From: a virus | Reading direction: 5' to 3' (one strand) | DNA length: 50,701 nucleotides | Virus record (IMG/VR): IMGVR_UViG_3300020020_000045 | Location: 1-50,701 of that record | In this document: positions 1 to 50,701 of the stretch, piece after piece | Position numbering within the stretch: the first letter of the stretch is position 1 | Layout of the letters: every line of letters starts with the position of its first letter | The notes under the pieces: generated by a model | What the model saw: the letters and a program-made list of their open reading frames with translations, nothing else | What the model was told of the DNA's origin: nothing | Databases searched by the model: none | Program-made: the position numbers and the translations under genes

Positions 1-154
1 GATCTGCTTCTGCCAACACTGATTGTTTACCATTGGTCATCTCAGACTCTTCATATGTAAATCCTTCTCGCTCCTTCTGCGCAAGCCATTCAAAAGCCTC
101 TTTAGATTTACTCCTGTATGTTCGTAAAGTTATGATTGTTTCAATGTGTTCCAT
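1..154 (-). CDS. Hypothetical protein, 5' part only
   Basis: The reading frame opens with ATG at 154 and runs off the left edge without a stop, so only the first 51 residues are visible. The start reads MEHIETIITLRTYRSKSKEA, followed by a charged stretch rich in Glu and Lys. No signal peptide, membrane segment or catalytic motif is visible. The upstream gene stops four bases before this ATG, the packing seen throughout the leftward block. I do not recognise the family. Confidence 0.6.
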   Translation of the reverse strand, partial: MEHIETIITLRTYRSKSKEAFEWLAQKEREGFTYEESEMTNGKQSVLAEAD

Positions 155-157
155 GTC

Positions 158-418
158 TTACAGTTTACTTTTCAAAGCGTTGTAAATATTCTGTTGAGTC
201 TTTATTGCTTGTTTATATTCGTGCAATGAATTAAAGTCGCCAACATTATTATAAAGTTCATGAAGTTTATCTCCAGCTTTAATTACTTCATCCTTCTCAG
301 AGAGTAGCTTTAAAAGCGCGATAACATGCCTTACGTTCTCGTTCAGGTCAATAGGTGGGTTTTTGTTCAACTTTTCTGTAATTTTCAGGACTTCTTTCTC
401 TATTTTCAAACCCTCCAA
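158..418 (-). CDS. Hypothetical protein, 86 aa
   Basis: The frame has no ATG near its 5' end, so the best start is TTG at 418. The product is a small, mostly helical, charged protein (many Lys, Glu, Leu) without cysteine motifs or membrane segments. It overlaps the 3' end of another short frame at 348-497 in a different phase, so the true start is uncertain and could be a later TTG. It probably belongs to the same leftward transcript as its neighbours. Function unknown. Confidence 0.5.
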   Translation of the reverse strand: MEGLKIEKEVLKITEKLNKNPPIDLNENVRHVIALLKLLSEKDEVIKAGDKLHELYNNVGDFNSLHEYKQAIKTQQNIYNALKSKL

Positions 419-497
419 AACTACAGAAGAATACAGTGCCTATAGGATATTTCTCATTTGCTTCTTTTACTAATGTCTCTTTCTCATGTTTTTCCAT
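348..497 (-). CDS. Small hypothetical protein, 49 aa
   Basis: ATG at 497 opens a 49-codon frame ending in TGA at 348. The N-terminus is rich in Lys and Glu (MEKHEKETLVKEANEKY), followed by a short hydrophobic Gly/Phe segment (IGTVFFCSFGG). It overlaps the next gene by about 70 bases, a long overlap for this region. Either this frame or the TTG-started one may therefore be wrong, or the two may once have been one gene. It has a proper ATG, which argues for it. Function unknown. Confidence 0.4.
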   Translation of the reverse strand: MEKHEKETLVKEANEKYPIGTVFFCSFGGFENRERSPENYRKVEQKPTY

Positions 498-568
498 TAT
501 TTCTATGTTTTAAAAAAGCCCAAAATCCCCTGTCTCTAATTCTTAAAGACATTTCATGTCTAAAAGAA

Positions 569-597
569 AAAGGCAACCCTTTTATATAGGATTGCCT
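569..597 (-). terminator. Leftward intrinsic terminator
   Basis: Arms AGGCAATCC and GGGTTGCCT (read leftward) form a nine-pair stem with one G-U pair and an AT-rich loop, followed by TTTTTC. It lies just downstream of the 172-residue gene ending at 625. Confidence 0.75.
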
Positions 598-624
598 CTT
601 TGCAATTTCTGATAATGACATATA

Positions 625-1143
625 TTAAGGAATGAACACTCCTCCGTTTTTAATTGCGTTTCTTACAATAGCTTTCATACGTGCGATAGGATTTTTATAT
701 TTATAATAAAAGTTCCTATCACATTCATTAATTTGTTTATATGACAAATGTGCCATATGAAATCTTCCTTCAAAAGCCCTCTCCATTAGCATTTGTTGTT
801 CAATGGAAAATAATTCATTCAAATATGTTAAATGAGTAGCATCCCTTTCTCCAGCTATTCCATTTAAATATGGGTGTTCTGACCCATACCATTTCACTGA
901 AAGATTGTTATTTCTCCATACAGAAGCAAATAATATAGCACCCCTTTGACATACTTTACATTGTTTCTTTTTCTTATTTTGTGATTTCAAAATAGCCTGT
1001 AAATCTCCATCTTCTAGTTTACAATCATCATATCTAAGTACTCTTCCATTATTAGCTATAATTCTTTTAGCTTCTATATGTTTTAGTACATCTTTTAAGA
1101 TTTCTATTCTTTTCTGTTCAATTGTTTTTTCTTTGGTTTTCAT
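625..1143 (-). CDS. Hypothetical protein with CxxC pair, 172 aa
   Basis: I chose ATG at 1143 because it lies five bases after the stop of the upstream peptidase gene; the open frame extends further but only to a TTG inside that gene. The N-terminal third is Lys-rich and helical. Near the middle is a CKVCQRGAIL segment, possibly half of a metal site. A helical region around LFSIEQQMLMERAFEG follows, then basic residues near the C-terminus. It resembles conserved unknown proteins I have seen in other phages, but no function is known to me. A terminator follows directly, so this is the last gene of its transcript. Confidence 0.75.
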   Translation of the reverse strand: MKTKEKTIEQKRIEILKDVLKHIEAKRIIANNGRVLRYDDCKLEDGDLQAILKSQNKKKKQCKVCQRGAILFASVWRNNNLSVKWYGSEHPYLNGIAGERDATHLTYLNELFSIEQQMLMERAFEGRFHMAHLSYKQINECDRNFYYKYKNPIARMKAIVRNAIKNGGVFIP

Positions 1144-1148
1144 GTTTT

Positions 1149-1754
1149 CTATGTTTTTATGTTTGTTTTCCAACTCCAATGTTTTTCTTTTACAAATTGA
1201 TATGGGTTCTTAACATCAGGAAGGTATTCCCAATGCCATCTTTCCTTCTTTACTGTCCTTACAAAGCCGAATTTTAAGGCATTTTCTTTAAGCCAATTAA
1301 ATGTCTCTTTGTCAGATGTATCAAAATCAAAAGCTATTCCCAGTTGATGAGCACTCCAACCTGGTTTTGCTGTTACAGGCGAAAATTTAGTGCTTTTTGC
1401 TGTTAATAAATATGTTGTGTCTGTTTTATGTTTTCTATGTGCATTTCTCTTTCTACATTCTAATTGTTCCTCAAATGTCCTATAAGCAGAATTAACTTTA
1501 ATTTCTACGCTATCTGACATTGCTGAATCAAGCATCACTTCCAGTATTGTATACATTTCCTTTGTGACCTTTAGGCCTTCAAATTCGTATACAACAGCTG
1601 AATCCACAACTACACCACTATCATACAGGGGATAATATTGTTCAATAATGAGAATTGGTTCTTCAACATAGAAAATAATGTCTTTTAAAGGGTTTTCTGT
1701 TGCTGTACTAACCGTAGTTAGAAACAAAATACATAACATCCATAGTTTTTTCAT
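1149..1754 (-). CDS. Secreted M15 (VanY-type) peptidase, probable lysis enzyme
   Basis: The product is about 201 residues from ATG at 1754. It begins with a basic-hydrophobic signal sequence (MKKLWMLCILFLTTVSTA). The C-terminal half carries the zinc-binding motifs of the D,D-/L,D-carboxypeptidase family M15: SAHQLGIAFDFD (S-x-H-x-x-G-x-A-x-D) and ERWHWEY (the W-H-x-E/W motif). These enzymes cleave the peptide stems of peptidoglycan, so it is the best lysis-enzyme candidate here; the signal sequence would carry it to the periplasm. The longer open frame starting at 1832 would bury the signal peptide, so the shorter start is preferred. Its own promoter lies at 1793-1823. Family call strong; role in lysis is inferred. 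Confidence 0.9.
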   Translation of the reverse strand: MKKLWMLCILFLTTVSTATENPLKDIIFYVEEPILIIEQYYPLYDSGVVVDSAVVYEFEGLKVTKEMYTILEVMLDSAMSDSVEIKVNSAYRTFEEQLECRKRNAHRKHKTDTTYLLTAKSTKFSPVTAKPGWSAHQLGIAFDFDTSDKETFNWLKENALKFGFVRTVKKERWHWEYLPDVKNPYQFVKEKHWSWKTNIKT

Positions 1755-1792
1755 ATTTGTTCTTTTCGTGAAATATAGACATAAAATGAGGA

Positions 1793-1823
1793 CAAAGATA
1801 CGAAATTGTTCTTTGTCCTCCAA
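1793..1823 (-). promoter_or_regulatory. Leftward Bacteroidetes-type promoter with inverted repeat
   Basis: Read leftward, TTG (1823-1821) is followed by exactly 20 bases and then TATCTTTG (1800-1793), matching TTTG-N19-21-TAnnTTTG. The expected start is near 1786, giving a short leader to the peptidase ATG at 1754. A perfect nine-base inverted repeat, AGGACAAAG and CTTTGTCCT, covers the spacer and the -7 box, so it could be an operator or an early hairpin. Confidence 0.75.
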
Positions 1824-1901
1824 GTCTGCCAATTTGACAGAAATGCTAAATTTACGTCATTTTAAGCGTTTATAACCATATTAGTTATAACATTAAGCAG
1901 G

Positions 1902-2126
1902 TTACATACCCACTAATTCTTCAATTTCCTCCTCAATTGTCTTATCTGATACAGGAATTCTAAACCTATTAGCATCAAAATATTTATAAGGAAGCTCATC
2001 TGGTCCAAGTGTTATTTCTTGTAGTTCAAAGCCTAATATACCTCCCTGTACATTACATTTTGTGGCATTTAGGACATGATAAATTTCTCCCTCTTTAATC
2101 CATTTATTTACAGAAATTATTTCCAT
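1902..2126 (-). CDS. Hypothetical protein, 74 aa
   Basis: Short acidic protein starting MEIISVNKWIKEGEIYHVLN, with a beta-rich look (alternating hydrophobics) and an acidic tail (TIEEEIEELVGM). The start resembles small phage proteins with an SH3-like 'intention to bind' strand pattern, but no motif decides this. About 80 bases of non-coding DNA, with the peptidase promoter, follow its stop. Function unknown. Confidence 0.7.
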   Translation of the reverse strand: MEIISVNKWIKEGEIYHVLNATKCNVQGGILGFELQEITLGPDELPYKYFDANRFRIPVSDKTIEEEIEELVGM

Positions 2127-2150
2127 AGTTATTGTACGTTTTTATAATTA

Positions 2151-2735
2151 TCAGGAAATTCTCCACCATCCCGTTGGGATAGAATTTTCATATTCTTCCA
2201 TTGAACCTTCTTGGAAATAGCTATCATATATCTCTCCATTTTCAGAATAGGAAATATGTCGGCTGAACATTGTTATATACTTTCCTCTGTTAAATAATGT
2301 TAACATTTGCTTAAATGTTACATTTGTATGGTTAGGGGTGTATTCTGTTTCCAGCATATTATTAACTTTTGCCAGCATATTAATAACTTTCTTACATTCA
2401 AAGAATGACAAACCATCCCTTATATCCAGTTTTATAAGACTATTAATAAGTTTTAAAGCTGTAAAAGGAACACTAAAAGCACTACAAATGGCTACAGCTG
2501 CACAATTTCCATATTTAAACTCTTCTTTAGAGGGGTGTACAATTATAACAGCTTTCTTTTCAGGCCTTTTAGGAGAATGTATATCTCTTCTACTTCTTCT
2601 AATTGGAGCAAAATAAACGTCATTATAACTATTTATTCTGGAATGTCTTGAATTAAAGTTTCCCTTCATACATTCATTTATTTTGCTCCAATTTATTTCG
2701 ATAGTTCTTGTAAGATCATTTTCCTGTGAAGTCAT
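2151..2735 (-). CDS. Putative papain-like cysteine peptidase
   Basis: Product of about 194 residues from ATG at 2735; the first in-frame codon, at 2741, is only TTG. The middle contains KYGNCAAVAICSAFSVPF, which resembles the catalytic Cys helix of papain-like or C39-like folds. About 80 residues later comes SRHISYSENGEIYDSYF, with the spacing of a catalytic His followed by an Asp/Asn-bearing strand. The N-terminal 70 residues are basic and may be a separate segment. The gene overlaps the preceding 41-residue gene by 20 bases. If active it could act on a host protein early in infection. The fold is inferred from the motif pattern alone. Confidence 0.6.
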   Translation of the reverse strand: MTSQENDLTRTIEINWSKINECMKGNFNSRHSRINSYNDVYFAPIRRSRRDIHSPKRPEKKAVIIVHPSKEEFKYGNCAAVAICSAFSVPFTALKLINSLIKLDIRDGLSFFECKKVINMLAKVNNMLETEYTPNHTNVTFKQMLTLFNRGKYITMFSRHISYSENGEIYDSYFQEGSMEEYENSIPTGWWRIS

Positions 2736-2841
2736 AAACAATAATTTGCTCTTTAAAAGGAGCTTTAGGAAGCCTATTAGTCATAAACCTTACTTTATAG
2801 TCCTTGCGTGCAGTGACTTTTTGAAAATCTGTCTTTTTCAT
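2716..2841 (-). CDS. Small basic protein, 41 aa
   Basis: ATG at 2841 opens a 41-codon frame ending in TGA at 2716. The product starts MKKTDFQKVTARKDYKVRF and is strongly basic. Its 3' end overlaps the start of the putative cysteine peptidase by 20 bases, suggesting coupled translation. The upstream gene stops three bases before its ATG. The tight packing on both sides supports it as a real gene. No known function. Confidence 0.65.
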   Translation of the reverse strand: MKKTDFQKVTARKDYKVRFMTNRLPKAPFKEQIIVYDFTGK

Positions 2842-2844
2842 AAA

Positions 2845-3030
2845 TTAGTCTTCTAAAACAGAAAAACCTGGTTGAAGTTGTGCTTTAATGGCCAATGTGG
2901 CCTCTTTTGCATTATTTCCATGTATATACATGATTCTATTCTTTCCAGAATAAGAGGTTGTACATTCATAATAATTAGCTAATTTGATTACATCTGCTTT
3001 CATTGTTGTTTCTGTTTTAAATTTAGTCAT
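2845..3030 (-). CDS. Hypothetical protein, 61 aa
   Basis: Sixty-one residues starting MTKFKTETTMKADVIKLANY. The pattern is strand-helix-strand, with GKNRIMYIHGNNAKEA in the middle and a short acidic end. It lies three bases from genes on both sides, so it is part of the same leftward operon. No cysteines arranged for metal binding, no membrane segment. Function unknown. Confidence 0.75.
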   Translation of the reverse strand: MTKFKTETTMKADVIKLANYYECTTSYSGKNRIMYIHGNNAKEATLAIKAQLQPGFSVLED

Positions 3031-3033
3031 AAA

Positions 3034-3414
3034 TTAGTTAGTTACAAGTTCTAATGTTTCGCTCCTTTTTAATATTTCTTTAGCTTCTTCAATACCTATC
3101 ATTTCAACAACTGAAGGCGGTAAATCTACCTCAAATGAGAATTCTGGTAGATTTAATCTCTCTAAATGGTCATGTTTTAGTTTATCAAACTTATTAATAA
3201 ATCGATCAGCTTCATTTGGTAATGCAATTTGAGAAAGATTCAAATTTTCTGAATCTGGGTATATTTCTCCATATATAACACAAGCTCTTGGAAATATTTC
3301 ACGAACAGCTAATGCTATAGCACAATTTTTAGACGTATCTTTAGGGTTTAATCCTACACCACAGAATATACTTCTCTGTAAGACATCTTTGGTTACTTTA
3401 ATTAATATTTTCAT
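3034..3414 (-). CDS. Conserved phage protein of unknown function, 126 aa
   Basis: Starts MKILIKVTKDVLQRSIFCG and contains NCAIALAVREIFPRACV, a segment I associate with a widespread but uncharacterised small phage family. The last third is helical and acidic (EAKEILKRSETLELV). ATG overlaps the TGA of the preceding 49-residue gene (ATGA), which fixes the start and suggests coupled translation. Cytoplasmic, unknown role. Confidence 0.8.
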   Translation of the reverse strand: MKILIKVTKDVLQRSIFCGVGLNPKDTSKNCAIALAVREIFPRACVIYGEIYPDSENLNLSQIALPNEADRFINKFDKLKHDHLERLNLPEFSFEVDLPPSVVEMIGIEEAKEILKRSETLELVTN

Positions 3415-3560
3415 TCTCTTATGTGTTTAGTTTCTGACGAGTAAAGAGGTTTTCCCTTATGTTTTCCAACATATCTCTTTACAACAACTTCTTTTGTGAC
3501 TTTATCATTCCAGGTTCCTTTAGAAATGACTGTTGTGCTTACAATGTCTCCTATGTTCAT
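3411..3560 (-). CDS. Small hypothetical protein, 49 aa
   Basis: ATG at 3560, stop TGA at 3411-3413, sharing the ATGA overlap with the next gene. The product starts MNIGDIVSTTVISKGTWNDK and looks like a small beta-barrel (SH3-like) domain: alternating hydrophobics with a basic middle (VVVKRYVGKHKGK). Overlap with the next gene and a one-base gap to the previous one support it as real. Confidence 0.7.
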   Translation of the reverse strand: MNIGDIVSTTVISKGTWNDKVTKEVVVKRYVGKHKGKPLYSSETKHIRE

Positions 3561-3561
3561 A

Positions 3562-4038
3562 TTATTTCCATGTTATTTTAGTACAATATTTTCCTCTTAT
3601 AGCTCCTATAAAATCGCCTGTTTTCTCTGCAAATGATTTATAATCAGGATTATATGGTTTTTCATCCCTTTTGTCTTTGATTTTTTTACATAAGAAATAG
3701 ATTCCTATACAAACTCCAATAAATATACTAACTAGTAATAAGCCTGTAGAGAAGTATAGAATAAATTTTACAAATACATTTAAATCTTGAGAATAATCAC
3801 CAATGAGAACTTGTCCTACTTTTGTAATAATAACAGAGAATAGCCATAAAATAATTCCTATAACAAATTTTCCTATAAATAGTTCTTGTCTTCCTACAAC
3901 AATTCTACCTGGAACAACTATAGGAGCAAGTAATATTGCAAATAAAGATCTCCAAAAGAAAGTACATACATCATTTGGAAAATTTCCATGCATCCAGTTA
4001 TAGTATCTGGCAAACCAATTGTTTTTGTTTAAATTCAT
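3562..4038 (-). CDS. Small integral membrane protein, 158 aa
   Basis: Three hydrophobic stretches are visible: LFAILLAPIVVPG near residues 31-43, then FVIGIILWLFSVIITKVG, then ILYFSTGLLLVSIFIGVC. The C-terminus is basic and charged (KKIKDKRDEKPY). The N-terminus is aromatic and polar (NWFARYYNWMHGNF). It probably spans the host inner membrane two or three times. Role unknown; superinfection exclusion or lysis control are possibilities without direct evidence. Confidence 0.75.
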   Translation of the reverse strand: MNLNKNNWFARYYNWMHGNFPNDVCTFFWRSLFAILLAPIVVPGRIVVGRQELFIGKFVIGIILWLFSVIITKVGQVLIGDYSQDLNVFVKFILYFSTGLLLVSIFIGVCIGIYFLCKKIKDKRDEKPYNPDYKSFAEKTGDFIGAIRGKYCTKITWK

Positions 4039-4045
4039 ATATTTT

Positions 4046-4138
4046 CTAGTTTAAATTATATTTATTCTTATCTGGAGGATCTTTTAAAAGGGCTATAATC
4101 ACTATGATTATAATACTCATTATTATGAATTTTTCCAT
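4046..4138 (-). CDS. Single-span membrane micro-protein, 30 aa
   Basis: ATG at 4138 and TAG at 4046-4048. The product is one hydrophobic segment, mostly Ile (KFIIMSIIIIVIIALL), followed by a polar tail (KDPPDKNKYN). It begins one base after the stop of its upstream neighbour. Such tiny single-span proteins recur in this block. Confidence 0.6.
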   Translation of the reverse strand: MEKFIIMSIIIIVIIALLKDPPDKNKYNLN

Positions 4139-4139
4139 A

Positions 4140-4355
4140 TTAATTGTGTCCAAATACTACATAGCCCATTTTTGTTTCAATCTGAGTCCATTTAGCAAAG
4201 CCTTGTGTAAAATACCCCTCATTGTTCTGAAAAGCTGTAGCTTTTTCAACTTCTAATTGTAAAGCTTGCCATTCAGATGCCTCAATCCATAAGCATTTAT
4301 CGAGAGCTTGTCTTTTACATGCCTTTATCATTTCTAGGTCATTTTTTGTCCACAT
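4140..4355 (-). CDS. Hypothetical protein, 71 aa
   Basis: Starts MWTKNDLEMIKACKRQALDK. Mostly helical, with EASEWQALQLEVEKA in the middle and an aromatic C-terminus (GYFTQGFAKWTQIETKMGY). No recognised family. It lies two bases downstream of one gene and one base upstream of the next, which supports the call. Confidence 0.7.
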   Translation of the reverse strand: MWTKNDLEMIKACKRQALDKCLWIEASEWQALQLEVEKATAFQNNEGYFTQGFAKWTQIETKMGYVVFGHN

Positions 4356-4357
4356 AA

Positions 4358-4588
4358 TTAAAAAATTAATGCTCCTTCTTCAATTTCTTTAATAAACATC
4401 ATTACGGGCTCATCATTCATGTTTAAATGTGTAGGGTATTTACTACCTGTTTTCAATAAACCTGCTACAGGGTTATATATTCCCTTTTCTGTAATATTCA
4501 CCTTCTTTAATGTCACTTTGTCTTCATGATTAACCACTTTTGTAACAATAGCAGGTGTCATTGTATAATTATGCATGAAAAGCTTCAT
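4358..4588 (-). CDS. Hypothetical protein, 76 aa
   Basis: Two in-frame ATGs, at 4588 and 4576; the second (MHNYTMTPAIV) overlaps the upstream gene by only 8 bases and may be the true start. The sequence alternates hydrophobic and polar residues, suggesting beta strands, and ends IKEIEEGALIF. No cysteine or membrane motif. Function unknown. Confidence 0.7.
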   Translation of the reverse strand: MKLFMHNYTMTPAIVTKVVNHEDKVTLKKVNITEKGIYNPVAGLLKTGSKYPTHLNMNDEPVMMFIKEIEEGALIF

Positions 4589-5255
4589 CTGTATCTATTT
4601 TAGTTAATTCTACTTTAGATTTTCTTCTTTCTGAACGATTTTTAAAATAATGATAGTCTCCATAACCACCAAAAGTTCTCCAATAGGGAGCTAATATTTT
4701 CTTTAATTCAGCTTGTTCTTTTAGTAACTGTGTATCAAGTTCTCTAGCATGGGTTATCGTTCTTTTGTTGACTTTCACAACTAAATAGTGATATGGGATG
4801 TTAATTTCCCAACAATCTTGAGCTCTTCCCCATGCTGAATTAACAGATTCTTTCTTAAAATAAGTGAAGAATGTCTTTTCTTGAGGGGTTAAACTATTAA
4901 ATTCAGCCTCTGTTAATATTTTGATATGGGGACTATCATGATAATAATATTGCTGACCTCTTGCTAAAATAACTCTAACGTTCTGTAAAGTAGGTTTTTT
5001 CCTTATTTCACTAACAATTTTAGGACTTCTTGTCCAATTATCTCTTCCAAACCTATCAATTAATGATTTAATAATAGGCCCTTTAGCACTCCTCATTAAG
5101 TCATCTCTTAAAGCAATAGAAAGAATCCAACCTGATTGATAAGGTTCTTTTAATAGCACTTTAGGGGCTTTTCTTAACAATTTATATATTTCATTAAGTC
5201 GTTTTTCAGCTTTAATGAATTTCTTATAAGTTAATTCGTATTTATCGTGCTTCAT
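4569..5255 (-). CDS. Hypothetical protein, 228 aa
   Basis: I start it at ATG 5255, seven bases after the upstream stop; the longer frame begins only with TTG. The product is basic, helical at the N-terminus (YKKFIKAEKRLNEIYKLLRK) and aromatic in the middle (GQQYYYHDSPHIKIL and AWGRAQDCWEINIPYHYLVV). A charged C-terminus follows. Basic and aromatic content could suit nucleic-acid binding, but no domain is recognised. It is one of the longest genes of the early block. Confidence 0.75.
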   Translation of the reverse strand: MKHDKYELTYKKFIKAEKRLNEIYKLLRKAPKVLLKEPYQSGWILSIALRDDLMRSAKGPIIKSLIDRFGRDNWTRSPKIVSEIRKKPTLQNVRVILARGQQYYYHDSPHIKILTEAEFNSLTPQEKTFFTYFKKESVNSAWGRAQDCWEINIPYHYLVVKVNKRTITHARELDTQLLKEQAELKKILAPYWRTFGGYGDYHYFKNRSERRKSKVELTKIDTDEAFHA

Positions 5256-5262
5256 ATTGTAT

Positions 5263-5412
5263 TTATTCAAGCCAATCTATAAACCTATCTTCTATATCAA
5301 TAGAATAATTTTTTCCTGTTATTATATACATTACACCTAATACAAAGTGTATAAAGAATAGGCATATTTCTGTTACTATACCTATTCTTAAGAATTTCTT
5401 TAATGTTTTCAT
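5263..5412 (-). CDS. Small membrane protein, 49 aa
   Basis: From ATG 5412 the product starts MKTLKKFLRIGIVTEICLFF, with one membrane segment (IGIVTEICLFFIHFVLGVMYII) and a polar, acidic C-terminus ending DWLE. The longer open frame lacks a signal for its start. The 105 bases upstream hold no convincing gene. Confidence 0.65.
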   Translation of the reverse strand: MKTLKKFLRIGIVTEICLFFIHFVLGVMYIITGKNYSIDIEDRFIDWLE

Positions 5413-5517
5413 AAAAATAAAGCCAGTATTCCAAATATATAGAGGATTTAACAAGAATCAAGTGTACCAACCTCCTACATACCATGCGCTGGCTCTCCCC
5501 CACATGTGGAAATGTTT

Positions 5518-6153
5518 TTAATTATCTAATAAGTATAAATATTCACATCCTGGAGATTTCATTTCTATTAATGCTCCTAAACATGCATCAGAAGCCTGTT
5601 TTAATACATCATCTGTTGTACATTCTATTAGTTTAGCTATTTCTGAAGAGTAAAAGCCAACATCCCCATGGAAAGTGTCGTAGCAATAACCCGAAGCAAC
5701 AAAGACCAGCCCACAAGAAGAAAGTTTTCTGTCTAAATTTTGACATAAATTCCAAGCATCATCTAAATTATCTACTTCTTTTAACTCTTTTTCTATTTCT
5801 GGAAAATGTTTGTTTGCTATTTTGGAAATTATATTATTAATAAGCTTTATTCTCAATCTTCTAGTAAATTCTAATTGGTCTAAAACATTAGAATTTAACT
5901 GAGCTATACTAAGTTTTATCATACCTTCAGCTCTGGTTTTATTAGAAGACCATTTTGAATCATTTAAAGATATTTTAAAATTTCTTATCTCTTTTCCAAC
6001 ACATGGAGGATTATCCCCATGTGGTAGTCCATAAGCATAGCATACAGCTGCTTCAATACACATTTCACCTGGTATTTGTTTACCAAGACCTGTAGAAAGT
6101 CCACATTCTACTGTTTCTTTGACTTTTATAGCTATTTCTTTTGTTAATTCCAT
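5518..6153 (-). CDS. Conserved phage protein of unknown function, 211 aa
   Basis: Start chosen at ATG 6153 (MELTKEIAIKVKETVECGLS); the frame opens earlier, but that part overlaps another small gene. Residues around GEMCIEAAVCYAYGLPHGD, followed by PPCVG and a helical RAEGMIKLSIAQLN, form a domain that I recall as common and uncharacterised in many unrelated phages. A second half with DLNDAWNLC-like helices and SSCGLVFVASGYCYDTFHGD follows. Several cysteines could bind metal. No signal peptide. Cytoplasmic, unknown role. Confidence 0.8.
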   Translation of the reverse strand: MELTKEIAIKVKETVECGLSTGLGKQIPGEMCIEAAVCYAYGLPHGDNPPCVGKEIRNFKISLNDSKWSSNKTRAEGMIKLSIAQLNSNVLDQLEFTRRLRIKLINNIISKIANKHFPEIEKELKEVDNLDDAWNLCQNLDRKLSSCGLVFVASGYCYDTFHGDVGFYSSEIAKLIECTTDDVLKQASDACLGALIEMKSPGCEYLYLLDN

Positions 6154-6178
6154 AATGATGAGTTTAATATTAATAATC

Positions 6179-6340
6179 TTATAAAATGACCCCTCCTGAT
6201 AGAGGGTTGATTTTAAATGAGCGTTTATTAAGGTCATGTTCAAAGAGCTCTTTCTTTCTCAAGGAGTCTTTGAAATTCTCCTTTATTTGGAATTTCTGTC
6301 TATTGGTCAGATTTCTCCATTTTAATGATATTGTTAACAT
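6179..6340 (-). CDS. Small basic protein, 53 aa
   Basis: ATG at 6340, TAA at 6179-6181. The product starts MLTISLKWRNLTNRQKFQIK and is strongly basic and helical through KENFKDSLRKKELFEHDLNK. It is too short for a typical ORF cutoff, but it fills the gap between two genes exactly (six bases from the upstream stop, 25 bases to the next ATG). Function unknown. Confidence 0.6.
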   Translation of the reverse strand: MLTISLKWRNLTNRQKFQIKENFKDSLRKKELFEHDLNKRSFKINPLSGGVIL

Positions 6341-6346
6341 ATTATT

Positions 6347-6535
6347 TTAATTTTTATTATCTTCAATATTAAACCATCCTACCACAATTCCTAATCCTAC
6401 AATGGCCGAAAAGCCATAAATACATTCTCTTCTATAAGAAGGTTCAAAATCAGAAGTAAAGAATTTATAAATACACCTTACTTCACCAATTATAGCCAAC
6501 AGCCACAATATGATGATAATTATTGATTTTTTCAT
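6347..6535 (-). CDS. Two-span membrane protein, 62 aa
   Basis: Two hydrophobic segments, SIIIIILWLLAIIGEV and CIYGFSAIVGLGIVVGWF, separated by a polar loop (FFTSDFEPSYRRE). Starts with MKK and ends with a short polar tail. One base separates it from the lipoprotein gene upstream, so the two are probably co-translated. Role unknown. Confidence 0.7.
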   Translation of the reverse strand: MKKSIIIIILWLLAIIGEVRCIYKFFTSDFEPSYRRECIYGFSAIVGLGIVVGWFNIEDNKN

Positions 6536-6536
6536 A

Positions 6537-7073
6537 TTAAAATTGTTTAATTCCTAATGTCTTTAATGTAATATTTACATGTTTCTTCTCTATTTTCTCA
6601 TCAGATGGACGTATAGCATATCCTTCAGTATATGTAGCTTTTGTTGACGTCCAGTAATATGTATTTAATGTATGTGTTTTAAGCACATTAGAGGCTGTTA
6701 GAAGCTCCCATTCTTCAATTGATGGAAGCCACCAATTATCAACAGAACATTGTCCTGCTGCATTATTAAGACCACATTGGGCTATTATAATCTCAGTATT
6801 ATATCTTCCTTCTACATTGAATTGTGATAAGGGGATATTTTCACAACCCCATGTATAAGAGCCTATTTCTTCTGATACTATATAGCCATGTTGTTCTCCT
6901 GAAACATATTCAGGGTCTGTTTCTTTAAAAATGTAGAAAATAAGCCCATTTTCATGTTTCTGTCCTATTTCTAAGGACATTAGTTTACTAACAGGCTCTT
7001 CTTGACAACAGAACAACATAGCAGATAGAATGATTATAAAAACCACTCTAACAATGTTTAATAAATGTTTCAT
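6537..7073 (-). CDS. Lipoprotein with DUF1566-like domain
   Basis: Product of 178 residues from ATG 7073, fixed by an ATGA overlap with the preceding gene. The N-terminus MKHLLNIVRVVFIIILSAML ends in FCC, a lipobox-like site, so it is probably lipid-anchored in the host envelope. The rest contains GLIFYIFKETDPEY, DNWWLPSIEEWELLTAS and YWTSTK, the pattern of the DUF1566 / Fibrobacter major-paralogous fold (W-x-LP-x-x-x-E-x ... Y-W-T-S-T). These are surface domains of lectin-like fold. An envelope lipoprotein in an early phage block could modify the surface or exclude competing phages; that role is inference. Confidence 0.75.
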   Translation of the reverse strand: MKHLLNIVRVVFIIILSAMLFCCQEEPVSKLMSLEIGQKHENGLIFYIFKETDPEYVSGEQHGYIVSEEIGSYTWGCENIPLSQFNVEGRYNTEIIIAQCGLNNAAGQCSVDNWWLPSIEEWELLTASNVLKTHTLNTYYWTSTKATYTEGYAIRPSDEKIEKKHVNITLKTLGIKQF

Positions 7074-7219
7074 ATTGTTACAAAATAAAGTATACATTCA
7101 GCAAAATCGCTGCTTTCTTCAGTCCACTTAAAAATGATGTTAAGTTCACCAATTCCCTCAATCTCTACATTGTTTTCAGTAATTAGTTTCCCATTACAGC
7201 CTATTGTATAGAGACTCAT
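7070..7219 (-). CDS. Small hypothetical protein, 49 aa
   Basis: ATG at 7219 and TGA at 7070-7072. Both ends share ATGA overlaps with their neighbours (7216-7219 and 7070-7073), strong evidence for a real, coupled gene. The product starts MSLYTIGCNGKLITENNVEI and looks like an all-beta fold of short strands. Function unknown. Confidence 0.75.
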   Translation of the reverse strand: MSLYTIGCNGKLITENNVEIEGIGELNIIFKWTEESSDFAECILYFVTI

Positions 7220-7530
7220 AATCGTGCTTTTAAACATTTCATTGTGTCATTTATTAGCTTTATTCTTGGTTTCTTCTCCCATTTAGGGAACCAGAACTCA
7301 CCTCCTATTATAGGATATACAACTTTAGGTTTTTTCAGTCCTAATGTATATAATTTATAGAAACGATGTATTTTCTCTTCGTCTGCTAATGTTAGAACAA
7401 TAGAACAAATTCCAGGATGAATACTCATTTGTTCCTCAGGAAAATAATAGTCTTTGTCTTCTTTTAATGTTTTTTTAATGAGTTTAAGAATCTTTATCTT
7501 ATTCTCAATACTATTTGCTTTCAATGGCAT
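7216..7530 (-). CDS. Hypothetical protein, 104 aa
   Basis: Starts MPLKANSIENKIKILKLIKK. Helical basic N-terminus, then PEEQMSIHPGICSIVLTLAD and a basic C-terminal region (YPIIGGEFWFPKWEKKPRIK) rich in aromatics. ATGA overlap with the next gene supports its 3' end. Unrecognised family. Confidence 0.75.
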   Translation of the reverse strand: MPLKANSIENKIKILKLIKKTLKEDKDYYFPEEQMSIHPGICSIVLTLADEEKIHRFYKLYTLGLKKPKVVYPIIGGEFWFPKWEKKPRIKLINDTMKCLKARL

Positions 7531-7531
7531 A

Positions 7532-7702
7532 TCATTTCTTTTTTAATGTATAAACAATAGATATAAGAATACTAATAACAAAAGCTATTAGTATAACTTT
7601 CCATATTACAAGCAAAACAGCTCCCACTACCCATAAGAATAGAAATGTCATTATTAGTCTTATAAATAGAATTAATAGAATAAGTATATCTAATACTTTC
7701 AT
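7532..7702 (-). CDS. Hydrophobic membrane protein, 56 aa
   Basis: From ATG 7702 the product is almost entirely hydrophobic (two adjacent spans, ILILLILFIRLIMTFLFLWV and VLLVIWKVILIAFVISILIS), ending in a basic tail (YTLKKK). The open frame continues upstream through the terminator hairpin, which argues for the shorter start. It could be a small holin-like or exclusion protein, but nothing proves this. Confidence 0.7.
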   Translation of the reverse strand: MKVLDILILLILFIRLIMTFLFLWVVGAVLLVIWKVILIAFVISILISIVYTLKKK

Positions 7703-7717
7703 ATAAATTTGGTTTAA

Positions 7718-7778
7718 AAAACAAAAAGAGAGGTATGGCTGTAATAAATTAATATACAACCACCATACCTCCTCTTTT
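7718..7778 (-). terminator. Leftward hairpin terminator
   Basis: Arms AGGTATGG (7731-7738) and CCATACCT (7763-7770) pair perfectly and extend through AGAG/CTCT with one bulge. Read leftward, the stem is followed by CTCTTTTTGTTTTTT. It lies between the micro-ORF region and the membrane gene at 7532-7702, so that gene may be attenuated or need another promoter. Confidence 0.7.
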
Positions 7779-7797
7779 CAAAATGAAATAGTATATT

Positions 7798-7937
7798 TCA
7801 GAGGTATGCACAAGCTATAACTCCGTGATGCCCTCTAATCATCTTTAATATAATGGACTCTATCACAACTTCCTCTGATAAAGGAAGTCCAGACGTTTAC
7901 CCCATTTATCAGACGGGCGTTTATCGCTGTATTGCAA
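7798..7937 (-). other. Chain of micro-ORFs or decayed coding region
   Basis: Two very short frames follow the kinase-motif frame: TTG 7937 to TGA 7863 (24 residues, containing SDKRPSDKWGKRLDFLYQ) and GTG 7866 to TGA 7798 (22 residues, containing IRGHHGVIACAYL). They share a GTGA overlap. Neither has an ATG at its start. The peptides look coding in composition. The same stretch also holds an eight-base inverted repeat, CTGATAAA/TTTATCAG at 7878-7913, so it may instead be a structured RNA. Decayed gene, micro-ORFs or RNA cannot be told apart here. Confidence 0.35.
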
Positions 7938-7941
7938 TATT

Positions 7942-8088
7942 TTATACTACTTCTACAAGAGATACGCAACAGGGAGTAAAATCTAATACCCACCATTCTT
8001 CTTTATGTTTGATAATATTGTTATGATGAAGATCTGTATGAACTATACCCTTATCTAATAACCATCCCAATAAAGAGATAGAATACAA
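7942..8088 (-). pseudogene. Protein-kinase-like catalytic-loop fragment
   Basis: This 48-residue frame has no ATG; the first possible start is TTG at 8088. It carries GIVHTDLHHNNIIKHKEE followed by WWVLDFTPC. That is the H-x-D-L-x-x-x-N catalytic loop and the D-F-x metal-binding motif of the protein kinase / aminoglycoside phosphotransferase fold, with about the normal spacing. The N-lobe and the rest of the C-lobe are missing. It overlaps the tiny membrane gene at 8051-8167 in another phase. Most likely a remnant of a larger kinase gene; a functional mini-protein is less likely. Confidence 0.5.
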
Positions 8089-8167
8089 TCATATCATAAT
8101 GTAGCATTACTGGCTTATTTATCGCATATGCAATGAAGCATAAGCCTGAAAATATTGCTGTTCTCAT
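8051..8167 (-). CDS. Membrane micro-protein, 38 aa
   Basis: ATG at 8167, one base after the stop of its upstream neighbour, ending TAA at 8051-8053. The product has two short hydrophobic segments (AIFSGLCFIAYAI and MIVFYLFIGMVI). Position and spacing match the other tiny membrane genes of this block. It overlaps the kinase-motif frame by 38 bases. Confidence 0.5.
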   Translation of the reverse strand: MRTAIFSGLCFIAYAINKPVMLHYDMIVFYLFIGMVIR

Positions 8168-8168
8168 A

Positions 8169-8477
8169 TTATTTGTTATATTCTTCAGTTAGCTCAAATA
8201 CAGGATAATCACAATAACCAGATGGTATCACTTTAATTGCATCTGATATAGAATTGCCCTTAATAACAAGTGCTTCTTGTAAAGCTAATATTATATCTGA
8301 ACCACAGTTATTAACATCAATGGCCACTTGATTAGGCTCTAGACCATCAAGAAACACATTAGCTTTGGTTATTTGCGCTCCATCTTCAGTATCATTAAGG
8401 ATGATACATTTATTCTTTCTTTTATTAGCGGCAAATGTTGTTACACGAATAGTGCATTTCCAATCTTTATATTTCAT
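8169..8477 (-). CDS. Hypothetical protein, 102 aa
   Basis: Start placed at ATG 8477, one base after the upstream stop. The product begins MKYKDWKCTIRVTTFAANKR, continues with strand-like segments (NKCIILNDTEDGAQI, ANVFLDGLEPNQVAIDV), and ends with an acidic tail. A compact alpha/beta domain is likely. No catalytic motif recognised. Confidence 0.75.
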   Translation of the reverse strand: MKYKDWKCTIRVTTFAANKRKNKCIILNDTEDGAQITKANVFLDGLEPNQVAIDVNNCGSDIILALQEALVIKGNSISDAIKVIPSGYCDYPVFELTEEYNK

Positions 8478-8478
8478 A

Positions 8479-8850
8479 TTATATAAGGTTTTTATCAAAT
8501 TCTATTACATTATCTTCTTTAACAAATATTGTTTTATTGAATATTTTATTGTTTTTACAGACCATTTCCAACTCACTACAAGTATGAGATCTTGATGGAT
8601 CAATAGGAAATTGTACACCATCTAGACAGAATATTATTTGATCAACTTTCAAACATGTAGCTCTAACTACTTGAGTTATACTATTACATGCCATCCAAAC
8701 ATCCCCTCCTATAATATCCTTGAAATTATGATAAGAGGCTATAAATGAGTTATTTACAGTCTTTTTATTATCAAAATGTCTGAATGTATCTGTTCCAAAT
8801 ATACCCAAAACAATACATTTCTCTTTAATTACAATATCTGTGGTTTTCAT
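8479..8850 (-). CDS. Hypothetical protein, 123 aa
   Basis: Starts MKTTDIVIKEKCIVLGIFGT; ATGA overlap with the preceding gene fixes the start. Strand-rich, with several cysteines not spaced as a zinc ribbon (CNSITQVVRATCLKVDQIIFC). No family recognised. Confidence 0.75.
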   Translation of the reverse strand: MKTTDIVIKEKCIVLGIFGTDTFRHFDNKKTVNNSFIASYHNFKDIIGGDVWMACNSITQVVRATCLKVDQIIFCLDGVQFPIDPSRSHTCSELEMVCKNNKIFNKTIFVKEDNVIEFDKNLI

Positions 8851-9026
8851 ACATTAATAGGTTTAATCCAATTATTGGATAGAGGAAATGACTCATTTTT
8901 ATCATAAGAGGTAGTAATCCATGTATTACCTTTCTTATTAGTATATGTATTTAAAATAATAACCTCAATAGGTTTAATAGGTCTAAAATCAGCTATTGTT
9001 TGTATTACTTTATCACCTGTTTTCAT
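8847..9026 (-). CDS. Small hypothetical protein, 59 aa
   Basis: ATG at 9026 gives MKTGDKVIQTIADFRPIKPI, a small basic beta-rich domain resembling SH3-like barrels. Alternative upstream starts would lie in or next to the terminator hairpin, so the shorter start is preferred. It overlaps the next gene by ATGA. Unknown function. Confidence 0.7.
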   Translation of the reverse strand: MKTGDKVIQTIADFRPIKPIEVIILNTYTNKKGNTWITTSYDKNESFPLSNNWIKPINV

Positions 9027-9044
9027 ATTTAATGCTATTAAAGA

Positions 9045-9112
9045 GTGTAAAAAGAGAAAAGAGCCAATCATCACATATCTGAGGTTAGCAAGCTAATTCC
9101 TAGCTCTTTTCT
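9045..9112 (-). terminator. Leftward hairpin terminator or attenuator
   Basis: Ten-base perfect arms AGAAAAGAGC (9055-9064) and GCTCTTTTCT (9103-9112) enclose a smaller hairpin (TTAGC/GCTAA near 9085-9096). Read leftward the stem is followed by CTCTTTTTAC. It sits just upstream of the 59-residue gene, so it could end the upstream transcript or attenuate entry into the operon. Confidence 0.65.
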
Positions 9113-9127
9113 TTGTTAATGTCATAA

Positions 9128-9182
9128 ATGGAGGCATGTACACACCTCCATAAATTAGTTCCCTAAGCATAATAAGGGGAAC
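9128..9182. other. Two tandem hairpins
   Basis: ATGGAGG/CCTCCAT (9128-9151) and GTTCCC/GGGAAC (9158-9182) form two adjacent stems just downstream of the tiny membrane gene at 9198-9302. Neither has a strong T-run. They may protect an RNA end or bind a protein. Confidence 0.4.
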
Positions 9183-9197
9183 ATACGTTCTTAATGC

Positions 9198-9302
9198 TTA
9201 TGCTGCATGTGTGTTCAAATGCAATTCCATATATAAGCCAATAATGGCAGGAATAGCAAATACAAGGGTAATAATAGCCCATACAATTATGTTCTTTTTC
9301 AT
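9198..9302 (-). CDS. Membrane micro-protein, 34 aa
   Basis: ATG at 9302, TAA at 9198-9200. Starts MKKNIIVWAIITLVFAIPAI with one membrane span and a polar end (MELHLNTHAA). It has an A-rich leader (AACAAACAAATAT before ATG), which matches Bacteroidetes translation starts. Isolated by non-coding DNA on both sides. Confidence 0.6.
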   Translation of the reverse strand: MKKNIIVWAIITLVFAIPAIIGLYMELHLNTHAA

Positions 9303-9859
9303 ATATTTGTTTGTTTTAGTGTTTTTTGTTGATAAATTAATGGTTTAAAATAACTCCCACAAGGTTGCACCTTGAATAATATTCCATTTACGTGTTGATG
9401 GATGAGCCAAGTTTTATCTTACTTCTCAGTCAAATACTCCGCTACATGTTATATAATAAATACAAGTTTGATTCCAAGCAAAGTCTTGTATCATATCTAA
9501 TAGTCTATCTTGGGAGACTATCCTGCAATTGGATGAGAGTTATGTGTTTAATGCTATAGTTTATTGAATGTCTTATTATATGAGGCTTTATATTACAAGG
9601 TATTTAAAGAGAAATAAGCCTAATACAGCCTATTTCCCTTGTTTATTCCAACATTTTACTCAAAGTCATATGTCAAAGCATCATCGTTTGACATAATAAC
9701 ACCATATATTATACACATATTATTGAGGTTTAGTTGTTTTTAGTCATTAGTTCCCATATATCAGTTTATTAATATATGAGAATATTTTATTCTATATATA
9801 AAGGAGTGAGTATGCCCACCCAGCAATGAGCCCACCCACACCTATATCTGTATAATAAA
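9303..9859. other. Long non-coding stretch in the leftward block
   Basis: No frame on either strand here looks coding. Local structure includes CAAGGT-tgc-ACCTTG near 9359-9373 and a perfect inverted repeat ATGTCAAA/TTTGACAT at 9670-9694. The stretch lies between the first leftward gene, with its strong terminator, and the rest of the early block. It could hold an origin, a small RNA or an uncharacterised regulatory site. Nothing seen decides this. Confidence 0.5.
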
Positions 9860-9882
9860 GAGGAGCCCATTAAGAGCTCCTC
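9860..9882 (-). terminator. Terminator of the first leftward gene
   Basis: Arms GAGGAGC (9860-9866) and GCTCCTC (9876-9882), followed leftward by TTTATT, nine bases from the stop of the 131-residue gene. A classic intrinsic terminator, making that gene largely monocistronic. Confidence 0.8.
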
Positions 9883-9891
9883 ATTATCTTA

Positions 9892-10287
9892 TTACCAAGG
9901 AATTTCTTCAAGTGCTGTCACTTTCTCAGTAACTTTCACTTTCTTCAGGCTAGCAATACTAACACCTTCAGTAACCTCACCACCTGGCATAGTGATGAAA
10001 GGTGTTCCCTCTTCCCCCTCAAGCACTTTTTGTCCAACAGCATAAGCTAAAAGCTCTTCCTTAGAAGCTCCATCAGCCTTAGCCTTGCGCAAATGATTAC
10101 TCAGGTTAGTAGAACATGTAACAACAGCACTCTCACCAGCCTCATTCTCAGCAATGATAACAACACGCTTTGTGCTGTTAAAGTTAGGCTTAGAAAGCTT
10201 CACTGTGCCTTTAGCACCAATTTGCTCTGCAAGTGTGCCCAAATCAGTCAGATTAGCTGCACCCTCATACTTCTTAAATTCAATCAT
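9892..10287 (-). CDS. Conserved hypothetical protein, first leftward gene
   Basis: Product of 131 residues, starting MIEFKKYEGAANLTDLGTLA. It is Lys-, Ala- and Val-rich, with strand-like segments (TKRVVIIAENEAGESAVVTC) and a Gly/Glu loop before a beta C-terminus (VSIASLKKVKVTEKVTALEE). Its codons are less AT-biased than those of its neighbours. With its own promoter and a strong terminator, it is probably made in large amounts early. The A-rich leader is typical of Bacteroidetes. It may bind nucleic acid, but I see no defining motif. Confidence 0.85.
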   Translation of the reverse strand: MIEFKKYEGAANLTDLGTLAEQIGAKGTVKLSKPNFNSTKRVVIIAENEAGESAVVTCSTNLSNHLRKAKADGASKEELLAYAVGQKVLEGEEGTPFITMPGGEVTEGVSIASLKKVKVTEKVTALEEIPW

Positions 10288-10314
10288 AATTTTCGTTTTT
10301 AGTTTTAATTAATG

Positions 10315-10376
10315 GCGGGAGTGTCCCCAACTCCCCAATTCTAGGTGGGGTGGACAGTTGGGAGTACTCACCTCTC
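10315..10376 (-). promoter_or_regulatory. GC-rich structured leader
   Basis: The leader of the 131-residue gene has several mutually exclusive pairings in a GC-rich block unlike its surroundings: CCCAACT with AGTTGGG, and CCCC with GGGG inside TGTCC/GGACA. It lies between the promoter and the start codon, so it could stabilise the mRNA or regulate it in cis. Confidence 0.5.
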
Positions 10377-10416
10377 CTTTTCATATAAAAAATTCCAAAA
10401 ATAAAAAAATTTATAA

Positions 10417-10446
10417 CAAAAATACCCTTTTACTTGTTTTTACAAT
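10417..10446 (-). promoter_or_regulatory. Leftward promoter at the switch region
   Basis: Read leftward: ATTG (10446-10443), 18 bases, TATTTTTG (10424-10417). The -7 box matches TAnnTTTG exactly; the spacer is slightly short. Expected start near 10410, giving a leader of about 120 bases to the gene at 10287. Confidence 0.5.
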
Positions 10447-10477
10447 ATTCATTCGTACATTTACCTTATGAATACAT

Positions 10478-10600
10478 TTTTACGCCCGTCACTAAGTCTC
10501 TATAGCCAGCATTTATATGCAGGACAGGGGAATAGTGTATAGGCGTTAATAGAAATAACAATATACAGCCCCTGTTCTTAATTGAGCAGGGGCTTTTTAT
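10478..10600 (+). ncRNA. Possible structured RNA ending in a terminator
   Basis: Nested pairings are visible: ACGCC (10482-10486) with GGCGT (10542-10546), CACTA (10490-10494) with TAGTG (10533-10537), and an inner stem CC-A-GCAT / ATGC-A-GG (10506-10523, loop TTAT). About 20 bases later a strong terminator follows: AGCCCCTG (10567-10574), CAGGGGCT (10587-10594), then TTTTT. ACAGGGG (10524-10530) is also complementary to CCCCTGT (10570-10576), so it could pair with the 5' arm of the terminator as an antiterminator. This is the layout of a riboregulator or a terminated small RNA upstream of the tRNAs. I recognise no known class. Confidence 0.45.
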
Positions 10601-10606
10601 TTATAT

Positions 10607-10680
10607 AAGGTATTGGAGGAGTTTGCAGTCCTCGCCTCCCTTGGAAGGAGGAGAACGCTGGTTGAAATCCAGAAATTTTG
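10607..10680 (+). tRNA. Degenerate tRNA-Pro(TGG)
   Basis: The anticodon arm is perfect: CCTCC, loop CTTGGAA with TGG at 10642-10644, GGAGG. The D-stem GAGG/CCTC pairs fully and the T-arm pairs four of five (GCTGG, TTGAAAT, CCAGA). The acceptor stem hardly pairs and the D-loop lacks the usual GG. It is either a decayed tRNA or one needing unusual processing. Confidence 0.5.
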
Positions 10681-10706
10681 GATCGTTACCAAGTGGTTCC
10701 ACATAT

Positions 10707-10781
10707 ACACGCTTAACTCAGGCTGGTCAGAGTACTTGCATTACAAGGAAGGAGTCGGGAGTTCAAATCTCTCAGAGTGTA
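10707..10781 (+). tRNA. tRNA-Val(TAC)
   Basis: Acceptor ACACGCT/AGAGTGT with one G-A mismatch; TA at positions 8-9; D-stem ACTC/GAGT perfect. Anticodon stem CTTGC/GGAAG has one G-G mismatch, with loop ATTACAA and anticodon TAC at 10742-10744. T-arm GGGAG, TTCAAAT, CTCTC. No encoded CCA beyond A-CA. Confidence 0.8.
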
Positions 10782-10821
10782 CAGGTAGTTTTGGAGGTTC
10801 TTGGGTAAAAACCTTTTCCAT

Positions 10822-10895
10822 GTAGTATACGCATAAATGGTGGTGCTCCTTCCTTCCAAGTAGGAATAGAGTCAGTTCGATCCTGACATACTACA
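10822..10895 (+). tRNA. tRNA-Gly(TCC)
   Basis: Acceptor GTAGTAT/ATACTAC is perfect. T-arm GTCAG, TTCGATC, CTGAC is perfect. D-stem GCAT/GTGC has one T-G wobble and the D-loop contains GG. Anticodon stem CCTTC/GTAGG has one T-T mismatch, at the same pair that is mismatched in the Val tRNA. Loop CTTCCAA has anticodon TCC at 10855-10857. Confidence 0.75.
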
Positions 10896-10931
10896 CTTTT
10901 CCCACCTTATTAAATTAATCTTGTAAATTAC

Positions 10932-10962
10932 TTGTTTTATAACTTATAAAGAATTAACTTTG
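10932..10962 (+). promoter_or_regulatory. Rightward promoter for the first HNH gene
   Basis: TTG (10932-10934), exactly 20 bases, TAACTTTG (10955-10962). Expected start near 10968, about 18 bases before the ATG at 10986. Confidence 0.7.
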
Positions 10963-10985
10963 TAGGGTGGTAATAATTTTGTTAA

Positions 10986-11582
10986 ATGATACCTATAAAA
11001 TATAAGAAAGAAAAACCTTGTTTTATCTGTAATATAATAAAACCTCGTTCTGAATTTAATTGTTATCAATATAAATGTAAAGAATGTGAAGGAAAAGACC
11101 TATTTAAATGTATAAGATGCAAGGAGATAAAGGAAAGAAAATACTTTTCAAAAGATAGGAGTAATAAATCAGAGGTACATGGATCTTGTAAAAAATGCAA
11201 GAATAAAATAGCGAGGAAGAGAAAAAGAAAGTATAAGAATACTGTAATTAAACTAGTTAGAATGAGGTTTAGAGACATGTTGAGAAGATGCGGAAAGGAA
11301 GCTAATAATAAAAACATGGTAGAATTAGGTTATACAAAAGAAGATTTTATCAATAAATTTCCTAAAATTGAGAAAGGATTTGAAGTAGACCATTGTATCC
11401 CTTTAAGTTGGTTTGAAGAAGGAACACCTATTTATATAAGTTGTTCTTTATCAAACCTTCAACTTTTAGATGCAAAAACAAATAATTTGAAGAAAAATTT
11501 TTATTGTCATATACCTTCTGATAGTCAATATGTTACAGAAGCTTTGAAATATATTAGAAAAGAATATTTGGAAAACTTCTAA
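10986..11582 (+). CDS. HNH homing endonuclease with zinc-ribbon N-terminus
   Basis: Product of 198 residues. The N-terminus has paired CxxC motifs (CFICN, CKECEG, CIRCKEIKE, CKKCKN), likely two zinc ribbons or treble clefs. A basic linker follows (RKRKRKYKNT). The C-terminal half carries FEVDHCIPLSWFEEGTPI, SNLQLLDAKTNNLKK, the H and N parts of an HNH / HNH_3-like nuclease. It closely resembles in layout the gene at 29630-30217, so they are probably paralogous mobile elements. It has its own promoter and lies next to the tRNA cluster. Free-standing homing endonucleases of this type spread between phages. Confidence 0.85.
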   Translation: MIPIKYKKEKPCFICNIIKPRSEFNCYQYKCKECEGKDLFKCIRCKEIKERKYFSKDRSNKSEVHGSCKKCKNKIARKRKRKYKNTVIKLVRMRFRDMLRRCGKEANNKNMVELGYTKEDFINKFPKIEKGFEVDHCIPLSWFEEGTPIYISCSLSNLQLLDAKTNNLKKNFYCHIPSDSQYVTEALKYIRKEYLENF

Positions 11583-11739
11583 AACTGACGTAACTTTGGG
11601 GCAGGGTGGATGGGTTTTGGGTAGGTAAGAGAGGATAGATGCTCCCGAGAACAGAAGAAAGAACAGGGACAGAAAACACCTCCTCTAATTAAAATAGTTA
11701 TTTAGGGGATGGTGTGTCAAATAAGGAATAGTTTGAATA
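11583..11739. other. Non-coding gap between two HNH genes
   Basis: No convincing frame or tRNA here. The stretch is unusually purine-rich on the + strand (GGGGCAGGGTGG and GGGAGGATAGA-like runs), unlike the surrounding AT-rich DNA. It may be a remnant of the HNH insertion or a leader. Confidence 0.4.
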
Positions 11740-11784
11740 TTCTGCAAAATAATTTGGAATTTTGCAGAAAGTTTCTTATATTTG
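11740..11784 (+). promoter_or_regulatory. Promoter with 11-base inverted repeat around the -33 box
   Basis: TTTG (11753-11756), exactly 20 bases, TATATTTG (11777-11784). A perfect 11-base inverted repeat, TTCTGCAAAAT (11740-11750) and ATTTTGCAGAA (11759-11769), places the -33 box in its eight-base centre. A dimeric repressor bound there would block RNA polymerase. The expected RNA start is at or next to the ATG at 11788, so the mRNA may be leaderless. Confidence 0.75.
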
Positions 11785-11787
11785 TAT

Positions 11788-12228
11788 ATGAGTAAATTGT
11801 GTCCCAAGTGTAATACAGATAAAGAATTATCAGAATTCAGACCTAATTCTAAAAGAAAAGATGGATTACAGGCTTATTGTATATCTTGTGATAAGGAATT
11901 TCAATCAGAATGGTATTTGAAAAACAAGGAAAAATGCATCAAAAAGGCCAAGGAACGAAATAAGAAATTTGAAGAAATAGGAAAGGGTTATATTATCAAT
12001 TATTTAAAATCTCATCCTTGTGTAGATTGTGGAGAAGGTGATATAGTAGTTTTGGAATTTGATCATCAAAAAGATAAGAAATATGCAATTTCTGAAATAA
12101 TTAGAAAAGGATATAAATTAGAGATCATTCAAAAAGAAATAGAAAAATGTGAAGTTAGATGCGCTAATTGTCACAAAAGAAGAACAGCAAAGCAGTTTAA
12201 TTGGTATAAAATAAGACCACTTACCTAA
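11788..12228 (+). CDS. HNH endonuclease
   Basis: From ATG 11788 (the frame's earlier TTG overlaps the promoter), the product is 146 residues. N-terminus: LCPKCNTDKELSEFRPN with YCISCDKEFQ, a zinc-ribbon common in phage HNH proteins. Then a Lys-rich helix. The C-terminal nuclease has PCVDCGEGDIVVLEFDHQKD and EVRCANCHKRRTAKQF, i.e. CxxC plus the D-H and N-C-H parts of the HNH motif. The last 14 bases overlap the 5' end of tRNA-Cys, so the gene apparently inserted at the tRNA or has grown into it. Probably a mobile homing endonuclease. Confidence 0.85.
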   Translation: MSKLCPKCNTDKELSEFRPNSKRKDGLQAYCISCDKEFQSEWYLKNKEKCIKKAKERNKKFEEIGKGYIINYLKSHPCVDCGEGDIVVLEFDHQKDKKYAISEIIRKGYKLEIIQKEIEKCEVRCANCHKRRTAKQFNWYKIRPLT

Positions 12229-12290
12229 TATTGGAAGCAGGGTTAGTCTGCAAAACTAACTTAATAAGAGTTCGATTCTCTTAGTGGTCT
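12215..12290 (+). tRNA. tRNA-Cys(GCA)
   Basis: Acceptor GACCACT/AGTGGTC perfect, discriminator T as usual for Cys. TA at 8-9. D-stem three pairs, D-loop with GG. Anticodon stem TTAGT/ACTAA perfect, loop CTGCAAA with GCA at 12250-12252. T-arm AAGAG, TTCGATT, CTCTT perfect. The 5' acceptor lies inside the end of the HNH reading frame. Confidence 0.9.
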
Positions 12291-12321
12291 CAAGAAATCG
12301 AGCATAATATAGCAATTATTT

Positions 12322-12362
12322 ATAACAATTCTTGTTATTTATAAAAAACACTCGTATATTTG
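12322..12362 (+). promoter_or_regulatory. Rightward promoter of the packaging genes, with dyad
   Basis: TTG (12332-12334), exactly 20 bases, TATATTTG (12355-12362). A perfect seven-base dyad ATAACAA-TTC-TTGTTAT covers 12322-12338, including the -33 box. Expected start is about ten bases before the ATG at 12376. Confidence 0.75.
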
Positions 12363-12375
12363 TATTTAATTACGT

Positions 12376-12729
12376 ATGGACACAAGAAAAACCATAATAC
12401 AGAAAATAGGTCTTACAGAGGAGGATGCTCTTGCTATGGCCAGAAGATATTATTCTGTTCTATCAGCTATGAGTAATTCCTCATTAACAGAACGGGAAAT
12501 ACAACTTATAGCCTTTACAGCTGTGAGAGGGAACATTTCATATTCTACGAATAGAGAGGAATTCTGTACTCTATACAAGAGTTCTTCTCCCACAATAAAC
12601 AACATTATATCTAAGCTTAAGAAACTAGGCCTATTGGTAAAAGATGGTGGAAAGATAAAAGTGAACCCTTTGTATTTATTAGATTTTAATAATAACTTGG
12701 TTCTTCAACTCTCTCTGTTTCATGGATAA
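12376..12729 (+). CDS. Winged-helix-like DNA-binding protein
   Basis: Product of 117 residues. A helix-rich N-terminus (IGLTEEDALAMARRYYSVLS) is followed by SLTEREIQLIAFTA. Then comes YKSSSPTINNIISKLKKLGL, a helix-turn-helix recognition segment with the spacing of MarR- or phage replication-type winged helices, and a wing-like end (LLVKDGGKIKVNPLYLL). It is the first gene of the rightward structural block, so it may regulate that block or its own dyad promoter. Eight-base overlap with the next gene. DNA binding is inferred from the HTH pattern. Confidence 0.65.
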   Translation: MDTRKTIIQKIGLTEEDALAMARRYYSVLSAMSNSSLTEREIQLIAFTAVRGNISYSTNREEFCTLYKSSSPTINNIISKLKKLGLLVKDGGKIKVNPLYLLDFNNNLVLQLSLFHG

Positions 12730-13183
12730 ACCAATATCAATGTCCGTAAAGGACTATTTAATGAGGAAAATGTCTGTAAGGACAAATAAGTCATTAAAAA
12801 CCATAGAAGCCGTTATAGAGTATCAGTTACAGGGAGCAAACGATGCCTTAAAGACAGCCAATTCAATAGAGCTATCAGGGTTTGGGAAATTCCTATATAA
12901 TAAAAAGAAGGCCCAAAAGAAACTAGATAAACAATATATGAAGGTAGCTTATTGGGAAAGTCAGCTTCTAATGCCTGATATAACAGAAGCTAAAAGGAAT
13001 AGTTATTCTGTTAAGCTGGAGAATACGTATAAAGTAATAGAAAGTATAAAACCAAAATTACATGGAGATTGCACAATTTCTGGAGGGTTGGAGGAACAAA
13101 CTACTACCACCGAAGGACTTGAAAGAGATGATAGAGAAAGTCTCGAAGGAGAGAATGGAGATTTGCAGGGTATGCAAGTTTAA
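12722..13183 (+). CDS. IHF/HU-like DNA-bending protein
   Basis: Product of 153 residues. Residues 1-65 fit the HU/IHF fold: ISMSVKDYLMRKMSVRTNKS, then a second helix (KTIEAVIEYQL), then IELSGFGKFLYNKKKAQKK, where S-G-F-G-K-F is the conserved family turn. crAss-like phages are known to encode IHF-like subunits. Such proteins bend DNA, for example in packaging or transcription. The C-terminal 40 residues are low-complexity (Glu, Thr, Gly) and overlap the next gene by 122 bases, so the natural protein may be shorter, or both frames may be used. Confidence 0.75.
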   Translation: MDKPISMSVKDYLMRKMSVRTNKSLKTIEAVIEYQLQGANDALKTANSIELSGFGKFLYNKKKAQKKLDKQYMKVAYWESQLLMPDITEAKRNSYSVKLENTYKVIESIKPKLHGDCTISGGLEEQTTTTEGLERDDRESLEGENGDLQGMQV

Positions 13184-13400
13184 TTCAGAGAATAGAAAGA
13201 AGGAGGGATATAAAACTGTACGTTTAGACGAACATTGTACAAATTGTGGTTGTACACTCTCAGCAAAAACAGCCTGTCTATCCTGTGAATGTCCATTAGA
13301 AGAAAAGAAGTGGAATGCAGTTACTAGTCAAGAAGAATATGATAGAATCAAACAACTCATCGGAGAACAAGGAAGTAAAAATCAGGAAAGTGCCCATTGA
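13062..13400 (+). CDS. Zinc-ribbon protein conserved next to packaging genes
   Basis: Product of 112 residues from ATG 13062. N-terminus: EIAQFLEGWRNKLLPPKDLK, a Pro-rich amphipathic helix, then ERMEICRVCKFNSENRK, CTNCGCTLSAKTACLSCECP. Eight cysteines in CxxC or CxC pairs make at least one zinc site likely. I recall this architecture from other Bacteroidota phages, function unknown. It overlaps the IHF gene by 122 bases and the next gene at its 3' end. Next to IHF and terminase, a role in DNA packaging or in a nucleoprotein complex is plausible. Confidence 0.75.
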   Translation: MEIAQFLEGWRNKLLPPKDLKEMIEKVSKERMEICRVCKFNSENRKKEGYKTVRLDEHCTNCGCTLSAKTACLSCECPLEEKKWNAVTSQEEYDRIKQLIGEQGSKNQESAH

Positions 13401-13626
13401 GGCAGTTCTTTCTCTTTTAGGAAACCTCTATAATAATGGTGTAGACTTTGTTGACCTTCATGGAAGAATAGGAATAGATGAGGATGTATTAGGAATTTCG
13501 TTTTCAAAAGACTATATGGACCCAGAATATGCAGAAGGATTTGAGGACATGGATGGAGAAAACCTTTCAAATGATGAAATAAAAACAACAAAACTATCAG
13601 ATGATGATATAAATGCCTTATTATAA
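13339..13626 (+). CDS. Conserved hypothetical protein
   Basis: The frame opens at 13315, but the likely start is ATG 13339 (MIESNNSSENKEVKIRKVPI), which still overlaps the zinc-ribbon gene; the family start may be later. Core: IEAVLSLLGNLYNNGVDFVD followed by LHGRIGIDEDVLGISFSKDY, a D-x-H-G segment with acidic strands. The acidic C-terminus (DDDINALL) is typical of small phage partner proteins. Unknown role, packaging cluster. Confidence 0.7.
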   Translation: MIESNNSSENKEVKIRKVPIEAVLSLLGNLYNNGVDFVDLHGRIGIDEDVLGISFSKDYMDPEYAEGFEDMDGENLSNDEIKTTKLSDDDINALL

Positions 13627-13908
13627 ATGAAACCGAACAAACCAAATTATTATAATGAAATCCTTTCCTGTTTACAGGAACTAAAAACTTTATTCCCAGA
13701 CTATTCAATGGGAAAACACCTCTCCACAATCACCGATGAATACGGTGATATATGGGGCATATCAGACAAGGAGCTTTCTTACGCTTTAAAGAAATACAAA
13801 GCACAACTGGAAATGTATGTCCCTACACATGAAGAGGACATTGAAGATATTATAAAAGATGGAATGAACCTTTCAACCTCCTCATTAATACAACAGGACG
13901 AGGAATAA
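13627..13908 (+). CDS. Conserved hypothetical protein, 93 aa
   Basis: Begins directly after the preceding stop. Starts MKPNKPNYYNEILSCLQELK and continues FPDYSMGKHLSTITDEYGDI and WGISDKELSYALKKYKAQLE, a helical acidic protein without metal site. Its place just before TerL is typical of conserved crAss-like partner genes. No biochemical role known to me. Confidence 0.75.
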   Translation: MKPNKPNYYNEILSCLQELKTLFPDYSMGKHLSTITDEYGDIWGISDKELSYALKKYKAQLEMYVPTHEEDIEDIIKDGMNLSTSSLIQQDEE

Positions 13909-13930
13909 AAAACATTAAATTAACTACATA

Positions 13931-14239
13931 ATGGCAAAGCAAAAGGCTCTTTTAATAGAATATGAATTGGATTTCCTTGAAAAACAACTTCAGGAATTAA
14001 AAAAATATATAGAGGCCAACCCTCTTTCTGAACTTAAGGACAGAATGGCCTATAAGGAAACTAAAGGAGGAGGTGTAATTCCTATTTGTGTAGCTAATAA
14101 AGAAACACAAAGAAAAGACCTATCTCAGGCTCTTAAAGATTATGCTGAAATCTTAAGAACAGTGGATATGATGAGAGAGAAAGAAGATGCTAAGAAAGAA
14201 GCAAGGGGTTCAGCAACAGTTCCTCATAGAATGCAGTAA
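13931..14239 (+). CDS. Small coiled-coil protein, candidate small terminase
   Basis: Product of 102 residues; ends in a TAATG overlap with TerL, so translation is coupled. Starts MAKQKALLIEYELDFLEKQL and is mainly helical with heptad-like spacing; the middle (DRMAYKETKGGGVIPICVAN) is a short beta-turn. Basic Ala-rich end. Position and size fit TerS, but TerS is very diverse and no DNA-binding HTH is obvious. Alternatively a chaperone for TerL. Confidence 0.55.
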   Translation: MAKQKALLIEYELDFLEKQLQELKKYIEANPLSELKDRMAYKETKGGGVIPICVANKETQRKDLSQALKDYAEILRTVDMMREKEDAKKEARGSATVPHRMQ

Positions 14240-17200
14240 TGGAAATTAAAACTACAGAATTTTTCAGGAATATGAAGAAACTTCCTCCCATTGGGAGTGA
14301 GGAGTTTAATCAACTTGTTAAATGGGAAGAACAGAAGATTAAAGGAGGTGTGACAGTAAATGGGGTATTTATTCCACCCTGGCTTTATTGGCACCTCAAT
14401 CATTGGAAGATTCGTGTAGATGCTACAGATGAATATGGTAATGAAATAAGAATAGAAGACTACCCACAATTACGTGATAATGAATGGATAAGAGCAGAAG
14501 CTCTTGAGAGATGTAGAGTTGAGAAACTTGGCTACATGGAAATAGGTGGGAGACAAGGCGGCAAAGAATTAGCTGATTATGAGCTTCTTATAAAAGATAA
14601 TGAAGTAACCTCTATTGGGAAAGCTAAAGTGGGGGATAGTATATATTCAAAAAGTGGGAAATTAACAACGATAACAGGTGTTTTTCCACAAGGAATAAAA
14701 CCCATTTATAGAATGTACTTAATAGATGGTCGAACTATAGATTGTGGGTTGAATCATTTATGGGAAGTTTATGATTGTAAAAATGTTAGGTTGATAAAAA
14801 CAACAAAGCAATTAATAGACTCTTCTCTGTCTTTTAAACATAAAAGATCTGGTAGTTCTTATAAATATGCATTACCTAACACTGAAGAGGTACAGTTTTC
14901 CAAAAAAGAACTACCTATTCCACCATATGTTTTAGGAGCTTTACTTGGAGATGGTTGTACAACAAAAGGCACTAATACTATAAATTGTTTAGATTTAGAA
15001 ATTATAGAACAATTTAAACTATTGTTATTTGATTACGAAATAAAACAAAATCCTTATACAGATAAATCTGGTAAGAAGTATTTATGTAATCATACAATAG
15101 TTTATAAAGGTACAGTAAAAAGCTTTCATAATGAAAATCCTTTAAATCAAAGTTTAAAACAATTAAGTTTAAAGTGTAAAGCTCCTTTAAAATTTATTCC
15201 AGAAATATACAAATACTCCTCAATTGAGGATAGGTATGAACTTATTAGAGGATTATTGGACACAGATGGTTCTATAAATGAAAAAGGTAGTATAGAAATA
15301 AAATTGAGTTCAAAACAGCTTATTAATGACATTGCTTGGGTACTCAGAAGTTTAGGTATACAATGTAGACAAGGTACTCTAGATACAATAGGTAAAATAC
15401 AGGTATTACCTAATAATCATGAATTTATATCAGATCATTTATATTACAGATTATATATAAAAACAGATAAACCTATTTTTAAATTAAAAAGAAAATTAGG
15501 TAGAATAAAACTTAGAAAAAGAAGAAATATAACTTCTATAACAAAAATAGAATATTTATATGATTATCCAGCAACCTGTATAACTGTAGATAGTCCAGAT
15601 CATTTATTTTTGACAAAAGATTTTATAGTTACTCATAATTCAGAAATGGAGGCTTCTTATTTTGGTATGAATGCAATCACTTTTAAGCTAACACAGAACA
15701 TTATAGTTTGTGGTAATGACTATGATTTGTCCCTTTTAAAAGATAAGGTTGATTTTGGACTAAAGAATATATGGGAGGGACTTAACATTCCTCGTTTAGA
15801 TAAGACATGGAAATCTAACCAAATACGTTTAGGGTATAAGAAACCAAATGGAGATGACGATATTTGGTCTTATATAGTTATCCGTAATGCCAAAGATGGA
15901 CATAATACAGAGGTGGCAGCAGGTACAACAGCTAAGTCTTTTATAATGGATGAGGTTGGAAAGTATGCATTTGCACAGGTATTTGAAGCAGGGGTTCCTG
16001 CAATGAAAGGAGAAAATGGTTTTAGAGCTGTTCCTATTCTTGTTGGTACAGGTGGTAGCTTTGACAATGGAAAGGATGCAGAAAACTTCTTCCACAACCC
16101 TAGAGCCAACAACTTCCTTGCATTTAAAAATGAAGCAACAGAAAAAGAAACTTGCTTATTCCTCTCTGGTTTATATAGACAGGATAGTAAGGAATTCAAG
16201 ACATTAGACAGATTTTTAATAGAAGATTTAGGAAGAGAACTACAAGGAGATGTTTCTGAACTTAAGAAAATAACAATTAAGGTTACTAATAAAGAAAAAG
16301 CTAAAGATAAAATAGAAGCAGAAAGAGAAGCTGCTAAAAAGAGTCCTGATCGTACTGTATATTTAAAGAAGGTGATGTACTATCCCCTAACTACAGACGA
16401 ATGTTTCCTTTCAGATTCAGATAACATATTTGATGTAGAAGCTGCTAAAAGGCAGAAGATGAGAATTATAACACAAGAAAGAACAGGAGTTCCTATTGTG
16501 TTATATGCAGATGAGGATGGTATTAAGCATGAATTTACAGATAAGCTTCCTATTACAAATTTCCCTTTACGTCCTGTAGATTCAAAAGATGCCCCTGTAA
16601 TCATATATGAATTCCCTGTAGATAATGTTCCATATGGGCTATATGTTGCAGGAGTTGACCCATACAGACAGGGAAAGTCTGAATACTCTTCATCTTTAGG
16701 AAGTGTATACATTTATAAAAGAATGCACTCCTTAACAGGAGAGAAGTATCAAGACATGTTTGTTGCCTCTTATGTAGCACGTCCTGATAAGAAGGATAAA
16801 TGGGAAGAACAAGCAAGACTTCTAATTAAATTCTACAACGCACGTACTCTATGTGAAAATGATGACATTTCATTCATAGAATATATGAAGGCTAAAGGGG
16901 ATGCTCATTATTTAGAGAAGCAGCCTGATTGGTTAAGAGAGATAGTTCCTAATACAACAGTGGCCCGTGAATACGGTGTTCATAGGAGTGCTGACAAAAT
17001 CGTTGATTTCCTACACAATTGTTTAAAACGTTACCTTGAAGAGGAATTGGTTGTAGAAAAGGACGAACAAGGAAATATTACAAGACAGGTTGTGGGGATA
17101 CATAGAATCCTTGACCCTGTCTTATTAGAGGAAATTATACAATATAACGATAAAGAGGGGAATTATGATCGTGTTGTAGCAGCCGAACTAGCTTTAGCAC

Positions 17201-17352
17201 AAGCTTATAAAATGGACCCTATTTTTGGTAAGGTTGGTGGAGATGGAGATTCCAGAACACAAGCTTTACATAAGAAGAATAAGAAAAAACCTGCATTATT
17301 TGGAGAATCCAAAGGAATGTTTAGAACTAAGAAAAGAAAACTTTTTACATAA
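14239..17352 (+). CDS. terL: Terminase large subunit precursor with intein
   Basis: The precursor has 1037 residues, of which 110-467 are an intein, leaving 679 for the mature ATPase-nuclease. The P-loop (Walker A) GGRQGGK-S is split exactly between Lys109 and Ser468, so unspliced TerL cannot bind ATP properly. Walker B is FIMDEVGK. A later VAGVDPYRQGKSEYSSSLGS with acidic residues fits the RuvC-like nuclease. TerL pumps DNA through the portal and cuts it. The overlap with the upstream gene (TAATG) and the portal start overlapping its stop (TAATG) indicate one operon. Intein details are in a separate entry. Confidence 0.95.
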   Translation: MEIKTTEFFRNMKKLPPIGSEEFNQLVKWEEQKIKGGVTVNGVFIPPWLYWHLNHWKIRVDATDEYGNEIRIEDYPQLRDNEWIRAEALERCRVEKLGYMEIGGRQGGKELADYELLIKDNEVTSIGKAKVGDSIYSKSGKLTTITGVFPQGIKPIYRMYLIDGRTIDCGLNHLWEVYDCKNVRLIKTTKQLIDSSLSFKHKRSGSSYKYALPNTEEVQFSKKELPIPPYVLGALLGDGCTTKGTNTINCLDLEIIEQFKLLLFDYEIKQNPYTDKSGKKYLCNHTIVYKGTVKSFHNENPLNQSLKQLSLKCKAPLKFIPEIYKYSSIEDRYELIRGLLDTDGSINEKGSIEIKLSSKQLINDIAWVLRSLGIQCRQGTLDTIGKIQVLPNNHEFISDHLYYRLYIKTDKPIFKLKRKLGRIKLRKRRNITSITKIEYLYDYPATCITVDSPDHLFLTKDFIVTHNSEMEASYFGMNAITFKLTQNIIVCGNDYDLSLLKDKVDFGLKNIWEGLNIPRLDKTWKSNQIRLGYKKPNGDDDIWSYIVIRNAKDGHNTEVAAGTTAKSFIMDEVGKYAFAQVFEAGVPAMKGENGFRAVPILVGTGGSFDNGKDAENFFHNPRANNFLAFKNEATEKETCLFLSGLYRQDSKEFKTLDRFLIEDLGRELQGDVSELKKITIKVTNKEKAKDKIEAEREAAKKSPDRTVYLKKVMYYPLTTDECFLSDSDNIFDVEAAKRQKMRIITQERTGVPIVLYADEDGIKHEFTDKLPITNFPLRPVDSKDAPVIIYEFPVDNVPYGLYVAGVDPYRQGKSEYSSSLGSVYIYKRMHSLTGEKYQDMFVASYVARPDKKDKWEEQARLLIKFYNARTLCENDDISFIEYMKAKGDAHYLEKQPDWLREIVPNTTVAREYGVHRSADKIVDFLHNCLKRYLEEELVVEKDEQGNITRQVVGIHRILDPVLLEEIIQYNDKEGNYDRVVAAELALAQAYKMDPIFGKVGGDGDSRTQALHKKNKKKPALFGESKGMFRTKKRKLFT
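14566..15639 (+). mobile_element. Intein with LAGLIDADG endonuclease, probable class 3
   Basis: The 358-residue insert begins E-LADYELLIKDNE and ends FIVTHN before extein Ser468. The endonuclease has both dodecapeptides: VLGALLGDG (near residues 231-239) and LIRGLLDTDGS (335-345). The splicing domain has HLWEV (His173, Trp175), TCITV (Cys447), DSPDHLF (His455) and THN (Thr465, Asn467). The first residue is Glu, not Cys or Ser. A non-nucleophilic first residue together with Trp in block B, Cys in block F and Thr in block G is the signature of class 3 inteins, where the block F cysteine starts splicing. The class call is an inference from these positions. Confidence 0.85.
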
Positions 17353-19949
17353 TGGCAATTATTAGATATACAAGAAATGATAATGTCAAGGCAGCTTATT
17401 TGAATATATTTCCTGATCAGTTTAAAACTGAAAAGGAAAAACAATCAGATGAGTGGATCAAAGACACTATGGATTACTTTGCAAACAAAGCATATGCTGA
17501 ATATAAGAAAAACAGAGAGACATTTGTAAAGAATTATGACCTTGTAAAAGGAATACTAAGATCTGAGGATTTTTATATAGAACCAGAGGTAAAGAGCTTT
17601 ACCGAAATGTTAACTGCTTCTTTAGACCTCCCTGCTTACGTAAAGCATTATTCTATTATGACAACTCCTATTAATGAAATTGTAGGAGAAATCACAAAAA
17701 GGCCAGATGGGTATAGAGTTAAGGCTTTTGATGACGATAGTCGTTCTGAAGAATTAGAATATAAGACACAAATTCTCCAAGATTTTATCCTTTCAAATGC
17801 TCGTACTAAAATACAAGAAAAACTTGCTATTGCTGGAGAAGAGGTTGAAGAAGAGGAACTTAATCAAATGACCTTTGATGAAGTTAAAGATGATATTGAC
17901 AGCTACACATCTACAGCAGAGAAGTGGGCAAATCACATTCTTACATGTACAAAAGTTGATTTTAATATTAAAGAAAAGAGCGAAGATGCAATGAGAGATA
18001 TGTGTATCTCTGCTAGGGAATACTATCATATATATGAAGATAACTCTAAAGTTGGTTATAATATATGCGTTGCCAATCCTAAGAATACATGGAAATTAAC
18101 AACTCCTGATAAGAAATATGTTTCAGATCCTACAGGTAGAGCGCAAGGTGCTTATGCTGCTGGTACTGTTGAAGTAATGGAATTGTCTGAAATAATCGAA
18201 AACGTTCCTAATATTAAAAAGGATGAGATAGACCACCTTAGAACCTCTCTTGAAGATTACGGTCTTATAAATGTAAGAGAATCTAACCTTGGCAATCCTA
18301 ATGTTACACCTGGTATAGACTCTATCACTTATGATACTTATGATCCTTTAGTTCTTCAAGAAAGAATGATCATTGAAAGTGAAATGAAAGAAAATAATGA
18401 CAGCTTAAAAGACTTTTTAGGCTTATCTTCTAATGTTTCAGCATTTGGTTATAAATATGTTGTTGTAAGAGCATATTGGCTTAGTAAGAAGAAAATAGCA
18501 AGAGTGACATATGTAGATGAAATTGGTAATGAACAATCTATTCTTGTAGACGAAAGTTACAAGTCTGGTACAATTCCTACACAAACTTCTATAGAATGGG
18601 GATGGATAAATCAATGGTATCAAGGAATGAAGATTGGTCCAGATATTTATCATGTTGAACCTTTCAAACTTCTGAATTATTGTCCTATTATAGGAATTGA
18701 CTATGAAATCAAGAATACAGAGGCTAAAAGCCTTGTAGATATGATGAAGCCTTTTCAGGTGATATATAATGTTTGTATGAACCAATTATATAGACTTCTT
18801 GAAAAAGAAATAGGTAATGTTGGAGTTGTTAATATCAGAAGGGTTCCTAGAGTGAAAGATGGAGATGCTCAAGATGATATTGATGTTTGGGAATTAGAGG
18901 CTAGAGAAAAGGGTATTATGTTTGATGATGATAGTCCAGAGAATACAAAAGCTCCAGTATCTAATCAAACAGTGGCTCGTAATCTTGACCTCACAAGAAG
19001 TAATGAAATACAGAGTAGGTATAATCTGGCTGTACAAATGAAAAATGAATGTTGGGAACTAATAGGTATGTCCAAACAACGTCTTGGAAGTACTTCTCCC
19101 AGCGAATCTGCAACTGGTGTAAATGCTGCTATTACACAAAGCTACTCTCAAACAGAGCCTTTGTTCGTAGCTCACGAATATGTATTAGGGCAGCTATATC
19201 AAGCCATCATTGATGCATCTTTATATGTGGAGAGTCAGAAACCACTATCAACATTGTCTTATATAACATCACAAGGGGAATCAGCATTTGTACAAGTAAA
19301 TGGTACAGACCTGAAATTCAGGGATTTAAAAGTGTTTCCTACAAACCGTCCTGAAGACAAGAAGTTGTTTGAAGAAATTCGTCTATTGGCTCAACCTATG
19401 TTACAAAATGGAGGAACCTTCTATGACGTAATAGAGCTATATGCTACAGATTCTGTAAGGCAAATGAAGAAAGTGTTTAAATCTCTTAAAGAAAGACAAG
19501 AAGAACTTGAGAATTCTACATTGCAACAGAATCAACAGAAGATGGAGCAAGATGGACAAATTGCACAAGCTCAATTAGAACAACAACAATATGAGAAAGA
19601 ACAACAGTTGTTACATGATGACAAACAAAAAGAGCTTGATAGGATTAATAAAAAAGAAATCGCTATTATTCAGTCTCTTGGATTTGGTAAAGTGGAAGGG
19701 GAAGACTCAAATAATAACGAAATTTTTGATGTCTTAGAAAGTAGTAGATTCTCTGCTGAAAGACAGGATGCTGATAAAGCTCATAAACTAAAGCTTATAG
19801 AACTACAGAATAAGATGAAAGAATCTGCTAATAAGCAAAAAACAGAAGAGGAGAAAATTAAGCTTGCTAGGGATAATATGAAGAACGATCTTCAAATAGC
19901 CCGTATTAACGCTAAAAATAAAGCTAAACAGGCTAAAAAGAAAAAATAA
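17352..19949 (+). CDS. Portal protein
   Basis: Product of 865 residues directly after TerL (TAATG overlap). The middle carries a long mixed alpha/beta core with WGWINQWYQGMKIGPDIYHV, and SPSESATGVNAAITQS, typical of large phage portals of this group. Residues beyond about 700 form a long Gln/Lys/Glu-rich coiled coil (LQQNQQKMEQDGQIAQAQLE) and a very basic tail, likely inside the capsid. As the dodecameric vertex ring it holds TerL during packaging and the tail afterwards. The call is based on position, length and fold pattern. Confidence 0.85.
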   Translation: MAIIRYTRNDNVKAAYLNIFPDQFKTEKEKQSDEWIKDTMDYFANKAYAEYKKNRETFVKNYDLVKGILRSEDFYIEPEVKSFTEMLTASLDLPAYVKHYSIMTTPINEIVGEITKRPDGYRVKAFDDDSRSEELEYKTQILQDFILSNARTKIQEKLAIAGEEVEEEELNQMTFDEVKDDIDSYTSTAEKWANHILTCTKVDFNIKEKSEDAMRDMCISAREYYHIYEDNSKVGYNICVANPKNTWKLTTPDKKYVSDPTGRAQGAYAAGTVEVMELSEIIENVPNIKKDEIDHLRTSLEDYGLINVRESNLGNPNVTPGIDSITYDTYDPLVLQERMIIESEMKENNDSLKDFLGLSSNVSAFGYKYVVVRAYWLSKKKIARVTYVDEIGNEQSILVDESYKSGTIPTQTSIEWGWINQWYQGMKIGPDIYHVEPFKLLNYCPIIGIDYEIKNTEAKSLVDMMKPFQVIYNVCMNQLYRLLEKEIGNVGVVNIRRVPRVKDGDAQDDIDVWELEAREKGIMFDDDSPENTKAPVSNQTVARNLDLTRSNEIQSRYNLAVQMKNECWELIGMSKQRLGSTSPSESATGVNAAITQSYSQTEPLFVAHEYVLGQLYQAIIDASLYVESQKPLSTLSYITSQGESAFVQVNGTDLKFRDLKVFPTNRPEDKKLFEEIRLLAQPMLQNGGTFYDVIELYATDSVRQMKKVFKSLKERQEELENSTLQQNQQKMEQDGQIAQAQLEQQQYEKEQQLLHDDKQKELDRINKKEIAIIQSLGFGKVEGEDSNNNEIFDVLESSRFSAERQDADKAHKLKLIELQNKMKESANKQKTEEEKIKLARDNMKNDLQIARINAKNKAKQAKKKK

Positions 19950-19952
19950 CAA

Positions 19953-20675
19953 ATGGCTAAACCAGCAGAAAAACGCAACTTTAAGCTCGATCATAAGTTG
20001 AGCTTAAAGGTTGACGATTTGACATTTCAATTACACAACTATGACCTCGATTTGAAGTCCAATCATATATATTTATTTGGTGTGGATAGAGGTTATGAAT
20101 CTGTTGTTGGTGATCAGGAACCTGGAATAGAACATATGATTGCTAGCAGGTTTATAAGAAATTTCAATCTTTGTATGAGGGTGAACCCAAATAAACCCAT
20201 TTTAATTCATATGAAGAGTAATGGAGGTTATTGGGAAGAAGGAATGGCTATCTTCGATACTATTAGAAGTTGCCCTTGGCCAGTTACAATTCTTAACTAT
20301 ACACATGCCCGCTCAATGACTTCTATAATATTTCAGGCAGCGAACAAGAAAGTAATGATGCCACATTCCCATTTCATGTTTCATGAGGGAGACTATTCAA
20401 TAGAAGGGACATATAAACAAGTAAGAGCTGCTGTGGCTTTTGATAAGAGCCGAGCTGAAATGCTCGATATTTATACAAAGTCAATGAAAGAACATGGAGT
20501 ATTCAAAGATAAGCCTGTAAAATATATCAAAGGATGGCTTACTTCCAACATGAATACCAAAGAAGATGTATTCTTAACTGCCCAAGATACAGTAAAATAT
20601 GGACTGGCAGATGAAGTATTTGATTACAATTGGAAAAACTTAACAGAATACACTCCAGAACAGATGGAACGATAA
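19953..20675 (+). CDS. ClpP-like prohead maturation protease
   Basis: Product of 240 residues. It matches the ClpP/S14 fold: SNGGYWEEGMAIFDTIRSCP (compare the G-G oxyanion segment followed by G-M-A-I-x-D-T) near residues 89-108, THARSMTSIIFQAAN with the probable catalytic Ser121, and HSHFMFHEGDYSI with catalytic His144. The acidic third member lies further on. Such enzymes in phages cleave scaffold and capsid precursors after assembly. Its place between portal and scaffold supports that. The start follows the portal stop by three bases. Family call strong. Confidence 0.85.
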   Translation: MAKPAEKRNFKLDHKLSLKVDDLTFQLHNYDLDLKSNHIYLFGVDRGYESVVGDQEPGIEHMIASRFIRNFNLCMRVNPNKPILIHMKSNGGYWEEGMAIFDTIRSCPWPVTILNYTHARSMTSIIFQAANKKVMMPHSHFMFHEGDYSIEGTYKQVRAAVAFDKSRAEMLDIYTKSMKEHGVFKDKPVKYIKGWLTSNMNTKEDVFLTAQDTVKYGLADEVFDYNWKNLTEYTPEQMER

Positions 20676-20810
20676 CCAAAATTATTAGAGGAGAGAAAAA
20701 TTTAATGCTATATTATCTTCAAAAACCAAGCAAAATGATAGATTTCTCTTCGTTATTAAATAATTCCTTCATACATTTGTATTAGAAAAACCAAAAATAA
20801 AGAACTACAT
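20676..20810 (+). promoter_or_regulatory. Intergenic region with promoter for the scaffold and capsid genes
   Basis: TACATTTG at 20772-20779 fits the -7 box TAnnTTTG. A weak TTCG lies 19 bases upstream. The expected start near 20785 gives a short A-rich leader (AAAAACCAAAAATAAAGA) to the ATG at 20811. It would allow extra transcription of scaffold and capsid genes. Confidence 0.55.
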
Positions 20811-21986
20811 ATGACCGATGTAAATGAAATAGCTCCCTCTTTCGGGAGTTTTAACATTCAAGATACTCAAGAAATGGCAGGAAATCAGCAATTATTAACA
20901 GATTTGCTTGGTCCTGATACAGCTTCTGCTTCTCCTGACGATATTGAAAAAATCGAAAAGAAGACGACAGTAACTAATTCTACTACAAAAAAACCTGTAG
21001 AAAAGAAAGAGGAAGTTAAAACTAAAACTCTAGAAGAAGACCTTTTAGGGGAAGAAGGAGAAGAAGAACCTGTAGAAAAGAAAGAAGAGGGAGAAGAAAC
21101 AGAAGTTAACACTTTTGAAGCTCTTTCCAAAGACCTATTCAAATTAGGGATTTTTTCTAAAGAAGAAGGAGAAGAAGACATTGAAATCAAGGATGAAGTT
21201 GATTTTGCTGAAAGATTCAAATATGAGAAGCTTAAAGGAGCTAATCAAGCAATTGAACAATTCATTGGAAGATTTGGTGAAGACTATCAAGACGCTTTCA
21301 AAGCAATCTACCAAAATGGTGTTTCTCCACAAGATTACTTCGGCACATTAAATAAAATTGAAAATTACGCAGAAATGGATATGACCGTTGAGGCCAATCA
21401 AGTAGCTGTCGTAAAACAAGCGTTAACAGAGCAAGGCCTTGAGCCTGAGGATGTTACCTCTGAAATAGAAAAAATTAAGCAATATGGAGATTTAGAGGAA
21501 AAATCTCAAAAATTCCATAAAGTGCTAATTAAAAAGGAAGCTGCAAAGCTTGAACAATTGGAAAAGGACAGTGAGAATAAACTTAGGCAACAATCCGCTG
21601 TTAAACAACAATATGTTACAAACGTCAATACTGTTCTTCAAAATAAGCTGAAAACAAAGGAATTTGACGGTATTCCTATTAACCCTAAACTTGCTGGTGA
21701 ACTACAAGATTTCCTAATCACTGAAAGGTACAAAACTCCTTCGGGAGAAACTCTAACAGAGTTTGACCGTGTAATCCTTGATTTGAAACGTCCTGAAAAT
21801 CATGAAAAGAAAGTGAAAGTAGGCCTTCTGTTAAAAATGTTAGAAACAGACCCAACTCTATCCTCAATTCAAAAAACAGGAATCACTAAGAAAGTAGATG
21901 CTTTATTTGGTGAAGTTGCAAGACAAGCAGGTAAAGGTACAGTAAAAAGTGACAAGGCTCCAGCAAAATCCTCATGGAACTTATAA
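20811..21986 (+). CDS. Putative scaffolding protein
   Basis: Product of 391 residues between the protease and the capsid protein. Residues 45-120 are extremely acidic and repetitive (KKEEVKTKTLEEDLLGEEGE, KKEEGEETEVN), then a helical region (ANQAIEQFIGRFGEDYQDAF) and a basic C-terminus (KSDKAPAKSSWNL), which in scaffolds often binds the capsid. The gene order protease-scaffold-capsid and this composition support the call. No sequence motif defines scaffolds, so the call is contextual. Confidence 0.75.
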   Translation: MTDVNEIAPSFGSFNIQDTQEMAGNQQLLTDLLGPDTASASPDDIEKIEKKTTVTNSTTKKPVEKKEEVKTKTLEEDLLGEEGEEEPVEKKEEGEETEVNTFEALSKDLFKLGIFSKEEGEEDIEIKDEVDFAERFKYEKLKGANQAIEQFIGRFGEDYQDAFKAIYQNGVSPQDYFGTLNKIENYAEMDMTVEANQVAVVKQALTEQGLEPEDVTSEIEKIKQYGDLEEKSQKFHKVLIKKEAAKLEQLEKDSENKLRQQSAVKQQYVTNVNTVLQNKLKTKEFDGIPINPKLAGELQDFLITERYKTPSGETLTEFDRVILDLKRPENHEKKVKVGLLLKMLETDPTLSSIQKTGITKKVDALFGEVARQAGKGTVKSDKAPAKSSWNL

Positions 21987-22017
21987 AAATTTAAATAAAT
22001 CTAAAAATTAATAACAA

Positions 22018-23571
22018 ATGGCAGCTCAATTTATTCCAGGTCTAACTGGTTTTACTTATGCAAGGGTGGCATCTATGGACAAACGTGCTATAGGTAAACT
22101 CACAGATTCAAATCACTTGGAGAGTTTTCACTCCGATGAACCTGCTAACTATGATAAAAAAGTCATAAGTTTATATACGCAGAGTTCTTTATATAGTAAT
22201 GACTTCTTGGACATGATTAACAAGTCCACTCCTTACTATATCGATAATAACAGTGATGCTTGGAAATGGGATATTAATGTTCCTTACAAGTTCCCTAAAA
22301 TCATTGCTATTCCTCAGAGCACATTAGACTTGGCAACTCCAGGTATTGATGGACATGAATTCCAATTAGTATTGGATACAAATGAATTCTCTAAGAACGC
22401 AATTGTTTCCGTAGGAACTCGTCAGTATGGACCTCGTCTATACGTTATCAAAGACCCCCTTCCTTGGAATAGCGGATTCTTGTATTCATTTACATTAGTA
22501 AGTGACAACCCTACAGTTGATTTCATTTCTTCTACATTCCTGAAAACAGGTATTGAGCTTGAATTGATAGATGCTTCTATTGGTGAATTCGATCAAGACC
22601 TATTAGGACTTCCTCGTTTAGGTGAGAAAATCACAATGTTTGAATCTCTTGGCGCAGGTTACGGATTTGAACATAAAATTACAGAGTGGGCTGATACAAA
22701 AATGTTGCGTAATGCAAATGGTCAACCATTAGACATTTTAGTATATGCTCAATCTCGTAGAAACGAAGGAGCTATCACACGTAATGATATTAAGTGGGAG
22801 CCATTCGTAGAATATTTGATGCGTAAGGCAATGATTGACCTTAAGGTTAAGAAAATGATCTGGGGTAAGCCTGGAACAGTTAAAACTGGTGGTTCTAAAC
22901 AAGAATTGAAGCGTACATCTGCTGGTGTATACCACAGAATGCGTAACAATGGAAACTTGGTACAATATAATAGAGGTGAATTCTCTGCCAATCTAATACG
23001 TTCAGTATTCGGTGATCTATTCTACCGTAGAGTGGATGTTAAAGACAGACGTGTTAAAATGTATACTAACGAAGCTGGCTTCGATACATTCCAACAAGCT
23101 CTAAAAGATGATGCTTTGAATTCAGGACTTACATTCGTTGCAGATAGCGGTAACCGTTTCTTACAAGGTGAAGGTCAACATATCACTTATAACTTTGCAT
23201 TCGATGCAATGGTTACAAGAGAAACAGGACGTGTTGAGTTAGTTCACTTAAAAGAACTTGATTTACCACAAACAAACCTAGAATTTGGTCAGAACAAAAA
23301 ATCTACACCTGTATTCTTTGTGTTTGATGTGTCTCCTATGTCTGATGGTTCGTTGATTAACAACATTCGTGAAGTACGTATGCAAGGTCAACCTTCTATG
23401 ACTTGGGGATATATTGATGGAACTCGTCACCACTTAGGTTTTGCAAGAAGCCAAGGTATGTCAAGTGGTAACAAATTCCCAGGATATGAAATCTGGATGA
23501 AGGACCGTTGTGATATTTTCATTGAAGACTTGTCTCGTACTGTTCTTATAGAAGAGATACCACAGTTCTGA
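22018..23571 (+). CDS. Major capsid protein
   Basis: Product of 517 residues, beginning MAAQFIPGLTGFTYARVASM. Strand-rich, with long beta segments (WKWDINVPYKFPKIIAIPQS), and no signal or membrane parts. Codon use is the least AT-biased of the window, as expected for the most abundant virion protein. The C-terminal part (MKDRCDIFIEDLSRTVLIEE) fits an A-domain-like HK97 end. Its TGA stop shares bases with the ATG of the HNH gene (TGATG). Based on length, position after the scaffold and composition. Confidence 0.85.
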   Translation: MAAQFIPGLTGFTYARVASMDKRAIGKLTDSNHLESFHSDEPANYDKKVISLYTQSSLYSNDFLDMINKSTPYYIDNNSDAWKWDINVPYKFPKIIAIPQSTLDLATPGIDGHEFQLVLDTNEFSKNAIVSVGTRQYGPRLYVIKDPLPWNSGFLYSFTLVSDNPTVDFISSTFLKTGIELELIDASIGEFDQDLLGLPRLGEKITMFESLGAGYGFEHKITEWADTKMLRNANGQPLDILVYAQSRRNEGAITRNDIKWEPFVEYLMRKAMIDLKVKKMIWGKPGTVKTGGSKQELKRTSAGVYHRMRNNGNLVQYNRGEFSANLIRSVFGDLFYRRVDVKDRRVKMYTNEAGFDTFQQALKDDALNSGLTFVADSGNRFLQGEGQHITYNFAFDAMVTRETGRVELVHLKELDLPQTNLEFGQNKKSTPVFFVFDVSPMSDGSLINNIREVRMQGQPSMTWGYIDGTRHHLGFARSQGMSSGNKFPGYEIWMKDRCDIFIEDLSRTVLIEEIPQF

Positions 23572-24044
23572 TGGTAGAAAAATTTTGTGAGTATTGTAAT
23601 AAAAAATTAGAAAAGAAAGAAGGTAGTAAAAAGCAGTTTAGAAGAGACAGAAAATTTTGTAATCAAAAATGTCACGATGCTGCTAAATACGAAAATCATT
23701 CAGTTGCTCACAAGAAATTCAAAGATGAATATGGTTTAAATAAGTATACATTAAAAGGAATTAAGAAAAAACTAGAACTAATAGAATTATTCGGAGGAAA
23801 GTGTGAAAAATGCGGATACAGTAAAAACATATCAGCTTTTGATTTTCATCATAGGAATCCTGACGAAAAAAGTTTTGAAATTAAGGTTCAATTCTTAAAT
23901 TACAAAAGTGATGATATTATTCTAGAAGAAGCTTTGAAATGTATGTTATTATGTTCAAATTGCCACAGAGAAATACATAATCCTTACATGGATACAGAGC
24001 ATGTAAGAAGAGTTTTAGAAATTAAAAATAACAGTAATAGATAG
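23571..24044 (+). CDS. HNH endonuclease coupled to the capsid gene
   Basis: Product of 157 residues. N-terminal cysteines (FCEYCNKKLE, RKFCNQKCHDAA) fit a zinc-binding segment; the nuclease core is KCEKCGYSKNISAFDFHHRN and MLLCSNCHREIHNPYM. Its ATG overlaps the capsid stop (TGATG), so it is translated by ribosomes leaving the capsid gene. The terminator that one expects right after a capsid gene lies beyond it. It is a mobile element at a conserved site. AT-richer codons than the capsid gene agree with recent transfer. Confidence 0.85.
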   Translation: MVEKFCEYCNKKLEKKEGSKKQFRRDRKFCNQKCHDAAKYENHSVAHKKFKDEYGLNKYTLKGIKKKLELIELFGGKCEKCGYSKNISAFDFHHRNPDEKSFEIKVQFLNYKSDDIILEEALKCMLLCSNCHREIHNPYMDTEHVRRVLEIKNNSNR

Positions 24045-24081
24045 GCCCCATAAGGCACACTTATTTATTCTTTTTAACTAC

Positions 24082-24127
24082 AAAAAGCCCTTCCCCTTCT
24101 CATTGCTGAGTGAGAAGGGGGCTTTTT
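24082..24127 (+). terminator. Strong terminator after the capsid cluster
   Basis: Arms CCCCTTCTCA (24093-24102) and TGAGAAGGGG (24111-24120), extended by AAAAAGC/GCTTTTT with a bulge, then a T-run. It ends transcription behind the capsid and HNH genes. Confidence 0.85.
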
Positions 24128-24129
24128 AA

Positions 24130-24207
24130 AGCTATTGGTGTTGCACCTTTTAAGAGTCGTTCTCTTAAATAGCCCTACAAATAAACCAAAAACAAATAAC
24201 TACATTT
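24130..24207 (+). other. Leader with small hairpins
   Basis: GGTGTTGCACC and AAGAG-TCGTT-CTCTT form short hairpins; the same TTGCACCTT core occurs at 9363. An A-rich leader precedes the ATG at 24208. I see no good TAnnTTTG box. Confidence 0.35.
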
Positions 24208-25173
24208 ATGGCTAAGATTGGTAAAATTTCTCCAATTAAGAGGGAGTATAGTTCCTCACAATTGCAAACAATGCAAAGCTCCCTTTCTAATAGAGGACTT
24301 ACAAGAATTCCTGGAACAGGTGTTTTTAAGTTTCCTTATAAAGAGAGAGATGGGTATTATAGAACAGGTCTTGATGAGAATGCTTCTTATATTGCAAGAA
24401 TCAAAGATGACCAAGAGAAACAACTGGAAAAAGACAGAGTGAAGAATCTAAGACAGAAACTTCAAAATGCTCTTGGAGTTGATTTAGGTCCTACTTCTCA
24501 ATTTTGGAATAGTTCAAAAGCAAGAAGTGTAAATGATACTAATCATGTTCAACCTGTTAAATTGAGAGATGAAGACAATTTGTTTGACCTTTCTATTCCT
24601 TTTAGAGAACTTGAATATGCATGGCTTCGTGTACACCCTACAATTGCAAGTTCTTTTCAAGCATGGCAGAGAGGTGAATTTCCAGCTGATACACAGTTTT
24701 ATATTGCAGATGACGAAATTGAAAATGCAGTGAGCTTCAAGAAGAAGCAGAATATTAATAAAGCAATTGTTAAATTTGAGAGCATGTCTCCTGATAAGAG
24801 AAAGAAAGTTGCTCGTCTATTAGGACAACCTGTAGCAGAAGATACTCCAGAACATGTAGTTTATAACTTAATTGATACTGTTCTTAAACAAACAGAATTC
24901 AAATCTGGTAACTTCCAAGGTCTTAACCCTGTAGAGGTATTTACAAGGTTTGCTGATATGAAAGAAAACTTATTACATGTAAAAGATGTAGTAAAACAAG
25001 CCATAGCACATTCTATTTATAGAGTGAAACCTAGTGGAAAGGTATATGAGGGAGAAGCTGAAATAGCGAAAGACGAAGATGAATTAGTTAAATTCTTAGT
25101 TGACGAAGATAATCAGGAAGATCTTATAACAGTAGAACAAAAATTAAAAGGTAAAAAACTAGCATTTACATGA
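24208..25173 (+). CDS. Conserved virion structural protein, head-tail region
   Basis: Product of 321 residues. Segments such as VHPTIASSFQAWQRGEFPAD and TQFYIADDEIENAVSFKKKQ, and the helical C-terminus, remind me of a conserved crAss-like structural family found after the capsid gene. No signal peptide. Its stop overlaps the next ATG (ATGA). It may be an auxiliary capsid or connector protein; the exact part is not decidable from sequence. Confidence 0.7.
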   Translation: MAKIGKISPIKREYSSSQLQTMQSSLSNRGLTRIPGTGVFKFPYKERDGYYRTGLDENASYIARIKDDQEKQLEKDRVKNLRQKLQNALGVDLGPTSQFWNSSKARSVNDTNHVQPVKLRDEDNLFDLSIPFRELEYAWLRVHPTIASSFQAWQRGEFPADTQFYIADDEIENAVSFKKKQNINKAIVKFESMSPDKRKKVARLLGQPVAEDTPEHVVYNLIDTVLKQTEFKSGNFQGLNPVEVFTRFADMKENLLHVKDVVKQAIAHSIYRVKPSGKVYEGEAEIAKDEDELVKFLVDEDNQEDLITVEQKLKGKKLAFT

Positions 25174-25901
25174 TAGCGGTAGATAGTTTATTATACAAAA
25201 TAGATCAGAAACTAAATAAACTATCAGGCAACGAACATCAGAGAATTCAATTAGAAGATAAGATTTTAGCTCTAAACGAAGGTCAACTGATCTTAATAAA
25301 ACAGAAATTTAGTGGTACATTCACTTCTTCTGGCTTGGGATTAGATGGTTTCAAAAAAAGATATGAGGACTTACAAAACCTTATAGAAGATTATATTGAT
25401 CACCCTCTTGAATTGTCAGAAAAGGACCCAAATTTACATCAATTTGTAGCCTCGCTAAATTCACTATCTCCAAAATACATGTTCTACATTGATTCCTATA
25501 TATTAGGAACAAAAGGAAGATGTAAAGATAGAAAGATTTGGGTGAACAAAGACCTTATTAAACATGGGGATTTACAATTTCTTTTAACTAATGATCATTA
25601 TAAGCCTTCTTTTGAATATCAAGAAACATTCAATGAACTTTCTACAGATGAAGTGCTTGTATATACAGATGGAAGTTTCACGCCTACAAAGTTGTATCTC
25701 TCCTACATACGCTATCCTAAGTTAATAGACAAAGAAGGGTATGTAAAATTTGATGGAAGTGCTTCTGTAAATCAAGACTGTGAGTTACAAGATTATTTAG
25801 AAGATGAACTTTTAGATATAGTTGTTCAAAACCTTGCAGAATACACAGAAAATGCATCGGCTGTTCAATCAGCACAATTAAGAATGCAAAAAAGCGAATA
25901 A
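25170..25901 (+). CDS. Conserved virion structural protein
   Basis: Product of 243 residues. A helical N-terminus (DSLLYKIDQKLNKLSGNEHQ) is followed by strand-rich parts, then LSYIRYPKLIDKEGYVKFDG and CELQDYLEDELLDIVVQNLA. The last segment with an acidic L-x-D-x-L-E-D-E-L-L-D pattern is conserved in crAss-like neck or tail proteins as I recall it. Co-translated with the previous gene. Probable ring or tail-hub component. Confidence 0.7.
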   Translation: MIAVDSLLYKIDQKLNKLSGNEHQRIQLEDKILALNEGQLILIKQKFSGTFTSSGLGLDGFKKRYEDLQNLIEDYIDHPLELSEKDPNLHQFVASLNSLSPKYMFYIDSYILGTKGRCKDRKIWVNKDLIKHGDLQFLLTNDHYKPSFEYQETFNELSTDEVLVYTDGSFTPTKLYLSYIRYPKLIDKEGYVKFDGSASVNQDCELQDYLEDELLDIVVQNLAEYTENASAVQSAQLRMQKSE

Positions 25902-25927
25902 ATAAACAATTTAAATAAACAAATAAA

Positions 25928-26830
25928 ATGAGTGATTTTTCATTAACAATCGTATTCGTATCTCCAGTAGGCAATACTCTACCTAGCTCTGGAAGTACAC
26001 AGGACCTTACTCCAGGTAAGTTTGGTTTCTTCTTGAATACGTATGCAGTAGCAACAGCAGGTAACATAGCTGCCGCCCCATATTTTTATGTTGCACAAGG
26101 TAGAACTAACACATACTTGGAAGGAAGTAAACGTTCTGACAAGATTAAAGGATGCCCTACGGCAAACTGTAGAAGTAATGTTACTGAATGGTATAAGGTT
26201 GTAGGTTGTGCTACACCAATTAATCAGGTTACCGATGTTTCTGGTTTCAATGTGAAATGCGGAGAAATTGTAACATTGACACTTAGAGCTCACTCTAGTT
26301 ACATTAACACATTATATTTTAATGGTTTTACACGTTCAGTAACTGTTCAAGCTCCTTGTTGTGATTGCGGTGCTGACCCTTGTGATACAGTTGATGTACC
26401 AGCTCTTATTGATAGTTTAATTCTAGCTCTTCAAACAGAAGCTCCTGGTAACAACCCTGATAACATTAGTTTCAATACATTCTATCAATTCCAAAGAATT
26501 GGTAATGACGCAAGTGCAATTCTTCGTATTTCTGGAAAAGCTTTAACAGCTTATGGGCAACCATGTGATGTGGCTGCGTTCCCTCAAGAATATGATAGAA
26601 TGTGGTTTAGAACATTTGTATATAGTGGACCTGCAACAACAGCAGATTTTATTGTAGCAGACGATTGTAACATTGTAGCAACAGCAACAATCACACAACG
26701 TTCTTCTTATGCAACAGGTACTTCTACTGAAATTGCTCAATTAGAGAAAAACTTTTATAGCTATCATCAGCTGGTCCTAAGCACTTATTCAGAATGGCTG
26801 GCTTCAACCCTCTATTCGAGAGCTGGGTAA
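25928..26830 (+). CDS. Virion protein, N-terminal part of a frame-split gene
   Basis: Product of 300 residues, strand-rich with several Cys pairs (GCPTANCRS, CCDCGADPCD). After KNFYSYH the frame continues with a sequence (QLVLSTYSEWLASTLYSRAG) that does not look conserved. The -1 frame instead continues AGPKHLFRMAGFNPLFESWV into the next ORF. Re-reading one base near 26770 gives a continuous protein of about 385 residues. So this ORF is most likely the N-terminal part of a protein broken by a one-base change or error. A tail or head fibre-associated role is likely. Confidence 0.75.
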   Translation: MSDFSLTIVFVSPVGNTLPSSGSTQDLTPGKFGFFLNTYAVATAGNIAAAPYFYVAQGRTNTYLEGSKRSDKIKGCPTANCRSNVTEWYKVVGCATPINQVTDVSGFNVKCGEIVTLTLRAHSSYINTLYFNGFTRSVTVQAPCCDCGADPCDTVDVPALIDSLILALQTEAPGNNPDNISFNTFYQFQRIGNDASAILRISGKALTAYGQPCDVAAFPQEYDRMWFRTFVYSGPATTADFIVADDCNIVATATITQRSSYATGTSTEIAQLEKNFYSYHQLVLSTYSEWLASTLYSRAG

Positions 26831-27084
26831 CGGCAGGTACAACTTATGATACTTTCTATATTAAATTCAACGAATTTGACAAATCCGCTTACCAGTGGGG
26901 TGATTATATCGAAGAAGATAGTATGGTAATTATCGCTGTACCTCAAGCTCAAACAGCAGCTGTTGAAGCAGTATTAGAAGCAGCACTTGGTACCGTAACT
27001 GAAGATAACACTTGCTTGACTACCACGTCAACAACTACTACGGTATGGCCAACAACCTCTACTACTAGCACACTGATTCCTTAA
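26794..27084 (+). CDS. C-terminal part of the frame-split virion protein, Thr-rich tail
   Basis: The 96-residue frame starts MAGFNPLFESWVTAGTTYDT and ends in a Thr/Ser-rich tail (TTTSTSTLIP-type). Its upstream extension (AGPKHLFR) lies inside the preceding ORF. With re-reading of one base it joins residue 281 of that ORF. The Thr-rich tail is like those in two later virion genes. It could be translated alone from ATG 26794, but a single original protein is more natural. Confidence 0.6.
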   Translation: MAGFNPLFESWVTAGTTYDTFYIKFNEFDKSAYQWGDYIEEDSMVIIAVPQAQTAAVEAVLEAALGTVTEDNTCLTTTSTTTTVWPTTSTTSTLIP

Positions 27085-27108
27085 TCACTAGTCGATTAAT
27101 TCTCACGA

Positions 27109-27146
27109 AAATGGGAGGGAGTAAAAAACTTCCTTCCATTTTTTAT
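27109..27146 (+). terminator. Internal terminator-like hairpin
   Basis: Thirteen-pair stem with two G-U pairs (AATGGGAGGGAGT and ACTTCCTTCCATT), loop AAAAA, followed by TTTTTTATTT. Lies between two structural genes and may reduce readthrough. Confidence 0.7.
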
Positions 27147-27159
27147 TTAAACTAATACC

Positions 27160-27726
27160 ATGGCAGATTTATCACTAGATATATTAGTAATACAAACCTT
27201 TAATTCTAAAACATTAGGGATAGCAGATATTTCAACATATCCTGATAGCCCTCCTGTTCAATCTACCACTATAGAAATAACAATTCCTGGATTTGGACTT
27301 GTTAGCCTTCCTTTTGTCCCTAATGATTTTAATGTATTCAATTCCACAACCTTAGAAATAACGGCTGTTGGAGATGACCTTACACCTATTCCAGATGGAA
27401 TATACACATTAACTTATTCTGTAACTCCAGCTTTTGAGAATTATGTCACAAAGACAATAATAAGAGTGGAGCAATTGCAGGAAAAATTTGATGAAGCATT
27501 CATGAAACTGGATATGATGGAATGTGATATGGCCATCAAGACTCAATCAAAAGTAGAACTGAACCATATATACTTTCTTATACAGGGAGCAGTTGCTGCT
27601 GCTAACAATTGTGCTGTAGATGTAGCAAATAAGCTATATGCACAAGCTTCTAAACAACTAGCTAATTTTATAAAAAGAAATTGTGGCTGTTCAGGAACTA
27701 ATTATATAACCAATTTTAACTATTAA
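27160..27726 (+). CDS. Virion structural protein
   Basis: Product of 188 residues. The N-terminal half is beta-rich (TTIEITIPGFGLVSLPFVPN), like an immunoglobulin-type domain. The C-terminal half is helical with CAVDVANKLYAQASKQLANF and ends in a CGC motif. Position within the adhesion/tail module suggests a tail or fibre-linked component. Not a recognised family. Confidence 0.6.
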   Translation: MADLSLDILVIQTFNSKTLGIADISTYPDSPPVQSTTIEITIPGFGLVSLPFVPNDFNVFNSTTLEITAVGDDLTPIPDGIYTLTYSVTPAFENYVTKTIIRVEQLQEKFDEAFMKLDMMECDMAIKTQSKVELNHIYFLIQGAVAAANNCAVDVANKLYAQASKQLANFIKRNCGCSGTNYITNFNY

Positions 27727-27730
27727 TCTT

Positions 27731-27838
27731 ATGAGTTGTCAACCAAGTAAATGTGTAGATTGTGGAGTTGGAGCTAAAGCCTGTCAATTGATAGGTGGAA
27801 GATGCTCTGCTTGCCATGCAATTCACGTAAAAAAATAA
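27731..27838 (+). CDS. Cys-rich micro-protein, 35 aa
   Basis: ATG 27731 to TAA 27836-27838. It contains five to six cysteines in CVDCGVGAKACQLIGGRCSACH, a compact zinc-ribbon pattern. Its stop overlaps the ATG of the next gene (TAATG), strong support for a real coupled gene. A small metal-binding partner of the tail cluster; function unknown. Confidence 0.65.
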   Translation: MSCQPSKCVDCGVGAKACQLIGGRCSACHAIHVKK

Positions 27839-28104
27839 TGCTATCCCCAAGACTAACAAATTGTGTAGAATGTGCTACAATTCCATCTTTACTATCAGAA
27901 ATTGATTGTAAATTAAAAGAATTGGCTGTAAACTTATACAATAACATCGTTTTTGCGTTAGGGCGCAATATTCCTTCTACAGCAATGTTAGATTTGCTGA
28001 ATTATAAAAGAATATTAACATATAAGCTTTGTAACGCTGAGTATGCAAGCTGTTATACAGTAGAAGAAATAGCCTCAAAAGTAAAAATATTAATTCATAA
28101 ATAA
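27838..28104 (+). CDS. Small structural-region protein, 88 aa
   Basis: Start fixed at 27838 by the TAATG overlap (a longer frame opens at 27802 inside the preceding gene). Product starts MLSPRLTNCVECATIPSLLS, then helical, with LNYKRILTYKLCNAEYASCY. A CxxC near the N-terminus may complement the preceding Cys-rich peptide. Unknown role between fibre genes. Confidence 0.7.
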   Translation: MLSPRLTNCVECATIPSLLSEIDCKLKELAVNLYNNIVFALGRNIPSTAMLDLLNYKRILTYKLCNAEYASCYTVEEIASKVKILIHK

Positions 28105-28112
28105 AATCAATA

Positions 28113-29018
28113 ATGGCAACAAATTGCTCCAATTGTTATAACGGTTGTACACAAATAGTTTCTGACCAATGTGTTAAATATACAGGTGTAGATGTTCCTG
28201 CTTTAGGAATATTGAAGGGAGATTCTCTTTCTTACGTAGAGCAGGCTCTTATTACATTCTTAACAGCAACAATAAATGGTACAGGAATATCTATTACTAT
28301 AGATGAAGACCTATATTGTCCATTAGTTTCAGACTATTTACAAGCATGTGAAACTGTAACAGCTTTAGACCTATTTAAAGCCCTTGTACAGGCAGCTTGT
28401 AACTTACAGGGACAAGTTGATGATGTTGTAGAAGACATAGCTGTAATAGAGGCAGATTACACAATAGAGTGCTTAGAAGATGTAGAAGCTGATGCTGGTA
28501 CACATGCTATTGTTCAGGCTGTTATTAATAAACTTTGTGAAATAAACCTTACTTTAGCAGCTCTAGCTTTAGATGTTGAAACTAATTATGTTAGACTTTC
28601 TGAATTAAATACATTTATTCAAGCATATATTGACTCAACTGTAGGAGCCACTAGATATTCTAGTAGAATGGTTCCTTATACAGTTGTAGAATATTATGGA
28701 ACTTTAGGTGTATTTGATGCTACAGGTGCAGGTTTGCCTGCTACAGTATGGGAAGACATATACTTATGTAATGGACTTAACGGCACACCTGATAAAAGAG
28801 GTAGAGTGGGTGTAGGAGCCATTGTAGGAGTTCCTGGAGGAGCTTTAGCTTCAGCAGTAGATCCTGCTTCCGATCCAACATTCAACCCTAATTACGCTGT
28901 TGGTGATGTAGCAGGAGCTAATAAACAAACACTTATAACATCTCAAATTCCTGCTCATACCCACACTATTATGATGAACAATCGAATGCTGGTGAACTTT
29001 CAGGAGCTAATTATTTAG
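28113..29018 (+). CDS. Tail-collar domain adhesin, frame-broken before its end
   Basis: Product of 301 residues. The long N-terminal half has repeated helical segments (LVQAACNLQGQVDDVVEDIA), then PDKRGRVGVGAIVGVPGGAL and ITSQIPAHTHT, the collar domain of phage tail fibres with its H-x-H metal site. The frame then reads nonsense and stops at 29018. The -1 frame continues with YYDEQSNAGELSGANYLANR to NKQPALAAYYIMYIP, the normal end of the domain, stopping at 29209. A one-base change near 28967 therefore breaks the gene. Likely receptor-binding or fibre tip. Confidence 0.8.
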   Translation: MATNCSNCYNGCTQIVSDQCVKYTGVDVPALGILKGDSLSYVEQALITFLTATINGTGISITIDEDLYCPLVSDYLQACETVTALDLFKALVQAACNLQGQVDDVVEDIAVIEADYTIECLEDVEADAGTHAIVQAVINKLCEINLTLAALALDVETNYVRLSELNTFIQAYIDSTVGATRYSSRMVPYTVVEYYGTLGVFDATGAGLPATVWEDIYLCNGLNGTPDKRGRVGVGAIVGVPGGALASAVDPASDPTFNPNYAVGDVAGANKQTLITSQIPAHTHTIMMNNRMLVNFQELII

Positions 29019-29209
29019 CTAATAGAGGCAATCCTGGATTAGGTACTGATTGGAGATATGAATTACAAAATGCTGTAACAGGTGATCCTGATGTAGGACA
29101 AGTAGCTGAAAGCACAACAGGTATATCTATTGATAATACAGGTGGTGGAGCAGCCCATGACAATAAACAACCTGCATTAGCAGCGTACTATATAATGTAT
29201 ATCCCTTAA
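28967..29209 (+). pseudogene. Out-of-frame C-terminal end of the tail-collar protein
   Basis: Eighty residues in the -1 frame complete the collar domain (N-x-Q-P-A-L-A-A-Y-Y-I-M-Y-I-P at the end, as in other collar proteins). No start codon of its own is evident. Without a frameshift it would not be made. Confidence 0.75.
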
Positions 29210-29213
29210 TATT

Positions 29214-29513
29214 ATGCAATGTGTCCCTGGAATGCCATGTTATACAGAAGGATTGGTTATTTACACAACCTATCCTAAAGGATGTTATACAACAGAACCT
29301 TCTCCTTTTTCACTTCCTTTAAGTTCAGATAGCCTATATTATGCAGGTGCAAACCTTCCATATACAGGCATTCAGACAGCTATGTCTATAACAGAAGCAA
29401 TTCAGAGAATAGATGCTAAATTAGCCCCAGCAGAGATTGTAGCAGCAGTTATTACAGCCATTGAAGCAGATGATACTTTGAGAGCAGCACTATGTACTGC
29501 CTTAAATTGCTAA
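29214..29513 (+). CDS. Small fibre-region protein, 99 aa
   Basis: Starts MQCVPGMPCYTEGLVIYTTY and carries LPYTGIQTAMSITEAIQRID and EIVAAVITAIEADDTLRAAL, a helical segment like those inside the tail-collar protein. It lies five bases behind the collar frame's end, and is probably a chaperone or second fibre piece. Unknown. Confidence 0.65.
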   Translation: MQCVPGMPCYTEGLVIYTTYPKGCYTTEPSPFSLPLSSDSLYYAGANLPYTGIQTAMSITEAIQRIDAKLAPAEIVAAVITAIEADDTLRAALCTALNC

Positions 29514-29530
29514 AAATAAACACTATAATA

Positions 29531-29562
29531 TTAGGATTTTTAAGAGATAGTTCGTAGATTTG
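29531..29562 (+). promoter_or_regulatory. Promoter directly before a terminator
   Basis: TTAG (29531-29534), 20 bases, TAGATTTG (29555-29562). The start would be near 29568, only about 15 bases before a terminator stem, so most transcripts would be about 50 bases, unless read through into the HNH gene. Confidence 0.45.
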
Positions 29563-29584
29563 TTGGTTTTCTATGGATGAAGAG

Positions 29585-29618
29585 TCCCTATTGATAAAAC
29601 GATAGGGATTTCTTTTTT
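29585..29618 (+). terminator. Terminator of the fibre genes
   Basis: TCCCTAT (29585-29591) and ATAGGGA (29602-29608) followed by TTTCTTTTTT. Ends the fibre transcript just before the HNH gene. Confidence 0.8.
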
Positions 29619-29629
29619 AATACTATTTT

Positions 29630-30217
29630 ATGAAAAAGTGTAAAAAATGTAATGTTAATAAAGAAGAGTCAGAATTTGGTTTTTATTATAAAACAAAAGA
29701 TAAACTAAATTATCAGTGTAAGATATGTAAGATATGTAAGTCAGAATATTATAAAAGTAGAAAATATGATAGGCGTTTATATCAACATAATTATAAGAGG
29801 TTAATAACTGACGAAAGAAAAGAGTATTTAAAGAAATATTTAAAAATATATAGAAAAATTCATAATTCTACCCACAAAGAAGCAAGAAGGATGAATATCA
29901 TGGTTAGAAGAGCTTTAAAGTACAAGAACGAAACAAAAGTATTAAAGTCTAAAGAGATACTAGGTTGGACCAAGGAGCAATTTATAGATAAAATAGGCAA
30001 AATACAAGCATCTCACGATATAGATCATAAAATCCCTATATCTTGGTTTTTGAAAGATACCCCTGTTAGTATTATTAATCATTTAGATAATTTACAACAA
30101 ATTCTTTCAATTGACAATAGAAAGAAAAGGAATTCTTACTATGATAATGTGCCTGATTCTTATTTAAAAATGGCAAAGCTTCATTTAAAGCCAAAATATC
30201 AAGATATTGTAAGGTAA
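29630..30217 (+). CDS. HNH homing endonuclease
   Basis: Product of 195 residues. N-terminal zinc-binding pairs (KKCKKCNVNKEESEF, CKICKICKSEYY), basic helical middle, then WTKEQFIDKIGKIQAS, HDIDHKIPISWFLKDTPV and LDNLQQILSIDNRKKRN. The same order and motifs occur in the HNH gene at 10986-11582, so the two are paralogues that probably moved by homing. A compact terminator overlaps its stop. Confidence 0.85.
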   Translation: MKKCKKCNVNKEESEFGFYYKTKDKLNYQCKICKICKSEYYKSRKYDRRLYQHNYKRLITDERKEYLKKYLKIYRKIHNSTHKEARRMNIMVRRALKYKNETKVLKSKEILGWTKEQFIDKIGKIQASHDIDHKIPISWFLKDTPVSIINHLDNLQQILSIDNRKKRNSYYDNVPDSYLKMAKLHLKPKYQDIVR

Positions 30218-30244
30218 GCAAGCCCTAAAAAGCTTGCTTTTTTC
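30216..30244 (+). terminator. Terminator overlapping the HNH stop
   Basis: AAGCAAGC (30216-30223) and GCTTGCTT (30232-30239) form a perfect stem, loop CCTAAAAA, followed by TTTT. The first arm includes the stop codon of the HNH gene. Confidence 0.8.
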
Positions 30245-30303
30245 ATTTATAACCGTTTTCATTATACTTTCCATACAGTCATAATTAATATTGTTATGAA
30301 ATA

Positions 30304-30336
30304 TTTGGTATTTCAACAATTAATGTTGTATCTTTG
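30304..30336 (+). promoter_or_regulatory. Promoter with dyads before the phosphoesterase gene
   Basis: TTTG (30304-30307), 21 bases, TATCTTTG (30329-30336). The -33 box lies inside GAAATA-TTTGG-TATTTC, and CAACA-ATTAA-TGTTG fills the spacer. A repressor site is possible. Confidence 0.7.
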
Positions 30337-30365
30337 TACTGAAATTGTAACTAAACTATGCTTAA

Positions 30366-31583
30366 ATGGCTATAAACGAAGAACAATTAGAAGCCCTAAA
30401 AGGGATGTTAGGATGGAAAAAATCTAAATCTGTATATGCCTCAAAATTAGGGGTGACATTAGATGAACTAGAAGAATTACTAGAAGAACTCAGAAAACAG
30501 GAAAACCACGAATCTTTGGAAGAATTGAACGAATTTGAAAGAAAAGTAAATGTTGAAAAAGGAACCATAGAAAGCGACATTACTATAGACTTTGAACCCA
30601 AAACAATTGAAGACCTTGCAAAATTACACAAAATTGACCTAAATAAATACAAAATTTCAACATATTGGAGTAAGCAGAAATCAAACGGTAAATTCACCTC
30701 CTCTATCTTAGCCTCTCTTAAGAAACCAAACGATTATACATTAGAAGATTTTACAAAGTTTCTAAAGGAGTATAAGATAGAAAAACATCCATGTGTATGT
30801 AAATCATTGATAAACAAGGAGTTAGAAACAGTTGATATAGAATTAAATATTGCAGATTTCCACTTAGCTAAGAAAACCTTTGAAGGAGATAGTTTATTAA
30901 CAAAAGAGTTTGATTATGCTTTTGTTGTGAATGATTTAGTAAGCAAGATAAAGAAGAATTATAATATAGGGAAATTAGTATTTCCCATCTCTAATGATTT
31001 CTTTCACACAGATAATTATCAAAATACAACTACAAACGGTACTCCTCAAGATGTAACTGCTTGGTATGACGAGGAGTATGAAAAAGGATTTGATATATTA
31101 GCCAATGCAATTAACTTTTTAATTACTCAAGCTAAAGAAGTAGAAGTAGTCCTTGTACAAGGAAATCATGACCGCACTAAAGGATTCTTTGTAGCACATG
31201 CTTTAGAAGTATTCTTTAAGGGATACAAAAATGTTAAGTTTCAAAGAGAACATTCTATTACAAAATCTGTAGTATTAGGAAATACATTCATAGGTTATCA
31301 TCACGGAAATAGCTGTAAACTAGAAAACCTCCCTCTGATATTCGCTACAGGGAAAAACGCAGCTTCATTTGGTAATGCTAAGTACAGAGAAATTCATACA
31401 GGTGATAAACACCATTATATGGCTAAAGAGGTGCAAGGGGTGAGAATTCAACAAATGCCTTCTTTGTCTAAGACAGATAGATGGCATAGAGATAACAATT
31501 TTGAAAATAAAATACATGCAGCTTTAGCCCTTGTCTATCACCCAGAACAGGGTAAAATTGCAGAGTTTGAAGTAAGATTATAA
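30366..31583 (+). CDS. Calcineurin-like metallophosphoesterase
   Basis: Product of 405 residues. The C-terminal two thirds have the motif series of the family: IADFHLAKK (D-x-H, residues 161-170), SNDFFHTDN (near 210), VQGNHDRTKG (GNHD at 266-269), GYHHGNS (near 310-316) and TGDKHHYM (345-351, where the family usually has G-H-x-H). So it probably binds two metals and cleaves phosphodiesters or removes phosphate. The N-terminus contains a possible helix-turn-helix (LKGMLGWKKSKSVYASKLGV). Set between fibre and ring genes, it could be a virion enzyme or act on nucleic acid. Family call firm; substrate unknown. Confidence 0.85.
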   Translation: MAINEEQLEALKGMLGWKKSKSVYASKLGVTLDELEELLEELRKQENHESLEELNEFERKVNVEKGTIESDITIDFEPKTIEDLAKLHKIDLNKYKISTYWSKQKSNGKFTSSILASLKKPNDYTLEDFTKFLKEYKIEKHPCVCKSLINKELETVDIELNIADFHLAKKTFEGDSLLTKEFDYAFVVNDLVSKIKKNYNIGKLVFPISNDFFHTDNYQNTTTNGTPQDVTAWYDEEYEKGFDILANAINFLITQAKEVEVVLVQGNHDRTKGFFVAHALEVFFKGYKNVKFQREHSITKSVVLGNTFIGYHHGNSCKLENLPLIFATGKNAASFGNAKYREIHTGDKHHYMAKEVQGVRIQQMPSLSKTDRWHRDNNFENKIHAALALVYHPEQGKIAEFEVRL

Positions 31584-31584
31584 T

Positions 31585-32310
31585 ATGGCAACATTAAGAA
31601 GTTTAGTAAGCAGTGTAAGAGGCACACATAAATTGCTTTCTTCAGATTCTCTTCTGACAGATAGGTACATAGCGTCTGAAATTAAAGATGCTACAGTATT
31701 TCTTTTAAAAAGAGAAACAAACCTTAGAAAACTTTGGGCTACTGACACTATCTTTACTACTATTCCTTGTTTAGAATTAATAGAAGTGCCTATTTCAGAA
31801 TGTTGTGAATATGTTGATGAATGTACGATAGCAAGAAGTAAATATAAACTTCCACGCATTTCAGAAGGGAACTATCAGTATGTTATACAAGGAGTATATT
31901 CTATAAATGCAATGAGCGGTAAGGGAAAGAAACTAAAAGAAATAACAGTAAATCGTTATATCAATCTCTTAAAGCTTCCTATTATAAAGAATGAAATATA
32001 TTATTGGATAATGAATGGGTATTTATATGTTACAAATCCTTTATTACAAGCTGTTAGAATATCAGCATTTTTTGAAGAAGATGTTCCAAATGAGATAATG
32101 TTTCCAGATTGTGATTGTGGAAGTAAGACAACAGATGAGGAATGGTGTAAAAACCCTTTAGATAAAGAATATGGACTTCCTGGGTATTTAGAAAAACAAG
32201 TACATGACATGGTTTCAGAAGGATTGATGAGTGCTTATTTTAGATTAAAAACAGATCAAACATCCAATGGTGTAGATGGTCAGGCTCCTAATGCTAAACC
32301 GACAGATTAA
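31585..32310 (+). CDS. Conserved ring/neck structural protein
   Basis: Product of 241 residues. N-terminus starts MATLRSLVSSVRGTHKLLSS; strand-rich middle (YVIQGVYSINAMSGKGKKLK); helical C-terminus (GYLEKQVHDMVSEGLMSAYF). Several Cys (PDCDCGSK). I recall such proteins in crAss-like tail modules next to tail tube or ring genes. TAATG overlap with the next gene. Exact ring position not decidable. Confidence 0.7.
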   Translation: MATLRSLVSSVRGTHKLLSSDSLLTDRYIASEIKDATVFLLKRETNLRKLWATDTIFTTIPCLELIEVPISECCEYVDECTIARSKYKLPRISEGNYQYVIQGVYSINAMSGKGKKLKEITVNRYINLLKLPIIKNEIYYWIMNGYLYVTNPLLQAVRISAFFEEDVPNEIMFPDCDCGSKTTDEEWCKNPLDKEYGLPGYLEKQVHDMVSEGLMSAYFRLKTDQTSNGVDGQAPNAKPTD

Positions 32311-32789
32311 TGAGAATTGCAGTCGAATGGCGTAGTACAAGTAAAGATAATTATATAAAGTTTCGTAAGAAACATCCTTCTATTAAAATCTCTTTTGATG
32401 AATGGAAGAACATTATATACACATTCAATGAAGACTTCAAAACTTATATATTAGAAACAGGAGATAAAGCGCGACTTCCTGCTGGTTTTGGAGAATTTTC
32501 AGTAAATAAAAAAATAACAAAAAGAATAAAAATTCTTCCAGATGGAAGAGAATTTATAAACCTTCCTGTAGATTGGAAGAAGACAAAAGAGAAAGGGAAG
32601 AAAATCTATAATTTCAACTATCACACAGAGGGATATAGATTTGGGTGGATATGGTTTAAAAAAGCAGCCAGATTTAAAAATACAGACTTATGGTATTTTA
32701 AACCTTCTAGAACAACTTCTCGTCTTTTATCACATTATTTGAAAACCGACAATAAATACCAACATATTTATAAACGCTGGTTTAATTAA
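32310..32789 (+). CDS. Conserved tail-module protein, 159 aa
   Basis: Product of 159 residues. Contains FRKKHPSIKISFDEWKNIIY, LPAGFGEFSVNKK, INLPVDWKKTKEKGKKIYNF, YHTEGYRFGWIWFKKAARFK and ending KPSRTTSRLLSHYLK; this dense set of motifs is conserved in crAss-like phages as I recall it. Very basic and aromatic. It is a small conserved component of the tail or its assembly. Coupled start with the previous gene. Confidence 0.75.
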   Translation: MRIAVEWRSTSKDNYIKFRKKHPSIKISFDEWKNIIYTFNEDFKTYILETGDKARLPAGFGEFSVNKKITKRIKILPDGREFINLPVDWKKTKEKGKKIYNFNYHTEGYRFGWIWFKKAARFKNTDLWYFKPSRTTSRLLSHYLKTDNKYQHIYKRWFN

Positions 32790-32795
32790 TACAAA

Positions 32796-33743
32796 ATGTC
32801 ATACTATTATAAATACGACTTTGTTAGTCCAGAACCTCAATATGCTACAGTAAAAGAAGAGCTTAAGAGCTATTTTGATACAGGAGCTATTGATGACTTG
32901 CTATTTCCAACATATTTAAACAAATGTTTAGATAAGATGGGAAGAAGTTCTTATGCAATAGTAGAAGAAATTCTACATATAGAAGATTATCAATGTCGTC
33001 TTCCTGATAATTTCTATGCTGTTAGAGAAGCATGGCTTTGCACAGCTGTTAATGGGTTTCCTATACAATCTGCAAATTCATTCTATTCTCAGGCAGCTTC
33101 AACTTCAACAATACAAGTATCACCTGTCATATCTAACGGAGTGCCATGTACAAATTCAGAATGTACAACTGGCTGTCCTACATGTATGCCAGAATTGATA
33201 CAGGCTGTATATAAGACAAACAACGAATTTAATACATCTTATACAAGGCAATACTTATTAAAACCAGGAAACATTTCTACAAAGAAACATTGTACACTGG
33301 ATTGTGCTAATTTTGGAGCTTCTGGACCAGACAGCTTTGATATTAGAGATAACAAATTTACAGTAAATTTTAAATGTGGAAAGGTGAATTTAGTGTTCTA
33401 TGCCACAGATTATGATAATTGTGGAAATCAATTAATTCCTGACAATTTCCGTGTAAAAGAATACATTGAAGCCTATTTGAAATATAAATGTTTTGAAACA
33501 CTCACAAATCAAACAAATGATGAAACCTTTAATCAACTTCAAGTAAAACTAGGTTATTATAAAGCAGCATCTGATGAAGCATATATATTAGCAGAAATTG
33601 AATTAAAGAAACAAGATGCTTATGCTAAAATAAGAGGTATTAAAAGAACATTAAATAGTTTCAATAAATACGAACTTCCCAATAGAAGCGATAGAAGAGA
33701 TAGAAACCTCTGGAGACGTAATGGGGGTTGGACTTCAAACTAA
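32796..33743 (+). CDS. Tail tubular / ring-like protein
   Basis: Product of 315 residues. N-terminus MSYYYKYDFVSPEPQYATVK continues with helices (FPTYLNKCLDKMGRSSYAIV) and CRLPDNFYAVREAWLC, a pattern shared with gp4/gp11-like tail-tube (ring) proteins of podoviruses, which bind under the portal. A helical C-terminus follows. Cys-rich middle (CTTGCPTCMP) may bind metal. The next gene, the muzzle protein, starts with GTG eight bases later. Family placement is inference. Confidence 0.7.
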   Translation: MSYYYKYDFVSPEPQYATVKEELKSYFDTGAIDDLLFPTYLNKCLDKMGRSSYAIVEEILHIEDYQCRLPDNFYAVREAWLCTAVNGFPIQSANSFYSQAASTSTIQVSPVISNGVPCTNSECTTGCPTCMPELIQAVYKTNNEFNTSYTRQYLLKPGNISTKKHCTLDCANFGASGPDSFDIRDNKFTVNFKCGKVNLVFYATDYDNCGNQLIPDNFRVKEYIEAYLKYKCFETLTNQTNDETFNQLQVKLGYYKAASDEAYILAEIELKKQDAYAKIRGIKRTLNSFNKYELPNRSDRRDRNLWRRNGGWTSN

Positions 33744-33749
33744 CATAAG

Positions 33750-36700
33750 GTGGCAGAAGATCAAAATATAAAACAAGAGAATAACTCTGCAATAGCTGGT
33801 TTAAATTTAGATAACACTGTTAATCAGGTGGCTAAAGGTAAACTCACGTATGCTTTAAATGCTGCTGTAGAGAACTTTGATGCTAATAGTGTAAATTATC
33901 AAAATGAGCCAGGAAATGAACTATGTCTAAATTTTCCTGTTGGTTTTCAGCTTATAGGTACACATTTTATAAATGAGCAAAATAAACATATATTCTTTAT
34001 AACAAATCCTGATACAGGAGCTAGTGAAATAGGGTATATGGACAACAATGATTGTTTATATAAAACATATATAAATGCTCTTTGTTTAAATTTTGATATT
34101 CGCTTCCCTATACATAAATCTGTACATAAGATAACTAACTGTACTACAGAGATTTACTGGACAGATAGAAGAAATCCAAGAAGATTTCTTAATTTAGACA
34201 ACCTTCCTTTAAAAATAAAACCTGGAACAAATATTTGTGATGGAGAAACGACAGATGAAATAGATTGTAACAAGTTAAATGTACAACCTAATTTTGCTAT
34301 TCCTGAACTTGAGGTTGTAGATGTTAGAAATGGAGGTAATTTAACAGCAGGAACTGTACAATTTGCTTTTCAATATTCAGATGTTTCTGGTAATGGATAT
34401 ACTTCTTTTTATTCTATAACCAACCCAACACCAATTGCAAATACACAAATAACAACTCTGGAATTTAATTATCCTGTTGGAAAGAGTGTAATATTAGATG
34501 TTAGAAACATTGATATTAGTGGATATTATGAATATTTCAATATTGCTGTAATAAAGACCGTTAACAATATTTCTTCTGTTGAACTTATAGGTACATTCTT
34601 TATTGATGATTCTACTAAGCAAATTACATACAATGGACAAAATGTTGCTCTTATTCCATTAACTATAAATGATATTTTTGAGAAATTTCCATATTACGAT
34701 ATTGCAGGAGATTTAACAACAGTACAAGATACTTTAGTGTGGAACAACCTTACTTCTGTAGATAGAATAAATTATCAACGTATTGCTAATCAGATTGATT
34801 TACAATGGGAAACATGGAGAATACCTAATACAGAGAATTATTCTAATGAACTGAATGCTACGAATTTAAGAGGTTATTTAAGGGATGAAGTTGTTCCTTT
34901 TGAAATTGTCTTTTTATTGGCAGGAGGTAAACAAACTGATGGTTTTCATATTCCAGGAAGAGTTATTTCTCCAGCAGATCGTTCTTTTGGAACAGTGCCA
35001 AGCACTTCTCCTGATTTTATAGGAACTCCTGATGCTGATGGAACTAGTCCTTATTGGAAGATATATAATACAGGTACCGTTTTAGAAACAAATTCTGCAT
35101 ATGTCCCTCATTCTGATTACAAAGGACCTTATCAGTTTGGAGAATTCTCATATTGGGAGTCAACCGATACATATCCCTGTAATGTGGATGTATGGGGTGA
35201 ATTATCAGGTCAACCTATAAGACATCATAAATTTCCAGATGTAAGAATTTCTCCTATTTTCGAGCAACCTGTAATAGAAATAGCAGGGGATGGAACATAT
35301 TATAATTTAGCTATTCAAAAAGATGCTATTTTCCCTATAGGAGTTAGACTTAATGTACAGCAAGTTGAGGCTCTGATAATTACATCAACTCTTACACAGG
35401 CACAAAAAGATACTATTGTAGGTTTCAAGATTGTAAGAGGAGATAGAAGCACTAATAAATCAATTGTTGCTAAAGGAATATTAAGAAACGTTGGTAAATA
35501 CACGAGAGAAGACACTGAATATTATTTTCCTAATTACCCATATAATGACTTAAGAGAAGATCCTTTCTTATTGTCTCAAAGCAATGCTTATAATTCAGAA
35601 TGTAATACTTATGAAGTAACACCTACTTCAGATGGTACATACCAGTATACAGATTGTTTTACAAATGTCACAGCTGCTTCTCCTATGACAAACGGGGTTG
35701 TTGAGAGAGTTTGTTCTCTTACAGTTCCTGTTGCAGTTTCTGGTACTCTTACAGTTACAGAAGTTTCTTTCGATACTTATACATTAACTGTATTTGGAGG
35801 AACAACTATTGGAGGTATTTTTCTTCCAAATACAGTTATTTTTGGATATACAGATACAGAAGGAAATGGTCAATCTGTTACTGTCAGAACAGGTACTCCT
35901 ATCACAATTCAAGTGGAAGCTGCTAGTGTTCCTATGCCTTTTCCTTTTACAGATGTGGATGAATACAGTATAACACAAGTTAGCTATTTAAGAAACGAAG
36001 AGTGTTATCCTGAGAGATTAGATGCTTTTACATCAGATGAAAGCAAATATAGGTATGTATTCAATTCTCCTGAAACTTCCTTTGGGCAACCTTTTTTAGG
36101 AAATATAATAAAACTGGAGAATGTTATATTTGGAGCAGGAAAGGGGCATTTTGCAGAAGTTAAGAAAAATGCCCTATACAAACTTATAACTAAGGAGGCA
36201 CAAGAAGATGCTTTAGCAGCAAGTTCTGATATAGCAGCCATAGGAAGTTTTAGTGCAACAGCAATGTTCACTGCTTATCAAGCATATCTTCAAATATACA
36301 TTAATGGTATTACCAGAAGAAATTATGGATGGAGTTATAATTCAATATTAAGCTACGATTATTATGCAGATATAGATAATGGACTTGGTATAAAACAAAG
36401 AGAAATAGATCATTCTCAATATCTCACTCCATCGGTACAATCTGTATCAGAAGATTCGGGTATATTATTAAATAATTATCAGAGAGAGTCATCTGTCTTT
36501 ATAAGAACATCAGAAGATGCCACTCCTCTACCATTTGCTGATCAAACTCCAAGTTTATTACTTGGTTCAGGTGTTAGTGTTGTAGAAGACAGAAGTAGGT
36601 ATATCAATTCCCAACAAGATTGTTCTAAACCAGAAAAGCAATTTGATATTTCTAGTGTTGTATATTATGCTTCGTTAAAGAACTACATTCCTAATCAATG

Positions 36701-38549
36701 GGGACAAATGTATTCTTATGAAACAATTGACACAGGTTTTCAAGCAAGGTTTGGTAATCAGGCTTATTTAATAGGAGGTAGCCCATATGCTACAATATTT
36801 GGAGGGGACACATTTATAAACAAATTTGGATTTAAAACTAAACTTCCATTCTTTATAGATAATAGAGTGGGAGCTCCTGATGATAGTGATATATTCTATG
36901 ATGAAATAGGGAATGTTTCCTACCCTGAATATTGGCATTCTGCTAGAAGTATTTTATATGATTACGATGATGCTAACACATCTCCTTTAATTAATATAAT
37001 TTCAATAAAAGCTCATTATTTAGATTGTCCTAATAATCAACTTCCTGTACCAGATGATACAGCAACACCTCCTGTTGTAAATCCTGGAAGAACATATTAT
37101 GATGGAAAAATGTATATGTTTGCATATGGTATTCCTTATTTTTATTGTGAAACATCAATAAACGTAGACCTTAGACAAGCATTTAATGATAGAGAAGGAG
37201 ACTTTTATCCTCATGTTGGAACAGGTATTCCTGATGATTGGTTGCAAGAAAGCAAAGTAACAATTGCTCAAGATAATACATATTATTATAATGTTACATT
37301 CTCTAAGCAGAATAAAGAGAACTATTTCTCTCATCTTCCTGTGAATTGGGAAGAACAGCTTTGTTTTACATATTTTCCATTTAGAGCAATCTATTCTGAA
37401 GCGCAACAAAGTTTCACAGATAATAGAATAAATAGTTGGTTAATATATAGGCCTGTTTCATATTTCGATTTTCCTCAAAATTACGGGGATTTAATTTCTT
37501 TAGATGGTATACAAAATAAAGCAATTCTGGCAAGATTTGAGAATAAGAGTTTATTATATAACACTCTACTCACCATCAATACAAGTAATCCTCAGGCTGC
37601 TTATTTAGGAAATGACTCTTTATTTAAGAGCTCTCCTCCTATTGATTTTGCAGAAACAGATTTAGGTTATGTGGGAAGTCAGAACAAATTGTTATTAAAA
37701 ATACCTCAAGGGCAGATAACGACAGATGCTAAAAGAGGACAAATATTCTTAATTGCAGGAAATGCTGCTACAGATCTTTCAGGGTTTGGAAGTGGTTTAA
37801 ACAGATTCTTAAAAGATCACCTTCCATTTGAGATATTAAGGTATTTTCCAACAGTAAACACAGATAATCATTTCAATGGAATCGGTATACATGGAGTGTA
37901 TGACTCTAAGTTTAACAGGGTTATTATTTCAAAATTAGATTATATTCCATTATTTGATGAAATAAAATACGATGAATTAACAGAAGAATTTTATATAGAA
38001 AGAGAAATACCTCAATTCCCTGTAACAACATCAACTAGTACAACAAACGGAACAACTACAACCTCTTCCACTACAAGTACAACAACTACATTAGCTCCTC
38101 AATTAGTAAGAGAAATAGTGTATTTGACAGATAGGACGTATTTCTGTAATAAGTCATGGACTCTTTCGTTTAACATGAATACAATGTCCTGGATAAGCTT
38201 TCACAGCTACATTCCTAATTGGTATATTGCAGAACATAATTTCTTTTATTCTGGTTTAAATGAGGGATGTGATTTAGAGGCTATAGCAGCAGAAATAGTA
38301 CCTTCTACAACTACAACCTCTACAACAATTCCTCCATTTGATTGTGAATTAGAAGGAGAGGCTAGAGTACCCAATTGTGAACTAGAGGGCAACGCTTTTT
38401 TTTTGACTGAACCAACCACAACAACTACTTCTACTTCTACTCCAATAACCACAACAACTAGTACTTCTATTGCTCCTACTACAACTACCACAAGTACTTC
38501 AATTCCACCAGAGTGTGACCTAGAAGGAGAAGCAGAAATAATATATTAA
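33750..38549 (+). CDS. Muzzle-like tail stabilization protein
   Basis: Product of 1599 residues, starting with GTG (MAEDQNIKQENNSAIAGLNL). The start region ALNAAVENFDANSVNYQNEP and GNELCLNFPVGFQLIGTHF are conserved at the N-terminus of the large crAss-like tail nozzle or 'stabilization' protein (gp44 in phiCrAss001, from memory). About 1420 residues form the core; the last 175 add Thr/Ser-rich linkers (TTTTSSTTSTTTTLAP type) and small modules with repeated CELEGEA. It probably forms the tail tip through which DNA leaves. High confidence as a tail structural protein, moderate on orthology. Confidence 0.8.
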   Translation: MAEDQNIKQENNSAIAGLNLDNTVNQVAKGKLTYALNAAVENFDANSVNYQNEPGNELCLNFPVGFQLIGTHFINEQNKHIFFITNPDTGASEIGYMDNNDCLYKTYINALCLNFDIRFPIHKSVHKITNCTTEIYWTDRRNPRRFLNLDNLPLKIKPGTNICDGETTDEIDCNKLNVQPNFAIPELEVVDVRNGGNLTAGTVQFAFQYSDVSGNGYTSFYSITNPTPIANTQITTLEFNYPVGKSVILDVRNIDISGYYEYFNIAVIKTVNNISSVELIGTFFIDDSTKQITYNGQNVALIPLTINDIFEKFPYYDIAGDLTTVQDTLVWNNLTSVDRINYQRIANQIDLQWETWRIPNTENYSNELNATNLRGYLRDEVVPFEIVFLLAGGKQTDGFHIPGRVISPADRSFGTVPSTSPDFIGTPDADGTSPYWKIYNTGTVLETNSAYVPHSDYKGPYQFGEFSYWESTDTYPCNVDVWGELSGQPIRHHKFPDVRISPIFEQPVIEIAGDGTYYNLAIQKDAIFPIGVRLNVQQVEALIITSTLTQAQKDTIVGFKIVRGDRSTNKSIVAKGILRNVGKYTREDTEYYFPNYPYNDLREDPFLLSQSNAYNSECNTYEVTPTSDGTYQYTDCFTNVTAASPMTNGVVERVCSLTVPVAVSGTLTVTEVSFDTYTLTVFGGTTIGGIFLPNTVIFGYTDTEGNGQSVTVRTGTPITIQVEAASVPMPFPFTDVDEYSITQVSYLRNEECYPERLDAFTSDESKYRYVFNSPETSFGQPFLGNIIKLENVIFGAGKGHFAEVKKNALYKLITKEAQEDALAASSDIAAIGSFSATAMFTAYQAYLQIYINGITRRNYGWSYNSILSYDYYADIDNGLGIKQREIDHSQYLTPSVQSVSEDSGILLNNYQRESSVFIRTSEDATPLPFADQTPSLLLGSGVSVVEDRSRYINSQQDCSKPEKQFDISSVVYYASLKNYIPNQWGQMYSYETIDTGFQARFGNQAYLIGGSPYATIFGGDTFINKFGFKTKLPFFIDNRVGAPDDSDIFYDEIGNVSYPEYWHSARSILYDYDDANTSPLINIISIKAHYLDCPNNQLPVPDDTATPPVVNPGRTYYDGKMYMFAYGIPYFYCETSINVDLRQAFNDREGDFYPHVGTGIPDDWLQESKVTIAQDNTYYYNVTFSKQNKENYFSHLPVNWEEQLCFTYFPFRAIYSEAQQSFTDNRINSWLIYRPVSYFDFPQNYGDLISLDGIQNKAILARFENKSLLYNTLLTINTSNPQAAYLGNDSLFKSSPPIDFAETDLGYVGSQNKLLLKIPQGQITTDAKRGQIFLIAGNAATDLSGFGSGLNRFLKDHLPFEILRYFPTVNTDNHFNGIGIHGVYDSKFNRVIISKLDYIPLFDEIKYDELTEEFYIEREIPQFPVTTSTSTTNGTTTTSSTTSTTTTLAPQLVREIVYLTDRTYFCNKSWTLSFNMNTMSWISFHSYIPNWYIAEHNFFYSGLNEGCDLEAIAAEIVPSTTTTSTTIPPFDCELEGEARVPNCELEGNAFFLTEPTTTTTSTSTPITTTTSTSIAPTTTTTSTSIPPECDLEGEAEIIY
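38020..38546 (+). repeat. Thr-codon microsatellites and CELEGEA repeats
   Basis: In-frame runs rich in ACA/ACT/TCT encode Thr/Ser linkers near 38020-38095, 38297-38330 and 38409-38510. Between and after them the peptide C-E-L-E-G-E/N-A occurs three times (DCELEGEA, NCELEGNA, ECDLEGEA). This is a tandem module array at the end of the muzzle protein. Confidence 0.75.
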
Positions 38550-38564
38550 CGTAAAATTAAAATT

Positions 38565-39209
38565 ATGGCATTTACAGCAGAAATAACATTAACAACAGCA
38601 GGAGCAGATACAGGTCCTTTCAATTTATATTCTAATATAGATGGATTTTTGTCACCTTTTGAGACAAATGTACCAAAACTTAATTTAGAAGCAGGTTATA
38701 TATCTGTAGTTGTACCAGATGCAACTACTGTTATAAGGGTGACCTCTGTGAGTGGTTTATGTCCTAATTCTATAGATTTAGAAATAACAGGTATTACAAC
38801 TACAACTTCTACTAGTAGTTCTTCAACAACCTCTACTAGCTCTACTACTACAACAACTACAACAGAAGCCTGTGTTCTAACTCAAGTAGGTGTGGATAAT
38901 ACATTATCTTTAAATATTCCTATTACAGGAGTAAATGTTAATGGAATAGCCGTAACACATGTATCTGGAAGTAATTTCCCTGTACCAGCAGGATTTAGTG
39001 GAATATTTAGTACAGATCAAATAGGAGTATTCACCATACAGGTGTTTTATGGAGCAGGTATAGCAGGTCAAAAAATTACAGTTATTGATAGCGATAGTAT
39101 TTCAACATGTACAAATCTTGGTTCTGGAGGAGGTAGTTTCTCAATTACTGATTCTGAAGTAAATTGTTCAAATGCTATAAATATTATCGGAGAAGACGGA
39201 ACTTGTTAA
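38565..39209 (+). CDS. Thr-rich virion accessory protein
   Basis: Product of 214 residues. Two beta domains are joined by a linker of Thr/Ser (TTTTSTSSSSTTSTSSTTTT). N-terminal domain starts MAFTAEITLTTAGADTGPFN; the C-terminal domain has IGVFTIQVFYGAGIAGQKIT, Ig-like or collagen-free beta strands. The linker resembles that of the muzzle protein. It probably decorates the virion surface or tail. Possible O-glycan attachment sites; inference. Confidence 0.7.
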   Translation: MAFTAEITLTTAGADTGPFNLYSNIDGFLSPFETNVPKLNLEAGYISVVVPDATTVIRVTSVSGLCPNSIDLEITGITTTTSTSSSSTTSTSSTTTTTTTEACVLTQVGVDNTLSLNIPITGVNVNGIAVTHVSGSNFPVPAGFSGIFSTDQIGVFTIQVFYGAGIAGQKITVIDSDSISTCTNLGSGGGSFSITDSEVNCSNAINIIGEDGTC

Positions 39210-39210
39210 A

Positions 39211-40080
39211 ATGAAAGATATAGTAATAAGGCTTAAAAAAGCAGGTAATAGAACAAGTGTATTTTCCATTTCTGATGGATTGGGACATACACTTGTTGAA
39301 GAAGCCTCTAAAACACAACTGATTCAAGGAATTGCCTTGTCTGTAGAAGATTATGTTACAGCCATTGTAATATCTTCTACAGGAATTAATTGTTGTGCTC
39401 TTTCTTTAACAATCCCTATTACAACTATTACAAATCAAGAACTAGTTAATTTACAATTTGATAATGTAAATACCTCTTCTTTATGGAGACATCTTACAAA
39501 CCCTATTTTATATAATGATTTCTATGGTTGTATAGCTCCTTATGTAATTGAATATCCTTTTGCATACCAGTTTCAGGATGAAATTCTTCAAAATGTAAAA
39601 GACTATACGAAAACATATACATACCTTCCATCTATAAACGGGGTATTTGACGATAATCAAAAGATAGAGACAGATGATTCATATTTTAACAAAGCAGTGA
39701 TTTATAACGGGCAACAAAGCTCTGGTGTGTTAGAATTGGTAAATAAACCAATGAACAACTTGAAATTATACATGACCTTCCCTAAATTCAATACAAATAG
39801 TAAAACTATTACATTTACGAAAAGTGATAATTTCTATCAATATAATACTTTCTGGGATGTTGTAAAATCTAAATCTATTCCTTTATTTCTAACCTCTTGT
39901 GAAAGCATGTCTATTGATAAAGAGGTTAATCAGGAGAATATGAACTATACATCAAGAAGTTTTAATAAGTTTCCTTTTAGAGCTAAGGATGCTAAAATAA
40001 GACATATTCTTGACAATCGTAATGATCTACACTTAGTTTCACAATTTTTATCTGCACCAGCTCAGTTATCATATAAATAA
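39211..40080 (+). CDS. Hypothetical virion protein, 289 aa
   Basis: Starts MKDIVIRLKKAGNRTSVFSI, one base after the previous stop. A beta-rich N-terminal half and aromatic middle (YPFAYQFQDEILQNVKDYTK) are followed by SMSIDKEVNQENMNYTSRSF and a basic end. No recognised family. Its place between muzzle and cargo genes suggests a tail tip or virion component. Confidence 0.65.
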   Translation: MKDIVIRLKKAGNRTSVFSISDGLGHTLVEEASKTQLIQGIALSVEDYVTAIVISSTGINCCALSLTIPITTITNQELVNLQFDNVNTSSLWRHLTNPILYNDFYGCIAPYVIEYPFAYQFQDEILQNVKDYTKTYTYLPSINGVFDDNQKIETDDSYFNKAVIYNGQQSSGVLELVNKPMNNLKLYMTFPKFNTNSKTITFTKSDNFYQYNTFWDVVKSKSIPLFLTSCESMSIDKEVNQENMNYTSRSFNKFPFRAKDAKIRHILDNRNDLHLVSQFLSAPAQLSYK

Positions 40081-40082
40081 AT

Positions 40083-43000
40083 ATGTCAAAGAAAAAGAAA
40101 TTCAAATATCAACTAGGAGGAGAGCTATATGCTAGTTTATCTTCAATTGATGACACTAAGCCTGTCAAAGTAGAAAAGGCTAAAACTCATGTGTTTAAAA
40201 ATAAAAAGGAACACGATTCTTATTATTTAAAACAATCTCTATTACGTTTATCTCCTGAAGACAGACAGTTATACGATAATGCTGTTGCTGGAAAAGTAAC
40301 TAATATTAGTCCAGAAAGTGTTATTGCATTAAGAGCTCCAACTCCTCTTTATTCAGATTATATAAAAGGTAAAGCTCCTATAGAACCTATGGGAAATGTG
40401 TTAGGAAGAGCTTATGGTTTGAAATATGGTGGTAATTTGAAAGCTCAACAAGGAAAGCAAATCATTACAGGCGACTCAATGTATGACAACATTCTTAATA
40501 AGAGAGATAGTGTAATACAAGCAGGAGGAGCAAGAGGTCATAAAGACTGGGATTATTTCCTAAAACAAGGAATAGAGAAAGTAAAGGCTATAAAAGCCAA
40601 ACAATTACAAGGAAAAATTGATAGCTTAAATATAATAGAAGATAATCAAGGACAACTGAAACACCCTGGAAAAATCACAAAAATCAACTCTAATAAAATA
40701 ACAATGAAGGGAGTACCATATCCTGTATTAGGTATTTCCAACGAAAGTGACAAGAAACTTATGTTCCCTGATCAAGAGTATGATTTTAGAGGAAGTTCTG
40801 TAACAGAGTTTCCTTTATTGAAAAATGGAAAGAAACTTAAGAAAGCACAAATGGGAACATCTCCTCTTCCTAACAATTTAAATTGGGGAAGCGAAGACTT
40901 ATTTGTCCCTGGTCAATTCACAGCACAAGGACAATTAGAACAATTTTCTAATACTCTCCCTAACAACAATTTCCTTGGAGATATAGGTGATAAATTAGGT
41001 GGTCCAATGGGAATATTAAATTCTGCCACTTCTTTAATTGGAGGTATACAACAGATAGGACAGGGAAAGAAAGCTAAACAACAAGCACAACAGGCATATG
41101 AACTTTCTGAATTAACTAAACAAGTTAGTGAACTATCTCCTGAAAGAACAAAGCGTAAATATTTTAGACCAGAAGATCAAGTTATTGACCCTAATACTGT
41201 AATGCCTACTTATGGAACAGGTACAAACTACCTTGCCAAAGATGGTGCTAATTTACAAAACGGTGGATTTCTTGATCAAACAGGAAAATTCTTTGAAGGG
41301 ATTGGTACAGGAAGAGCTAGTAATTTAGGACAAATATTAGGAAGTGCTGTTACTGGTCAAGGAGGAGTTCCTAATGGAGGAGGTCAAGTTGGCAGTACTT
41401 TAGGAGGGGTGGCTGGAAGTTTGTTAGGTCCTGTTGGTGGAGCTGTAGGTAGTTTCCTAGGTGGAGCTATTGGTGGAGCACTAGATATAAATGCAAAAAA
41501 AGCAGAGGAATATAATAGAAAAGCTAATAAGAATTTAGGAATAGCAGGTTTAAATCAAAGTGTTTCAAGTCTTAGAAATTCATATACAGGATTTATGGAA
41601 GACGGAGGAAATTTAAGAATTGGTGGACATTTAAGAGCTAATAAATATGCAATGGGAGGAGACTTAGAAACCTATGAAGGAGGTGGTGCAGCACCTATTT
41701 CTTCAAACCCTTATTTACCAGATACAGGTGAAACTGTGATGTTCAGAGGAGATTCTCATGAAGAAGGAGGTATTGATATGAAGTTTGGTGGAAATAGAGT
41801 TGAAGTAGAAGGAGGAGAACCTGCTGTTAAACTTGGTGATGGACTAACGGTTTTTGGTAACATGAAGATTCCCCCTTTTGGTGTATTGGAATTAAATGAT
41901 CCTAAAGCTAAAGGAAAGAAATTCAAGAATTATATTGCTGACTTAAGTAAGGCAGAAGATAAGCAAAATAAAATTACAAATAAAAATATGAAGATGATTG
42001 ATGAGCTTGAACTATCGACACCTTTCGATAAGCTTAAGTTTTCTTCAAGAAAAGCTATGATAAAAGGAGCAGATATGAGACTTAAAGATATTGCACAAAA
42101 GAAGCAAAATGCTTCTATTATACAGAATGCTATTCTTGAAACAGCAGAAGAATATGGTTTAGAAAGTGATGCTCTTGCTAGAGGACATATTAAAAAAGCA
42201 AAAAATGGTTTGAAAATTGCTCAGGATGGTCGTACTATTTCAAGAGCTGAAGTAGAAGAATATCTAAAACAAGGGTGGCAACCAGACCCTTCTAACCCTA
42301 ATAGACTCTTCATAAAATCTTCTATACCAGGAGAAACAGAAACTATTAATGTAAAAGCTCCTGGAAAAGGAGGAGAAGAATTTAATAGAGCTTTTGCTGA
42401 AGCTAGAAGAAAAGGAGTGGAGGAATTCAATTATAGAGGAAAACCTTATACAACTGACTTATATAAAGGGGCTAAAAAGACCATAAATACCCCTAGTACA
42501 GATTTTACCGATTATTTGGACATTATAGACCCTATGAAGCCTTCTCCTCAGGCTACACCGCAAATCTCACCTGAGATAAGCGCTAAATCTAAGGGCTTTA
42601 ATGTAGCTGAATTCATTAATACAGCATTGCCTTATTTAAGGCCGTCTAATCAATTAGGATTAGACCCTAATCAATTGGCAGGAGAAAGACTAGCTTTGGC
42701 TTCTAATGAACTGGAACCTGTACAAGCACAGCTTTACAACCCTTTATTAGAGCAGGTTAGTGACATTTCCTTACAAGATCAGATGAATGCTAATCAGGCT
42801 GATTTTAACTCAATACAACGCACTGTAGGAGCAAATCCTTCTGCTTTGGCTACATTAGCTGCACAAAAATACCAAGCTAATTCAGGGGTGTTAGGAGAGC
42901 AATTTAGGTTTAATCAGCAACAAAAACAAGGTGTTTTCAATAGAAATAGGGGTACTTTAAATGATGCCCAGTTGAAGAATTTAAGCATTTTAGACCAACA

Positions 43001-43349
43001 ATATGTAAGACAAGCAACTGCTAAAAGTAAAACTAAAGCGACTGCTCAATCCGCTATTTCCTCTATTTCTGACAAAATACAACGTAACAAGCTGGAAAAC
43101 AGGACATTAGGAGTATATGAAAATCTTTATAATTACAGATTTGGTCCTAAAGGATATGCTTACAACCTTAATCCACTGGCTGATTTTCAATACCCTTCAG
43201 CAGGAGATACAGGAAATCAGTATTTAGATGGACTAGTTCCAATAGGAAAAGAACCTGAATTCAATTCTAGAGGACAATTAAAAGATGTTGGAACTAAAGC
43301 TAAGACAGGACGAAATGGCTCTTTGGTAAGAAGCTATAAAAACTGCTAA
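40083..43349 (+). CDS. Large virion protein, probable ejected cargo
   Basis: Product of 1088 residues. It contains Gly-rich membrane-like segments (LGGVAGSLLGPVGGAVGSFL, GGAIGGALDINAKKAEEYNR), a conserved-type beta module SHEEGGIDMKFGGNRVEVEG, then helical basic parts. Gly-rich and membrane-active parts fit proteins that are packed in the head and ejected into the host, as described for crAss-like cargo proteins. The module with H-E-E-G-G and E-V-E-G-G-E recurs in Bacteroidota phages from memory. No catalytic motif found. Confidence 0.7.
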   Translation: MSKKKKFKYQLGGELYASLSSIDDTKPVKVEKAKTHVFKNKKEHDSYYLKQSLLRLSPEDRQLYDNAVAGKVTNISPESVIALRAPTPLYSDYIKGKAPIEPMGNVLGRAYGLKYGGNLKAQQGKQIITGDSMYDNILNKRDSVIQAGGARGHKDWDYFLKQGIEKVKAIKAKQLQGKIDSLNIIEDNQGQLKHPGKITKINSNKITMKGVPYPVLGISNESDKKLMFPDQEYDFRGSSVTEFPLLKNGKKLKKAQMGTSPLPNNLNWGSEDLFVPGQFTAQGQLEQFSNTLPNNNFLGDIGDKLGGPMGILNSATSLIGGIQQIGQGKKAKQQAQQAYELSELTKQVSELSPERTKRKYFRPEDQVIDPNTVMPTYGTGTNYLAKDGANLQNGGFLDQTGKFFEGIGTGRASNLGQILGSAVTGQGGVPNGGGQVGSTLGGVAGSLLGPVGGAVGSFLGGAIGGALDINAKKAEEYNRKANKNLGIAGLNQSVSSLRNSYTGFMEDGGNLRIGGHLRANKYAMGGDLETYEGGGAAPISSNPYLPDTGETVMFRGDSHEEGGIDMKFGGNRVEVEGGEPAVKLGDGLTVFGNMKIPPFGVLELNDPKAKGKKFKNYIADLSKAEDKQNKITNKNMKMIDELELSTPFDKLKFSSRKAMIKGADMRLKDIAQKKQNASIIQNAILETAEEYGLESDALARGHIKKAKNGLKIAQDGRTISRAEVEEYLKQGWQPDPSNPNRLFIKSSIPGETETINVKAPGKGGEEFNRAFAEARRKGVEEFNYRGKPYTTDLYKGAKKTINTPSTDFTDYLDIIDPMKPSPQATPQISPEISAKSKGFNVAEFINTALPYLRPSNQLGLDPNQLAGERLALASNELEPVQAQLYNPLLEQVSDISLQDQMNANQADFNSIQRTVGANPSALATLAAQKYQANSGVLGEQFRFNQQQKQGVFNRNRGTLNDAQLKNLSILDQQYVRQATAKSKTKATAQSAISSISDKIQRNKLENRTLGVYENLYNYRFGPKGYAYNLNPLADFQYPSAGDTGNQYLDGLVPIGKEPEFNSRGQLKDVGTKAKTGRNGSLVRSYKNC

Positions 43350-43389
43350 TCAATCAAGTTATACCTAAATTACTAATTTTCGTTATAAA

Positions 43390-43421
43390 TTTGGTATATC
43401 TAACAATTTGTGTTAATTTTG
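43390..43421 (+). promoter_or_regulatory. Promoter within the cargo cluster
   Basis: TTTG (43390-43393), exactly 20 bases, TAATTTTG (43414-43421). An imperfect dyad GTTATAAATTTGG...CTAAC overlaps the -33 box. The gene at 43442 would have a leader of about 15 bases. Confidence 0.75.
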
Positions 43422-43441
43422 TAATAACTAAATATTGTAAT

Positions 43442-43843
43442 ATGCTTAAAAACAAACCCAATGATAAGTGGATCTATAAAGCCTTGATAGATTTTCCTCC
43501 TCTTAAAAAAGAGGAAATGTTCTCAACAGAAGAAAAAGAATTAAATCCTCAACATTTCAAAAAAGTAGCATATTACCGATATGCTTTTGTAGGAAATATG
43601 CAAGAAAAGCTTAATGAAGTAATGGAAAAAGATCTAATGAAACATTATGCTAAAACTGTAAGTTGTTCTCCTAGAGGTAATTATATTACAACTAAAATAG
43701 TTAATTTACCTGCACTCTCTCTTAAAGAAAAGCTCAAAAATTGGGTGTGTTCAATATTCAATATTCCTGATAAAGAAAAGCAAAAAGAAGACGATTTATA
43801 TTTTAATAGTCTTTTTGATAAAGATATAACTAATCACTTTTAA
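43442..43843 (+). CDS. Hypothetical protein, 133 aa
   Basis: Start chosen at ATG 43442 because the earlier frame lies in the promoter. Starts MLKNKPNDKWIYKALIDFPP. A basic helical protein with FKKVAYYRYAFVGNMQEKLN and a C-terminal KEKLKNWVCSIFNIPDKEK. It has its own promoter inside the late block, which suggests a regulatory or assembly role. Unknown family. Confidence 0.65.
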   Translation: MLKNKPNDKWIYKALIDFPPLKKEEMFSTEEKELNPQHFKKVAYYRYAFVGNMQEKLNEVMEKDLMKHYAKTVSCSPRGNYITTKIVNLPALSLKEKLKNWVCSIFNIPDKEKQKEDDLYFNSLFDKDITNHF

Positions 43844-43854
43844 ACACTAATCAA

Positions 43855-46422
43855 TTGGCCTCGTTTACAGATACCATTCAAGAATTCAACCCTTATGTGC
43901 AACAACTGCCTGTAGAAGCTATGGTGCAAGTTGGTGCACGTAAGCAAGCCTTGTATGATCAAGGGTATCAGAAAATACAAGCAAATATTGATAATATTGC
44001 TGGTATGGATGTTATCAGAGATGTTGATAAAGCCTATTTACAAAGTAAACTTGGTGAATTAAAAGGAAGACTTAGAGGTATGGCAGCTGGAGATTTCTCT
44101 AATTATCAATTAGTGAATAATGTAGGAGGAATGATAAGCCAAGTTGGTAAGGATAAGAATATTCAAAATGCTGTAGGAAGTGCTGCTAAATATAGAAAAG
44201 GAGTGGCTGAAATGGAAACAGCTAGAAAAGAGGGAAAATCCTCTCCTTCTAATGAATATGTATTTAATAGACAAGCTCAGAGTTGGTTGAATAGCCAGGA
44301 CATTAATAGCTCTTTCAATGGAGCATATAAACCATATTCCAATTGGAAGAAGAATGGACTGGAAGTTTTAAAATCCCTAAATAAAAATAAGGCAGTTTCA
44401 GATGATGCTTTTACAGTTGATGGGCAAGGAAACATTGTAATAGCGGATGCAATAGTAAGAAAAGAAATGGCTGGTATTTCTCCAGAACAAATACAACAAG
44501 CACTGATGGTTGGTCTTACACCTGCCGATTTTGAACAGATGGGAATTGATGGAATTTATAATTTCTCGAATGTTGATGATGTTCAATTCTCCAGAGGTAT
44601 ACAACAACAAAGTAGTGGTACAATAAATTTCTATGAACAACAAAAGAAAATTCTAGAGAATGCAAAAAGCTCTACAACTTCTGTTCAGGAGAAAGAAAAA
44701 CTTAATGGACAAATATCAAACATTGACAAAATCATTAGAAATGTAAGAACAGATTATTCAGAAGTTCTTGTTTCTTTACAACAAGGAAACTCTGATGCTG
44801 CTAGAGCTCAATATTTCACACGAAACGCTATAGATGGCTTTGCTAAGGCCTTTTCTTATACAGAAACATCTCAAACAGTACATGATAGTCCTTATGTAAA
44901 AAATGCTCAATGGAGAGAAGAAATGATGCTGAAAGCAAAGCAATTCACTTTAAAATACAATCAAGATGAAAGAGGTCTTGCTTTAAAAGAAAGAGAAATA
45001 AGAACTAAAGAACAAGGAGAAGCAGACTATGGAGTTTTGGGTGCAGGAGTTAACCAAGAGAATGTTCCTAGATATACATTTGATAGAATTGTGCAAGAAA
45101 CTAGAGATGGAGCTTTGACAGTGGAGGCAGTTGATGCTAATTTTATACAAAATCAAGGAAAAGATAAACAATGGCTTAATCAACAAAAGCAAGCATGGGA
45201 GCAATCTCCTGCAAGTGTTTCTCCTATTGTAGCGGAACATCTTTCTCTAACAGAAAAAATGAGAAGAGATGTTCTTTCTGATATTGTAATGATAACAGAT
45301 ATTGAGAAAAAGGCAGTTGACACATATGGAGATATTTATTCAAAAATTCCAAAAGATGCTCCTTCTTTAAGAATCTCTTCAGGAGGAACTGAAACTTCAT
45401 ATTCACCAAAAGAACTTGTAGACTTTAATGATATGTCTTCTAATTATATTTCAGCAGGAGCATCATTTGTAACAGGAGCAGGTACAGGAGGTGGAAGAGG
45501 TACTGTATATGATTATGAAAAAGCTAAAAAAGAAATGTCTCCTAAGATGTTTAAATTGTTTCAAATGAAGGGAGGAGCAATTCCTGCCAATAAAACAGTA
45601 GATGATGCTCTAAGATATTACAGCAACACAGTTAATCAACCTTATTCAGAAACTTTAAATAAGATAAATAAGTTTACAGCCGATGAAGTTAGTAAAAGGC
45701 TTTCTTATAATCAAGGAGCTATGAATAGTATTCCTACAGCAAATGCTGATCAGAAAACATCAATGGCTAATAATCTTGCTAAAATTATAGAGCTTGCTAA
45801 AGCTCCAGAAGGAATAGCAAATTCTCCTAATTTCGATATTGAAACAGCAAAGAAATTAAGAGATAATAAGGATGCTCTTTATTTCATTACAACAACACCT
45901 GGCACTTCTGATGGAAGGCAAGCTCCTTCATACACATTAAATGTTAGTGGAAAAGAGGGAGAAGTGGCAGTTAATATTACTCCTGAACAGAAACAGAATA
46001 TGTTTGGAGCAGCAAGATTTGAAGCAACATCACAACTACAGGCTGTACAGCCATATTTAGAACAAATGAGAAAAATGGGAGGATATTCTACAGCATATAG
46101 CTCTGGACCATCTACACCAGATAATGCTTATCTTTCAAAAATAGATTTTCCATCAGCAAATGTCTATGGTGTTAAAGGGAATATTGTCACCTTATCACCA
46201 GAAAGTGGACGTTATACAGTGAAATTAAACATATTCGACCCTGTTACAAAAACATGGCATAATGATATAGATTACCCTAGAACAGGAATGATTTCAAAAG
46301 ACGCCTTAAATGATGCATTAAGAATGTTAAATGATGCTGCTATTTTCGAACTTATTAATGAACGTCCTGCAACATCGAATGATTTAAAACAAGTAGAGAA
46401 CGCCTCTAAAAAACCTTTATAA
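43855..46422 (+). CDS. Large virion protein, probable cargo
   Basis: Product of 855 residues, starting with TTG (MASFTDTIQEFNPYVQQLPV). The N-terminal 300 residues are helical with heptad-like repeats (AYLQSKLGELKGRLRGMAAG); the middle has long charged helices; the C-terminal 150 residues are beta-rich (YTVKLNIFDPVTKTWHNDID). This fits crAss-like virion cargo proteins. TTG start plus TAATG overlap with the next gene indicate a translational cluster. Function not deducible. Confidence 0.7.
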   Translation: MASFTDTIQEFNPYVQQLPVEAMVQVGARKQALYDQGYQKIQANIDNIAGMDVIRDVDKAYLQSKLGELKGRLRGMAAGDFSNYQLVNNVGGMISQVGKDKNIQNAVGSAAKYRKGVAEMETARKEGKSSPSNEYVFNRQAQSWLNSQDINSSFNGAYKPYSNWKKNGLEVLKSLNKNKAVSDDAFTVDGQGNIVIADAIVRKEMAGISPEQIQQALMVGLTPADFEQMGIDGIYNFSNVDDVQFSRGIQQQSSGTINFYEQQKKILENAKSSTTSVQEKEKLNGQISNIDKIIRNVRTDYSEVLVSLQQGNSDAARAQYFTRNAIDGFAKAFSYTETSQTVHDSPYVKNAQWREEMMLKAKQFTLKYNQDERGLALKEREIRTKEQGEADYGVLGAGVNQENVPRYTFDRIVQETRDGALTVEAVDANFIQNQGKDKQWLNQQKQAWEQSPASVSPIVAEHLSLTEKMRRDVLSDIVMITDIEKKAVDTYGDIYSKIPKDAPSLRISSGGTETSYSPKELVDFNDMSSNYISAGASFVTGAGTGGGRGTVYDYEKAKKEMSPKMFKLFQMKGGAIPANKTVDDALRYYSNTVNQPYSETLNKINKFTADEVSKRLSYNQGAMNSIPTANADQKTSMANNLAKIIELAKAPEGIANSPNFDIETAKKLRDNKDALYFITTTPGTSDGRQAPSYTLNVSGKEGEVAVNITPEQKQNMFGAARFEATSQLQAVQPYLEQMRKMGGYSTAYSSGPSTPDNAYLSKIDFPSANVYGVKGNIVTLSPESGRYTVKLNIFDPVTKTWHNDIDYPRTGMISKDALNDALRMLNDAAIFELINERPATSNDLKQVENASKKPL

Positions 46423-49400
46423 TGGCCCAAGAACCACAAGTTCCTTTAATTGACAGAGCTGCTTTAGAAAAAGCTTATAATTATTCCCCTCAACAAACAC
46501 AGGTAGATTTACCTAATATTCCTTTTAAGGGGTTAAATACAACTCTTCCAAATGTTGATGGACAAATTACGCCTTCTGCACTGTCTGCTATTGAAAATCA
46601 TCTTCTTGCTAAACCATCTGATAGAAGACCTCTTACAGGAGGAGGTATTTCAAGAAGTTTGAAAGAAGTGACATCTAACAGATATGACACATTAGTTCCT
46701 GGAGATTATAATAACGAAGATGCTTATGCTCAAGGACAGGGATGGGTTGATAAAATGGTTAATGGTGTAGGAAAGGGACTTGTATTAACAGGAACAACTT
46801 TCTTACAATCAACAGCAGGTTTATTAAATGGTGTAGTTAATTCCATAAATGATGGAAGAGCTGCTTCATTCTATGATAATGATTTTAACAGAGCTCTAGA
46901 TGAGCTTAATAAACAATTAGAAGACCAACTTCCTAACTATTACAAGGATGTAGAAAAGAATGCCAGATGGTATTCTCCTACAAAGCTATTTACAGGAAAC
47001 TTCTTTTGGGATGGCATTGTAAAGAACTTAGGATTTGCAGCAGGAGCAGCTCTTTCAGGACAAGTTTATGCAGCAGGACTTAGAGCACTTCCTTTAACAT
47101 CACGTTTATTCTCTGTAGGAAAAGCAGCAGAAACTTTAGCTGCTACAGAAGAAGGACTTCTAGCAGCTAATAAAGTAGCTGATACTTATGGAAAAGTGAG
47201 AGGTCTTTCTGATCAATTCCTTTCTTCATATAGTGCTTTAAATACGGGAGGACGTGCTTTAGTAGCTGGTTTAGCTACAACAGGTGAAGCAGGTTTTGAA
47301 GCTTTTCATAACCTTAATCAATTTAGAGATGAAAAGATTGAGGAATATAAAGCCTTAAATAACGGAAGAGAACCTATTGGTGCAGACCTTGATAAAATCA
47401 ATATGGAGGCAGACCATGTTGGTAACTCTTCATTCTTGTTAAACACTGCCTTACTATCAGCAACAAATTATATTCAATTCCCTAAAATCTTAGGAAGCTC
47501 ATATACAGCAGAAAAAGGACTTATTAATTCTTTAAAATCAGATATTTCTGCTGTTTCTAAAAATGAAGCTGGTCAATTCATTGCTCCTCAAGCAAGAACA
47601 TTAGGAGGAAAACTTCTCTCTGGAATAAAAACTGTAGCACCTTATACATTCTCAGCCTCTGAAGGGTTTGAGGAAGGGGCTCAATTTGCCATTTCTATAG
47701 GAACACAAGACTATTATAATAAGAAATATGATGGGGATGTAGCAGATGTTTTAGATTCAATGGCCCAAGGTATTACACAAACCATTGGAACAGACGAGGG
47801 TATGGAGAATATTCTAATTGGTGGACTGTCTGGAGCATTGATGCTAGGAAGAGGAAAATTCAAAGAATCTGTTGAAAGAAGTAAGAATACAGCGGATGCT
47901 ATTCAAAAGTTCAATAAATGGCAACTTTCTGATTTCACAAAAGACACTATAGATAGTGTTAATAGAGGAACAGTATTACAACAAGAAAGAGAAACCGCTT
48001 TAAGACAAGGGGATATTCTTGAAAGTAAAGAAAAAGAGGCTGATTATATTATAAACTATCTTACTCCTAGAATCAAATATGGTCGTTTTGACCTTATAAC
48101 AGCTGATATAAATGATTATAAAGAACTTGCTTCTACAGAACAAGGGTTTGCTCAATTACAATCAGAAGGAAAAGTATTGAATGGTGATACAAGGGAGGCA
48201 TACATATTACGTCTTGCCAATCTTGAAGATACAGCTAAAAATGTAAAATCTCTATACCAATCTCTTAATTTGAGGTATGGAGGAAATGCAGCATACACAC
48301 CTGCTGTAATAGACCAGATGATATATGCTGCTTCTAAAGTGGCAGATTATGACAAACGTCTTCCTTCTCTTTCATTATTATTAATGGAGAATGCAATTAA
48401 TTCAGAAGAGTTATTCTTTGATGGTAAAATCAATCAAGAGAATATTGATAAAGCTGTATCTAATGTTAATAAGTTAAATGTCAATTCTGATATAAAAGAC
48501 GAAATAAAATCTAATTTAAGAGATTATTTAGAACTCTCTTTAAGAAGAGATTTATTTATAAAAGAATATGATGATATTAAGAAATCTCCTGAGAAATATC
48601 AAGTAAAGGATACCACTCCTGTCATAGAAGAAGAGGACGTTGTTGAGGTAAAACAAGCAGTTCCAGGTACTAGAAGATCTATTCCTAAAGAAATAGAGGT
48701 TGGAAAGCAATATTCTCTTTCACAACCTATTAGAAGAGAAGGAAATACAATTCAGGTATCTCCTAAGCTTTCTGTTGTTTCTAGTACATTAGGAGGAGAA
48801 TTTGAAACAATACTTCCTAGTGGAGAAGTTGTTTTCCTGTCTCCTGCTAAATTTAAAGAATATGAAATATCAGATGTTTCAAATGATTCTGAACAAATAA
48901 ATCAAGCGGTTTCTTCAGCAATTGATGAAGTTTTAACTAGGAGTAAATATAAAGAAATACCTGCTCCAACTGGAGACAAAATTGCTTATGTGAATTCTTT
49001 AGATAACAAGAAGTTAATTGATGATATTTTAAAAGAAGTAGATGCTCAAATAGAAGAGTTTAAAAAACAACAAGAACAAGCTTTAAAATTAGCTAAAAAC
49101 AAAGCTCTTTTACAACAAGTATTAGGTACACATACTTCAGATATTGAAAACAATGTTTCTGAAGGAGAATATCAACCTGAAAAGAAAAAGGATGATAATG
49201 CTGTTATTAATGGAACTGTTGCTGTAGATGATGGGAAACCTCATCAAAAAAGAGCTAATACCTTTGGTATCAATCTTCCTAATTTAGAGAATAGAGATAA
49301 ATTAAGAGCCCTTGAAATCACTGCTAAAACAGAAGCTAAAGCTGGTATTCCTGGTCTTATAGAACATTTAATTACAGGAACAACTATTGATAAAAACTCT

Positions 49401-50701
49401 GTAGTGGCTGTAGTATTTGTACAGGATGATGGAAATGAACAATTTTCTTTTGTAGATGAAAATGGAGAAGTAATTAAAACCTCTCTTCTTGATAAGGCTA
49501 TTTACCAAGTAAGACCTAGAGAGGTATTAGAACTTAATTATGGAAGCGGTCCTGAAACAATGTTCAGAGACTCCACTTCTAAAGAAACTCAAGAAGAACT
49601 TAAGAAAAGATATGCAGCTCACAGAGATTTTGTATTGAAATCAGAGGTTCTTCAACCTATGAAGGAATTCAATGCTAGCTTTGGAATATTGAAGTATGAA
49701 CAAATAAGTAATGATAAAGGACAACTTGTAGATAATTTTGGAGCTGAAAATAGCGTTCTTAATATAGGATTTGTAACAGAAGATGATTTTGCTGAAAAGG
49801 AGAATTTATTAGAAGTTAGTACATTAAATGACCCAACTCCTGAAAATGGTGTGTCATTTAAAAACTTTATAGGAAGAGTATTATTAAGAGTTCCTGGTGT
49901 AGGAATGCTTAAATTAAACACTTCTAAACTAGGAAAGAAGAGAGTAGAGAACATATATTCTGCTATTCTACAAGTTGCTAAGAATGTCAATGAAGACACT
50001 AAGAATGGAGTAAAGAAATCTGAACCATTGTTCTCATGGCTAAAAACAGTTGTATATTGGGGTATTCCTAAAAACCTTAAAACTGATAAAAGAACAGAGC
50101 CTACATATAATAATGTATGGTTTGAACAATTAGAAGATGACACAACCAGACTGTTTATATCTGGTAGAGGTGGAAACTTTATATTTACCCCTTCTTCTAT
50201 AGAAGCTAATAAGGAACAAATCGTTCTCCTATTAGAGAATATGTACCATAATGTGTCTAATTCAGAGCTTAAAAAGGGTTTAAAGAAATACAGAGAATTA
50301 ATAGGTTTTGACAAAGAAGGAGCTCCTGAATACAAAACATGGGAAAACTATCAAACTTATTTAGTTTCTGAAAAGGCTGTTACAACACCTGTTCTCGCTG
50401 TAAAAGGAGATGAACAAAATAGAGAAGGAATATACTTCGTATTACAAAACTCTCTTGAATCAGAGGTTGTAACTGCTCCTAAAGAACAACCAAAAGCAGA
50501 AGGACTTCAAGTGTATACTAGTCCTGAAGGTAAGAAAATCAACTATCTTGTAGAAGATGGAAATGTTATTCTTAAGTCTGGAGCTGATTTAGCAGAGGTT
50601 ATGCAGAAAGTTAAGCCTATTGCTATTGCTAACAATCCAGGTAAAACATCAGATGAGGTAAAAGCAATTGTAGTTAATTCTATTCAAGAAAGAATAAAAG
50701 G
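46422..50701 (+). CDS. Giant virion protein, incomplete at window end
   Basis: ATG at 46422 overlaps the preceding stop (TAATG). At least 1426 residues are open up to the window end. The N-terminus (MAQEPQVPLIDRAALEKAYN) leads into a Gly/Ala-rich membrane-like region (NLGFAAGAALSGQVYAAGLR), then alternating helical and strand-rich modules. A later segment RGGNFIFTPSSIEANKEQIV, followed by LLENMYHN, recalls large crAss-like virion proteins. No D-x-D-G-D motif of RNA polymerase is visible in this part. Probable ejection cargo or part of the giant RNA polymerase cluster. Confidence 0.75.
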   Translation, partial: MAQEPQVPLIDRAALEKAYNYSPQQTQVDLPNIPFKGLNTTLPNVDGQITPSALSAIENHLLAKPSDRRPLTGGGISRSLKEVTSNRYDTLVPGDYNNEDAYAQGQGWVDKMVNGVGKGLVLTGTTFLQSTAGLLNGVVNSINDGRAASFYDNDFNRALDELNKQLEDQLPNYYKDVEKNARWYSPTKLFTGNFFWDGIVKNLGFAAGAALSGQVYAAGLRALPLTSRLFSVGKAAETLAATEEGLLAANKVADTYGKVRGLSDQFLSSYSALNTGGRALVAGLATTGEAGFEAFHNLNQFRDEKIEEYKALNNGREPIGADLDKINMEADHVGNSSFLLNTALLSATNYIQFPKILGSSYTAEKGLINSLKSDISAVSKNEAGQFIAPQARTLGGKLLSGIKTVAPYTFSASEGFEEGAQFAISIGTQDYYNKKYDGDVADVLDSMAQGITQTIGTDEGMENILIGGLSGALMLGRGKFKESVERSKNTADAIQKFNKWQLSDFTKDTIDSVNRGTVLQQERETALRQGDILESKEKEADYIINYLTPRIKYGRFDLITADINDYKELASTEQGFAQLQSEGKVLNGDTREAYILRLANLEDTAKNVKSLYQSLNLRYGGNAAYTPAVIDQMIYAASKVADYDKRLPSLSLLLMENAINSEELFFDGKINQENIDKAVSNVNKLNVNSDIKDEIKSNLRDYLELSLRRDLFIKEYDDIKKSPEKYQVKDTTPVIEEEDVVEVKQAVPGTRRSIPKEIEVGKQYSLSQPIRREGNTIQVSPKLSVVSSTLGGEFETILPSGEVVFLSPAKFKEYEISDVSNDSEQINQAVSSAIDEVLTRSKYKEIPAPTGDKIAYVNSLDNKKLIDDILKEVDAQIEEFKKQQEQALKLAKNKALLQQVLGTHTSDIENNVSEGEYQPEKKKDDNAVINGTVAVDDGKPHQKRANTFGINLPNLENRDKLRALEITAKTEAKAGIPGLIEHLITGTTIDKNSVVAVVFVQDDGNEQFSFVDENGEVIKTSLLDKAIYQVRPREVLELNYGSGPETMFRDSTSKETQEELKKRYAAHRDFVLKSEVLQPMKEFNASFGILKYEQISNDKGQLVDNFGAENSVLNIGFVTEDDFAEKENLLEVSTLNDPTPENGVSFKNFIGRVLLRVPGVGMLKLNTSKLGKKRVENIYSAILQVAKNVNEDTKNGVKKSEPLFSWLKTVVYWGIPKNLKTDKRTEPTYNNVWFEQLEDDTTRLFISGRGGNFIFTPSSIEANKEQIVLLLENMYHNVSNSELKKGLKKYRELIGFDKEGAPEYKTWENYQTYLVSEKAVTTPVLAVKGDEQNREGIYFVLQNSLESEVVTAPKEQPKAEGLQVYTSPEGKKINYLVEDGNVILKSGADLAEVMQKVKPIAIANNPGKTSDEVKAIVVNSIQERIK

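Follow-up and report, generated by a model that had tools for sequence, protein, structure and literature searches.

The window, i.e. the whole stretch of 50,701 nucleotides that was analysed, contains the gene of a terminase large subunit (terL), which is followed by a portal gene and, further downstream, by a major capsid protein gene (Table 1). The match of the latter to the Crassvirus major capsid family indicated that the window derives from a crAss-like phage. The terL product is a precursor of 1037 amino acids, 679 of which remain if the insert described below is subtracted.

A Clp-protease-like gene (19953-20675; PF00574, 5.5e-22), located between the portal and the capsid genes, probably encodes the prohead protease. 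Three ORFs of the window (10986-11582, 23571-24044 and 29630-30217) are HNH/endonuclease VII-like, and the second of these starts right where the capsid gene ends. Rfam did not find any group I intron in the window, thus the three ORFs look free-standing. In the region 28113-29208, a tail-fibre-like ORF (phrog_8469) ends at 29018, shortly past a collar-like PAHTHT motif. The bases 3′ of 29018 resemble, in a different frame, the remainder of the collar-like domain, which ends with AAYYIMYIP near 29208. The break at 29018 is either a frameshift or a sequence error.

Table 1. Coordinates of the terL features and of the neighbouring structural genes
Feature	Position	Strand	Basis
terL (terminase large subunit), interrupted in frame by the intein	14239..17352	+	ORF; phrog_6681 match, 4.3e-85
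N-extein, last residues Walker A GGRQGGK109	14239..14565	+	intein-free relatives run on as GGRQGGK-SEMEASYFGMN
Class 3 intein of 358 aa (Glu110-Asn467), including a LAGLIDADG endonuclease domain	14566..15639	+	empty-site comparison, PF14528, 69-intein alignment, AlphaFold model
Block B His173-Leu-Trp175 (B:10 to B:12)	14755..14763	+	His and Trp invariant (69/69); H-x-W spacing as in MchDnaB1 His65/Trp67 (PMC7664689)
LAGLIDADG motif 1 (LGALLGDG), predicted catalytic acid Asp238	14932..14955	+	Asp in 61/69; PF14528
LAGLIDADG motif 2 (IRGLLDTDG), predicted catalytic acid Asp343	15244..15270	+	Asp in 67/69; PF14528
Block F Cys447 (F:4), predicted initiating nucleophile	15577..15579	+	Cys in 69/69; matched by the Cys engineered into 6riz
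Block G Thr465-His466-Asn467 (THN)	15631..15639	+	all invariant (69/69)
C-extein, +1 Ser468 of Walker A onward	15640..17352	+	ORF and intein-free relatives
Portal gene, next after terL	17352-19949		phrog_6547
Major capsid protein gene, Crassvirus family	22018-23571		PF23898, 8.1e-27

Boundaries of the insert in the Walker A motif

The insert comprises 1074 nt (TerL residues 110 to 467), is in frame and stop-free, and lies between Lys109 and Ser468. In twenty-one intein-free TerL relatives, with extein identities of 66-80%, the site reads GGRQGGKSEMEASYFGMN or a near variant of it. The DNA flanking the join could be aligned with the relatives on both sides: in L003, for example, 45/60 and 51/60 bases were identical. 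Because the 21 relatives read straight through, the boundaries of the insert are unambiguous. With Glu following Lys109 and Asn preceding Ser468, a cut at Lys109/Glu110 and Asn467/Ser468 is the only one that restores GGK-SEM, which ruled out shifted boundaries. The first-pass annotation had proposed that the insert divides the Walker A motif between Lys and Ser, starts with Glu and ends with His-Asn. The empty sites showed the division to be exact, Glu110 directly follows Lys109, and His466-Asn467 was found at the predicted place, invariant in the alignment described below.

In addition to the in-frame insertion, the 21 empty sites and the exact junctions, the insert has the terminal Asn (Asn467) and the +1 Ser (Ser468) of an intein. 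The latter is the Walker A Ser and also the predicted second nucleophile. The G+C content of the insert is 26.7%, compared to 38.2% and 35.6% in the exteins. The low G+C content and the absence from the nearest TerLs are as expected for a mobile element, and the pattern corresponds to a mobile intein sitting precisely at the Lys/Ser junction of Walker A.

Class 3 residues and the first position

Class 3 inteins are defined by Trp at B:12, Cys at F:4 and Thr at G:5, and can dispense with a nucleophile at position 1 (PMC7664689; PMC5050341). The insert and 68 further inteins of viral contigs were aligned (n=69; L101, 773 aa with a misplaced start, is counted among the 69 rows and was dropped from the later alignment A1). 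Six residues were invariant in all 69 inteins: His173, Trp175 (B:12), Cys447 (F:4), Thr465 (G:5), His466 and Asn467. Conservation of this degree shows that the class 3 residue pattern is not due to chance. Position 1 is occupied by Glu110, which is not a nucleophile, and the column is variable. These results supported the earlier assignment of Trp175, Cys447 and Thr465 as a W-C-T triad, and with it the reading of the insert in the TerL Walker A as a class 3 intein. The location of Cys447 inside block F had been set beforehand as a test of this assignment; in the alignment it falls on position 4, and it matches the engineered Cys107 of 6riz.

In the MchDnaB1 class 3 intein Cys124, His65 and Thr143 form a protease-like triad, and Trp67 belongs to the same motif (PMC7664689). 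By analogy, their counterparts here would be Cys447, His173, Thr465 and Trp175, with His173 as the likely catalytic base. The first-pass list of key residues lacked the invariant His173. It did contain His455, which is located where it was said to be, but occurs in merely 29/69 inteins (Lys in 27/69) and was rejected as a catalytic residue.

The family sequence profile scored the WCT-engineered gp41-1 variant C1A/F65W/D107C (6riz) at 81.2 bits, higher than the wild type (6qaz, 67.3 bits). In the alignment the class 1 intein PI-SceI has no Cys at F:4, and it ends with VVVHN as opposed to VTHN.

Eight of the 69 inteins (L096, L104, L106 and others) combine the full WCT set with Cys as first residue, thus each has two candidate nucleophiles. 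Two deposited terminase inteins of the same wider family, those of Vibrio phage JSF3 (L169) and Lactococcus phage AM4 (L168), have Cys at F:4 and the THN end, but their block B Trp is replaced by Asn or Ile; the AM4 intein starts with Cys. They are either Trp-less class 3 inteins or intermediates between class 1 and class 3, and they indicate that the WCT triad is not absolute in the wider group.

The distribution of residues at position 1 was Ala 34, Glu 8, Cys 8, Met 5, Phe 5, Gly 4, Ser 2 and others, a tally good to one or two rows because a few of the start positions were chosen by visual inspection. Glu was found in seven further inteins of the alignment (L083, L084, L085, L091, L092, L094, L099), and also in the TerL intein of the cultured Bacteroides phage BF766P4. 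An initial Glu is thus a recurring minority state, as expected if residue 1 is not the nucleophile, and it was discarded as a unique feature. To call it unusual had been an overstatement, and so had the same claim for a class 3 intein in TerL: such inteins are known in mycobacteriophages (PMC5050341) and are present in deposited crAss-like phages.

Predicted fold, splicing route and alternative explanations

The AlphaFold2 model of the intein, obtained with a 54-sequence alignment, had a mean pLDDT of 94.7 and a pTM of 0.92, and displayed a HINT and a LAGLIDADG domain. The whole-chain model could be superimposed on the intein endonuclease PI-SceI with a Z score of 27.9 (333 residues, 3.7 Å), and it matched inteins and a hedgehog autoprocessing domain. 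Comparison with known inteins by structure prediction, as the first-pass annotation had suggested, placed class 3 DnaB inteins first among the splicing-domain-only chains (6bs8_C, Z 20.5, 1.6 Å over 123 residues; 6rix_B, Z 20.3), but in a tie with Prp8 inteins (Z 20.2), less than 1 Z apart. The modelled fold speaks for an intein that carries a homing endonuclease. Scores of class 3 and other HINT domains lie within 1 Z of each other, and for this reason the class was assigned from the WCT residues and not from the fold alone.

The endonuclease domain matches PF14528 (LAGLIDADG_3, 8.7e-11) and contains both motifs with their acidic residues, Asp238 and Asp343. Judged from the sequence, the two acids and the sporadic distribution of the intein support a role in homing.

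We consider it highly likely (probability about 0.94) that the insert interrupting Walker A of this crAss-like TerL is a class 3 intein, intact and equipped with a LAGLIDADG homing endonuclease, which splices by the class 3 route. The boundaries are exact, the splicing residues conserved, and the frame is open through both domains. By analogy with the WCT mechanism (PMC7664689; PMC5050341) the whole terL ORF would be translated and the HINT domain would fold. Cys447, activated by His173 and with Trp175 and Thr465 adjacent, would then attack the Lys109-Glu110 bond, giving a branched thioester, and the N-extein would pass to Ser468. Cyclisation of Asn467, helped by His466, would be followed by joining of the exteins to GGRQGGK-SEMEA, completing the P-loop. 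The endonuclease domain may cut, or may formerly have cut, intein-free terL alleles, into which the element would be copied.

With Walker A split by 358 residues, unspliced TerL should neither bind ATP nor package DNA; a similar argument for TerL inteins is made in PMC5050341. The suggested block on packaging, lifted only once splicing has been completed, would follow from the split position. Such a gate would be a consequence of position rather than evidence of regulation, because close relatives manage without the intein.

A residue 1 that is neither Cys nor Ser is also common to class 2 inteins, and the +1 Ser is a nucleophile. A class 2-like reaction, with a direct attack of Ser468 on the N-terminal junction and no nucleophilic role for Cys447, is nevertheless very unlikely, because Cys F:4, Trp B:12 and Thr G:5, the set that defines class 3 (PMC7664689; PMC5050341), are invariant in 69/69 inteins. 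We regard as even less probable that the intein has decayed and no longer splices, leaving TerL dead. The source of the DNA is a virus contig and a close relative of the intein was not found, but the frame is fully open, the splicing residues and both LAGLIDADG acids are all present, the fold model is confident (pLDDT 94.7), and a non-splicing insert in the Walker A of the packaging ATPase is expected to be lethal.

A third proposal would leave the class 3 chemistry unchanged and add to it: splicing at the P-loop could be gated, e.g. by a redox-sensitive Cys447, to time packaging, and the intein kept for control rather than only as a selfish element. Mycobacterial class 3 DnaB inteins are reported to be under oxidation control (PMC6195587 and PMC8557812), and H2O2 inhibits N-cleavage (PMC7664689). 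The 21 close TerL relatives without intein show it to be dispensable, and we think such control improbable, if somewhat less so than the two preceding alternatives.

Relation to known TerL and DnaB inteins

The class 3 intein described here is of a kind already known, since TerL class 3 inteins (PMC5050341) and crAss-like TerL inteins (PMC7886860) have been published. The nearest intein relatives found were 42-48% identical, and the bacterial genome search yielded two distant ones, no more (33% and 27%). The intein is a clean addition to the class 3 inteins at the crAss-like TerL P-loop, with intein-free alleles of up to 80% identity for comparison, and it shows that residue 1 of this group is free to be Glu. 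The annotation of several deposited TerL genes of crAss-like and Bacteroidales phages is silent on the class 3 inteins that these genes contain, a point of importance given that TerL serves as a standard marker gene for phages. The intein-bearing TerL gene of BF766P4, for instance, is annotated merely as a hypothetical protein.

Deposited TerLs with class 3 inteins at this P-loop site include those of the crAss-like phages DAC15 and csAssE-Sib and of mycobacteriophage YassJohnny. The TerLs of DAC15, cr111_1 (both Crassvirales according to their records) and csAssE-Sib share with the present one the insertion after the P-loop GK, His-x-Trp, Cys F:4, THN and a +1 Ser or Thr, but their inteins start with Ala instead of Glu. 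The csAssE-Sib intein (L002), at the same site, is a reduced class 3 intein of 241 aa without the LAGLIDADG acids. TerLs of the Delta group of crAss-like phages typically carry inteins, whose class is not stated in the portion of PMC7886860 used. The inteins of BF766P4 and Porphyromonas phage005b also have class 3 residues at GK/S, and that of BF766P4 begins with ELSD, sharing the initial Glu, whereas both phages are outside the crAss-like group according to their records and their TerL exteins differ.

Mycobacteriophage TerL1 class 3 inteins likewise have the WCT triad in TerL. The available part of PMC5050341 reports that five TerL/terminase inteins splice and that two TerL inteins cut intein-free alleles. 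These inteins belong to actinobacteriophages, and the class 3 sites named there (TerL1-c, -d and -e) are away from the Lys/Thr position, at which YassJohnny has class 3 residues. The class 3 inteins MchDnaB1 and M. smegmatis DnaB (6rix, 6bs8) are bacterial DnaB inteins solved as chains of 125-131 residues without endonuclease domain, but they share with the TerL intein the HINT fold and the arrangement of His, Trp, Cys and Thr.
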